Shown here in pieces: positions 1 through 43,489 of a DNA stretch of 43,489 nucleotides. Both the position numbers and the translations under genes were made by a program. The DNA is from Flavobacteriales bacterium (lineage in GTDB: Bacteria; Bacteroidota; Bacteroidia; Flavobacteriales_D; Crocinitomicaceae), in NCBI GenBank assembly GCA_947491305.1, contig CANLIL010000018.1, positions 1-43,489 of the forward strand, read 5' to 3'. The stretch's first letter is position 1, and every line of letters starts with the position of its first letter. Under the pieces are notes generated by a model. It did no database searches, was not told the DNA's origin, and was given only the letters and a program-made list of their open reading frames with translations.

Positions 1-2
1 CT

Positions 3-1364
3 TTCAAAGCGCATTCTTTAGTTAAACTTCCAGCTTTTTTTAGCGACAATTGCATCTTTCAACAAACTACAACCATTAAAATCTGGGGAACTGGAATACC
101 TAAGAAATGTGTAACCGTTCATTTTTCGTGGAACAAAGACGAACAAACGGTAAAAATCAACGAAAATGGGACATGGGAAATGACATTTCAATCTCCCAAA
201 GCAAGTTTTATAAAACATGAAATAATATTGAATGATGGCGATCAATTAAAACTAAGTAACGTATTATTTGGAGAAGTTTGGTTGTGTTCGGGTCAATCCA
301 ATATGGAGATGCCATTAAAAGGTTTTCCCAATCAACCTATCGCATTGGCAGATTCAATCATTATGAGTTCTCCAGACTTAGAAAGCGGCATACGATTTTT
401 TACAGTTAAAAGAAATACAGCTTCTATACCAAGTTCTGAAATAAAAGGAAAGTGGCTAATTAATTCCTCAAAAAATCTTGCAAATTTTAGCGCAACAGCC
501 TATTTTTTTGCTTTAAAGCTGCAAAAAGAATTAAAAATTCCAATTGGAATTATCAATTCTAGCTGGGGTGGAACACCTATTGAAAGTTGGATTCCTACAA
601 CGATGAATCAACAATTTTCAGATTACGACACGACGACTATTTACAATGAACCTTCAAAATTACCGGCTCGATTGTACAATGGCATGATTCATCCATTAAA
701 AGATTATAAAATAAAAGGATTTGTATGGTATCAAGGTGAAGCAAATACAGATCGTTATGCAACTTACGAACAGAAATTAACGGAACTTATTCAACAATGG
801 CGCAGTGATTGGAATTTGGGTGATCTTCCATTTTTCTTGGTTGAAATAGCTCCTTATCTTTATCAAAATGGATTAAATGCTCCACGGTTGCGAGCAGCAC
901 AATTGAAAGCATCCATAACTAACAACACTATTGGAATTGTTTGCACCAACGATCTTGTTTCAGAAAATGATTCGTTAAACATTCACCCGCCCCGAAAAAA
1001 AGAAATTGGTGATCGATTGGCTAATTTGGCATTATTAAATACGTATCAAATGAGTTCAATTAATGCATTGAGTCCATCGTTTAGTAATTCAATTACACAA
1101 AAAGAGACCATGATTTTAACACTCAACAATGTATATGATAGCATTCTTCCAATGATGGACTATTTTGGGTTTGAATTAGCTGGTGAAGATGGTATTTTTT
1201 ACCCTGCAAAAGCAATCTTATCCGAGAACAAGCAACAATTTTACCTCACTTCTGAAAAGGTATTGTTCCCGCTGAAAGTAAACTATTGTTTTAAAAATTT
1301 CCAACTTGGCAATGTAAAAAACAGTGCGGGACTTCCATTATTTCCTTTTAGTTCAGCAGAATGA
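3..1364 (+). CDS. Sialate O-acetylesterase-like SGNH hydrolase (5' partial)
   Basis: Probably removes O-acetyl esters from sialic acid or other glycans (SASA family, SGNH/GDSL-type fold), likely in the periplasm or outside the cell. The reading frame is open from the left edge of the window to the TGA stop, so the ATG at 180 is internal and the true start lies outside. The translated upstream part contains 'KLPAFFSDNCIFQQ' and 'IWGTGIPKKCVTVHF', which fit the N-terminal beta domain of this family. The catalytic domain follows: 'WLCSGQSNMEMP' carries the nucleophilic Ser, 'NSSWGGTPIESW' and 'VWYQGEAN' are conserved blocks, and 'HPPRKKEIGDRLA' holds the candidate catalytic His. Any signal peptide is outside the window. 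The assignment to the family is secure; the exact substrate is not. Confidence 0.85.
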   Translation, partial: FKAHSLVKLPAFFSDNCIFQQTTTIKIWGTGIPKKCVTVHFSWNKDEQTVKINENGTWEMTFQSPKASFIKHEIILNDGDQLKLSNVLFGEVWLCSGQSNMEMPLKGFPNQPIALADSIIMSSPDLESGIRFFTVKRNTASIPSSEIKGKWLINSSKNLANFSATAYFFALKLQKELKIPIGIINSSWGGTPIESWIPTTMNQQFSDYDTTTIYNEPSKLPARLYNGMIHPLKDYKIKGFVWYQGEANTDRYATYEQKLTELIQQWRSDWNLGDLPFFLVEIAPYLYQNGLNAPRLRAAQLKASITNNTIGIVCTNDLVSENDSLNIHPPRKKEIGDRLANLALLNTYQMSSINALSPSFSNSITQKETMILTLNNVYDSILPMMDYFGFELAGEDGIFYPAKAILSENKQQFYLTSEKVLFPLKVNYCFKNFQLGNVKNSAGLPLFPFSSAE

Positions 1365-1399
1365 ATTGTGAATAATTATTAAAAACTATCTATTTAATC

Positions 1400-1432
1400 G
1401 TTGTATCCTACTTAAAATGAAGCCGTAACTTT
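1400..1432 (+). promoter_or_regulatory. Candidate Bacteroidota promoter for the transaldolase-like gene
   Basis: TTG at 1400-1402 lies 22 nt upstream of TAACTTTA at 1425-1432, one base off the Bacteroidota -7 consensus TAnnTTTG. The ATG follows 15 nt after the box. Sequence match only. Confidence 0.4.
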
Positions 1433-1447
1433 ACAAAAAAAACAACT

Positions 1448-2104
1448 ATGAAATTTTTTATCGACACAGCAAATTTAAACGACATTAAAGAAGCCAATGA
1501 TATGGGTATTTTGGATGGTGTTACAACCAATCCATCGTTAATGGCGAAAGAAGGAATTACGGGTGAACAAAATATTTTAGACCATTATATGGCGATTTGC
1601 AAAATTGTAGATGGACCTGTAAGTGCGGAAGTAATTTCTACAGATTATGAAGGAATGGTGCGTGAAGGAGAACATTTAGCTTCGTTGCATAAAAACATCG
1701 TAGTTAAAATTCCTATGATCCCAGAAGGAATTAAAGCGATTAAATATTTCTCTGGAAAAGGAATCAAAACAAATTGTACCTTGATTTTCTCAGCAGGACA
1801 AGCATTGTTAGCTGCAAAAGCTGGAGCAACTTATATTTCTCCTTTCTTAGGAAGATTAGATGATGTTTCAACAAATGGATTAGACTTAATTGCTCAAATT
1901 CGTTTGATTTATGACAATTATATGTTTGACACTCAAATATTGGCTGCATCCGTTCGTCACCCAATGCACATCATTAACTGTGCTGAAATTGGTTCAGATG
2001 TTATGACAGGACCATTGAGTGCAATCAAAGCATTGGCAAAACATCCGTTAACAGATATTGGTTTGCAACAATTTTTAGCAGATCACGCGAAAGGAAACAA
2101 ATAA
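1448..2104 (+). CDS. fsa: Transaldolase / fructose-6-phosphate aldolase-like (TalC/FSA family)
   Basis: Short class I aldolase of 218 residues, the length of the FSA/TalC subfamily rather than the roughly 315 residues of classical transaldolase. It uses a Schiff-base lysine to transfer or cleave a dihydroxyacetone unit and belongs to central sugar-phosphate metabolism in the cytoplasm. Visible motifs are 'FFIDTANLNDI' at the N-terminus, 'DGVTTNPSLMAKEG' near residues 23-36, the catalytic Lys in 'NIVVKIPMIPEG' (about K87) and 'TLIFSAGQALLAAKAGATYISPF'-type barrel strands. Many Bacteroidota copies act as true transaldolases, so the exact activity cannot be read from sequence. The gene stands alone, with its own candidate promoter and a strong terminator. 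Confidence 0.92.
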   Translation: MKFFIDTANLNDIKEANDMGILDGVTTNPSLMAKEGITGEQNILDHYMAICKIVDGPVSAEVISTDYEGMVREGEHLASLHKNIVVKIPMIPEGIKAIKYFSGKGIKTNCTLIFSAGQALLAAKAGATYISPFLGRLDDVSTNGLDLIAQIRLIYDNYMFDTQILAASVRHPMHIINCAEIGSDVMTGPLSAIKALAKHPLTDIGLQQFLADHAKGNK

Positions 2105-2120
2105 TTAAAAAATCACAAGC

Positions 2121-2153
2121 AAAAAAAGGGGAATTTTACTTCCCCTTTTTTTT
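2121..2153. terminator. Bidirectional rho-independent terminator
   Basis: An A-run and GGGGAA stem is followed by a short loop and TTCCCC plus a T-run. The hairpin has a U-tract in either direction, so it serves both the plus-strand aldolase gene and the convergent minus-strand NTF2-like gene, whose stop codon lies in the T-run. Confidence 0.85.
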
Positions 2154-2616
2154 ATTCTCTAAGTTTTATAAATTCTTTGATTTTCTCATTTTCAATTAGA
2201 ACAGTTAAATTGTAATAGACAATTTTCCATTCATTACCATTGTATCGAAGAATTCCTGCTCCTCTGCAACCTTTCATCCAAGTAGCTAAATCTTCATCAA
2301 ACCAAGCCATTTTTTGATCTTCTGAAAAATTCCATTTACGATTTGACGCTTTAAAATCCCACGCCTTTCCTTTTTCAAAATAAGGCAATGAAAAATCCAT
2401 AAATTGTTGTTTATCCCAACGCTCGTTTGGCGCAGTTCCCAAAAAAATAAATGAATCGCCCGTTTTTTCAAAATACGCGTTGAAATCAGCTTTTGTTGCA
2501 GCTAAATGCCAAGCATCAAGTAATTGATTCAATTGTGTTTCTAGCTTATTTTGTGCAAAACTAACAAAGCTTAAAACGATGAATACTGCGCTGAAAAATA
2601 CGTTTTTGTTCAACAT
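2152..2616 (-). CDS. Secreted NTF2-like / SnoaL-like protein
   Basis: A 154-residue protein with a signal peptide ('MLNKNVFFSAVFIVLSFVSFAQ') and a small NTF2-like fold. An N-terminal helix ('LLDAWHLAATKADFNAYFE') precedes 'FIFLGTAPNERWDKQQF' and late beta strands ending 'WKIVYYNLTVLIENEK', a pattern seen in DUF4440/SnoaL-like proteins with an extracytoplasmic role. No catalytic residues can be assigned and the function is unknown. I chose the ATG at 2614-2616 over one 12 codons upstream because it starts at the signal peptide and overlaps the subtilase stop codon (TAATG). This suggests translational coupling to the protease gene. Confidence 0.75.
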   Translation of the reverse strand: MLNKNVFFSAVFIVLSFVSFAQNKLETQLNQLLDAWHLAATKADFNAYFEKTGDSFIFLGTAPNERWDKQQFMDFSLPYFEKGKAWDFKASNRKWNFSEDQKMAWFDEDLATWMKGCRGAGILRYNGNEWKIVYYNLTVLIENEKIKEFIKLRE

Positions 2617-4208
2617 TAATTCATTGATTTTGTTTTTTCCAACTCCATACACATTTTCACAGCATTTAAAACATTCACAACTCCACCTGTCACAGACAAG
2701 GTTGCGAAATCAGCTTTTTGATCTGTTCCTGGAACGATTTGTTGTGTTCCTTTGTATGATTTTGCAGACTTTAACATTACTTCTTTAATTTCAAGCATTG
2801 TTAACGAAGGAAAATAACTTTTCAGTAATGCAGCAACACCTGCAACCATAGGCGCAGCCATTGAAGTACCTTGTAATTTTGCATAACTACTTTGAGGAAC
2901 AGTGTTGTAAATTTCAAAACCAGGTGCAAAAACATCTACCTTGGTAGTGCCATAATTTGAAAACGAAGCCGCTAATTGTTCTTTTGGATTGCGAGTAGAT
3001 GCACCAATTGTGATAAAGTGTTTCAATGGTTCTTTTTGAAAACTGTATTGAGCCATTGGGAAATTAGGATCAATTTCCATATTAGCATTGTCGTTTCCAG
3101 CAGCATGCACTAATAAAACACCTTTTGCATCCGCATATGCAAAGGCATCGCTTACTTCTTTTTGGTACATTGAATAGGATTTTCCAAACGACATGTTAAT
3201 GATTTGAGCGCCATTATCAACAGCATATCGAACAGCCAATGCAACATCTTTATCATGTTCATCACCATTTGGAACAGCACGTAAGACCATTAAAGAAACA
3301 TTTTCAGCAACACCTTCTCCGCCTAATTTGTTTCCTCTAACTGCACCAATGATTCCGCCAACATGTGTTCCGTGCATTGCATCTGGACCTTCAACATCGT
3401 TATTTCCATAATTTTTATCCGAGAAATCAGCAGAATTATCACCAATAATCGCACGGTCATCAAAATCAACATTCAAGTTAAAATTGACCATTTGTTCCAA
3501 TTGCTTTTTCTGATCTGCCATATCTTTTTCATTGAACTGGTCAGTTTCAATGGCTATTGCAAATTCTTTCAACTGAATTAATTCCATTGAAGTAGGCTGC
3601 CATTTTTCTAAATCTTTTAAAGTGTATTTTTCTTTTTTCAATTCTTTCGCAACCATTGAAGGCACTTGTTTTACCATCATTTCAATCATTGGCAATTGAT
3701 TCAAATACCCTTCGTATTCTTCTTTCTCTTTGTTAACTTCTTCTTGAACTTTCAAAAACAAGTTGTATTGTTCTTTTTCTGAAGCACCTAGATTTGCAGG
3801 ATCAATTCCTTCAAACTGTTTAGATAGTTTTTTTAGAATTCTCGTTTTTTCCAAACAAGCTTCATTTAAATTTTCTCCTTTTGCATTTCCTAAAAAGCTC
3901 CATCCATTGACATCATCAACGTATCCATTTTTGTCATCGTCGATTCCATTTTTAGGAATTTCATTTTTATTCACCCATATTTTCCCTTTTAAATCCTCGT
4001 GTTCAATGTCAATTCCTGAATCGATAACTGCAACAACAACATTGTTAGATTTTTTAGATTTTAATTTTTTATAGGCTTTGTTTGTTTGCATTCCTGTTCC
4101 GTCGCCATTGTACCAATTCAATATTTCTTTCGTACTTTGAGCAGATAAAAAGTTAGAGATTCCTATTGCAAAAATCGTAAAACTTAATTTTATTATAATT
4201 TTCTTCAT
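2616..4208 (-). CDS. Secreted S8 subtilisin-like serine protease with helical insertion
   Basis: An S8 family peptidase of 530 residues, exported by an N-terminal signal peptide (residues 1-23, ending 'LSAQ'). The catalytic triad is complete: Asp63 in 'VAVIDSGIDIEHEDL', His279 in 'DAMHGTHVGGIIG' and Ser449 in 'LQGTSMAAPMVAG', with the oxyanion Asn in 'HAAGNDNA'. An unusual feature is the segment of about 140 residues between the Asp and His motifs (roughly 105-245). It is charged and helix-rich, with Lys/Glu-dense stretches, and may be an inhibitory or docking insertion. No T9SS sorting domain follows the protease domain, so it is probably periplasmic. The downstream NTF2-like gene overlaps its stop codon. 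Confidence 0.93.
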   Translation of the reverse strand: MKKIIIKLSFTIFAIGISNFLSAQSTKEILNWYNGDGTGMQTNKAYKKLKSKKSNNVVVAVIDSGIDIEHEDLKGKIWVNKNEIPKNGIDDDKNGYVDDVNGWSFLGNAKGENLNEACLEKTRILKKLSKQFEGIDPANLGASEKEQYNLFLKVQEEVNKEKEEYEGYLNQLPMIEMMVKQVPSMVAKELKKEKYTLKDLEKWQPTSMELIQLKEFAIAIETDQFNEKDMADQKKQLEQMVNFNLNVDFDDRAIIGDNSADFSDKNYGNNDVEGPDAMHGTHVGGIIGAVRGNKLGGEGVAENVSLMVLRAVPNGDEHDKDVALAVRYAVDNGAQIINMSFGKSYSMYQKEVSDAFAYADAKGVLLVHAAGNDNANMEIDPNFPMAQYSFQKEPLKHFITIGASTRNPKEQLAASFSNYGTTKVDVFAPGFEIYNTVPQSSYAKLQGTSMAAPMVAGVAALLKSYFPSLTMLEIKEVMLKSAKSYKGTQQIVPGTDQKADFATLSVTGGVVNVLNAVKMCMELEKTKSMN

Positions 4209-4227
4209 TTTTAAACTTTATTTGATT

Positions 4228-4235
4228 CAAAAATA
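4228..4235 (-). promoter_or_regulatory. Candidate -7 box for the minus-strand subtilase
   Basis: Read on the minus strand this is TATTTTTG, an exact match to TAnnTTTG, about 20 nt before the ATG at 4208. No clear -33 TTG is seen. Confidence 0.5.
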
Positions 4236-4282
4236 CAATAAAATATAATTTAATTCTTGGAATTTTATTAACGTAAAGTTGT

Positions 4283-4290
4283 TATTTTTA
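4283..4290 (+). promoter_or_regulatory. Weak candidate -7 box for the plus-strand subtilase
   Basis: TATTTTTA differs from TAnnTTTG at the last base. A TTG lies at 4257-4259, 23 nt upstream. It is divergent from the promoter of the other subtilase, so the two proteases could share control DNA. Confidence 0.35.
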
Positions 4291-4311
4291 ACCTGAAATA
4301 AAATTATCGCT

Positions 4312-6861
4312 ATGAAAAGATTACTATTTTATGTTTTTATCACCATTCTTGTTTTCAACAACACGGCCAAATCTCAAATAAACACAAAATTCGGATTTAA
4401 AACATATTTAGAAAAACAGCCTACAACGCTCACTACTTTTTGTGTTCCAAATGATATACAAACGACCGCTTTGTTACACAAACATCACATTACCATTAAA
4501 TATTCTTCTAAAAATTGGCATTTCATAACAACCACAGCTAAATGGATAGATGAATACACAAAAAATGGACAGCTTAATAATTACTATTTTGAACATGCTC
4601 CTCCAATGGCTTTATCAGATACAGCATTGGTTTTAAACAACATCAAACCTGTACATTTAGGATTAGGAGGCTTACAATCTCCTTACACTGGAAAAGGCGT
4701 TATTATAGGATATGTCGATCAAGGAATTGATTGGAATCACCCTGACTTTATTGATTCTAATGGTCACACACGCGTTCTTCGTTATTGGGATCAAAGTACA
4801 AATATAGGAGGAACTATTCCGCAACCTTATAATTATGGTATTGTTTGGGATAGTGCTCAAATAAATGCTGGTTTATGTACCAGTACAGAAGAAAGTTCCG
4901 CTCACGGTTCAACTGTTGCAGGAATGGGTTCGAGTAATGCGCGCGCCAATGGTCAAGCAATGGGTGTAGCACCTAACTCAATGATTATCATGATTGAAAC
5001 CAATTTTAATTTAAACAATTGGAGTTTAACTGTCGCCGATGCTTGCGACTATGTTTTCAAGGTTGCTGATTCTCTCGGAATGCAAGCTGTAATGAATTTA
5101 AGTGTTGGTTCATATTTGGGAAGTCACGATGGACGAGATCCAGCAGCAGAATACATGGATTCATTGGTAAGTGCAAAAAGTGGAAGAATTATTGTGTGTG
5201 CCGCCGGAAATGCAGGTGCTAAAGGAAAATACCACGTTACAGGATTCCCAACTGTGGACACTTCATTTGTTTGGATTAAAAACAATACGAGTACGAGCGC
5301 TGCTTTTGGAGCCAATAAAATCTATTTCGATCTTTGGTCAGACACTATCAATGCGAATTATGAATTTGCATACGAAGCGGATTTACCAGCACCATTTTAT
5401 ACCAAAAGAGCAACAACGACTTTCAAAAGTGCATTAGCGAATTTCCCAACTAATCCAATTTATGATACACTTTACAATCTAGCAGGACAGCGAATTGCTA
5501 CAATTGAAACGTACAAAGAATTCATGAACGGAAATGTTCACATTGAAAGTTATTTCAGCAATGTGGATTCTACCAATTACATTTTTCGATTTAAAACGAA
5601 AGGTTCTGGATCCTACGACATGTGGAGTGGCGCTTGGATCGGATTAAATGATTTTATAACAACATTACCGCCAATTTCTGTTGTCCAAGATATTAATCAA
5701 TACAACATGCCAGACACTTTACAAACGCTCGTTTCCAATTGGGCATGTTCAGAAAAAATGATTACGGTAGCTAACATGCGCAACCGCAAAACACACACTA
5801 CAAAAAACAATGTTGTTCTAACCACAGACAATACACCAGTTGGAAAATTGAGTTTGAATTCCAGTAAAGGTCCAACAAGATTAAATGCATTAAAACCTGA
5901 CATTACAGCAGCTGGAGATATTTCATTAACGGCGGCACCACTTTGGTTATTGAATAATTCTGCTTATAATAATTCCGTAGATATTGATGGTTGGCACGCT
6001 AGAAATGGCGGCACTTCAATGGCTTCACCAGTAGTTGCTGGATTTGCAGCTTTGTATTTAGAAAAATGTAGCAAAGCAAATTATGCATCTTTTAAAAATG
6101 ACATTATAGCCACTGCAAGTGGTGATAATTTCACGGGTGTTTTACCTAATTATGGATATGGAAATGGAAAGTTAAATGGTTTAAATGCACTGTTAATGAA
6201 TGAATTTACTGGTTCAATTCAAGGTCCAGATTCAATTTGCTCTGTGGCTACATTACAAGCTACAGCTTCAAATCCTATTGGTTTTGTATACTGGTCGGAC
6301 GGTTCAGGTGGTGTTAATCCGGAAATTTATTCAGGTGGTGCTTATTCCGCTACAATTTTCAATACAAAAGGATGTAGTTTTAAAACAGACACCATTCAAA
6401 TTTTGCAGTTAACAACAAATTCCATTCAACCAATTGTTCAAAATGGTCAAATTTTAAGTACAGTAGCTCCAAATTACCAATGGACCTTAAATGGTGTAGA
6501 CTTAATTGGAGAAACAAATGCTAACTTACAAATTACACCGCCTTATGGAATATATACCTGTTTCACAACAAGTATTGATGGTTGCATAACTGAAACAGTT
6601 CCTTTCGAACCATTTTTAGGTATTAATGAACTCGAAATGAATCAAATAATTCTGTATCCTAATCCAACCGAAGATAATTTTTCTTTACATTCCACAACGG
6701 ATATAAAATTAGATAAAATCACAGATGTTAACGGTAAAGAAATGGAAATAAATGAGTTAGAACAAAATTATTTTTCAGTTACTAGCTATTCTAAAGGAGT
6801 TTACACCGTATTTTTAACCTACAACAATAAAAAGATACATCTTAAATTGATAAGAATGTAA
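4312..6861 (+). CDS. Secreted S8 subtilase with T9SS C-terminal sorting domain
   Basis: An extracellular serine protease of 849 residues. A signal peptide (about 1-21) is followed by a propeptide-like region and a split S8 domain: Asp136 in 'IGYVDQGIDWNHPDF', His198 in 'SSAHGSTVAGM' and Ser569 in 'GGTSMASPVVAGF'. About 370 residues separate His and Ser, more than in simple subtilisins, which suggests an inserted domain near residues 330-480. After the protease comes a beta-rich stretch, then a type A T9SS sorting domain of about 75 residues starting at 'ILYPNPTEDNF' and ending in a basic tail 'KKIHLKLIRM'. Such domains direct export through the Por secretion system and attachment or release at the cell surface. 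It lies back to back with the other subtilase. Confidence 0.94.
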   Translation: MKRLLFYVFITILVFNNTAKSQINTKFGFKTYLEKQPTTLTTFCVPNDIQTTALLHKHHITIKYSSKNWHFITTTAKWIDEYTKNGQLNNYYFEHAPPMALSDTALVLNNIKPVHLGLGGLQSPYTGKGVIIGYVDQGIDWNHPDFIDSNGHTRVLRYWDQSTNIGGTIPQPYNYGIVWDSAQINAGLCTSTEESSAHGSTVAGMGSSNARANGQAMGVAPNSMIIMIETNFNLNNWSLTVADACDYVFKVADSLGMQAVMNLSVGSYLGSHDGRDPAAEYMDSLVSAKSGRIIVCAAGNAGAKGKYHVTGFPTVDTSFVWIKNNTSTSAAFGANKIYFDLWSDTINANYEFAYEADLPAPFYTKRATTTFKSALANFPTNPIYDTLYNLAGQRIATIETYKEFMNGNVHIESYFSNVDSTNYIFRFKTKGSGSYDMWSGAWIGLNDFITTLPPISVVQDINQYNMPDTLQTLVSNWACSEKMITVANMRNRKTHTTKNNVVLTTDNTPVGKLSLNSSKGPTRLNALKPDITAAGDISLTAAPLWLLNNSAYNNSVDIDGWHARNGGTSMASPVVAGFAALYLEKCSKANYASFKNDIIATASGDNFTGVLPNYGYGNGKLNGLNALLMNEFTGSIQGPDSICSVATLQATASNPIGFVYWSDGSGGVNPEIYSGGAYSATIFNTKGCSFKTDTIQILQLTTNSIQPIVQNGQILSTVAPNYQWTLNGVDLIGETNANLQITPPYGIYTCFTTSIDGCITETVPFEPFLGINELEMNQIILYPNPTEDNFSLHSTTDIKLDKITDVNGKEMEINELEQNYFSVTSYSKGVYTVFLTYNNKKIHLKLIRM

Positions 6862-6880
6862 ATTACTTGCAAAGAATTTC

Positions 6881-6888
6881 TATTTTTG
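6881..6888 (+). promoter_or_regulatory. Candidate -7 box for the DUF5606 gene
   Basis: TATTTTTG is an exact match to TAnnTTTG, 21 nt before the ATG at 6910. The nearest TTG (6867-6869) is too close to be a standard -33 element. Confidence 0.45.
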
Positions 6889-6909
6889 ATGTCGAATAAT
6901 ATAAGATAA

Positions 6910-7503
6910 ATGAATTTAACAGGAATTATTGCCATTTCAGGAAGACCAGGTCTTTTTAAAGTTATCGCACAAGGTAAAAACAGTATCATTGTGGAATCAT
7001 TAATTGATAAAAAACGTTTTCCAGCATATGCAGCGGATCGTATTTCAGCATTAGATGATATTAGTATTTACACGTATGATGAAGATGCTCCATTGAAAGA
7101 GTTGTTAGCTGCAATTTACAAAAGAGAAAATGGTAATGAATGTCCTTCTCACAAAGAAGATATTTCTGTTTTACAAAGTTATTTGATTGATTTGTTGCCA
7201 AATTATGACCAAGAGCGTGTTTATCCATCGGATGTAAAAAAAATGTTCCAATGGTATAATTTATTACACAAATCAGGAAACCTAATCGTTGAAGAAGCTG
7301 AAGAAGAAAAAACCACAAAATCTTCTAAGAAAGCAACTGAAAGCGCTGAAGGTGAAACAACAGAACCAAAAGCAAAGAAAGCGCCTGCTAAGAAAGCAGT
7401 AGCGAAACCTAAAACTCCAGTTGCAGATAAAGCGAAATCTGTTAAACCAGCTGCTCCTAAGAAAACTGCAACAACAAAAACTGGTTCAAGTAGAGGAAAA
7501 TAA
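6910..7503 (+). CDS. DUF5606-family protein with basic Lys/Ala/Pro tail
   Basis: A 197-residue cytoplasmic protein of unknown function. The N-terminal part ('MNLTGIIAISGRPGLFKVI', 'FPAYAADRISALDDISIY') matches the pattern I associate with DUF5606, which is conserved in Bacteroidota. Residues about 90-120 ('LIDLLPNYDQERVYPSDVKK') look like a second small helical part. From about residue 125 the sequence turns into a low-complexity Lys/Ala/Pro/Thr tail with repeats such as 'KKAPAKKAVAKPK', resembling histone H1-like tails. This suggests nucleic-acid binding, but that is inference. The gene is single, with its own candidate promoter and a strong terminator. Confidence 0.85.
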   Translation: MNLTGIIAISGRPGLFKVIAQGKNSIIVESLIDKKRFPAYAADRISALDDISIYTYDEDAPLKELLAAIYKRENGNECPSHKEDISVLQSYLIDLLPNYDQERVYPSDVKKMFQWYNLLHKSGNLIVEEAEEEKTTKSSKKATESAEGETTEPKAKKAPAKKAVAKPKTPVADKAKSVKPAAPKKTATTKTGSSRGK

Positions 7504-7521
7504 TTCACAATCTATTGATAG

Positions 7522-7550
7522 AAAGTCGGAACTGTTCCGACTTTTTTTTT
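7522..7550 (+). terminator. Rho-independent terminator after the DUF5606 gene
   Basis: The 10-bp stem AAAGTCGGAA / TTCCGACTTT (7522-7531 and 7535-7544), with a 3-nt loop, is followed by a run of T to 7550. Confidence 0.9.
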
Positions 7551-7575
7551 GAAAAAACAATTGAAAACAAGAAGT

Positions 7576-9288
7576 ATGGAAATCAAAAAAAACAACCGTT
7601 CATTTGTTGCAAACGATTTAAACATCTCAACATGGGATTCTATAAAAGTTTATTTTGAAAATTTAGTTCAAAGAACAATCGCAACAAAAGAAGAATTTAT
7701 TCAGTGGTTGGAAGATAAAAGTGAATTAGAAGCTGTCATTGAAGAAGATGCAGCATGGCGCTATATTAAAATGACAATTGATACGCGCGATGAAGCATTG
7801 AATGAAGCCTATACTTTTTTTGTTACAAAAATTGAACCTGAATTAGCACCTTACGCTGATTTATTAAATAAAAAACTGATTGCTTCTCCCTATTTTGATG
7901 ATTTAAACAAGGATGAAGCGTATTCAATCTATTTTCGTTCTGTCGCAACTGCATTGAAATTATACCGAGAAGAAAACATTGCGTTAGAAGCAGAATTAGG
8001 TGAAAAAAGTCAACAATTTGGTGCGATTTCTGCAGCTCAATCGATCGAATTCAACAACGAAACAATCACTATGCAAAAAGCGTCTTCTTTATTGCGTGAA
8101 CCAAATGAAACGACTCGAAAAGAAGTGTACGAAAAAATCGCAGCACGCAGAAGTCAAGACATCGATCAATTAAATCAATTGTACAATGAATTAATTCAAT
8201 TACGACACCAAGTTGCACAAAATGCTGGGTTTGAGAATTACAGAGATTATAAGTTTCAAGCTTTAGGTCGTTTTGATTATACCAAAGAAGATTGCTTTAA
8301 TTTTCATTCATCTATTAAAAAATTGATTGTACCACTTGTCAAAGAAATTCAATTGGAACGTTTGAATTTACTTGGTAAAACGAAATTTAAACCGTGGGAC
8401 TCAGAAGTTGATCCAACAGGAAAAGCACCTTTAAAACCATTCAACAACGGCAAAGAATTATTGGATGGAACAATTCAAATGTTCAATCAAATTGATCCAT
8501 ATTTTGGAGATTGTTTGAAAACAATGGATGAAATGGGACACTTGGATTTGGATTCAAAAGAAGGTAAAGCTCCAGGTGGTTACAATTATCCATTGTACGA
8601 AGTTGGCGTTCCGTTTATTTTTATGAATTCAGTTGGAACACAAAATGATTTGGTTACAATGGTTCACGAGGGCGGACACGCTGTTCATTCATTTCTTAGT
8701 AGAGATTTATCATTAACTAGTTTTAAAGATGTTCCCTCTGAAGTCGCTGAATTGGCTTCCATGTCAATGGAAATGTTAACGATGAATCTTTGGAATGAAT
8801 TTTATAAAAATGAGGACGATTTAAAACGTGCAAAAAAAGAACAATTAGAAACAGTTTTAAAAATACTTCCATGGATTGCACAAATTGATGAATTTCAACA
8901 TTGGATTTATGAAAATGCAACGCATACAGAAAATCAACGCACCGAAAAATGGGTGCAATTATGCAATGAATATGGAACAGGCCTAACCGATTGGACTGGA
9001 TTTGAATTTATGCAAGCAAATTCATGGCAGCGACAATTGCATTTATTTGAAGTTCCATTCTATTATATTGAATATGGAATCGCGCAATTAGGTGCTTTGG
9101 CAATCTGGAAAAATAGTATTACAGATTTTAAAGGAACCATTGAAAATTATAAAAAAGCACTTTCATTTGGATACACCAAAACGCTGCCAGATTTATACAA
9201 AGCTGCAGGAATTAAATTTGATTTATCAGAAACGTATTTAGCTGAATTAGTTGAATTTGTGAAACTTGAATTAAAACAACTACACTAA
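7576..9288 (+). CDS. M3 family oligoendopeptidase (PepF/thimet type)
   Basis: A zinc metallopeptidase of 570 residues that cleaves short peptides in the cytoplasm. The zinc site is 'MVHEGGHAVHSF' (HExxH with His364 and His368), with the third ligand probably in 'DVPSEVAELASMSME' downstream. The length and the C-terminal block 'FYYIEYGIAQLGALAIW' fit PepF-like M3 enzymes. A TTG at 7549 would extend the frame by nine codons, but it sits inside the T-run of the preceding terminator, so I took the ATG at 7576 ('MEIKKNNRSF'). The 3' end overlaps the convergent minus-strand gene by 4 nt. Confidence 0.93.
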   Translation: MEIKKNNRSFVANDLNISTWDSIKVYFENLVQRTIATKEEFIQWLEDKSELEAVIEEDAAWRYIKMTIDTRDEALNEAYTFFVTKIEPELAPYADLLNKKLIASPYFDDLNKDEAYSIYFRSVATALKLYREENIALEAELGEKSQQFGAISAAQSIEFNNETITMQKASSLLREPNETTRKEVYEKIAARRSQDIDQLNQLYNELIQLRHQVAQNAGFENYRDYKFQALGRFDYTKEDCFNFHSSIKKLIVPLVKEIQLERLNLLGKTKFKPWDSEVDPTGKAPLKPFNNGKELLDGTIQMFNQIDPYFGDCLKTMDEMGHLDLDSKEGKAPGGYNYPLYEVGVPFIFMNSVGTQNDLVTMVHEGGHAVHSFLSRDLSLTSFKDVPSEVAELASMSMEMLTMNLWNEFYKNEDDLKRAKKEQLETVLKILPWIAQIDEFQHWIYENATHTENQRTEKWVQLCNEYGTGLTDWTGFEFMQANSWQRQLHLFEVPFYYIEYGIAQLGALAIWKNSITDFKGTIENYKKALSFGYTKTLPDLYKAAGIKFDLSETYLAELVEFVKLELKQLH

Positions 9289-10703
9289 TATTTATAGTTC
9301 AATTTTTTGATGCTAAAAAACACTTTTTCGATGGTTAAATATTGACCATTTGGAGTTGGTGAAAGCGCTGGTGCAGCTACAATATAACCGTAAGGATCAA
9401 TTAAAACGTAAGACGGATATTGAGTTATTTTGTAATTAGACAACATCCTATGGTTGTTAGTAACAGCAAATTTATCCCAAACAATTGATTTCAATTTTGT
9501 TTCTTTAATATCTGTCGCGTACTCTTTTTCAGGATAGATTGTAATGAAATTCACATGGTCTTTGTATCCTTCGTATAATTTGAATAATGGTTCTAATTCG
9601 ATTATACTAGCAGCACTTTCAGGATTAAAAAAGTGAATATACGTGTATTTCTTTTTGTAATCGTTGAGTGTTTTTTGTTCATTGTTTGAATTTTTCAAAG
9701 CAAAATCTGGCGCCTTTCCTCCGCTTACTAATTCAGTTAAACGAGCTATTAAATTTTTGGCAATGATTCCATTTGATTTGAATAATGGAGAATTGGCAAC
9801 GCTGTCCAGAACTGTTAAAATATTAGTTTGTGGTAAATCACTCGAATAAAATTCTTCCGCCAAACATTTGACCATAATTATTTCTCGTAAACGAATATTT
9901 TTCAAAGTAAATTCATTACCCAACGCACGCATGATTAATGTAGGACTACTTTTCAACAAGCCGAGATAAACGCGGTTGTTCACTTCCATTGAAAAACGAG
10001 GCATCATTTTTTCATAGAATGTAGCAATGTAATTCATGTACGCATCGTTATTATACGATACTGGTTCGTTTTTTATGTAAAAATCATATTTCTCGTAGCG
10101 ATTTCTTTGAACTGCAAATTGAATATTATCTAAGCCAGCAACTGTAAACTTGACATACGTTTTAAAAAAAATAGAAGTATCTTGTTTATAATACGTTGAT
10201 ACAAGTTGTTTGAATCCATCTATTTTTTTTGAAAATTCAATTGGTTTAACATTTTTCAAATAATAATACTCCCCAATATATTCATCTTGCCAACGTTGAA
10301 ATTGCAATATTTTGTAATTTATATCGGTAGAATCGAGGTTTAAAAAAGTAATTTCAATTTTATTTCCATTTGGATTATACGGATTGTAATCATCTTTTTC
10401 AGGGACAAAAAGTTCGTAATTTCCAGCAGGCTGAATGTATAACGTACTCTTATTTTGATGAACTTTCAAACTCACTTTTTGCATTTCAGTGCAAGAAAAC
10501 GTTAATTTAAAAGTGCTGTCTTTTTGAACTGTTGCAGAAACTATTGGAGATTCAATTAAACTTAAATAATCCTCAATTTGGTTGATTTCAATTTGCTTGC
10601 CAACATACGCTGGAGCATAACCCGAAATGGTAACAGTTGACTGAGTATGAGCAACTGAATGAACGGCAAAAAACAAGAATATTAAACTGATTATTTTTCG
10701 CAT
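9285..10703 (-). CDS. Secreted thioredoxin-fold (TlpA-like) protein lacking the CxxC site
   Basis: A 472-residue exported protein with signal peptide 'MRKIISLIFLFFAVHSVAHTQ'. The N-terminal part (about 25-110, 'VTISGYAPAYVGKQIEI', 'YELFVPEKDDYN') resembles the DUF4369-like beta domain of Bacteroidota TlpA/AhpC proteins. The middle is helical. The C-terminal part from 'GGKAPDFALKNSNNEQKTL' has the redoxin start and the later 'YPSYVLIDPYGYIV' strand with a cis-Pro. Where the active site should be, the sequence reads 'YIHFFNPESAASIIELEPL', so both redox cysteines are missing. It is therefore unlikely to be a thiol oxidoreductase and may be a binding or envelope protein. It is the last gene of the nine-gene operon, 14 nt after coaD. 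Confidence 0.75.
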   Translation of the reverse strand: MRKIISLIFLFFAVHSVAHTQSTVTISGYAPAYVGKQIEINQIEDYLSLIESPIVSATVQKDSTFKLTFSCTEMQKVSLKVHQNKSTLYIQPAGNYELFVPEKDDYNPYNPNGNKIEITFLNLDSTDINYKILQFQRWQDEYIGEYYYLKNVKPIEFSKKIDGFKQLVSTYYKQDTSIFFKTYVKFTVAGLDNIQFAVQRNRYEKYDFYIKNEPVSYNNDAYMNYIATFYEKMMPRFSMEVNNRVYLGLLKSSPTLIMRALGNEFTLKNIRLREIIMVKCLAEEFYSSDLPQTNILTVLDSVANSPLFKSNGIIAKNLIARLTELVSGGKAPDFALKNSNNEQKTLNDYKKKYTYIHFFNPESAASIIELEPLFKLYEGYKDHVNFITIYPEKEYATDIKETKLKSIVWDKFAVTNNHRMLSNYKITQYPSYVLIDPYGYIVAAPALSPTPNGQYLTIEKVFFSIKKLNYKY

Positions 10704-10717
10704 GTCAACGAGGGAAT

Positions 10718-11179
10718 TTAAGCTTCTAATAAATGACTATTCGAAACAAACGCAGAAATAGCGCCTTTATTGTTATAGATTTCACGAACGATGGTTGCAT
10801 TAATAGCTGCGAACTCTTGGTTCGTCAAAAAGAAAACTGTTTCGATACCGCTTAAAGTGGTATTCATATGAGCAATGGATCGTTCGTAACCAAAATCTTT
10901 AGAATCTCTCAATCCTCGAACAATGTGCTTCGCTCCTACCTCTTTGCATAAATCAACCGTCAATGATTGAAATGTTACAATTTTTATTGCTTCACCATTT
11001 ACAAACAAGGATTGAATGTGTTGTTTTCTTTTCTCTAAATCAAACACGCTTTTTTTAGTAGAGTTTACACCAATAGCAATAACAATTTCATCAAATACGT
11101 GGAGTGCTTTTTGAACTACGGCTTCGTGTCCTTTGGTGAAGGGATCAAATGAACCTGGGAAAACAGCTATTTTTTTCAT
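10718..11179 (-). CDS. coaD: Phosphopantetheine adenylyltransferase
   Basis: Catalyses the penultimate step of coenzyme A synthesis, joining ATP and 4'-phosphopantetheine to give dephospho-CoA, in the cytoplasm. The 153-residue length is typical. The N-terminal nucleotidyltransferase signature 'AVFPGSFDPFTKGHEAVV' contains the TxGH motif. 'HIVRGLRDSKDFGYERSIAHMN' matches the conserved CoaD region that binds pantetheine and positions the Arg, and 'TIVREIYNNKGAISAFV' is close to the usual C-terminal end. It lies between rsmD (8 nt gap) and the thioredoxin-fold gene; the rsmD-coaD pairing is widespread in bacteria. Confidence 0.96.
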   Translation of the reverse strand: MKKIAVFPGSFDPFTKGHEAVVQKALHVFDEIVIAIGVNSTKKSVFDLEKRKQHIQSLFVNGEAIKIVTFQSLTVDLCKEVGAKHIVRGLRDSKDFGYERSIAHMNTTLSGIETVFFLTNQEFAAINATIVREIYNNKGAISAFVSNSHLLEA

Positions 11180-11187
11180 TTCAGTGA

Positions 11188-11730
11188 TTAATTTTCAGTT
11201 CTAAAAAAGCTAAAGTACACATTTCCATACGTTCTAACCAATTCAAAATGTGGTTCTTCTGTTAATTTTGTATGTCGCCCGTGCTCAATAATCAACAACC
11301 CATCATCCTTTAACAACTTTCGATCAAAAACAATTTCAGCAATTTCTTTGTGGAATTTATATTCATACGGCGGATCTGCAAAAATCATATCAAACGTACG
11401 ATCTGTTTTTTTTAAATACAGCAATATATCCGATTTGATTGTTTCTAAGTTGTCTGTAATTTTAAAATCAACAGCATTTTTATGAATGTACTTCAAACAA
11501 GTTGAATTCAAGTCAACAGCAGTTACTACTCCTGCTTCTCGCGATAAAAATTCAAACGAAATATTTCCAGTTCCAGCACATAAATCTAAGATTTCCAAGT
11601 CGTACATTGCCATTTGATGGTCCAACACATTGAACAAACCTTCTTTTGCAAAATCAGTCGTTGGTCGCGAAGGAAAGCTTTTAGGAATTGAAAATCTTCT
11701 TGCTTTTAAAAAGCCACTTATTATACGCAC
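11188..11730 (-). CDS. rsmD: 16S rRNA (guanine(966)-N2)-methyltransferase
   Basis: An SAM-dependent methyltransferase that modifies G966 of 16S rRNA during 30S assembly. It has 180 residues. 'MRIISGFLKARRF' is the typical RsmD start and 'RPTTDFAKEGLFNVL' is the conserved block before the SAM site. 'ILDLCAGTGNISFEFLSR' is the SAM-binding motif I and 'DMIFADPPYEYKFH' is the DPPY catalytic motif of N-methyltransferases. The start overlaps the end of the upstream DUF3822 gene by 10 nt, and coaD follows after 8 nt, so it is cotranscribed. Confidence 0.95.
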   Translation of the reverse strand: MRIISGFLKARRFSIPKSFPSRPTTDFAKEGLFNVLDHQMAMYDLEILDLCAGTGNISFEFLSREAGVVTAVDLNSTCLKYIHKNAVDFKITDNLETIKSDILLYLKKTDRTFDMIFADPPYEYKFHKEIAEIVFDRKLLKDDGLLIIEHGRHTKLTEEPHFELVRTYGNVYFSFFRTEN

Positions 11731-12482
11731 AGCTGTTGAGAATTGGTTAAAAATTCGTTATCAATTTTTATTTTGCAATTTTTTAAGTCGGAGAATTTGG
11801 CTAATTTTTCTATAAATTCGGTTAATTGCGTTTCATTACTTCCTACTCCATTACAAACCTTGATTTCTTTTAATGAAGTAACCAATTCTTTTTGATGCAA
11901 CGAATGCATAAAGTGATAAATTAAATCGTCAACTTCAGTGAAAGTAAATGTGGCGTAAAATTCCAATTTGTTTTCTTTCACAAAAGAAACCAACATTCGG
12001 TCAGAATAGATGACAAGAATCGCTTTGTTTTGAAAAGTATTACCAGCAAAAACGCCTCTCAATAAATGAGAACCATCGTGTTGAATAACACATCTTGGGA
12101 ATTTTATCACAAAGAATGATTTTACCCATAAAGGAATTTCGTAAATATTAACCAGATTCAACTCCGGAATACGGTTGTAATCAATGTGATTCAAATCGAT
12201 TTGATCGCCGTAACACAATTTAAAAATTGCAGCGGAATTCGTTTCACCAAAAACATTACTCGGCATCAAGGTCGACCTAAAACTTGACCATCCAACTGTA
12301 TATTCATCAAAAGAAAGATTTTTAAAACCACTTTCCTCTAAAAAATTGTCTAACTGAACTTTGTAACTGTGGTCTATTTTATCTTTAAAAAAGAACGTAT
12401 GTGCCTCATTAGCAACATCGCCTATTGCTGTAAATCGAACAGCTACTTCTGATAATTCTATCGCTAAATGTTTCAAAATCAA
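11721..12482 (-). CDS. DUF3822 family protein
   Basis: A 253-residue protein recognised as DUF3822, a family seen mainly in Bacteroidota next to rsmD and coaD. It appears to have an actin/ASKHA-like repeat of beta strands ('LAIELSEVAVRFTAIG', 'VQHDGSHLLRGVFAGN'-like and 'ILVIYSDRMLVSFV'), but I cannot see a clear nucleotide-binding motif. No signal peptide or membrane segment is visible, so it is probably cytoplasmic. Function unknown. It lies 5 nt after the MFS gene and overlaps rsmD, so it is part of the operon. Confidence 0.82.
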   Translation of the reverse strand: MILKHLAIELSEVAVRFTAIGDVANEAHTFFFKDKIDHSYKVQLDNFLEESGFKNLSFDEYTVGWSSFRSTLMPSNVFGETNSAAIFKLCYGDQIDLNHIDYNRIPELNLVNIYEIPLWVKSFFVIKFPRCVIQHDGSHLLRGVFAGNTFQNKAILVIYSDRMLVSFVKENKLEFYATFTFTEVDDLIYHFMHSLHQKELVTSLKEIKVCNGVGSNETQLTEFIEKLAKFSDLKNCKIKIDNEFLTNSQQLCV

Positions 12483-12487
12483 ACTAT

Positions 12488-13807
12488 TTAATTTGTTGTT
12501 GCTGTTTGTATTTCTTCTTTTGGCACTCTAAACAACAGGATTAAACCAATTAAAAAGAATGCAACTAAAGCAATTACTGAGGTTCTAATATCAGCTATGG
12601 ACTCAATGATTCCAAAGGAAAAAGTACCGATTGCTAACCCAATTTTTTCACTCACATCAAAGAACGAGAAATACGATGTATTGTCTTCCGTTTCAGGTAA
12701 CATTTTAGAGTATGTTGATCTAGCTAGAGCTTGTATTCCTCCCATAACTAAACCAACAATTGCCGCAGCAATGTAAAATTGCCAAGGCTTGTAAACGACG
12801 AAATACACAAAAACGCACAAGAAAATCCAAATAGAAATAGCAATAGCTAAAGCTTTGATGTTTCCAATTTTAGAAGAAATTTTAGAAAATAAAAACGAAC
12901 CACCAATTCCTAAAAATTGGATGATTAATATACTCACAATTAAATCTCTTGTTTGAATGCCAACAATTTCTTTGTTTGCAAAAGCAGTAGCCATGATCAT
13001 AACAGTTTGAACTGCCATGTTAAACATAAAATAACTCGCTAAAAACCGTTTCAAACGAATGCGGGTTTTAATATCTTTCCAAACCAACGCCAATTCATTG
13101 AAGCCACTTTTGATAATTCCTTCTTTGTGAACTGGTTTAGCAGCAATTTTCGGTAATTTGTTAAACGTGTAGAAGGCAAAGATAATCCACCAAGCTCCGA
13201 CCATTGGAAAGGCAAATTTTATCGGCATTAATTTAGTAAATTGTGTTAATACTAAAATCACGATAAGCAATAAAGAACTTCCTAAATATCCCATTGAGAA
13301 ACCTTTGGCACTAATTGCATCATGTTCTGATGGCTCTGCAATTTCAGGTAAGTAAGAATTGTAATACACCAAACTTCCCCAGTAGCCAATACTTGCAAAA
13401 AATAACGGTAAGATTGTCAATCCTATTTTATAAGGTGCAAAATCAACACCACCATTATCTGGGTGAAAGAAAAATAATAAGCCACTTGAAATAGCACCAA
13501 GGAAACAAAAGAATTGTAAAAAGCGCTTTTTTTGACCGGAAGAATCAGCTATACCAGATAAAAGAGGCGTAACTAATGCAACTGCTAAATAAGACAACGA
13601 AACTAAATAGGCATAAAACTCAGTATTTTTAAATTCCATTCCAAAGAAAGAAATGGTATCGTAAACAGTTACCCCATTTTCCTTGATACTTGTCAATTTC
13701 TCATACATGATTGGAAAAATAGCAGAACTAATAATCAATGGGTAGACAGAATTTGCCCAATCGTAAAACACCCATCCTTTTATTGTTTTTTTATTTCCTT
13801 TTTCCAT
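12488..13807 (-). CDS. MFS transporter, UMF1/Atg22-like family
   Basis: An inner-membrane transporter of 439 residues with about 12 hydrophobic segments. The start 'IKGWVFYDWANSVYPLII' is the hallmark of the UMF1 family, related to the yeast vacuolar amino-acid effluxer Atg22. Further features are the loop 'PLLSGIADSSGQKKRFLQFF', matching the MFS D-R/K motif, and 'GGIQALARSTYSKMLPE' in the second half. The substrate is unknown in bacteria; amino-acid efflux is a family-based guess. It lies 17 nt after the Lys1-like dehydrogenase in the operon, which would suit handling of an amino acid. Confidence 0.88.
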   Translation of the reverse strand: MEKGNKKTIKGWVFYDWANSVYPLIISSAIFPIMYEKLTSIKENGVTVYDTISFFGMEFKNTEFYAYLVSLSYLAVALVTPLLSGIADSSGQKKRFLQFFCFLGAISSGLLFFFHPDNGGVDFAPYKIGLTILPLFFASIGYWGSLVYYNSYLPEIAEPSEHDAISAKGFSMGYLGSSLLLIVILVLTQFTKLMPIKFAFPMVGAWWIIFAFYTFNKLPKIAAKPVHKEGIIKSGFNELALVWKDIKTRIRLKRFLASYFMFNMAVQTVMIMATAFANKEIVGIQTRDLIVSILIIQFLGIGGSFLFSKISSKIGNIKALAIAISIWIFLCVFVYFVVYKPWQFYIAAAIVGLVMGGIQALARSTYSKMLPETEDNTSYFSFFDVSEKIGLAIGTFSFGIIESIADIRTSVIALVAFFLIGLILLFRVPKEEIQTATTN

Positions 13808-13824
13808 AGTCGAAAAATTAATAC

Positions 13825-15048
13825 TTATTCTTTACCTTCAACGTAAGCTTGAAGGTACGAAAAATCTGAAGTTAACGTTCCTTCGCTTGTCGTTTCTGTT
13901 GCACGCGCAATGATGCGATCTGGATCTTCACCCACTAAATATGGAAATACAAATCGAATCAATTCATTACCAAAATCTTCCGAAGCATCTAACGGTAATT
14001 CACACGGTAAATTATCGATGGCCATTACAGCAATTATACCATCCTTAGTATAATCATCTTCTGCTTTTGTAATCGGATTGTAACCATAAACAGGATCTGC
14101 AACTTTACTTGGTCGAATGGTGCAAGCAATAGGTCCAGCAATATCACATGAAATATCAGCCACCACTTTTATGCGTGAATTTTCGTTCAATAAATCATCG
14201 TTCGTTAGAATAAAAGGTGATTTATTGCTCCAAAAATGACATGGAATGTACATATCTGTCAAGCCAACAAAACGATTAAATGTTGATTGATACTCCGATG
14301 GATTCGCATAAAAATCTCCTTTATCAAACTGTTTTCCATCGATACGACCATAATAATCTTCTGCATCTAAATGCGTAAAAACAGGTTCGTCAAACGATTC
14401 ATTTAAAAACTCAGATGGCGTAACTTCCTTAATTGGTAATAAATTCACAATCTCACGCGCTCCTTGACCTACTCGACCAAAACCAGTTAAAACAACCTTG
14501 TAATTCTTTGGTAAAACAACCGTTTCCACCATTGCTTGTTCCATTGATTTACGATCTTTACATTGATGAGCAGCCACTAAATTGTAAAGACCAGATTTTA
14601 TCCCAAATGTCCGAAACGCATTGTATGCACCAACAATTCCAGCATAACGTCCAAAACCGATAATGCGTTTATTTTGTTTGTTACGAATTGCTTCATAATC
14701 AATTAACGCAATGTTTTTTTCTAAAATTGCGTTAAGCAACCCACGATTATAAGGCTGTTTTTTCAAGGTGTGAGAAAAGAACATAAACTTTTTGTTCGGA
14801 ATTAAATCTGAAACATTCACTTCCTTCACACCGATAATCAAATCACAAGCGCTTAAATCTTCATTCAATTCGAATCCTTTATCAAGGTATTCTTGATCTT
14901 TATAAGCTCTTATTGGACTTGGCTGAACAATAATCTTAAGATTTGGATATTCATTTGTCAGTTGAACACAATGAGTTGGAGTTAATGCCACGCGATGATC
15001 TGGTGGAACTTTTCCTTCTCTTATTATTCCTATTGTGAAATTTTTCAT
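13825..15048 (-). CDS. Lys1/alanine dehydrogenase-like NAD(P)-dependent oxidoreductase
   Basis: A 407-residue enzyme of the AlaDH/PNT-saccharopine dehydrogenase superfamily. The N-terminal half has the substrate-domain signature 'IGIIREGKVPPDHRVALTP' and 'ACDLIIGVKEV'. 'RIIGFGRYAGIVGAYNAFR' resembles yeast Lys1. The Rossmann motif 'VVLTGFGRVGQGAREIV' gives a GxGxxG dinucleotide site, followed by 'VVADISCDIAGPIACTIR'. The likely chemistry is reversible oxidation of an amino or imino acid (saccharopine, alanine or a similar opine-type substrate), but the exact substrate cannot be read. It sits 2 nt downstream of the kdsC-like gene and 17 nt upstream of the MFS transporter. Confidence 0.82.
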   Translation of the reverse strand: MKNFTIGIIREGKVPPDHRVALTPTHCVQLTNEYPNLKIIVQPSPIRAYKDQEYLDKGFELNEDLSACDLIIGVKEVNVSDLIPNKKFMFFSHTLKKQPYNRGLLNAILEKNIALIDYEAIRNKQNKRIIGFGRYAGIVGAYNAFRTFGIKSGLYNLVAAHQCKDRKSMEQAMVETVVLPKNYKVVLTGFGRVGQGAREIVNLLPIKEVTPSEFLNESFDEPVFTHLDAEDYYGRIDGKQFDKGDFYANPSEYQSTFNRFVGLTDMYIPCHFWSNKSPFILTNDDLLNENSRIKVVADISCDIAGPIACTIRPSKVADPVYGYNPITKAEDDYTKDGIIAVMAIDNLPCELPLDASEDFGNELIRFVFPYLVGEDPDRIIARATETTSEGTLTSDFSYLQAYVEGKE

Positions 15049-15050
15049 AG

Positions 15051-15728
15051 TTAATTTAAGGGTTGTGCTAAAATGTAAGCATCAATAAATTCACGAACAC
15101 AACCATCTCCGCCTTTTTTAGTTAAAATTACATCAACGTTGCTTTTCACAACATTCATTGCATCAGAAGGAGCTGCAGAAAAACCTACTTTTTTGATAAC
15201 AGGTAGATCGTTTACATCGTCACCAATAATCGCTACTTGATTTAATTCAATGCCTAGTTCTTCACAAAATTGATTTAATACGGTCAATTTTGGATCTCGA
15301 CCAACGTAAACTCTCTGAACGCCTAATAATTCTGCTCTTTTTTGAATCATTTCAGTTGTATAACCTGATGAAATGATTGCTACTTGATAGCCATTTTTTG
15401 TCAAATGTTGAATCGCCATGCCATCTTTGGTATTGAATTTCTTGATTTGATCGCCTTTTTCGGAATAATACATTCCACCATCCGTCATTACACCATCAAC
15501 ATCCAATACCAACAATTTAATTTTATCCAATTTTTGTTTCCAAACATCCGGTTTAAACATTGGTTTGAACAACAAAGACATTAAATCAATATCATATTCC
15601 TCACAGATTGCTTCCAAATCATAGATAGTCAATTCACTCACATTTTCAACGTCTAAATCGTCTAAAAATTCAGCGTATTTTAATCCAAATTTTGAGCAAA
15701 GACCTTTAATATTTATTTCTAAATTCAT
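15051..15728 (-). CDS. KdsC-like HAD phosphatase with N-terminal extension
   Basis: A HAD-IIIA phosphatase of 225 residues. The C-terminal part (about 68-225) is a KdsC-type enzyme: motif I 'LLVLDVDGVMTDGGMYY' (DxD nucleophile pair), motif II 'VAIISSGYTTEMIQKRAELL', and motif IV 'VAIIGDDVNDLPVIKKVGF'. KdsC releases phosphate from Kdo-8-phosphate. Ahead of it is an extra segment of about 65 residues ('LTIYDLEAICEEYDIDLMSL') that looks like the end of a small helix-turn-helix domain and is absent from ordinary KdsC (about 165-185 residues). It follows the DAHP synthase gene by 1 nt and precedes the dehydrogenase by 2 nt. The substrate may be a 3-deoxy-sugar phosphate, given the neighbours. Confidence 0.85.
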   Translation of the reverse strand: MNLEINIKGLCSKFGLKYAEFLDDLDVENVSELTIYDLEAICEEYDIDLMSLLFKPMFKPDVWKQKLDKIKLLVLDVDGVMTDGGMYYSEKGDQIKKFNTKDGMAIQHLTKNGYQVAIISSGYTTEMIQKRAELLGVQRVYVGRDPKLTVLNQFCEELGIELNQVAIIGDDVNDLPVIKKVGFSAAPSDAMNVVKSNVDVILTKKGGDGCVREFIDAYILAQPLN

Positions 15729-15729
15729 T

Positions 15730-16728
15730 TTAAATCATCTTGTATCCAACACTTTGAGCAACTGGACGAAGTGCGTTTAATAATTCTGTAAATTCTTGGT
15801 GTGTCAATTGTTGAGAAGCATCAGATTTTGCAACTTTAGGATTTCTGTGTGTTTCAATTAATAATCCGTCAATTCCCATTGCAACACAAGCTTTTGCTAA
15901 AACAGGAACTCCGTAAGCATATCCCATAGCGTGAGAAGGATCTAAGATAATTGGCAAATTTGTATATTCTTGCAACCAAGCAACGCCACATAAATCTAAG
16001 GTAAAACGCGTACCTGTTTCAAAAGTACGAATTCCGCGTTCACACAAAATAACATTTTCATTGCCGCCAGCCAAAACAAATTCTGCTGCTTGAACAAATT
16101 CTTGAAGAGTTGAACCAAAACCTCGTTTAATTAAAACTGGTTTATTTGTTTTCGCGCAGGCTCTCAAAATCCCTTGATCATACATCGCTTTTGCTCCAAC
16201 TTGAATGACATCCGAATATTCAATAATTTCATCAATGTGTGTTGCATCTCTCGCTTCAGTGATAACAGACAAACCAAATTCTTCACGCATTTTTGCTAAC
16301 AATTTCAATCCATCCAATCCCATTCCTTGAAATGAATACGGACTTGTTCTTGGTTTATAACAACCACCTCTCAAGGTTGACAAACCTAAATCAACCAATA
16401 ATTTAGCTGATTCACGAATTTGTTCTTCTGATTCCACCGAACAAGGTCCGCCAATCAAAACAGTATTTTGTGTCGCACCACCAATGGTTACATTACCAAT
16501 TTTAACTTCTCTTTTATTAGGCAAGTATGATTTTGCAGCCAATTGCATGTCGTTTGGAAATACCCAAAATTGATCTACTTTATCAGAAATTTGAACTGGA
16601 ACTTCTTTAACGCCAGAACTTGTGATTAAGACATTTGTTCCGTTTGAAGTAATGTGAAACGCTTTTATTTCTGCTGCGATTTTATCCGCCTCTTGGTTTG
16701 AGATTGTATTTTTTAAATGTAGTATCAT
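15730..16728 (-). CDS. aroF: 3-deoxy-7-phosphoheptulonate (DAHP) synthase, type I-beta
   Basis: Condenses phosphoenolpyruvate with erythrose-4-phosphate, the first step of the shikimate pathway. It has 332 residues: a ferredoxin-like N-terminal domain (about 1-75) and a TIM barrel. 'VLIGGPCSVESEEQI' and 'RGGCYKPRTSPYSFQG' are diagnostic. The KPRTS loop is the form found in DAHP synthases, while KDO-8-P synthases have KANRS. Further blocks are 'NVILCERGIRTFETGTRF' and 'ILDPSHAMGYAYGVP'. There is no fused chorismate mutase. The start overlaps the stop of the epimerase-CBS gene by 4 nt, so the two are translationally coupled. A different aldose-phosphate acceptor cannot be excluded from sequence alone. 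Confidence 0.88.
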   Translation of the reverse strand: MILHLKNTISNQEADKIAAEIKAFHITSNGTNVLITSSGVKEVPVQISDKVDQFWVFPNDMQLAAKSYLPNKREVKIGNVTIGGATQNTVLIGGPCSVESEEQIRESAKLLVDLGLSTLRGGCYKPRTSPYSFQGMGLDGLKLLAKMREEFGLSVITEARDATHIDEIIEYSDVIQVGAKAMYDQGILRACAKTNKPVLIKRGFGSTLQEFVQAAEFVLAGGNENVILCERGIRTFETGTRFTLDLCGVAWLQEYTNLPIILDPSHAMGYAYGVPVLAKACVAMGIDGLLIETHRNPKVAKSDASQQLTHQEFTELLNALRPVAQSVGYKMI

Positions 16729-17729
16729 AATTCGCCTTTAATAAGATATGCAAAGTTAACAATTCCTGCCGCTTTTCCATCATTTTTTAACACTGGAAGG
16801 TACATAATTGGGAACATGCATTTTTTAATTTTTTGTAATAATTCTACAACTGTCGCTGTATCTTGAATGGAAATTGGTTGTTCATTCATCAAATCCCTTG
16901 CTTCAATTTTGGTTAAATCTGCTAAATTTCTCAACATTGCTTTTCGAATGTCAGCAGAAGAAACAATACCTTTCAAATCGTTTTCCTGGTTCGTCACTAA
17001 ACAAAATCCTAAATTCCCTTTTTCAATGGTTTCTAAAACTGTTTGGAGCGAAATTGTTTCTAGCTGGACCACAGGACATTCATCCAACGGCATCATAAAA
17101 TCTGCTACTTTAAATTGAGATTCGATTTCACGTTTGGTTAAATTCATCAACGCATGCCCAATACTTGGCGCATTGAATAAATACGAGCCAGAGACAGAAG
17201 AACTTACACCCATATTTCTGAGAATAAAAGAAACTTCACCGTTTACACCGCCATCTACATGAATTGATTTATTCGGGTATTTTTTTCTAAACTGACGAAT
17301 CTTTGAGAAATTAATGGCATCAAATACACCCCCACTTTGACCTGGAATTGTAGCCATAATTAATATAAAATCAAAATCGGCATAAGCATCAAAAACATCA
17401 ACCGAAGTTGGAGTAATAACTGCTAAACCTTTTTTTCCAGTGATATCTGTTGGAATTTCTAACTTTTTTGACAATTGTTCAAACTGAAAAGTAATGTACT
17501 CTACAGGATTTGATTTTAATAAATCGAAGTATTTTTCAGGTTCCTCTGTAATAATATGCAAATCAATTGGTAAATTACACCATTGTCGAATTTGTTGAAT
17601 GTCATCAAAAACAGTTAAATCATCGTTGCAATCAACGTGTAACAAATCAACTTGATGTTGCACTAAATCCTCAATCACCTCTTTTAAAGGACGTTTTTTA
17701 TCACTGTATATGGAAGCTGAAATTTTCAT
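16725..17729 (-). CDS. Ribulose-phosphate 3-epimerase-like barrel fused to a CBS pair
   Basis: A 334-residue two-part protein. Residues 1-200 look like a divergent ribulose-5-phosphate 3-epimerase TIM barrel. The four metal-ligand positions of that family appear kept: His and Asp in 'DLLHVDCNDD', His in 'NLPIDLHIIT' and Asp in 'SIHVDGGVNGE'. The phosphate-binding glycines are seen around 'IMATIPGQSGGVF'. Residues 205-334 form two CBS domains ('GIVSSADIRKAMLRNL', 'MNEQPISIQDTATVVELL') with the spacing found at the C-terminus of KpsF/KdsD arabinose-5-phosphate isomerases. I know no standard enzyme with this combination. It is the first gene of the nine-gene operon and is coupled to aroF. Confidence 0.78.
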   Translation of the reverse strand: MKISASIYSDKKRPLKEVIEDLVQHQVDLLHVDCNDDLTVFDDIQQIRQWCNLPIDLHIITEEPEKYFDLLKSNPVEYITFQFEQLSKKLEIPTDITGKKGLAVITPTSVDVFDAYADFDFILIMATIPGQSGGVFDAINFSKIRQFRKKYPNKSIHVDGGVNGEVSFILRNMGVSSSVSGSYLFNAPSIGHALMNLTKREIESQFKVADFMMPLDECPVVQLETISLQTVLETIEKGNLGFCLVTNQENDLKGIVSSADIRKAMLRNLADLTKIEARDLMNEQPISIQDTATVVELLQKIKKCMFPIMYLPVLKNDGKAAGIVNFAYLIKGEL

Positions 17730-17773
17730 TTTTTTTCAAATCTTTGTAATCTAAGAATCAGTTTCAATTCTTT

Positions 17774-17806
17774 GATTTTTTTATCAAACGTAAAGATAAA
17801 AAAATC
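17774..17806. promoter_or_regulatory. 12-bp inverted repeat between divergent genes
   Basis: GATTTTTTTATC (17774-17785) and GATAAAAAAATC (17795-17806) are perfect inverted copies with a 9-nt spacer. They lie between the epimerase-CBS operon and the alpha/beta hydrolase. On the minus strand the right arm overlaps TATCTTTA (17791-17798), a near -7 box for the operon; the right end is 2 nt from the TTG (17809-17811) of the hydrolase promoter. An operator for one or both promoters is an inference. Confidence 0.45.
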
Positions 17807-17808
17807 AG

Positions 17809-17836
17809 TTGAATTAATGTATAAATTGTAAATTTG
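17809..17836 (+). promoter_or_regulatory. Promoter of the alpha/beta hydrolase gene
   Basis: TTG at 17809-17811 and TAAATTTG at 17829-17836, 17 nt apart, match the Bacteroidota -33/-7 consensus. The ATG at 17841 begins 4 nt after the box, about where transcription should start, so the mRNA may be leaderless. Confidence 0.6.
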
Positions 17837-17840
17837 AACC

Positions 17841-18670
17841 ATGAATGCAATTAATCTTAAAAACCAACATTTTTCAGGCGCAGCGAATAAGCAAAGTTTG
17901 ATCGACTTAGTTATTCCAGAAGATTTCAATGGAAAAATGATTCTATTTATTCATGGATTTATGGGTTATAAAGATTGGGGAGCGTGGAATTTAATGCAGG
18001 ATTTTTATACATCAAAAGGTTTTGGATTTTGTAAATACAATGTGAGTCACAACGGAACAACAATTGACAATCCTACAGAATTTAACGATTTATCAGCATT
18101 TGCCAACAATAGTTATACCAAGGAATTAGAAGATTTAACAAGCGCATTAAATTGGTTAGAAAATCAATTCGATGAACTTCCGAAAATTTACCTTGTTGGT
18201 CACTCAAGAGGTGGCGGAGTTGCGCTTTTAGGTTCAAAAGATGAACGCGTTTACCGTGTTGTAACCTTGGCCGCAATTTCTTCAATTGAAAAACGATTCC
18301 CTGAAGGCAAACAACTTCAAGTTTGGGAAACTCAAGGTACAAAATACACTTTAAATGGACGTACCAACCAAAAAATGCCTCAATTGTTTTCACAATACGA
18401 AGACTTCATTGCCAACAAGGAAATATTAGATATCCAAAAAGCATGTGAAACGTCAACCAAGCGAACATTGGTAATCCATGGCGATGCAGATACTTCAGTT
18501 GAAATTAAAGAAGGTCACGACATTGCCAATTGGTTAAAAACCCGTTTGTTTGAAATCGAAGAGGCAGATCATACTTTTGGAGCAAAAGAACCTTGGGATT
18601 CGACAGAATTACCTGAACACTTAGAAAAAGTTTGCGATTTAATTATTGGATTTTTGTTGATTGAAGATTA

Positions 18671-18671
<1 letters not shown>
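17841..18671 (+). CDS. Alpha/beta hydrolase
   Basis: A 276-residue serine hydrolase of the alpha/beta fold, without a signal peptide, so cytoplasmic. The oxyanion segment is 'LFIHGFMGYKDWGAW' and the nucleophile elbow is 'LVGHSRGGGVALLG' (Ser122). The acid is probably in 'LVIHGDADTSVEIKEG' and the His in 'IEEADHTFGAKEPW'. The layout resembles dienelactone-hydrolase or acyl-peptidase-like esterases; the substrate is unknown. The stop codon TAG (18669-18671) shares its last base with the start of a tetranucleotide repeat. The gene is divergent from the nine-gene operon. Confidence 0.88.
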
Positions 18672-18751
<80 letters not shown>

Positions 18752-18889
18752 GCATAAGGCATTAGTTTTGAATCTCAACAGTAGAAAGATTTAATTTTAA
18801 TTTCTTCATTCTTTCATTTCTTAATTCCATAATTCCTTCCTTACTTCTTAAAGTCTTTCAATCATTACATCCTTTTGTCGTATAAAAAT
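18752..18889. other. Pyrimidine-rich low-complexity intergenic stretch
   Basis: Between the microsatellite and the DCC-family gene there is no ORF or hairpin I can support. About 75 nt (near 18796-18870) is made almost entirely of T, C and A with repeated motifs such as TTCATTCTTTCATTTCTT. It would form a purine-rich 3' region of the minus-strand transcript. Confidence 0.5.
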
Positions 18890-19279
18890 TCAGTTTAGAA
18901 AACGGTGCTTTTGGTCAGAATAATTAACACAATAAGAACTACTAATTTTTTGTCTATTTTTTGCTACAAATCGATAGAGCTGATCTCGTTGACAAATTGG
19001 GATGATTTTAAAAAAATTTAAAACCGAAAAATACCATTTCAAGAAAGGAATTAATTTTAATGCTCCAGTAGATTGCGTATAAAGCTGGAAATCGTTGTAT
19101 AAATAAAACGTACTTAAATCAGGTTGGTCACAACCTTTTTCTTGAAAAAAACGCGTAGCAAATTCACTTTCAATGGGAGAAAAATATAAATCTGCATTCT
19201 TTTCATGGCGCATAATAAATTGTACAACGTGGTTACAAAAGCCGCATTCTCCATCGTAAAAAAGAATCTTTTTTTCCAT
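18890..19279 (-). CDS. DCC family thiol-disulfide oxidoreductase-like protein (DUF393)
   Basis: A 129-residue protein of the DCC/DUF393 family, named after its N-terminal motif. Here the motif reads 'ILFYDGECGFCNHVVQF', with a CxxC pair at Cys12 and Cys15 in a thioredoxin-like setting. 'IESEFATRFFQEKGCDQPDLSTFYL' is shortened-family sequence, and 'YRFVAKNRQKI' is the usual C-terminal helix. Its redox role is predicted from the family and the partner is unknown. No signal peptide is seen. The probable ncRNA ends about 10 nt upstream of the ATG. Confidence 0.88.
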   Translation of the reverse strand: MEKKILFYDGECGFCNHVVQFIMRHEKNADLYFSPIESEFATRFFQEKGCDQPDLSTFYLYNDFQLYTQSTGALKLIPFLKWYFSVLNFFKIIPICQRDQLYRFVAKNRQKISSSYCVNYSDQKHRFLN

Positions 19280-19282
19280 TTT

Positions 19283-19512
19283 ATTATTTTAAAAACCCAT
19301 GCAGTTGGGTTTACTGAAGCTTCAGGAAACACGTTTAGAGTTGCCGCAAAACGCTGTAATCTACTGAAAGTAAACTTTACCAGATAAACTGGTGTAGCCC
19401 GCCATTGTTTATGCGAGACTTCTCTTAGGGTCAAAATTGTTAAGCTTCAAAATAAGCTGCATGGGCTCCGAAATTCGGATAAGGTCACTGCACGTATTCA
19501 ACGTTGTACCTC
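19283..19512 (-). ncRNA. Probable structured RNA, 6S-like rod
   Basis: No credible protein is encoded here, but the minus strand can fold into one long rod. Nested pairings, given as plus-strand positions, are 19457-19465 with 19296-19304 (9 bp), 19442-19449 with 19315-19322 (8 bp), 19438-19441 with 19328-19331, 19422-19425 with 19337-19340, and 19407-19415 with 19345-19352 (8 bp, one bulge). A small hairpin ACCAG-TTTAT-CTGGT lies near the centre. The 3' end is an AACCCA...TGGGTT hairpin followed by T residues, like a terminator. A perfect -7 box lies just upstream on this strand. The length (about 180-225 nt) and rod shape fit 6S RNA; the identity is an inference. Confidence 0.55.
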
Positions 19513-19517
19513 TGCAA

Positions 19518-19525
19518 CAAAATTA
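19518..19525 (-). promoter_or_regulatory. -7 box of the predicted structured RNA
   Basis: On the minus strand the sequence is TAATTTTG, an exact TAnnTTTG match, which would start transcription near 19512. No convincing -33 TTG is present. Confidence 0.45.
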
Positions 19526-19645
19526 AGTATTAGTTTTGTTTGAAAAAATTTATCGTGTGAAATTTTAGGAATTTGTTTATTCGTTTCTAACAGAAACTGC
19601 AAAAAGAAAAAATTTAATTAAATTAGCACATTCAAAATAAAAAAA

Positions 19646-20416
19646 ATGAGTTTAATCCAAACAGCAGAAAGAGTTTCACAAAAAGATTTATCCGATAACT
19701 TTGTGTTTCAACGTTCAATTTTAGCCTATTATGAAGCTGCGAAAATTGTTTCAGGTAATGTCTTAGAAATTGGAACAGGAAGTGGTTACGGAGTAGAAAT
19801 TATAGCTGCTAAAACGGATAAATTTACAACAATCGACAAATTCGAAACAGTCCTTGATCCTATTGAAAATGTTGAATTCATCAAAATGTTGATTCCACCA
19901 TTAAAAGGAATCGCTGATAACACATACGATTTTGTTATTACTTTTCAAGTAATCGAACACATTAAAAATGACAATTTGTTTGTACAAGAAATTTACAGAG
20001 TTTTAAAACCACACGGAAAATTAATTGTAACTACACCTAACAAACCAATGTCAATCACCAGAAATCCATGGCACATAAGAGAATACAGTATTAATGAACT
20101 GAATGATTTGTTATTGAAAAGCTTTCAAAAGGTGGAACAAAAAGGTGTTTTTGGTAACGACAAAATCATGAACTATTACAATTTAAACAAAGCTTCTGTT
20201 CAAAAAATCACACGCTTTGACATCTTTAATTTGCAATACCGTTTACCGAGACAATTGTTACAAATTCCTTATGATTTAGCGAATCGAATGAATCGTAAAA
20301 AGTTATTGAAAGAAAATACTTCGTTGGTTTCTGATATTGTAATGGAAGATTATTTCATCGATGATGCAAAGTCTGACTGTTTCGATTTATTTTACGTTGC
20401 TAAAAAAATAGTTTAA
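19646..20416 (+). CDS. Class I SAM-dependent methyltransferase
   Basis: A 256-residue cytoplasmic methyltransferase. Motif I is 'VLEIGTGSGYGVEIIAAK', the motif II acidic residue lies in 'FTTIDKFETVLD', and 'YDFVITFQVIEHIKNDNLF' and 'GKLIVTTPNKPMSITRNPW' are typical of the Methyltransf_11 group acting on small molecules, lipids or sugars. The substrate is unknown. A C-terminal segment of about 80 residues after the Rossmann core has basic character ('LANRMNRKKLLKE'). The gene is convergent with mnmD, with only 13 nt between the stops. Confidence 0.87.
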   Translation: MSLIQTAERVSQKDLSDNFVFQRSILAYYEAAKIVSGNVLEIGTGSGYGVEIIAAKTDKFTTIDKFETVLDPIENVEFIKMLIPPLKGIADNTYDFVITFQVIEHIKNDNLFVQEIYRVLKPHGKLIVTTPNKPMSITRNPWHIREYSINELNDLLLKSFQKVEQKGVFGNDKIMNYYNLNKASVQKITRFDIFNLQYRLPRQLLQIPYDLANRMNRKKLLKENTSLVSDIVMEDYFIDDAKSDCFDLFYVAKKIV

Positions 20417-20429
20417 GCTAACGAATCGA

Positions 20430-21095
20430 TCAAATTTTAATCGCTTTTGTCATTTCTCTTTTTCCTGGAGGACCAGGCAAGGAAATAACATCAAAACCTA
20501 ACGCTTTTAAATCGCGTTTTACTTGCCCTTGCGCACAATAGGTTACTAAAATGCCAGAAGGTTTTAATAGTGCATGCATTTTTTCTAAAATCATAGGTTG
20601 CCACAAATCACCTTGAACTCTCGGACCAAATGCATCAAAAAATATCACGTCAAATTGATTCAATTCAGGTTGATAATCTTCAATTTTTTGGTGAATTTTT
20701 TGAAAGGAAAAAGTGGACGTAATTTGGTGTTTTTCATCCCAAGATACTGTATGCAATTGTGTAAAATCTTTTGGTGAATCCCAGTTTAAATACGTACAAT
20801 AATCTAGTTCATTTACCAACTCATTGGAAACAGGAAATGCTTCAATTCCAGTATATTCAATTGTGTAATCTTTAGTTTTACTTTCAATCAATGTTAACAA
20901 AGCATTTAAACCGGTTCCAAAACCCATTTCAAAAATTCGCACAGTTTTATCAGGTGAAAATGTTCGGATTCCTTGTTCAATAAAAATGTGCATTGCTTCG
21001 TTAAACGCGCCATGACTTGAATGGTACGTTTCATCCAATTCAGGTAAATAAATAGTTCTAGAACCATCACTGGTTAACTTAATTTCGCGTTTCAT
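20430..21095 (-). CDS. mnmD: tRNA 5-methylaminomethyl-2-thiouridine methyltransferase (MnmD)
   Basis: The methyltransferase that finishes mnm5s2U at wobble position 34 of tRNAs, as a stand-alone enzyme without the FAD oxidase half of MnmC. It has 221 residues. 'SRTIYLPELDETYHSSHGA' is the conserved N-terminal block, 'RIFEMGFGTGLNALLTL' is the SAM-binding motif, and 'DVIFFDAFGPRVQGDLW' is the catalytic DUF752 motif. 'LVTYCAQGQVKRDLKALGF' and 'LPGPPGKREMTKA' complete the family pattern. It has its own promoter and is divergent from dnaB. Confidence 0.93.
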   Translation of the reverse strand: MKREIKLTSDGSRTIYLPELDETYHSSHGAFNEAMHIFIEQGIRTFSPDKTVRIFEMGFGTGLNALLTLIESKTKDYTIEYTGIEAFPVSNELVNELDYCTYLNWDSPKDFTQLHTVSWDEKHQITSTFSFQKIHQKIEDYQPELNQFDVIFFDAFGPRVQGDLWQPMILEKMHALLKPSGILVTYCAQGQVKRDLKALGFDVISLPGPPGKREMTKAIKI

Positions 21096-21115
21096 TTTAC
21101 ACTTTTTTTAGCACA

Positions 21116-21142
21116 CAAAAATACATTTTCATTTATTAACAA
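21116..21142 (-). promoter_or_regulatory. Promoter of mnmD
   Basis: On the minus strand TTG (21140-21142) is followed after 16 nt by TATTTTTG (21116-21123), a perfect -7 box, about 20 nt before the ATG at 21095. Confidence 0.55.
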
Positions 21143-21215
21143 TTGTTGAAAACTCCTTTTTATATCTTTTTAAGAAAGAAATAAACGAACACATACAAAT
21201 TGAATATTGAATGAC

Positions 21216-21223
21216 TATCTTTG
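21216..21223 (+). promoter_or_regulatory. -7 box of dnaB, placed 4 nt before the ATG
   Basis: TATCTTTG is a perfect TAnnTTTG match and the ATG is at 21228. An upstream in-frame ATG at 21207 would lie before this box and could not be in the transcript, which is why I placed the dnaB start at 21228. No correctly spaced -33 TTG is visible. Confidence 0.5.
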
Positions 21224-21227
21224 TTTT

Positions 21228-22793
21228 ATGGACACACAACCAGAAAATTCACGAAAAATAATTAACCGTACAAAAAACCCATCTGTTTTAACAGGCGATT
21301 TAGGTAAAATTCCACCTCAAGCAATTGATTTGGAGCAAGCTGTATTAGGTGCAATGATGTTGGAGAAAAACGCAGTAACAGATTCAATTGACATATTGAA
21401 ACCTGCTAGTTTTTACGATCCCAAACACCAGTTTATTTACAATGCCATTCGTGAATTATTTGGAAGTTCCAACCCTATTGATTTATTGACTGTAGTCAAC
21501 AAATTAAAACAAAATGGAGAATTAGAAGCTGCAGGTGGTGCTGCATACATTTCACAATTAACAAGTCGTGTTGCTTCAACAGCGCACATTGAATTTCACG
21601 CACGTGTCATCGCTGAGAAACACATCAAACGCGAATTGATTCGTATGAGTAGTGAAGTAATGCGTGATGCATACGAAGACACAAACGATGTGTTTGATGT
21701 ATTGAATAAAGCAGAAGGTGAATTGTTTCAAATTGCTGAGAATAACATGGGGAAACATGTTGATTCAATGCAAAATGTTGTAAGACTTGCCATCGAAGAA
21801 ATTGAGAAAGCATCACAAAACTCAGATGGAATTTCAGGAGTTCCCTCAGGATTTTATGATTTAGATAAAATAACTTCCGGTTGGCAACGCTCTGATATGA
21901 TTGTTATTGCCGCAAGACCTGCGATGGGTAAAACAGCTTTTGTCTTATCTATGGCCCGAAATACTGCTGTTGATCACAATATGGGCGTAGCGATATTTTC
22001 ATTAGAAATGTCATCTATTCAATTGGTGAAACGTTTAATAGCGAGTGAAGCACGAATTAAAGCAGAGAAATTAAGAAGAGGAGATCTTAAAGAACACGAA
22101 TTTCAACAATTGCATTCTCGGATTACAAAATTAGCGACTGCCCCATTATTTATTGATGATACACCCGGAATTAGCGTATTTGATTTACGTGCAAAATGTC
22201 GTCGACTAAAAATGCAACACAATATTGAGATGATTATAATTGATTATTTACAATTAATGACTGCAGGCGGCACAAAAGGTTCAGGAAATAGAGAACAAGA
22301 AATTTCAACTATTTCACGTTCTATTAAAGAAATTGCAAAAGAATTAAACGTACCTGTAATTGCTTTGTCACAGTTGAGTCGTTCGGTTGAACAACGTGGG
22401 GGCGATAAGCGACCTGTACTTTCAGATTTACGTGAATCTGGTGCAATTGAGCAAGATGCTGATATTGTTTCATTTATTTACCGTCCTGAATATTATGGTT
22501 TATTGCAAGATGAAGAAGGCAATTCGAACCAAGGAATTGGTGAAATCATTGTTGCAAAACACAGAAATGGTGCGTTAGATAGTGTGCGTTTGCGCTTTAT
22601 TGGGGAATATGCACGTTTTGATAATATTGATGGTTATTCTGATGATGCAACGCCAATTCACACTTCCATTGGTGCGAATAAAGAGTTTGATGAAAATCCA
22701 CAACCGAGTTATACCATTAAAAGTAAAATGGATTCACACCAAGACGATTTAACTGATTTTTCATCCAATTTTGAAAACGGAACACCTTTCTAA
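21228..22793 (+). CDS. dnaB: Replicative DNA helicase
   Basis: The hexameric helicase that unwinds DNA ahead of the replisome. It has 521 residues. The N-terminal DnaB domain starts at 'GKIPPQAIDLEQAVLGAMM'. After the linker, the RecA-like core has Walker A 'IAARPAMGKTAFVLSMA', the catalytic Glu in 'AIFSLEMSS', Walker B 'MIIIDYLQLMT', and the conserved 'LSQLSRSVEQRGGDKRP' and 'LRESGAIEQDADIVSFIYR'. The Ser/Thr/Asp-rich C-terminal tail (about 470-521) is less conserved. There is no intein. The next gene begins on the base after the stop codon. Confidence 0.97.
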   Translation: MDTQPENSRKIINRTKNPSVLTGDLGKIPPQAIDLEQAVLGAMMLEKNAVTDSIDILKPASFYDPKHQFIYNAIRELFGSSNPIDLLTVVNKLKQNGELEAAGGAAYISQLTSRVASTAHIEFHARVIAEKHIKRELIRMSSEVMRDAYEDTNDVFDVLNKAEGELFQIAENNMGKHVDSMQNVVRLAIEEIEKASQNSDGISGVPSGFYDLDKITSGWQRSDMIVIAARPAMGKTAFVLSMARNTAVDHNMGVAIFSLEMSSIQLVKRLIASEARIKAEKLRRGDLKEHEFQQLHSRITKLATAPLFIDDTPGISVFDLRAKCRRLKMQHNIEMIIIDYLQLMTAGGTKGSGNREQEISTISRSIKEIAKELNVPVIALSQLSRSVEQRGGDKRPVLSDLRESGAIEQDADIVSFIYRPEYYGLLQDEEGNSNQGIGEIIVAKHRNGALDSVRLRFIGEYARFDNIDGYSDDATPIHTSIGANKEFDENPQPSYTIKSKMDSHQDDLTDFSSNFENGTPF

Positions 22794-24059
22794 ATGAAAT
22801 TACTTTCAGTTTTTTTATTTTCAATACTCTTTCACCTTTCAGTTAAAGGTTCACAAATTCTTGTCCCAATGGACGAAGGTCAAACCAACCATTTGAAAGC
22901 ATACGGTTTAGCTTATTGGGCATTGGAAAAAACTGTTACAATAGAATGGCTATTGAATTATCGTGGCGGTTCTTTTTTATTCCCAAATCTACGTGCCTTA
23001 GAAGAAGAATTAGTGTTGCGCAATATTAAATATGAAATTCTTGCTGACGGACAAGTCAATCAAATCAAACGAGAAATTGGCAATCCAGAAACCAATATGG
23101 AAATTGTACAATTGGAAAAAGCACCAAAAATTGCAGTTTATACGCCGCCTGGAAAACAACCTTGGGATGATGCCGTTACAATGGTTTTGGAATACGCTGA
23201 AATTCCTTATGAAAAGATTTATGACTCTGCCATCGTAATGGGCGTTTTACCAAAATACGATTGGTTGCACTTGCACCACGAAGATTTTACCGGACAATAT
23301 GGGAAATTTTATGCTGCTTATAAAAATTATCCGTGGTACCAAGAACAAGTAAAACGAGCTGAAGCAGATGCAAAAATGCTAGGTTATGCTAAAGTTTCTC
23401 AATTGAAATTAGCCGTTGCGCAAAACCTTAAAAACTTTGTACTGGGAGGCGGATTTTTATTCACTATGTGCAGTGGAACAGATAGTTTTGACATTGCATT
23501 AGCGGCAGCGAAAACAGATATTTGTGAAGCAATGTACGACCACGACGGTGCTGACGGAAGGTGTCAAGAGAAATTGGACTATACACAAACCTTTGCTTTT
23601 GAAGATTTTCAATTAGTGCGCGATCCAATGCAATATGAATATTCTGATATTGATGGTACAGATTTGCACCGATTAAACCGTGTTACGGAAAACACCGACA
23701 AATTCACGCTCTTCGATTTTTCAGCAAAATGGGATGTTGTTCCTACTATGTTAACGCAATGTCACACGAATGTAATTGATGGATTCATGGGGCAAACAAC
23801 TGACTTTAAAAAAGAACTCATCAAACCCAATGTATTGATCTTAGGCGAAAATAAAGCGTTAAATACAGCGCGATACTTGCACGGAGAAATGGGTCAAGGA
23901 ACCTGGACTTTTTATGGCGGACACGATCCTGAAGATTACGAGCACAAAGTTGGCGACCCTCCTACCGATTTGAATTTACACCCCAACTCACCTGGTTACC
24001 GTTTGATTTTGAACAATATCTTGTTCCCTGCTGCTAAGAAGAAAAAGCGCAAGACCTAA
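22794..24059 (+). CDS. Secreted GATase-like protein ('asparagine synthetase B' family of Bacteroidota)
   Basis: A 421-residue exported protein; the signal peptide is about 1-19 ('LLSVFLFSILFHLSVKGS'). Relatives are often labelled asparagine synthetase B, but I see none of the AsnB features: no N-terminal Cys nucleophile and no ATP-pyrophosphatase motif. Instead 'APKIAVYTPPGKQPWDDA' and 'FLFTMCSGTDSFDIALAAA' look like a class I glutamine-amidotransferase/ThuA-like flavodoxin fold with Cys in a nucleophile elbow. Other features are 'WLHLHHEDFTGQYGKFY' and 'GTWTFYGGHDPEDYEHKVG', and a basic C-terminus 'AAKKKKRKT'. Substrate unknown. It directly abuts dnaB and is probably cotranscribed with it. 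Confidence 0.72.
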   Translation: MKLLSVFLFSILFHLSVKGSQILVPMDEGQTNHLKAYGLAYWALEKTVTIEWLLNYRGGSFLFPNLRALEEELVLRNIKYEILADGQVNQIKREIGNPETNMEIVQLEKAPKIAVYTPPGKQPWDDAVTMVLEYAEIPYEKIYDSAIVMGVLPKYDWLHLHHEDFTGQYGKFYAAYKNYPWYQEQVKRAEADAKMLGYAKVSQLKLAVAQNLKNFVLGGGFLFTMCSGTDSFDIALAAAKTDICEAMYDHDGADGRCQEKLDYTQTFAFEDFQLVRDPMQYEYSDIDGTDLHRLNRVTENTDKFTLFDFSAKWDVVPTMLTQCHTNVIDGFMGQTTDFKKELIKPNVLILGENKALNTARYLHGEMGQGTWTFYGGHDPEDYEHKVGDPPTDLNLHPNSPGYRLILNNILFPAAKKKKRKT

Positions 24060-24109
24060 GCCTTCATTTTTTTAATTTGAAAATAAATTAAAAATAATTG
24101 TTAAATAAT

Positions 24110-24140
24110 TTGTACCGACCGTTCTGTTTGAATATATTTG
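24110..24140 (+). promoter_or_regulatory. Promoter of the TetR-SRPBCC pair
   Basis: TTG at 24110-24112 and TATATTTG at 24133-24140, 20 nt apart, are a strong Bacteroidota -33/-7 match. The ATG is 16 nt downstream of the box. Confidence 0.68.
24114..24127. promoter_or_regulatory. Candidate TetR operator inside the promoter spacer
   Basis: ACCGACCGTTCTGT is an imperfect palindrome, two bases away from ACCGACCGGTCGGT, a form common in TetR operators. It sits between the -33 and -7 elements, so a bound repressor would block polymerase. Autoregulation by the adjacent TetR gene is inferred. Confidence 0.5.
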
Positions 24141-24156
24141 CACCATAATTTGAAAA

Positions 24157-24747
24157 ATGAATATTAAACACGATAGAGAATTAGTCTTGCAAAAAGGTAT
24201 AAAACTGTTTAGCGAAAACGGTTATACTAAACTTGGTATAGATGAAATCTGTCTGCAAACCGGCATGACTAAAGGTGCTTTTTATAATGCTTTCAAAAGT
24301 AAAGAGCAGTTTTTACAACAAGTAATTGAATTGTATAGCTCAAATAATGTCAACAGAATTCAAAAGAAACTAGCCTTAACTTCTACTAATGAAAAAGCAA
24401 TTGATAAAATAGCGCAATTTTATTTGGACATGTTAGCAATACAACCCAACATAAACTACATAGGATGCTTGGTCAATAATATGATGGCTGAATTAGGATC
24501 GATGAATCCAACAATAAGTGCATTAACAACAATTGAATATAATTCATTTATTCAAGCAATTATCCCAACAATAGAAGTAGCTCAAGAAGCCGGAGATTTA
24601 ACAAATCTTCTTTCAGCGAAAGAGCTAACAGAACTACTGCATGCTACATTTTATGGGCTGCTCACCATTTCAAAAAGTAATCAAGATAGTTTAAAAAGCA
24701 TGGCGACTTTTAGACTTTTAATTAATAACCTAAAAATAAAAAAATGA
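24157..24747 (+). CDS. TetR/AcrR family transcriptional regulator
   Basis: A 196-residue dimeric repressor. The N-terminal helix-turn-helix covers about residues 5-50: 'ELVLQKGIKLFSENGYTKLG' and 'DEICLQTGMTKGAFYNAFKS', with the TKGxFYxxFxSKE signature. The C-terminal ligand and dimer domain ('YIGCLVNNMMAELGSMNP') resembles the AcrR-type TetR_C family found next to small detoxification genes. The next gene starts at 24744, overlapping by 4 nt, so the pair is translationally coupled. A palindrome in the promoter is the likely autoregulatory site. The ligand is unknown. Confidence 0.92.
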   Translation: MNIKHDRELVLQKGIKLFSENGYTKLGIDEICLQTGMTKGAFYNAFKSKEQFLQQVIELYSSNNVNRIQKKLALTSTNEKAIDKIAQFYLDMLAIQPNINYIGCLVNNMMAELGSMNPTISALTTIEYNSFIQAIIPTIEVAQEAGDLTNLLSAKELTELLHATFYGLLTISKSNQDSLKSMATFRLLINNLKIKK

Positions 24748-25256
24748 GAAAAAAAACCACTTTCAAAAAATCAATCGAAATTAAAGAAGAAAAATCAAAC
24801 GTTTGGTTAAAATTAGCCGACTTCGGAAATGTTTGTCACGGTCACCCAAGTGTTACAAAATCTTTTATCACATCTAAACAAAAAGAAGGAATTGGAGCAA
24901 CAAGACATTGTGATTTTAACATGATGAATGCAAGTGCTGAAGAGCGTGTAACTGTTTGGAATGAAGGTAAAAACATTACAATTGAAGTTGTTGAATTAAA
25001 GAAGATGCCCGGAATTTTAACGATGCAAATGGATCTTTCAGTTGAATCAAAAGGTCAAAATACTGTTTTAACAGCCACAATGACATATAGCATGAAAAAT
25101 GTTATGTTTGATATTATGAATTCTATTATGATGAAAAAAATGAATTCAAAGTTATTAAATGGTATTTTGGCTGGTCACAAATTATACATTGAAAAAAATG
25201 TCATTGTTGATGATAAAACTGCGCTGGACTTTTCACCGATTGTTTCGTTGAATTAA
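24744..25256 (+). CDS. SRPBCC (START/Bet v1-like) family protein
   Basis: A 170-residue protein with the SRPBCC hydrophobic-pocket fold. 'KKSIEIKEEKSNVWLKLADF' is the first strand and helix with the usual 'W..L.DFG'. 'GIGATRHCDFNMMNASAEER' and 'ITIEVVELKKMPG' are the middle strands, and a long C-terminal helix lies at 'MFDIMNSIMMKKMNSKLLNG'. Such proteins bind or modify lipophilic ligands. It is coupled to the TetR gene, so it is probably the target of that repressor and may handle the same ligand. No catalytic residues are assignable. Confidence 0.85.
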   Translation: MRKKTTFKKSIEIKEEKSNVWLKLADFGNVCHGHPSVTKSFITSKQKEGIGATRHCDFNMMNASAEERVTVWNEGKNITIEVVELKKMPGILTMQMDLSVESKGQNTVLTATMTYSMKNVMFDIMNSIMMKKMNSKLLNGILAGHKLYIEKNVIVDDKTALDFSPIVSLN

Positions 25257-25261
25257 TAATA

Positions 25262-25545
25262 TACACGAGGGAATTAGTGCAAATTCGTGTGAATTAGTAT
25301 AATAGTTGGCGGTATATCTTGCCACGAAAGCACGAATGGACACGAAAGAATTAGTGCAAATTAGTATAATAGTTGGCGGTCTATCTTGCCACGAAAGCAC
25401 GAATAGACACGAAGAAATTAGTGTAAATTCGTGTATTTGTGGCTGTTGTTATTTTCCACGAAAGTACGAATGGAGACGAAGAAATTAGTGTAAATTACTA
25501 TAATAGTGGCTGTTGTTATTTTCCACGAAAGTACGAATATTTTTA
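25262..25545. repeat. Four-unit tandem repeat of about 67 bp (CACGAA-rich)
   Basis: The unit contains GGCGGT or GGCTGT, then CTTGCCACGAAAGCACGAAT or TTTTCCACGAAAGTACGAAT, then ACACGAAGAAATTAGTG and TAAATT...ATAATAG. The GGC landmark falls at 25308, 25375, 25441 and 25508, giving periods of 66-67 bp. Units 1-2 and units 3-4 are most alike. CACGAA and its inverse TTCGTG both occur, so short hairpins can form. No spacers separate the units. The DNA between the SRPBCC gene and gyrB holds no gene I can support. Confidence 0.9.
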
Positions 25546-25551
25546 GATCAA

Positions 25552-25634
25552 CGCGAAATCCAGCAAAAGGGATTGCACGAAAATCCTTTGTAAAAGATTG
25601 CAGTAAAAGCCAGACCCGAAGGGATTTGCCCAAA
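25552..25634 (-). repeat. Candidate dispersed intergenic element
   Basis: Read on the minus strand, the block holds GGGTCTGGCTTTTACTGCAA, TCTTTTACAAAGGATTT and TGCAATCCCTTTTGCTGGAT in order. I recall similar 'ctgcaatcttttg...aaaggatt...tgcaatccc' blocks between genes in Flavobacteriales. TGCAATC occurs twice, and AAAGGATT can pair with AATCCCTT-like parts. Identification as a dispersed repeat is from memory. Confidence 0.35.
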
Positions 25635-25652
25635 TTATTTTAATGAATAGAT

Positions 25653-25689
25653 CAAAAAAAAGAGGTTGCTCAAATTGAACAACCTCTTT
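25653..25689 (-). terminator. Rho-independent terminator of gyrB
   Basis: On the minus strand, AGAGGTTG, a loop of about 11 nt and CAACCTCT are followed by eight T residues. It lies 19 nt beyond the gyrB stop. Confidence 0.88.
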
Positions 25690-25707
25690 ACTTATTTTGA
25701 ACGATAA

Positions 25708-27690
<1,983 letters not shown>

Positions 27691-27697
27691 TCAAGTG

Positions 27698-27705
27698 CGA
27701 AAATA
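27698..27705 (-). promoter_or_regulatory. Weak candidate -7 box of gyrB
   Basis: On the minus strand TATTTTCG is one base away from TAnnTTTG, about 37 nt before the ATG. There is no clear -33 element. Confidence 0.3.
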
Positions 27706-27796
27706 GGGAAATTATGGCACTAAAAAGAAGATTTAACGGCAAAAAATTGGTAACTTATTAACAAAATATTAACCACAAATAAAATGAGAAATCACC

Positions 27797-28336
27797 TTAC
27801 TTTTTTGAACGAATCCAATTAACAATTTCAGGATCATTTGGCAAGGTTCTTGGCCCAATAACTTTCTCCAATTGACCATTTTCACCAATTAAATATTTTT
27901 GAAAATTCCATTGAACGCTATTATCTTCCAATCCATTCAAACTTTTTTCTGTTAAAAAATGATACAAAGCATGTTTGTTTTTTCCTTTAACAGTGATTTT
28001 CTCCATCATTGGAAAAGAAACGCCGTAATTCTTCTGACAAAAAGAAGCGATTTCTTCATTTGTTCCGGGCTCTTGACCCATGAAATCATTCGCGGGAAAT
28101 CCAACTACTACAAAATTACTGTCTTTAAATTGCTTATACAAAGACTCTAACCCTTCATACTGAGGAGTTAAACCACATTTTGACGCTGTATTAACAATCA
28201 TCACTTTTTTCCCTTTTAACGAAGCCAAATCAAAATCTGCGCCTTCTAATGTTTTAACTTTAAACGAATAAATTGATTGTGCCATAAGAATGTTACTTAA
28301 AAAAATAAATACAAGAATTAAACTATTTTTTATCAT
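27797..28336 (-). CDS. Exported glutathione peroxidase-family protein
   Basis: A thiol peroxidase of 179 residues that reduces hydroperoxides, probably with thioredoxin rather than glutathione. The ATG at 28336 was chosen because a signal peptide follows ('MIKNSLILVFIFLSNILMAQ'); a start 10 codons upstream is possible. The catalytic tetrad positions are visible: Cys in 'MIVNTASKCGLTPQYEGLE', Gln in 'GFPANDFMGQEPGTNEEI', and Trp and Asn in 'NSVQWNFQKYLI'. The active residue is Cys (TGT), not selenocysteine. A resolving Cys may be 'ASFCQKNYG'. Export suggests defence against extracytoplasmic peroxides. Confidence 0.93.
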   Translation of the reverse strand: MIKNSLILVFIFLSNILMAQSIYSFKVKTLEGADFDLASLKGKKVMIVNTASKCGLTPQYEGLESLYKQFKDSNFVVVGFPANDFMGQEPGTNEEIASFCQKNYGVSFPMMEKITVKGKNKHALYHFLTEKSLNGLEDNSVQWNFQKYLIGENGQLEKVIGPRTLPNDPEIVNWIRSKK

Positions 28337-28434
28337 ACTAGAATGTGTAAATTTAACGTTAAACAATTTGAAACGAATTTAGTTCTTTTTTACTCAAAAT
28401 GGAACTTTATTTCTCGAAATACGAATACCAATTT

Positions 28435-29304
28435 ATGGTTTTATTTAAAAAAGTGTTTTTAGTTTATTGTTTCGCTTTAACAGGTGCAATCAATTGTCAA
28501 CCAAACATTTCTGGAAATTGGCAAGGAATTATTCAAATAGATGGTCAAACCATCGATAAAAGCGCACTACTTTACGCTGAATTTATTCAGAAAAATGGTG
28601 CTCTAGAAGGTAAAATGAGGGATGAAATTTTTGGCAGCGATTTATTTGCTGTAAAACGTTTCAAAGGTTCAATTTCGAAAAATTCACTTTCATTCAACCA
28701 AACAATCATTGAAAAACAAAAACAAAACACAAAAACAAGTTGGTGCTTAATCAGTGGGACATTAACTTATTCTGACAGCACTGGCTATTTAACTGGGTCA
28801 TTTAAAAGTAGCGACTGCAAACGATATTCTGGTAAAATAATTTTATACAAATCAAATGCTCAATTTTCAGCAACTGAAGCATCTCCCCTTTCTCATTCTT
28901 GGGTCAAATTATTTTTAAAGGATTATAACAAAGGCTTAAATGCTCCAATTATTCGAGAAATTGAACGTAAAAACTTTAAGTTTTTGCCAATTTATTTTGA
29001 AACAGATAAAGCAGATTTAGATTCAATTTACGCTTCTTTTTTATTCAAAATGATTCGAGTTGTTGATGGGCATTCCGATTTACGTATTAAAGTGACAGGT
29101 CACACAGATGCTGATGGAAGCGACGAATATAACCTCGAACTATCTAAAAAAAGAGCGGAAACGTTGATTAATTTTTTCATTCAAAACGGACTTTCAAAAG
29201 ATAGAATTGTAATTGATTTTAAAGGCGAATCTTTACCTGTTGATACGAATGCTACAACAGATGGAAAACAACGCAATAGAAGAGTTGATTTTTCATTTAT
29301 TTGA
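28435..29304 (+). CDS. OmpA-family protein with unknown N-terminal beta domain
   Basis: A 289-residue envelope protein. The start at 28435 gives a signal peptide ('MVLFKKVFLVYCFALTGA') with Cys near the cleavage site ('GAINCQPNISG'), so it could be a lipoprotein; an in-frame ATG lies 12 codons upstream. Residues about 25-130 are beta-rich ('ISGNWQGIIQIDG', 'LISGTLTYSDSTGYLTGSFK') and look like a small lipocalin-like or barrel fold. Residues 185-289 are an OmpA peptidoglycan-binding domain: 'LPIYFETDKADLD', 'KVTGHTDADGSDEYNLELSK' and 'GKQRNRRVDF'. It probably anchors the outer membrane to peptidoglycan. It is followed by the VTC gene, which has its own promoter. Confidence 0.85.
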   Translation: MVLFKKVFLVYCFALTGAINCQPNISGNWQGIIQIDGQTIDKSALLYAEFIQKNGALEGKMRDEIFGSDLFAVKRFKGSISKNSLSFNQTIIEKQKQNTKTSWCLISGTLTYSDSTGYLTGSFKSSDCKRYSGKIILYKSNAQFSATEASPLSHSWVKLFLKDYNKGLNAPIIREIERKNFKFLPIYFETDKADLDSIYASFLFKMIRVVDGHSDLRIKVTGHTDADGSDEYNLELSKKRAETLINFFIQNGLSKDRIVIDFKGESLPVDTNATTDGKQRNRRVDFSFI

Positions 29305-29344
29305 TATAATTTCAAACGGTTTTATAAGTTTTAACGTCTAATAG

Positions 29345-29374
29345 TTGTATTTATAAAACAAAAAATTAACTTTG
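29345..29374 (+). promoter_or_regulatory. Promoter of the VTC-DUF4956 pair
   Basis: TTG at 29345-29347 and TAACTTTG at 29367-29374 are 19 nt apart, an excellent -33/-7 match. The ATG at 29380 starts 5 nt after the box, so the transcript is probably leaderless. Confidence 0.68.
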
Positions 29375-29379
29375 GGTTA

Positions 29380-30144
29380 ATGTTAACTGAAAAAATTAAT
29401 TCGATTATTCAACAATTTGAACCCATTTCTCTCCTTGAAATGGACCGTGTTAAGTTGATGAATCGTGTTGATACAAAGTTTGCATTTTCAATTAAAGAAT
29501 TTATTGATTTTTTGCCAAATTTGATTGAAAGTTATAAAGTTTTGGAAATCAATGGAAATCGCATTCCTTCGTATGAAAGTTTGTATTATGACAATGATCA
29601 TCTTGGCTTTTTCGAGGACCATCATAATGGAAGAATGAATCGTTTTAAAGTGCGTTACCGTAAATACATTGAATCTGATTTAATTTTCCTCGAAGTAAAA
29701 CATAAATTCAAAGGCCGAACTGACAAAAGCAGGATTCAAGTTGCAGAAATTCCGCTTGAATTAGTAAATGAACACGCTCAATTTGTTAAAAACTTGACAG
29801 AAAAAGAAGATGTTTTAACGCCTGTACTTTGGAATTCATTTCATCGAATAACATTGGTGAATAAAATTGAAAATGAACGTTTAACATTAGATTTTGATTT
29901 GAAATTTAATTGGGAAGACCGATCTCAATATTATAACAATATGATAATTGCAGAGTTAAAACAAGAGAAATTTAGTAGAAATTCTGCCTTTTTTAGGTTG
30001 ATGAAAGAAAAATTAATTCGTCCTTATCGTTTGAGTAAATACTGCATAGGATCAATCGATTTGTACAGACATAAAAAAATAAAATACAATAGATTTAAAC
30101 AAAAATTAATACAATTAAAAAAAATAAATAACCATGTTTCTTGA
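29380..30144 (+). CDS. VTC domain polyphosphate polymerase-like protein
   Basis: A 254-residue protein with a VTC domain, the triphosphate-tunnel-type fold of the yeast polyphosphate polymerase Vtc4. Positively charged strands that line the tunnel are visible: 'DRVKLMNRVDTKFAFSI' with the conserved RxDxK, 'MNRFKVRYRKYIESD' and 'IFLEVKHKFKGRTDKSRI'. 'MIIAELKQEKFSRNS' supplies acidic metal-binding residues, and 'RPYRLSKYCIGSIDLY' closes the domain. There is no membrane segment. The gene overlaps the downstream membrane protein gene by 11 nt. Bacterial VTC-DUF4956 pairs are common but little characterised, so polyphosphate synthesis is a family-based inference. Confidence 0.85.
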   Translation: MLTEKINSIIQQFEPISLLEMDRVKLMNRVDTKFAFSIKEFIDFLPNLIESYKVLEINGNRIPSYESLYYDNDHLGFFEDHHNGRMNRFKVRYRKYIESDLIFLEVKHKFKGRTDKSRIQVAEIPLELVNEHAQFVKNLTEKEDVLTPVLWNSFHRITLVNKIENERLTLDFDLKFNWEDRSQYYNNMIIAELKQEKFSRNSAFFRLMKEKLIRPYRLSKYCIGSIDLYRHKKIKYNRFKQKLIQLKKINNHVS

Positions 30145-30802
30145 TACAATAATTCCACTAACAAAAGATATTACAACAAATAACTTTAAACTTTTTAGTA
30201 ACGATGCCTATTTATTGTTAATACGCTTAGGTGTTAACACATTTATTTTAACCCTACTAATTCGTTTTTTGTATTATCCAAAAACTAAACGAAAAGATTA
30301 TTTATTTACTTATTATTTAATTGGTACAATTACTTTTTTCTTATGTTTTGGTTTAAAGAAATTTGGAATTGACACGGGAATGGGACTTGGATTGTTCGCT
30401 ATTTTTGGAATTATTCGTTACCGAACTGATGCCATTGAAATCAAAGAGATGACCTATTTGTTTTTGATTATTGGAATCAGTGTCGTAAATTCTTTGGCGT
30501 CAAATCAAATAAGTATTGCTGAAGTTGCAATTATTAATATATCTGTTCTTACTTTAACTTTTATCCTAGAACGTTTGTGGTTAATGAAACACGAAACGCG
30601 TAAAACAATTATTTACGAACGTATTGATTTAATAACGCCAGACAAAGAAGCGGAAATGAAAGCGGATATTATCAAGAGAACCGGAATTCAAATCAATCGT
30701 TTTGAAATCGGTAAAATTGACTTTTTAACAGATACAGCCCAAGTTCGTGTTTACTACTACGAAGACAACGATCAAGCGTTTTCTGATTATTCTTCGAATT
30801 AA
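30134..30802 (+). CDS. DUF4956 membrane protein
   Basis: A 222-residue inner-membrane protein. Hydrophobic segments appear near residues 27-46, 57-76, 83-95 ('GMGLGLFAIFGIIRYRTDAI'), 105-120 and 128-145. The loop 'FGIIRYRTDAIEIKEMTYLF' is the DUF4956 hallmark. A cytoplasmic tail of about 75 residues ('IYERIDLITPDKEAEMKAD') looks ferredoxin-like. The gene overlaps the VTC gene and must be coexpressed. It may anchor the VTC protein or pass its product or a phosphate species; that role is inferred from gene pairing only. Confidence 0.85.
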   Translation: MFLDTIIPLTKDITTNNFKLFSNDAYLLLIRLGVNTFILTLLIRFLYYPKTKRKDYLFTYYLIGTITFFLCFGLKKFGIDTGMGLGLFAIFGIIRYRTDAIEIKEMTYLFLIIGISVVNSLASNQISIAEVAIINISVLTLTFILERLWLMKHETRKTIIYERIDLITPDKEAEMKADIIKRTGIQINRFEIGKIDFLTDTAQVRVYYYEDNDQAFSDYSSN

Positions 30803-30804
30803 AC

Positions 30805-31719
30805 TTACTTCTTAAATTGGATTGGTTGTCCAATTAGTTTGGCATAAACAGCGGTAAATTTAGCACCATAAAAAATGATTTGTGAGCTGTAATAAACCCA
30901 TGCTAAAATGATGAAAAATGTTCCTGCAATACCCCCATTTGCACCAAAGAAATAATTGAATAAATAATATTTAATTAACAATTGACCAAGGTATAATAAG
31001 GTTCCAGTTAATAACGCACCTCTAATTGCTAAACGCCATTTTACTTCACCGTCGTGTACAAACTTAAATACGAAAGTAAATATTACAACGTTTCCAAAAA
31101 TTGCAAAGCCGTGCTGTAAGAAATTTACCAAGGTTGTACTGATTATTCCATCTCCTGAGAAAAAGGAACTGCTAATATTTAAAAAAACTGTTTGCGCAAA
31201 ATACAAAACGATAATCACAACTGTCATTAAACCAATAAAAACTACCGATGCCAAACGAACCATAATATTATTTACAAGTTTCTTTTTCTTTGTATCATAT
31301 TTCACAACAACATCAAAAAACTCATTGATACTTTGACGAAGTCCAATTACAAAAGCTGAACTAGCCACTAATAACGTAACAACACTGACAACTTCTAAAA
31401 CAAAATTTCCTTTTTCAAAATTCATTTTATTCAAGAAATCCATAATTCCTGAAATGTCTGAAATTCCAATTTTTTCTGTTAGAACATTTTTAATGATGTC
31501 TAACATAGTTTTTTGACCAATGATTTGACCAAAGAATGTAATACTTAAATACAATAATGGAACCATCGCAAACAAAGAATAATAGGCTAATGCTGCACCG
31601 TGAAACAAACCATTTTCTTCTAAAAACTCAACAGTTGTTTGTTTGAAAAGCACAGGTACTTTCGACCATTGAATAGATTTAAATGGATTTAACGATGTTG
31701 ATTTTTTTGACATCTTCAA
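30805..31719 (-). CDS. YihY/BrkB family inner-membrane protein
   Basis: A 304-residue membrane protein of the YihY (virulence factor BrkB) family, with about six transmembrane segments. 'NGLFHGAALAYYSLFAMVPL' contains the conserved A-x-x-Y-x-S/T-L-F-A-P-x-L start. 'FVIGLRQSINEFFDVV' and 'FGANGGIAGTFFIILAWVYY' are family blocks, the last followed by 'SSQIIFYGAKFTAVY'. Earlier annotation as ribonuclease BN was wrong for this family, and the function is unsettled. Its start lies 35-41 nt inside the end of the upstream ABC ATPase gene (the second Met, at 31713, is the alternative start), an unusually long overlap. Confidence 0.9.
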   Translation of the reverse strand: MKMSKKSTSLNPFKSIQWSKVPVLFKQTTVEFLEENGLFHGAALAYYSLFAMVPLLYLSITFFGQIIGQKTMLDIIKNVLTEKIGISDISGIMDFLNKMNFEKGNFVLEVVSVVTLLVASSAFVIGLRQSINEFFDVVVKYDTKKKKLVNNIMVRLASVVFIGLMTVVIIVLYFAQTVFLNISSSFFSGDGIISTTLVNFLQHGFAIFGNVVIFTFVFKFVHDGEVKWRLAIRGALLTGTLLYLGQLLIKYYLFNYFFGANGGIAGTFFIILAWVYYSSQIIFYGAKFTAVYAKLIGQPIQFKK

Positions 31720-32605
31720 TAGGTTTTAAACTGTATAATAAGATTTTTTCTCGATTCTTAGTAATAAAATGATTTTGGTAAACAATTCCTGTAAATAATG
31801 CAAATTGAAAATCAATCTCAATCATTCCATTCTCATTTTCAATTTCATATTCATCTGGTCGAAATAGTATGCGTTGGTCGTTTACATTTATTTTATTAAT
31901 CGGACCAAATAGTTTTGCTTCATCCAATGATTTTGGTTTATAATAGAAATCTTTTGGACATGCCTTTCGAACAAATTTTCCGTTTTTCATAAAATATATT
32001 GTTGAACATAAGCTCAAAACTTCTGATCCATCATGGGAAACCAAAATAAAACTTGTTTTCCGAATTGCTTGCAACTTCAATAAATAGTGAATTAATTTTG
32101 CACGTAATTTTGCGTCTAAATGAACAAAAGGTTCGTCCAATAAAATGATTTTTGGTTCGCATGCTAAAGCCCTTGCAATTGCCAAACGTTGTTGCTCACC
32201 TCCTGATAAAGTTCGTGCTTTTTGAGTTCTCATATCCGTTAAACTCATTAAATGCAACAATTCCTCAACCAATTGATTGCGTTGTTTTAGCGGCAAATAC
32301 AAAATTTGTTCACGGATATTTTCTTCAACGGTATGGTACGTGTCGAGATGAAAATCTTGATTCACCAATTGAATTTCAGGATGCCCCGGCACTAGTTTCA
32401 CCGAAGGACCAATAATTCTTTCACCTTCAAATGTTAAATCCCCTGCTGTTGGATCTAATAAACCTGCAATTATCTTCAATAAAGAAGTTTTACCAGCACC
32501 ACTCTTTCCTACTATTCCTATAATTTCACCTTCTTTCAAGTCAAATGAAATAGCTGAAAGAACTTTTCGTTCAAATGCTAATTGTATATTTCCAACTTTT
32601 AACAT
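31679..32605 (-). CDS. ABC transporter ATP-binding protein (PotA/CysA-like layout)
   Basis: A 308-residue ABC ATPase. Walker A is 'GIVGKSGAGKTSLLKII' (about residues 31-47). The Q-loop is 'IQLVNQDFHLD', the signature 'ARTLSGGEQQRLAIARALA', Walker B 'KIILLDEPFVHLD', and the H-loop 'SFILVSHDGSEV'. A C-terminal extension of about 90 residues ('NKINVNDQRILFRPDEYEI') resembles the TOBE regulatory domain of importers such as PotA. No permease or binding protein lies nearby, so its partner and substrate are unknown. It starts on the last base of the preceding stop codon (TAATG) and its end overlaps the YihY gene. Confidence 0.9.
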   Translation of the reverse strand: MLKVGNIQLAFERKVLSAISFDLKEGEIIGIVGKSGAGKTSLLKIIAGLLDPTAGDLTFEGERIIGPSVKLVPGHPEIQLVNQDFHLDTYHTVEENIREQILYLPLKQRNQLVEELLHLMSLTDMRTQKARTLSGGEQQRLAIARALACEPKIILLDEPFVHLDAKLRAKLIHYLLKLQAIRKTSFILVSHDGSEVLSLCSTIYFMKNGKFVRKACPKDFYYKPKSLDEAKLFGPINKINVNDQRILFRPDEYEIENENGMIEIDFQFALFTGIVYQNHFITKNREKILLYSLKPIEDVKKINIVKSI

Positions 32606-33033
32606 TAAAAAATCAACGCTTTAGGGAATTCTTTTGACGCAATATAGATCCCAGGAATAGGATTCGACATTGGCTCGTAATCTTTTAAATACAAACGAAT
32701 TGAAAATCGAGCAGCTTCTTTAATTAATTCGTGAGAATCAACAATACTTTTAGACGCACCTATAAATGTAGATGGCGCATCCGAAGATTTTATTTCAAAC
32801 AGAAACATATTTTCAACTTCGTGCGAGAACGCTGTTCCGTCTGGTAATTCTCCTTGTAATGGAAACGCAACATTTTCATGAATTTCAACCGATTCAACTG
32901 ATGATGTTACGGAAAATTCGTCTTCCCATTCATATTTTAAATTATTTTCAGATTCTTCTCCATTATTATGTGCATCAGCATGCTCAATTGAAAAATGCTC
33001 ATTTAATAAGTAAACTTGAATTTTACATTCCAT
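32605..33033 (-). CDS. Unknown acidic 142-residue protein
   Basis: I do not recognise a family. The predicted protein is acidic, with a hydrophobic N-terminal strand ('MECKIQVYLLNEHFSIEH'), a Glu/Asn-rich stretch ('NNGEESENNLKYEWEDEF'), then 'PLQGELPDGTAFSHEVENMF', a helix 'DSHELIKEAARFSIRLYL' and 'IPGIYIASKEFPKALIF' at the end. It has no signal peptide or membrane segment. I took the ATG at 33033 because the 13 upstream residues overlap likely promoter sequence; the ATG at 33072 remains possible. Its stop shares a base with the start of the ABC ATPase gene, so it heads that three-gene cluster. Confidence 0.65.
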   Translation of the reverse strand: MECKIQVYLLNEHFSIEHADAHNNGEESENNLKYEWEDEFSVTSSVESVEIHENVAFPLQGELPDGTAFSHEVENMFLFEIKSSDAPSTFIGASKSIVDSHELIKEAARFSIRLYLKDYEPMSNPIPGIYIASKEFPKALIF

Positions 33034-33159
33034 ACAATTAATTTTTAATGTAAAATTAAGGGTTTTATTCATTCAGGATTCCGCACCATTAAAAACATTC
33101 GAACAATCATTCGTTAATGATGAAAAACACAAAGTCACAAGCGTTTCAATTTGATTTGC

Positions 33160-33167
33160 TATTTTTG
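33160..33167 (+). promoter_or_regulatory. -7 box of the rlmI-MATE-fmt operon
   Basis: TATTTTTG matches TAnnTTTG exactly. An ATG at 33151 lies before this box and so cannot start the protein; the GTG at 33193, 25 nt downstream, is the likely start. A -33 TTG is not evident. Confidence 0.5.
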
Positions 33168-33192
33168 TACTTTAAATTTAAAACCATTTTTA

Positions 33193-34362
33193 GTGAAAAC
33201 TGTTCAAATTCACCGCAATAAAGTTGACGCCATTTTAAGAAGACATCCATGGGTGTTTTCTGGAGCAATTACATCAGATACGGATACTTTTAGCGATGGT
33301 GAAATCGTTACAGTAATTGATTCAAAAAATAATTTCTTGGCGCGTGGCCATTTTCAACATGCAACAATAGCAGTAAGGGTTTTAACCTTTGATGATGATG
33401 CGTTGGATCAAGTGTTTTTTAACGATAAAATTTCAAAAGCGGTTCAAGTTAGAATGAGTTTGAATTTAATCACTAAAGAAAATACAATTTGCCGTTTAAT
33501 TCATGGAGAAGGTGATTCTTTACCCGGATTAATTGTCGATTATTACAATGGTGTTGCTGTTGTTCAATGTCACAGTATTGGAATGTACAATTCACTTGCA
33601 TTAATTACCGAAGGCTTAAAAAAAGCGTTGGGTAAAAAGCTAAGTGCTATTTATTCTAAATCATCGGACACGCTTCCAACACGAACAGAAGTTGAAGATG
33701 CTTATGTTTTTGGAACATGCGAAACACCTCATCAAGCTTTGGAACATGGTGTGAAAATCAACATTGATTGGGTAAATGGTCAAAAAACAGGATTTTTTAT
33801 CGATCAACGAGAAAATCGCTATTTATTAGGTAAATATGCGCAAGGAAAAAAAGTATTGAATACCTTTTGTTACTCTGGTGGTTTTAGTTTATTGGCTTTA
33901 AAAAACAATGCAACCTTGGTTCATTCGTTGGATAGTTCAAAAAAAGCAATTGCATTAACCGATGAAAATATTGCGTTGAATAATTTCAATGAACGTCATG
34001 CATCTATTGTAGCTGACGCGATGGAATACATGAAAGATTTACCGGAAGATTATGACATTATTGTTTTAGATCCGCCCGCTTTTGCGAAACACCGAGACAA
34101 ACGTCACAAAGCAATTCAGGGATACAAACGCTTAAACGCACATGCCATTCGTCAAATTAAACCTGGAGGACTGATTTTCACCTTTTCTTGTTCGCAAGTA
34201 GTTGACAAAAATATGTTTACGAATACAATTATTGCTGCAGCGATAGAATCTGGAAGAAATGTGCGTATAATCGAACAATTACATCAACCAGCGGATCATC
34301 CAATCAATGCGTTTCATCCTGAGGGAGAATATTTGAAAGGACTCGTAATTCAAGTTGATTAA
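33193..34362 (+). CDS. rlmI: RlmI-like 23S rRNA cytosine-5 methyltransferase
   Basis: A class I SAM-dependent rRNA methyltransferase of 389 residues with an N-terminal PUA domain ('RRHPWVFSGAIT', 'FLARGHFQHATIAVRVLTF'), as in RlmI, which makes m5C1962 in E. coli 23S rRNA. The middle has 'GDSLPGLIVDYYNGVAVVQC' and 'GFFIDQRENRYLLGKYA'. The SAM site is 'VLNTFCYSGGFSLLALKN', and the catalytic block is 'DIIVLDPPAFAKHRDKRHKA' with 'IFTFSCSQVV'. I placed the start at the GTG at 33193, since the promoter box lies downstream of the earlier ATG. The MATE gene begins on the last base of the stop. Confidence 0.9.
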   Translation: MKTVQIHRNKVDAILRRHPWVFSGAITSDTDTFSDGEIVTVIDSKNNFLARGHFQHATIAVRVLTFDDDALDQVFFNDKISKAVQVRMSLNLITKENTICRLIHGEGDSLPGLIVDYYNGVAVVQCHSIGMYNSLALITEGLKKALGKKLSAIYSKSSDTLPTRTEVEDAYVFGTCETPHQALEHGVKINIDWVNGQKTGFFIDQRENRYLLGKYAQGKKVLNTFCYSGGFSLLALKNNATLVHSLDSSKKAIALTDENIALNNFNERHASIVADAMEYMKDLPEDYDIIVLDPPAFAKHRDKRHKAIQGYKRLNAHAIRQIKPGGLIFTFSCSQVVDKNMFTNTIIAAAIESGRNVRIIEQLHQPADHPINAFHPEGEYLKGLVIQVD

Positions 34363-35696
34363 TGCTGAATTTAAACTACAAAACAATTCTAAAAGTTGCG
34401 TTGCCTTTAATGGCTTCTAGTTTTATTCAATCAATTGTATTGTTAACCGATGCTGCGTTTATTAGTCGCTACGATAAAACATCGCTTTCATTTGATGCGG
34501 TTGGAAATGGTGGATTGATTTACATCACTATGTTTATGGCTTTAGTTGGATTAAGTGATGGCTCACAAATAATTATTGCGCGTAGAATTGGACAAAACAA
34601 TACGAACGCTATCGGACGAATTTTTGGAACTTCAATCATTGCGCATTTGTGTTTAGCCTTGCTATTATTTTTGTTCATTCAATTCGTAATGCCTGATTTT
34701 TTAATGAGTTATTCTAAACACAAAGATTTGGGTCGCTTACAACTAGATTTTATTTCCATTCGAAGTTATGCACTCTTCTTTGCCTTATTCACACTTTCCA
34801 TTCAAGCTTTCTTTCTTGCCAACGGTAAAACGTGGGTTGTATTAATTGCAGCCTTAATCAATGCAAGTTCTAATATTGTTTTAGATTACGCTTTAATATT
34901 TGGGAAATTAGGTCTTCCAGAAATGGGTTTGAAAGGTGCTGCATGGGCTAATACAATTAGCGATGGCCTAGCAATGACCTTTTTGGTTATTTTCATCATC
35001 TTCTCAGCAGAACGAAAATCCATGCAATTGTTTAAACACTTTTCGTTCAATTTTAAATCTTTTTTAGAATTGTTTAAAGTGGGGAGTCCGTTGATGCTTC
35101 AAAGTTTTATTGCACTTGCAACTTGGACCGTTTTCTTTACGTGGATTGAACAAATGGGGAAATTTGAATTAACCGTTTCACAAAACATTCGATCGATTTA
35201 TTTCTTAGCATTTGTGCCAATTTTTGGATTCTCAGCTACAACAAAAACATATATTTCTCAATATATCGGAAGAAAAGAATTTGATTCTTTAAAAAGGATT
35301 CAAAAACGCATTCAATTACTAACGTTATTATTTTTGTTCTTCTTTTTTCACGGAGCGTTATTGTATCCAGAAGTACTGATAAAAATGGTGAATCCAAATG
35401 AACTTTATACTGCACGAAGTGCTGAAATTCTTCGATTTGTAGCTATTTCTATATTTCTATATGGAACGGTTAGTGTCTATTTTCAAACCATCAATGGAAG
35501 TGGGAATACGATGGCTTCCTTTATAATAGAAGTAATTTGTGTAGGTGTGTACATGATTTCTGCATTTTTATTTATTAAAGTTTTTGAATTCGATATTTTT
35601 TGGATTTGGTCCGTTGAATATATTTACTTTGGAATGTTAGGTTTCCTTTCTATTGGTTACCTTTATTTCTTTAAATGGCAGAAAAAAATTGTATGA
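34362..35696 (+). CDS. MATE family efflux transporter
   Basis: An inner-membrane multidrug/toxic-compound exporter of 444 residues with about 12 hydrophobic segments, organised as two similar halves. 'ILKVALPLMASSFIQSIVLL' and 'LTDAAFISRY' form the family start. 'VGLSDGSQIIIARRIGQNN' is the conserved first-half loop, and 'FKVGSPLMLQSFIALATWTV' starts the second half. It couples drug export to Na+ or H+; the substrate is unknown. Its start shares one base with the rlmI stop (TAATG) and its end overlaps fmt by 4 nt (ATGA), so the three genes form a tight operon. Confidence 0.92.
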   Translation: MLNLNYKTILKVALPLMASSFIQSIVLLTDAAFISRYDKTSLSFDAVGNGGLIYITMFMALVGLSDGSQIIIARRIGQNNTNAIGRIFGTSIIAHLCLALLLFLFIQFVMPDFLMSYSKHKDLGRLQLDFISIRSYALFFALFTLSIQAFFLANGKTWVVLIAALINASSNIVLDYALIFGKLGLPEMGLKGAAWANTISDGLAMTFLVIFIIFSAERKSMQLFKHFSFNFKSFLELFKVGSPLMLQSFIALATWTVFFTWIEQMGKFELTVSQNIRSIYFLAFVPIFGFSATTKTYISQYIGRKEFDSLKRIQKRIQLLTLLFLFFFFHGALLYPEVLIKMVNPNELYTARSAEILRFVAISIFLYGTVSVYFQTINGSGNTMASFIIEVICVGVYMISAFLFIKVFEFDIFWIWSVEYIYFGMLGFLSIGYLYFFKWQKKIV

Positions 35697-36649
35697 TTAG
35701 TAAAGATTTCAAAATTGTATTTATGGGCACGCCCGATTTTGCGGTAACTATATTAGCAAAGTTAGTAGCTGAATCTTGCTCTATTGTTTGTGTAATTACT
35801 GCGCCAGACAAACCAGCTGGAAGAGGTCAACACATTCAAAAAAGTGCTGTTAAACAATTTGCCGAATCAAATGAATTAACACTTTTGCAACCAGCCAATT
35901 TAAAAGATGAAAATTTCATAACAGAATTAAAAGCATTTAATGCAGATTTATTTGTTGTAGTTGCTTTTAGAATGCTTCCAGAAGTTGTTTGGTCAATGCC
36001 CCCAAAAGGAACCATTAATTTACATGCTTCCCTCCTACCAAATTACAGAGGTGCAGCACCAATAAACTGGGCGATTATTAATGGTGAAAAAGAAACTGGT
36101 GTCACTACGTTCTTTATTGAGAAAGAAATTGATACAGGAAATGTTATTGAACGATCTGCGCTTGTCATCAATGAAAATGAAACAGTTGGCGAATTACACG
36201 ATCGTTTAATGAAATTAGGTGCTGATGTAAGTTATTCAACAATTGTGAAAATTGCAAATAACACTGCAACAGCCATTGATCAATTACAATTGACACATGA
36301 CGGGATAAAAAATGCACCAAAAATTTTCAAAGAAGATTGTTTAATCAATTGGAAACAACCCATGGATGTAATTCATGATTTCATCAGAGGACTTTCTCCG
36401 TACCCAGCTGCTTGGTGTAAATTGCATCATGAAACAAAAGACGAACTAAAAACCTTTAAGTTATTCAGAAGTGAAAAAACGACACTACCAGTCAACGGAG
36501 AAACAATAAAACGAGACGAAACTGGTTTGCTATTTCCATGCAAAGATTTCTATGTTCGAATTACAGAATTACAAATGGAAGGCAAGCGAAAAATGAACTT
36601 TAAAGAATTTCTTGCAGGCAATCCCTGTGAAGAATGGAAAATTATATAA
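35693..36649 (+). CDS. fmt: Methionyl-tRNA formyltransferase
   Basis: Formylates the initiator Met-tRNA with 10-formyl-tetrahydrofolate. It has 318 residues. 'KIVFMGTPDFAVTIL' is the family start and 'INLHASLLPNYRGAAPINWA' holds the conserved HxSLLPxxRGxAP catalytic and tRNA-binding loop. 'ETGVTTFFIEKEIDTGNVI' with the catalytic Asp follows. The C-terminal domain (about 205-318) binds tRNA. I chose the ATG at 35693 because it gives an ATGA overlap with the MATE gene and the standard family start; an ATG six codons upstream exists. Confidence 0.96.
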   Translation: MISKDFKIVFMGTPDFAVTILAKLVAESCSIVCVITAPDKPAGRGQHIQKSAVKQFAESNELTLLQPANLKDENFITELKAFNADLFVVVAFRMLPEVVWSMPPKGTINLHASLLPNYRGAAPINWAIINGEKETGVTTFFIEKEIDTGNVIERSALVINENETVGELHDRLMKLGADVSYSTIVKIANNTATAIDQLQLTHDGIKNAPKIFKEDCLINWKQPMDVIHDFIRGLSPYPAAWCKLHHETKDELKTFKLFRSEKTTLPVNGETIKRDETGLLFPCKDFYVRITELQMEGKRKMNFKEFLAGNPCEEWKII

Positions 36650-36682
36650 ATAAAGACCCGCTACAGCTTAGCAAAATGACTG

Positions 36683-36710
36683 AAAAACCTATAAAAAATA
36701 GGGTTTTAGG
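36683..36710 (+). terminator. Weak hairpin after fmt
   Basis: AAAACCTAT and ATAGGGTTTT can pair with one bulged base around an A-rich loop. The T-run after it is short, so termination is uncertain. Confidence 0.3.
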
Positions 36711-36770
36711 CCTTGGTTATTAACAAAACACCTCATTTTTCAACAAAATTGCACTTTTTTTGGCATAATC

Positions 36771-36785
36771 ACTTGTATGGCAAGT
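36771..36785. promoter_or_regulatory. Inverted repeat overlapping the -33 element of the HU gene
   Basis: ACTTG-TATGG-CAAGT is a 5-bp inverted repeat with a 5-nt spacer. Its left arm contains the -33 TTG. It may be an operator for HU autoregulation or another regulator; this is inference. Confidence 0.35.
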
Positions 36786-36802
36786 ATATTCAGATATATT
36801 TG
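36773..36802 (+). promoter_or_regulatory. Promoter of the HU gene
   Basis: TTG at 36773-36775 and TATATTTG at 36795-36802, 19 nt apart, match the Bacteroidota consensus perfectly. The 5' leader would be about 35 nt. Confidence 0.72.
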
Positions 36803-36841
36803 TTTCGATAATTTATTTGAAACATTTAAAAACTCAAAACT

Positions 36842-37114
36842 ATGAACAAAGCAGAATTAATTGATGCTATCGCATCAGAGGCTGGATTAACAAAAGCAGA
36901 TGCTAAAAAAGCATTAGATGGATTTGTAAATGCTACAGCTGGAGCATTGAAAAAAGGAGACAGAATTTCTTTAGTTGGATTTGGATCTTTCTCTGTAACT
37001 AACAGAGCAGCAAGAACAGGACGTAACCCACAAACTGGAAAAGAAATCAAAATCGCTGCTAAAAACGTTGTACGTTTCAAAGCTGGTGCTGAACTTTCTG
37101 GAAAAGTTAACTAA
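36842..37114 (+). CDS. hup: HU-family nucleoid DNA-binding protein
   Basis: A 90-residue histone-like protein that bends and packages DNA as a dimer. 'MNKAELIDAIASEAGLTKAD' and 'AKKALDGFVNATAGALKKGD' make the helical dimer part. 'ISLVGFGSFSVTNRAARTGR' and 'NPQTGKEIKIAAKNVVRFKA' form the beta arms with the conserved RNPQTGxxI proline that intercalates into DNA. It is single, flanked by a strong promoter and terminator, as expected for an abundant protein. Confidence 0.97.
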   Translation: MNKAELIDAIASEAGLTKADAKKALDGFVNATAGALKKGDRISLVGFGSFSVTNRAARTGRNPQTGKEIKIAAKNVVRFKAGAELSGKVN

Positions 37115-37138
37115 TTCTTTTATCTTTAAAAGAAACAG

Positions 37139-37170
37139 AAAAGGAGAATCAATTGATTCTCCTTTTTTTA
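37139..37170. terminator. Bidirectional terminator between HU and the sigma factor gene
   Basis: AAAAGGAGAATCAATTGATTCTCCTTTTTTTA is dominated by the palindrome GGAGAATCAATTGATTCTCC, with A/T runs on both sides. It can end the plus-strand HU transcript and the minus-strand sigma factor transcript. Confidence 0.88.
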
Positions 37171-37195
37171 TGCTTAAATTTTTATATTAAACTTC

Positions 37196-37792
37196 TTAAT
37201 ATTCGATACAAATATTATTTTGATCTATTATTTTTCGAATATTCATTAACGCATATCGCATTCTCCCTAATGCTGTGTTGATACTGATATCTTCTATCTC
37301 CGCAATTTCTTTGAAAGACATGTCTTGAAAAATGCGCATTTGAATGATGCTTTTTTGTGCTGCAGGTAAATAGTCAATCAAATGTACCATTTGACTTTCG
37401 ATCTCATCTGTTATCAATTTTTCTTGCACGTTTTTATCCGTTTGAGAAAGTGTATTAAAGATCGAGTAATCATCTTTCAATGAAGTAGATTCTGAAACCA
37501 TCTTCACACGACTCGTTCTTCTGAAATGATCAATAACAAGATTGTGTGCAATACGCATGGCCCAAGGTAAAAACTTACCTTCTTCGTTGTACTCACCCAA
37601 ACGAAATTTATTAATAACTTTAATAAAAGTTTCTTGAAAAATATCTTCTGTCAAATCGTGACAACGCACTTTCATATAAACAAATCGAAAAATTTTGTCT
37701 TTATGACGCATTAATAACGTTTCAAATGCTTTTTCTTTACCAGAGATATACAATGTAATTAACTCACGGTCATCCATACGCTTCAATTCCAT
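37196..37792 (-). CDS. ECF-type RNA polymerase sigma factor
   Basis: A 198-residue sigma-70 family factor of the ECF type. Region 2 spans about 20-90: 'FETLLMRHKDKIFRFVYMKV' and 'LTEDIFQETFIKVINKF' with the usual D-x-x-Q-E-x-F. 'LPWAMRIAHNLVIDHFRR' is the -10 recognition helix. Region 4 is 'MSFKEIAEIEDISINTALGR' near the C-terminus, a helix-turn-helix. No anti-sigma gene is adjacent, unlike many Bacteroidota ECF/FecR pairs. It is divergent from uvrA across about 200 nt of very AT-rich DNA. Its regulon is unknown. Confidence 0.93.
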   Translation of the reverse strand: MELKRMDDRELITLYISGKEKAFETLLMRHKDKIFRFVYMKVRCHDLTEDIFQETFIKVINKFRLGEYNEEGKFLPWAMRIAHNLVIDHFRRTSRVKMVSESTSLKDDYSIFNTLSQTDKNVQEKLITDEIESQMVHLIDYLPAAQKSIIQMRIFQDMSFKEIAEIEDISINTALGRMRYALMNIRKIIDQNNICIEY

Positions 37793-37973
37793 AACGTTTA
37801 TTTTTTGTTAAAATCAGAATTTAAAAAGCGTAAAAATGTTTTATAGGCGAACTTATTTTTGAGTTATAAGGCTAAATTACAATTTATTTTTTATTCGTTA
37901 CACTTTTTCTAAAAAAATATTATATTATTTTTTTATATTCTATTATAAACACAAATATGATCGAAGTTGTTTT

Positions 37974-37981
37974 TATCTTTG
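37974..37981 (+). promoter_or_regulatory. -7 box of uvrA
   Basis: TATCTTTG matches TAnnTTTG exactly, 17 nt before the ATG at 37999. The upstream DNA is almost pure A/T and shows no correctly placed TTG. Confidence 0.55.
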
Positions 37982-37998
37982 AACTTTCTAAATAGACA

Positions 37999-40782
37999 AT
38001 GGCAAAACAACAATTTATTGAAATAAAAGGAGCGCGCGTTCACAATCTTAAGAACATTGATGTGACTATTCCACATGGCAAAATGACTGTTATAACAGGA
38101 CTTTCAGGCTCAGGAAAATCTTCTTTAGCTTTTGATACACTTTTTGCTGAAGGTCAACGCCGTTATATTGAAAGTTTATCTTCTTATGCACGTCAATTTT
38201 TAGGAAAATTAAATAAACCAGAAACAGATTACATTAAAGGTATTTCACCCGCAATTGCTATTGAACAAAAAGTAATTTCAAGTAATCCTCGATCAACAAT
38301 TGGAACAACAACAGAAATTTATGATTATTTAAAAATATTATTTGCACGTGTTGGTCGCACATTTTCACCTATTTCAGGGAATGAAGTGAAAAAAGACACT
38401 GTTTCTGATGTGATTAATTTATTGCGAACGTTTGAAGAAGGAACACGTGCTTTAATCTGTTGTCCAATTTTAGGTTTTGAAAAATATGGAAATCAAAAAC
38501 AATTGGAGTTGTTAAAACAACAAGGTTTTACACGTATCCTGATTGATAATGACCTTTTTTTAATTGAAGATTGCTTAAAAGAACTTCCAAAAGAATGTGA
38601 AAAAGCGCAATTAGTTTTAGATCGAATTGCAATTCTTATGACGGAAGAAAATGAAGCGCGTTATGCTGATTCTATTCAACTAGCCTTTATTGAAGGAAAT
38701 GGATCATGTTCAATTCATCCAATTGATTCAACAAAAAAATATGATTTTTCAAATCGTTTTGAATTAGACGGACAAGAATTTCAAGAACCTAGCGGGCATT
38801 TTTTTACTTTCAATAATCCATATGGTGCTTGTAAAACATGTGAAGGATTTGGTCAAGTAATTGGAATTGATCCGAATTTAGTTATTCCAAATAAAAATTT
38901 AAGTGTTTTTGAAGGAGCCATTGCACCTTGGAAAGGCGACGTAATGGGTGAATATTTGAATGAATTGATTTATTCAGCAAAAAAATACGATTTCCCAATT
39001 CACCGACCAATTGCAGATTTAACGGAAAAAGAACTTCAGCTTCTTTGGAATGGAAATAGTCATTTCACAGGTATTCGACCATTTTTTAAATTTGTAGAAA
39101 GTCAAACATATAAAATTCAATACCGCGTAATGCTTTCGCGTTATCGTGGGAAAACTGCTTGTCCAGATTGCCACGGGACACGCTTGCGAAAAGATGCCAA
39201 TTATGTTAAAATTGACCAACATTCTATAACAGACATTGTACTATTACCTATTGATGAGAGTTTACGTTTTTTTAAGAACTTAAAATTAAATAACTACGAT
39301 CAACAAGTTTCAAAGCGTATTTTACCTGAAATAACGAATCGTTTACAATTTTTACAAAATGTTGGTTTAGGTTATTTAACCTTAAACAGAGCTTCTAATT
39401 CCTTATCGGGAGGAGAATCTCAACGTATTAATTTGGCAACTTCATTAGGAAGTACGCTGGTCGGTTCTATGTACATTTTAGACGAACCTTCGATTGGTTT
39501 ACATCCAAAAGATACACAACGCTTGATTCGTGTATTGCATGACTTACGCGACGCTGGAAATACCGTAATCGTTGTCGAACACGAAGAGGAAATGATGAAA
39601 GCAGCCGATGAAATTTTAGACATTGGTCCTTTTGCTGGTTCGTATGGTGGTGAAGTCGTTTTTCAAGGAAAACATGCAGAATTGATTCAAGCGAAGAATA
39701 GTTTGACAGCAGATTATTTAACGCACAAAAAGCAAATTCCAATTCCTACAAAAAGAAGAAAAACGCACAACAAAATTACGATTACTGGCGCGCGACAATA
39801 CAATTTAAAAAACATCAGCGTTTCCATTCCTTTGCACAATTTGGTTTGTGTAACAGGAGTTAGTGGTTCTGGTAAATCAACGTTGATTCGAGAATTGGTG
39901 TATCCTGCTATTCGTAAACATTTAGGTGTTTTTGGCGATAGCATAGGTGAGTTTGGAGAACTTTCGGGCGATTTAAAATTGATCAAACACATAGAATTTA
40001 TTGATCAAAATCCAATTGGAAAATCTTCTCGAAGCAATCCAATAACCTATGTTAAAGCATTTGATGATATTCGTGAATTATTTGCGAAACAAGCATTGGC
40101 AAAAATGCGCGGATACAAACCAGGATTTTTCTCATTCAACGTTGAAGGTGGACGCTGTGAAATGTGTGAAGGAGAAGGCGAAATCACGGTTGGAATGCAG
40201 TTCATGGCGGATGTACATTTAGCCTGTGAAACGTGTGAAGGAAGACGCTACAAGCAAGAAACGCTCGAAGTTACTTACCGCGGAATTTCCATTGCTGATT
40301 TATTGGAAATGGACATTCAAGATGCACTTGATTTCTTCAAAGCTGGAACCGAAAAATTGGAAGCTAAAATCGTCGAGAAAATGCAACCCTTGTTTGATGT
40401 AGGTTTGGGTTATTTAAAAGTTGGACAATCTTCCAGTACCTTGAGTGGCGGAGAAGCGCAACGCATCAAATTGGCATCGTTTTTATCCAAAGGAATTAAC
40501 GCACCTTCTACCCTTTTTATTTTTGACGAACCTACAACAGGATTACATTTTCATGACATTGATAAATTAATTATTGCATTTAATTCATTAATTGATGCAG
40601 GACATTCCATTATCGTTATTGAACACAATACAGAAGTCATCAAATGTGCGGATTGGGTCATCGATTTAGGTCCTGAAGGTGGTAAAAATGGCGGGAATAT
40701 TTTATTTGAAGGTACGCCTGACGCTTTAATTCAACTCGAAAACAATGATACAGGTAAATTTTTAAAACTAGCATTTAATTAA
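37999..40782 (+). CDS. uvrA: Excinuclease ABC subunit A
   Basis: The damage-sensing ATPase of nucleotide excision repair. It has 927 residues, near the usual 940. The tandem ABC layout is complete. The first Walker A is '[20 protein letters not shown]' and is followed by '[16 protein letters not shown]'. Zinc-binding CxxC pairs are at '[10 protein letters not shown]' with 'CPDCHGTRL', and '[11 protein letters not shown]' with '[11 protein letters not shown]'. The first signature is '[19 protein letters not shown]'. The second Walker A is '[18 protein letters not shown]', and the second signature '[20 protein letters not shown]'. The class is UvrA1. The next gene starts 8 nt downstream. Confidence 0.98.
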
Positions 40783-40790
40783 AAATCAAT

Positions 40791-43489
40791 ATGATAAAAC
40801 TGATTGCATCCATTTATTTTTTATTACCAATTTTACTCTTTTCGCAACAAGAACTTGGATTTAAAGCAAAAATTCAAGGTGAAGAGATAAATTACTATTC
40901 TCCACTGCGTCAATTTGCACCAACAGCTTTGTTAACGAGAGCCAATGGAAATTCTTCCTTTTCATTTGAAGCGGAAACAACGAATGCTACTGAAAAATTT
41001 GCAACGTATGAATTTTTAATTGGTCATTCAACAGGAACAAGCAGTGGCGAACGAAAATTCGACGTTACTTTGAATGGAGCTTTTTTGTTTACGTTCACTA
41101 CGCAGGCAAAACAGACAGGGAATTTTGAAAAAAAGGGAATTATCACAACAGTTGGTTCTTATCAATTTAAATGCATTGAATACGATCTTAACAAAGATGC
41201 GTTTGGTTATTTGAAACTAACACTTCCACAACAATTAGTAAAAGAAAAAGCTCAGTTTGAAATCAAAGGTCAAGCACAAAACAGTAGAGATTGGCTCATG
41301 TTGTTCATGGTGAAAAAAGAATTTAAAATTAACATTGAACCAACCAATTTAATCACGCGAAAAGAAGGAAAACGAACGGTCAATTTCACGGCTTACAACC
41401 CTACAAATAAAGCTCAAAAAATTAATTTCACTTCGAAATATTTCAATTTTTCAACGGTTTTAAAACCTGGTTACAATCAATTTGGTAAAGCTTTGTACCC
41501 TGAAAAAATGCTTGGATTTGACACAGTTAAAACATCAATTAAAAATTTAATTAAAGACACACAAGTAGTTGAAATTAAATCAATTGGTAATTTTGAATTT
41601 AACATTATTCATCATTCTCACAACGATATTGGTTATTCACATTTACAATCCGAAGTAGCTAAAATTCAAACTGAAAATATTCGCAAAGCTATTCGGTGGA
41701 TTAATAAAAGTAAAAGCAATAATGCGAAAGCGATTTGGCACATTGAATCGTTGTGGGCAGTTGAGAATTTTTTACACGAAGCAAGTCCTGAAGAAGAACT
41801 TCAATTTGTATCCGCAGTGAAAAAAGGTAACATCGTTTTATCTGCCAATTACGCCAATATCTTGTCAGGACTTTCACAAAAAGAAGAATTGAATTGGTTA
41901 GTAGAATATGGTAAATTCTTAGAAAAAAAATATGGTTTCACCATCAATTGTGCCATGATAACTGATATTCCTGGTTTGACTTATAACGGATTTGCAACCT
42001 ATGAAAAAAATTCAATACCGTATTTATCATTAGGCCCAAATTATGTTGAAACATACGAAGACAAAGGAGATCGAGTTGGCGGAGTAATCAAACAATCTGG
42101 TGATCAAATTTATTATTGGAAAAACAGACAAAATCCATCATACAAAGTCATGGTTTGGACAGCTGGCAAAGGATATTCCTACTTCCACAATGTGCAAGAA
42201 AAGGAAAAACAAGTGAAATGGGAACAAAAAATCTCAACTTACATCAATGAATTAGTAGATAAAAAATACACCTTTGATAAAGTTCAGTTGCGTTATACAC
42301 TTCACGCAGACAATGGACCTGTCGATGAAGATTTATGCAATTTTGTAGATGCTTGGAATAAAAAATACAGTTACCCAACATTAGTAATCAATTCAATTCC
42401 AGCTTTATACAAAAGTATTGAGCAGAAATACAGCGAAGGTTTAGCCGTACTTTCTGGAGAATTAACTCCCTATTGGGAAGACGGTGCCTACTCTACAGCT
42501 GTTGAAGAAATGCAGAATCGTCAGTTGTCGTTGCAAACCATTGCATTAGAACAATTTGTACGTTCCAATGCATTACTAGTTTATGACAGCGTAAAATTTT
42601 ACACGTTACACAAAAATATTTTATTGTTTCACGAACACACATGGGGATCTTGGTGCAGCATCTCTGATCCAGAAATTGCATTTACAACTGAACAATGGCG
42701 CATCAAAAGAAGCTTTTTAGACAGCGCGCAAGATCTTTACGACGCATTAGCAAAGCAATACAATTATAGCTACACTCCCATTTCAAAAACGCAGGCCAAT
42801 TTCAAAAAAATTGACGATTTCAAGATAGATCCACTTACAGGAAGCTTCCGTTCATTACTTATAGAAGGCAAAGAAATTTTAAATCCAACGAGTAAATCGA
42901 TGTTGTTTGATTTTATCTATTCGGAGGGAATTAATCCGAGTCAAAATAAAGCGCCTAATAATGTGAAAGTTGTCAACGAACAATCAAACGATAGTATCAA
43001 ATCAACAGCAATTACTTTTGAACTACCAACGCTTTCTGATGTATTGATTACGTATACATTGAATAAACGCACGAATAAATTAAAAGCCGCTATTCACTTC
43101 AATAAATCAGCTACATACACCAAAGAAAGTTTACACATTGCCTTGCCCTTTAACTTACCAAAAGCGATTATGGGGTATGGTGATGGTGACAATTTATTGC
43201 AATATACCGTTGAACAGCTTCCAGGATCCAACAAAGATTTCATCTGTGTTAGTGAGCAAGTTGTGATTCAAAATTCAGCAATCCGAGTGAATATTTCAGC
43301 GCCTAAATTAGCGCTTTTCGAAGTTGGTTCTATCACCAATGAAAACCTTGTAAATAGTCAGAAAGTTTGGAAAAAAACAAATAAAAATTTCACCAACTTA
43401 TTTCTATATGTTTTCAATAATTACTGGCACACCAATTACAAAGCAAGCCAAAGTGGAATATTTGATTTTGAGGTGGAGTTGAGTTTTGA
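40791..43489 (+). CDS. Secreted GH38-like alpha-mannosidase family protein (3' partial)
   Basis: The frame is open from the ATG at 40791 to the right edge, with 899 full codons and no stop. The signal peptide is 'MIKLIASIYFLLPILLFSQ'. Residues about 20-265 are beta-rich without a recognised motif. From about 270 a glycoside hydrolase family 38-like catalytic domain appears: 'FNIIHHSHNDIGYSHLQSEV' has the HxHxD zinc motif (His275, His277, Asp279), and 'CAMITDIPGLTYNGFATYE' holds Asp392, a candidate nucleophile. 'RYTLHADNGPVDEDLCNF' and 'LLFHEHTWGSWCSISDPE' contain further His residues. Beta-domain sequence follows to the edge. GH38 enzymes trim alpha-mannosides; the substrate here is unknown. 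It is 8 nt behind uvrA, though an unrelated function is likely. Confidence 0.8.
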   Translation, partial: MIKLIASIYFLLPILLFSQQELGFKAKIQGEEINYYSPLRQFAPTALLTRANGNSSFSFEAETTNATEKFATYEFLIGHSTGTSSGERKFDVTLNGAFLFTFTTQAKQTGNFEKKGIITTVGSYQFKCIEYDLNKDAFGYLKLTLPQQLVKEKAQFEIKGQAQNSRDWLMLFMVKKEFKINIEPTNLITRKEGKRTVNFTAYNPTNKAQKINFTSKYFNFSTVLKPGYNQFGKALYPEKMLGFDTVKTSIKNLIKDTQVVEIKSIGNFEFNIIHHSHNDIGYSHLQSEVAKIQTENIRKAIRWINKSKSNNAKAIWHIESLWAVENFLHEASPEEELQFVSAVKKGNIVLSANYANILSGLSQKEELNWLVEYGKFLEKKYGFTINCAMITDIPGLTYNGFATYEKNSIPYLSLGPNYVETYEDKGDRVGGVIKQSGDQIYYWKNRQNPSYKVMVWTAGKGYSYFHNVQEKEKQVKWEQKISTYINELVDKKYTFDKVQLRYTLHADNGPVDEDLCNFVDAWNKKYSYPTLVINSIPALYKSIEQKYSEGLAVLSGELTPYWEDGAYSTAVEEMQNRQLSLQTIALEQFVRSNALLVYDSVKFYTLHKNILLFHEHTWGSWCSISDPEIAFTTEQWRIKRSFLDSAQDLYDALAKQYNYSYTPISKTQANFKKIDDFKIDPLTGSFRSLLIEGKEILNPTSKSMLFDFIYSEGINPSQNKAPNNVKVVNEQSNDSIKSTAITFELPTLSDVLITYTLNKRTNKLKAAIHFNKSATYTKESLHIALPFNLPKAIMGYGDGDNLLQYTVEQLPGSNKDFICVSEQVVIQNSAIRVNISAPKLALFEVGSITNENLVNSQKVWKKTNKNFTNLFLYVFNNYWHTNYKASQSGIFDFEVELSF

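Follow-up and report, generated by a model that had tools for sequence, protein, structure and literature searches.

A candidate replacement for the first three enzymes of Kdo synthesis in the Crocinitomicaceae

Gram-negative bacteria widely share a conserved pathway for making Kdo, the sugar that anchors outer-membrane lipopolysaccharide. The Crocinitomicaceae sampled here, members of an aquatic family, break this conservation and yet keep KdsB and WaaA, and a set of three genes (the triad) fills the gap. We propose that the triad is probably a non-orthologous stand-in for the enzymes of the first three Kdo steps, with an unrelated sugar-phosphate epimerase and a synthase recruited from aromatic amino-acid synthesis. 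Its substrates are predicted from sequence comparison; what is observed is the three genes, that they are conserved, and that the first of them and KdsA exclude each other. A first-pass annotation had read the triad either as an undescribed 3-deoxy-aldulosonate pathway, a "shadow" of Kdo synthesis, or as CBS-based control of shikimate entry. The first reading is the one we favor, except that nothing is there to be shadowed, since KdsA was found in none of 42 sampled genomes of the family; an extra pathway running beside canonical Kdo genes is rejected on the same count. Because the sampled genomes of the family yielded no KdsA and almost no KdsD and retain KdsB, the triad would be the Kdo pathway itself, carried out by other enzymes.

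The window, a stretch of 43,489 nucleotides (positions 1 to 43,489 of contig CANLIL010000018.1) from a member of this family (GCA_947491305.1), carries the triad as three consecutive minus-strand open reading frames. The first (EPI; 16725..17729, 334 amino acids) joins a barrel like that of ribulose-phosphate 3-epimerase (Rpe) to a CBS pair and is proposed to be an epimerase or isomerase that forms arabinose 5-phosphate. The second (SYN; 15730..16728, 332 amino acids) resembles type I-beta DAHP synthase (DAHPS), a 3-deoxy-aldulosonate-phosphate synthase proposed to make Kdo-8-phosphate, and the third (15051..15728, 225 amino acids) encodes a KdsC-like HAD phosphatase. The domain matches agree with the first-pass annotation that each has a counterpart among KdsD, KdsA, and KdsC, and the close packing it described is confirmed: EPI and SYN overlap by 4 nt (ATGA), and the KdsC-like gene begins 1 nt past SYN. 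Another minus-strand gene, with an AlaDh/PNT N-terminal domain (AlaDh_PNT_N; 13825..15048), lies 2 nt after KdsC.

Of 80 loci retained from our genome collection, 72 have all three genes together and the other eight are interrupted by contig ends (EPI and SYN in five, EPI alone in three), so their grouping, the co-occurrence raised by the first-pass annotation, is not due to chance. Gene order is the same in four families despite different flanks, and the 4-nt overlap is present in 18 of the 19 adjacent EPI-SYN pairs listed; in one genome (G159) 11 kb separate EPI from SYN. Across the 80 loci the AlaDh_PNT_N gene usually lies 3' of the triad; it does not do so in f3/g13, f10/g29, f8/g36, or genera g18, g23, and g24 of f1 (families are numbered f and genera g; f1 is the Crocinitomicaceae), and is therefore placed outside the triad core.

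Among 150 genomes of the order scored for presence and absence, 47 had EPI and 95 had KdsA; none had both, against an expected overlap of 29.8 (Fisher p 5e-31, uncorrected for kinship), and eight had neither. EPI is present in 41 of the 42 f1 genomes and KdsA in none, including the window's genome, which is 99.99% complete; most f1 genomes are 99% complete or more. EPI without KdsA recurs outside f1 in f3/g13 (four genomes), f10/g29 (one), and f8/g36 (one), genera whose sister genera have KdsA; two of the four EPI families are represented by one draft genome each (G045, and G056 at 71% completeness). A search with PF00793 in 25 genomes of genus g1 recovered SYN on the triad contig, a DAHPS-chorismate mutase, one truncated copy, and one weak copy, and no KdsA-like protein.

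The first-pass annotation had asked about canonical kdsD and kdsA beside the triad; KdsA is in 0 of the 47 EPI genomes, and KdsD was not found in 46 of them, the sole match being weak and SIS-only. A missing KdsD is weak evidence by itself, because 11 of the 95 KdsA genomes likewise have no KdsD match. The SIS-only protein of the window's genome (G000:C1, L155), which lies near nucleotidyl- and glycosyltransferase-like genes, is not favored as a true KdsD (93 bits versus a cut-off of 204), and no SIS-only KdsD-type match at E <= 1e-25 was found in the other f1 genomes of the 150.

The exclusion does not fully extend to SYN: the idea that SYN and KdsA never coexist is wrong, because two genomes of f10/g10 (G033 and G052) carry both, with KdsD and KdsA plus a SYN-KdsC pair that has no EPI. 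This is the main counter-evidence to replacement; SYN in these genomes may make something other than Kdo-8-phosphate. The SYN tree, in which bootstrap had not converged, groups f3/g13 with f10/g29 and f8/g36 (88/90) and leaves the G033/G052 pair without a settled position. The EPI tree joins f3/g13 to f1 genera g18, g23, and g24 (96/99), which suggests transfer; we claim no direction, since the SYN tree groups differently.

Later steps of the pathway are retained. KdsB is present in 45 of 47 EPI genomes (no match in G045 and G079) and in 41 of 42 f1 genomes, that of the window's genome (G000:C25) exceeding its cut-off at 226 > 155. WaaA, the Kdo transferase, was found in 38 of 40 genomes searched (G000:C13 in the window's genome). 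Across 45 invariant columns, KdsB of 11 EPI and 10 KdsA genomes, chosen by hand, showed no consistent change at conserved positions. As to other DAHP synthases, which the first-pass annotation had thought worth seeking, the window's genome also encodes, as a separate protein, a DAHPS fused to chorismate mutase.

The (beta/alpha)8 barrel of EPI (residues 1-198; 17136..17729, minus strand) matches Pfam Ribul_P_3_epim at 4.5e-23; a CBS match (9.7e-13) follows and Pfam finds no SIS domain, which upholds the view that an Rpe-like barrel has taken the place of SIS beside the CBS pair. The His-Asp-His-Asp set of Rpe provides metal and acid-base residues, and its VPN loop forms a lid. The corresponding H31, D33, H58, and D159 of EPI are invariant in 20 sequences and align with the same residues of six Rpe, and the VPN loop carries a 6-residue deletion in seven of seven EPI aligned with these six. 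EPI falls below the cut-off of the Rpe equivalog (TIGR01163; 75.8 versus 212.6 bits), and a second, ordinary-looking Rpe is encoded elsewhere in the window's genome. The CBS pair (residues 206-331; 16737..17114, minus strand) most closely resembles, by sequence, that of KdsD: the NCBIfam families it matches in 13 of 13 members are KpsF/GutQ and KdsD, with KpsF best for the window. Its top solved sequence match is 4o9k, the CBS pair of an arabinose-5-phosphate isomerase, with a thin lead for the CBS pair alone (46.6 bits versus 46.1 for MJ0922), and 4o9k is also its first CBS match by fold (Foldseek). We take 4o9k to be a structure solved with CMP-Kdo.

SYN matches Pfam DAHP_synth_1 at 3e-66 and exceeds the NCBIfam DAHPS cut-offs (PRK08673, 363 > 335; TIGR01361, 314 > 267.75); it is far under the KdsA cut-off (TIGR01362, 129 versus 314 bits), a score only slightly higher than the 112-118 bits of ordinary DAHPS. 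Its short N-terminal domain (residues 1-58; 16555..16728, this and the following all on the minus strand) aligns with the ferredoxin-like domain of Thermotoga DAHPS, and its KPRTSP loop (125-130; 16339..16356) is of DAHPS type and not KANRS, as the first-pass annotation had seen. GAKAMYD (178-184; 16177..16197) replaces the GARN(S/T)QN of the order's DAHPS and the PAFLCRQ of most KdsA compared, and the beta7-alpha7 loop, DPSHAMGYAYG (263-273; 15910..15942), is short as in DAHPS and has no GIR/GRR. GAK(A/S)MYD occurs in 23 of 23 SYN, as does G(Y/H/F)(A/R)(Y/F)G where the DAHPS compared have GRR/GIR after DPSH; GARN-x-QN, likewise common to those DAHPS, is absent from SYN. SYN differs from four ferredoxin-type DAHPS found in its own order at motifs that all four retain; the compared DAHPS genes presumably sit in a trp-gene setting, judged by eye. 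SYN is altered in its beta-5 and beta-7 motifs and keeps its metal and KPRTS residues. The DAHPS loop, the passing of DAHPS cut-offs, and the lack of KdsA motifs stand against replacement. P. furiosus DAHPS reportedly accepts arabinose 5-phosphate, and KdsA variants with a DAHPS-like loop are said to stay active (3stg, 3stc).

Alignment indicates that the residues needed for catalysis are kept in both EPI and SYN. The metal, phosphoenolpyruvate (PEP), and erythrose-4-phosphate residues of Aro1A, S119 included, are listed in PMC6362186, and SYN matches this list at a constant offset of 60, with two exceptions, R to K at 180 and A at 179 versus S119. C96, H266, E292, D303; R120, K125, K201, R231; and R127, T128 are invariant in 18 SYN sequences.

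The phosphatase domain of the KdsC-like protein (residues 67-222; 15063..15530, minus strand) contains DVDGVMTDG, GDDVND, and KGGDGCVRE and passes the KdsC cut-off (TIGR01670, 156 > 106.95 bits); its top equivalog model, KDN-9-phosphate phosphatase, scores under cut-off (159 versus 180). The extra N-terminal segment that had been noticed is real (residues 1-60; 15549..15728, minus strand), and in some distant members it looks, from sequence, like a Cro/CI-type helix-turn-helix: HTH_3 matches 4 of 14 at E <= 0.1 (best 2e-5). The window's protein gave no HTH_3 match, its assignment as a degenerate helix-turn-helix being read from relatives; the extension matched no solved structure at E <= 0.1, and the f3/g13 copies do not have it. 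A second KdsC, found in 14 of 16 triad genomes tested, makes a further Kdo-8-phosphate phosphatase look redundant. G121 (one contig) and G139 yielded no KdsC other than that of the triad, a situation that the first-pass annotation had counted against a novel pathway and that in fact supports a role in Kdo synthesis.

We suggest the following route. EPI would convert a pentose 5-phosphate to D-arabinose 5-phosphate, preferably by C2 epimerization of ribose 5-phosphate, through a two-Asp proton exchange on a metal-bound enediolate as in Rpe, shifted by one carbon, or alternatively by isomerization of ribulose 5-phosphate. SYN, whose DAHPS-type site is changed in the beta-5 motif and beta-7 loop, would condense arabinose 5-phosphate with PEP to Kdo-8-phosphate; the phosphatase would free Kdo for use by ordinary KdsB and WaaA, and the KdsD-like CBS pair could bring feedback control, perhaps by CMP-Kdo. 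We know of no Rpe-fold enzyme with an aldose phosphate as substrate. That EPI is a ribose-5-phosphate 2-epimerase, the first of this kind, and that with SYN it amounts to a complete reinvention of the Kdo pathway, established throughout one family and present in at least three others, is a tentative reading that we place somewhat short of even. Were it true, arabinose 5-phosphate would have two unrelated routes, the second bearing the CBS sensor of KdsD as a graft.

The triad product could instead be a different 3-deoxy-ulosonic acid, of other chain length or a Kdo stereoisomer, that KdsB and WaaA accept and that changes the inner core. We think this unlikely: the DAHPS-type loops and private motif set of SYN would suit it, as would a KdsC owned by the triad where most tested genomes have another and the SYN-KdsC pair beside a full KdsD/KdsA set in G033 and G052, but KdsB shows no consistent difference at conserved positions between the EPI and KdsA genomes compared and is above cut-off in the window's genome, the CBS pair resembles that of KdsD most, and G121 and G139 have the triad KdsC only. 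Also improbable is that SYN replaces KdsA while another source supplies arabinose 5-phosphate, EPI serving through its CBS pair to balance or sense pentose phosphates. Eukaryotic GFAT forms arabinose 5-phosphate by isomerizing ribulose 5-phosphate, and it rescues the E. coli mutant (PMC11301363); by analogy a moonlighting GlmS might be the source here; the KdsA genomes with no KdsD match and the distant EPI of G159 are compatible with this. Against it, EPI tracks the absence of KdsA in four families, overlaps SYN in nearly all adjacent pairs listed, and bears a KdsD-like CBS pair, and the genome encodes a second, ordinary-looking Rpe.

It is very unlikely that the triad is an accessory pathway and that the Kdo enzymes are too divergent for our searches; KdsD can escape detection, as among the KdsA genomes, but the search that finds KdsA in 95 of 150 genomes finds none in the mostly near-complete f1 genomes, and the broad PF00793 search gave no KdsA-like match in g1. 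Control of shikimate entry by CBS, with SYN an ordinary DAHPS, EPI tuning erythrose 4-phosphate, and the phosphatase incidental, is scarcely credible: SYN does pass the DAHPS cut-offs and keep KPRTS and the erythrose-4-phosphate residues listed in PMC6362186, but a separate DAHPS-chorismate mutase exists, SYN departs from the order's ferredoxin-type DAHPS at their kept motifs, Kdo would be left with no synthase although KdsB and WaaA are retained, DAHP would be lost to a phosphatase coupled to its synthesis, and the CBS pair resembles that of KdsD.

If replacement of the Kdo steps by the triad is correct, EPI defines a new enzyme family for arabinose 5-phosphate, SYN is a natural experiment in how a DAHP synthase can become a Kdo-8-phosphate synthase, and the annotation of genes that now score as pentose and aromatic metabolism would be corrected. 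In the open-licence literature we found no account of Rpe fused to CBS or of Kdo enzymes replaced in this way, and no paper on lipopolysaccharide Kdo of Crocinitomicaceae or Fluviicola taffensis.

Among known systems, KdsD/KpsF/GutQ shares with EPI the C-terminal CBS pair and, as predicted, the product, and kdsD precedes the synthase gene (in G052 and others) as EPI precedes SYN; EPI differs in having an Rpe-like barrel as its catalytic part in place of SIS. That barrel has the fold of Rpe and D-allulose-6-phosphate 3-epimerase (Foldseek 2.3e-13, TM 0.76 by target), with their metal and acid-base residues, VDGG, and GS, and departs from Rpe in M to N (K in one), H(L/I)M to HII, VNPGFGG to (I/T/V)PG(Q/E)SGG, and the CBS tail. 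SYN shares its fold, metal ligands, KPRTS loop, and all PEP residues but one with type I-beta DAHPS (Thermotoga maritima 1rzm, Pyrococcus furiosus 1zco; barrel identity with the latter about 46%), and differs in GAR to GAK, the NMQN-type motif to (A/S)MYD, and GRR/GIR after DPSH to a GYAYG type. KdsA belongs to the same superfamily and catalyzes the reaction proposed for SYN, but SYN has neither KANRS nor the long beta-7 loop. The phosphatase is of the same family as KdsC, the Kdo-8-phosphate phosphatase, from which it differs by its N-terminal extension.

Three consecutive minus-strand genes, EPI, SYN and a KdsC-like phosphatase gene (here the triad), form a real, conserved and coherent set, a probable replacement for KdsD and KdsA of the Kdo pathway, and likely for KdsC as well. 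EPI (16725-17729) encodes a ribulose-phosphate-3-epimerase-like (Rpe-like) domain with two CBS domains C-terminal to it, SYN (15730-16728) a type I-beta DAHP-synthase (DAHPS)-like protein, and the third gene (15051-15728) an N-terminally extended HAD phosphatase of the KdsC family. The coordinates bear out the tight spacing described in the first-pass annotation, with a 4-nt overlap between EPI and SYN and a 1-nt gap between SYN and KdsC, and domain analysis finds the extra N-terminal segment in the window copy of KdsC. Relatives of EPI were identified in 297 stretches of the named genome collection (E <= 1e-3), which may include ordinary Rpe. The best 80 of these were analysed; going by record title, most are MAGs of Crocinitomicaceae, Flavobacteriales or Flavobacteriia, including Fluviicola, Brumimicrobium and Lishizhenia, and some name other genera. 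The expected co-occurrence held, the three genes being together in 72 of these 80 loci and the other eight being cut by contig ends. The order EPI-SYN-KdsC is constant while flanking genes vary among EPI-bearing families, except in one genome (G159), where EPI lies 11 kb away from SYN-KdsC.

An AlaDh/PNT-N-domain dehydrogenase gene (13825-15048) lies 2 nt after the triad in the window, and such a gene follows it in most of the best 80 of the 297 loci; the window protein matched no NCBIfam model above its cut-off. At 2616-6861, two subtilase-family peptidases are encoded in divergent orientation; one of them carries a Por-secretion tail.

One set of 150 genomes of the order was used for counting EPI (47 genomes; E <= 1e-30), KdsA (95; TIGR01362, E <= 1e-45), KdsD-type proteins (88; TIGR00393, E <= 1e-25) and KdsB (142; TIGR00466, E <= 1e-25). 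EPI and KdsA never share a genome, against 29.8 such genomes expected (p = 5e-31, a value that ignores kinship). The spread of the switch over four families says more than the p-value: EPI is present in 41 of 42 genomes of family f1, taken to be the Crocinitomicaceae, and also in genus g13 of f3 (four genomes), g29 of f10 (one) and g36 of f8 (one), whose sister genera carry KdsA. The last two are weaker cases, each a single draft genome (G056 is 71% complete). As to whether triad genomes also keep the canonical genes, the answer is no for KdsA (0/47), almost always no for KdsD (1/47, a weak SIS-only match), and mostly yes for a second KdsC, found in 14 of the 16 tested (a selected set; E <= 1e-15). 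Neither EPI nor KdsA was found in eight of the 150 genomes, three of which still have a KdsD match, so assembly gaps occur. In a phylum-wide sample, EPI was detected in 2 of 395 genomes (E <= 1e-50), both from f1.

The window's own assembly (2.53 Mb, 99.99% complete) encodes KdsB, the WaaA Kdo transferase, an ordinary-looking Rpe and a separate protein that combines DAHP_synth_1 with a chorismate mutase domain; no KdsA was found in it by TIGR01362 and PF00793 searches. PF00793, which covers the superfamily of DAHPS and KdsA, was searched through 40 genomes, this one included, 25 of them from genus g1. Within g1 it picked up SYN in 21 of 25 genomes, always on an EPI-bearing contig, at 221-233 bits and in frames of 333-364 aa, along with proteins of the DAHPS-chorismate mutase type at 109-139 bits (355-411 aa); G020 has one truncated and one weak copy, and G001 (64% complete) had no PF00793 match. 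KdsA of other families scored 178-225 bits (236-331 aa), and the separation of SYN from KdsA rests on place, frame length and TIGR01362 as well as on PF00793 bits. The own genome is also the sole one among the 150 with both EPI and a KdsD match, by way of a 205-aa SIS-only protein scoring 93 bits against a cut-off of 204. Its KpsF-like gene (L155:3557-4174) lies near nucleotidyl- and glycosyltransferase-like genes and was not found in the other 41 sampled f1 genomes at E <= 1e-25.

Genomes with EPI and KdsB (and WaaA in the own genome) but without KdsA break the usual pattern of Kdo genes. KdsB is present in 45 of 47 EPI genomes (absent from G045 and G079) and 92 of 95 KdsA genomes, and we know of no use for KdsB and WaaA without a Kdo-like sugar. 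In a selected set, KdsB sequences from 11 EPI and 10 KdsA genomes have 45 invariant columns in common, and only two columns, one variable and one I/V, split the groups; the comparison is by alignment position. In each of 13 members, the EPI CBS pair alone matched the models for KpsF/GutQ and for KdsD, KpsF being best for the window. Among solved structures, its best sequence relative is the CBS pair from a putative arabinose-5-phosphate isomerase (4o9k, reportedly with CMP-Kdo bound). This chain leads the other CBS chains clearly when whole EPI is compared, and MJ0922 by half a bit when only the CBS pair is; it also comes first among CBS matches by fold.

The AlphaFold model of EPI (mean pLDDT 90) consists of an Rpe barrel and a CBS pair, and the best fold match of the barrel is human Rpe (2.3e-13). 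Residues H31, D33, H58 and D159 are invariant in 20 sequences, as are VDGG and GS, and these four align with the metal and acid-base residues of Rpe. Compared with six Rpe of the same order, seven EPI sequences have a VPN loop six residues shorter, N (K in L157) in place of M, HII in place of H(L/I)M, and (I/T/V)PG(Q/E)SGG in place of VNPGFGG. By this comparison, EPI appears to have a functional epimerase centre and a new substrate pocket. It would remove and return the C2 proton of ribose 5-phosphate to give arabinose 5-phosphate, the chemistry that Rpe performs at C3 of ribulose 5-phosphate. Alternatively, EPI might isomerise ribulose 5-phosphate, which would require a proton shift between C1 and C2; both are proposals, and we prefer C2 epimerisation.

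The nearest fold to SYN is type I-beta DAHPS, with barrel identities of 52% to the Aeropyrum and 46% to the Pyrococcus furiosus enzyme; the latter is the topic of a paper titled 'Substrate ambiguity ...'. It counts against the replacement reading that SYN exceeds DAHPS cut-offs and that its score with the KdsA model (129 bits) is only slightly above those of two ordinary DAHPS (112 and 118 bits). Residues tabulated in PMC6362186 for one type I-beta DAHPS, as metal ligands or as PEP or erythrose-4-phosphate residues, map onto SYN at a constant offset of 60 and persist, except that Arg is replaced by Lys (K180) and Ala (A179) stands where the paper has Ser. In the order's own ferredoxin-type DAHPS (four compared), beta-5 reads GARN(S/T)QN and the beta-7 loop carries GIR; SYN has GAK(A/S)MYD and a GYAYG-type loop in 23 of 23 sequences.

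The triad KdsC domain scores above the KdsC family cut-off. It is not the sole KdsC of its own genome, a second copy being found beside a DUF2520 gene; it is the only KdsC in G121, a single-contig genome, and in G139 (E <= 1e-15). In 16 selected KdsA genomes, KdsC occurs once in 11, twice in four and three times in one. In 4 of 14 members the N-terminal extension looks like a helix-turn-helix of the Cro/CI type; the window copy has a degenerate or different version, and the g13 copies of f3 lack it. Stand-alone KdsC-like phosphatases of 215-216 aa occur in two KdsA-bearing f4 genomes (L208:5537-6187 and L209:4812-5459) and are 50-52% identical to the window KdsC.

Further evidence against the replacement reading comes from two genomes, G033 and G052, that have KdsD, KdsA and a SYN-KdsC pair without EPI (L206:5079-6747 and L207:5345-7011), with SYN motifs identical to the triad type; in G033 the pair adjoins a methyltransferase-domain gene. 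These pairs may represent an intermediate stage, or their SYN may produce a different sugar. Also on the opposing side, KdsD went unmatched in 11 of the 95 genomes with KdsA, which means that unseen sources of arabinose 5-phosphate can exist; nine of the 11 are the sampled KdsA-bearing genomes of g3 and g43 of f3, all of which lack the match. Eukaryotic GFAT is one other enzyme source, according to PMC11301363. The KdsA of G026, from g3 (L163:4612-5442), has KDNRS where KANRS is usual.

No earlier description of a replacement of this type was found in the open-licence literature searched. The triad is likely a variant of the known Kdo pathway, in which the predicted activity of EPI would be new for its fold.
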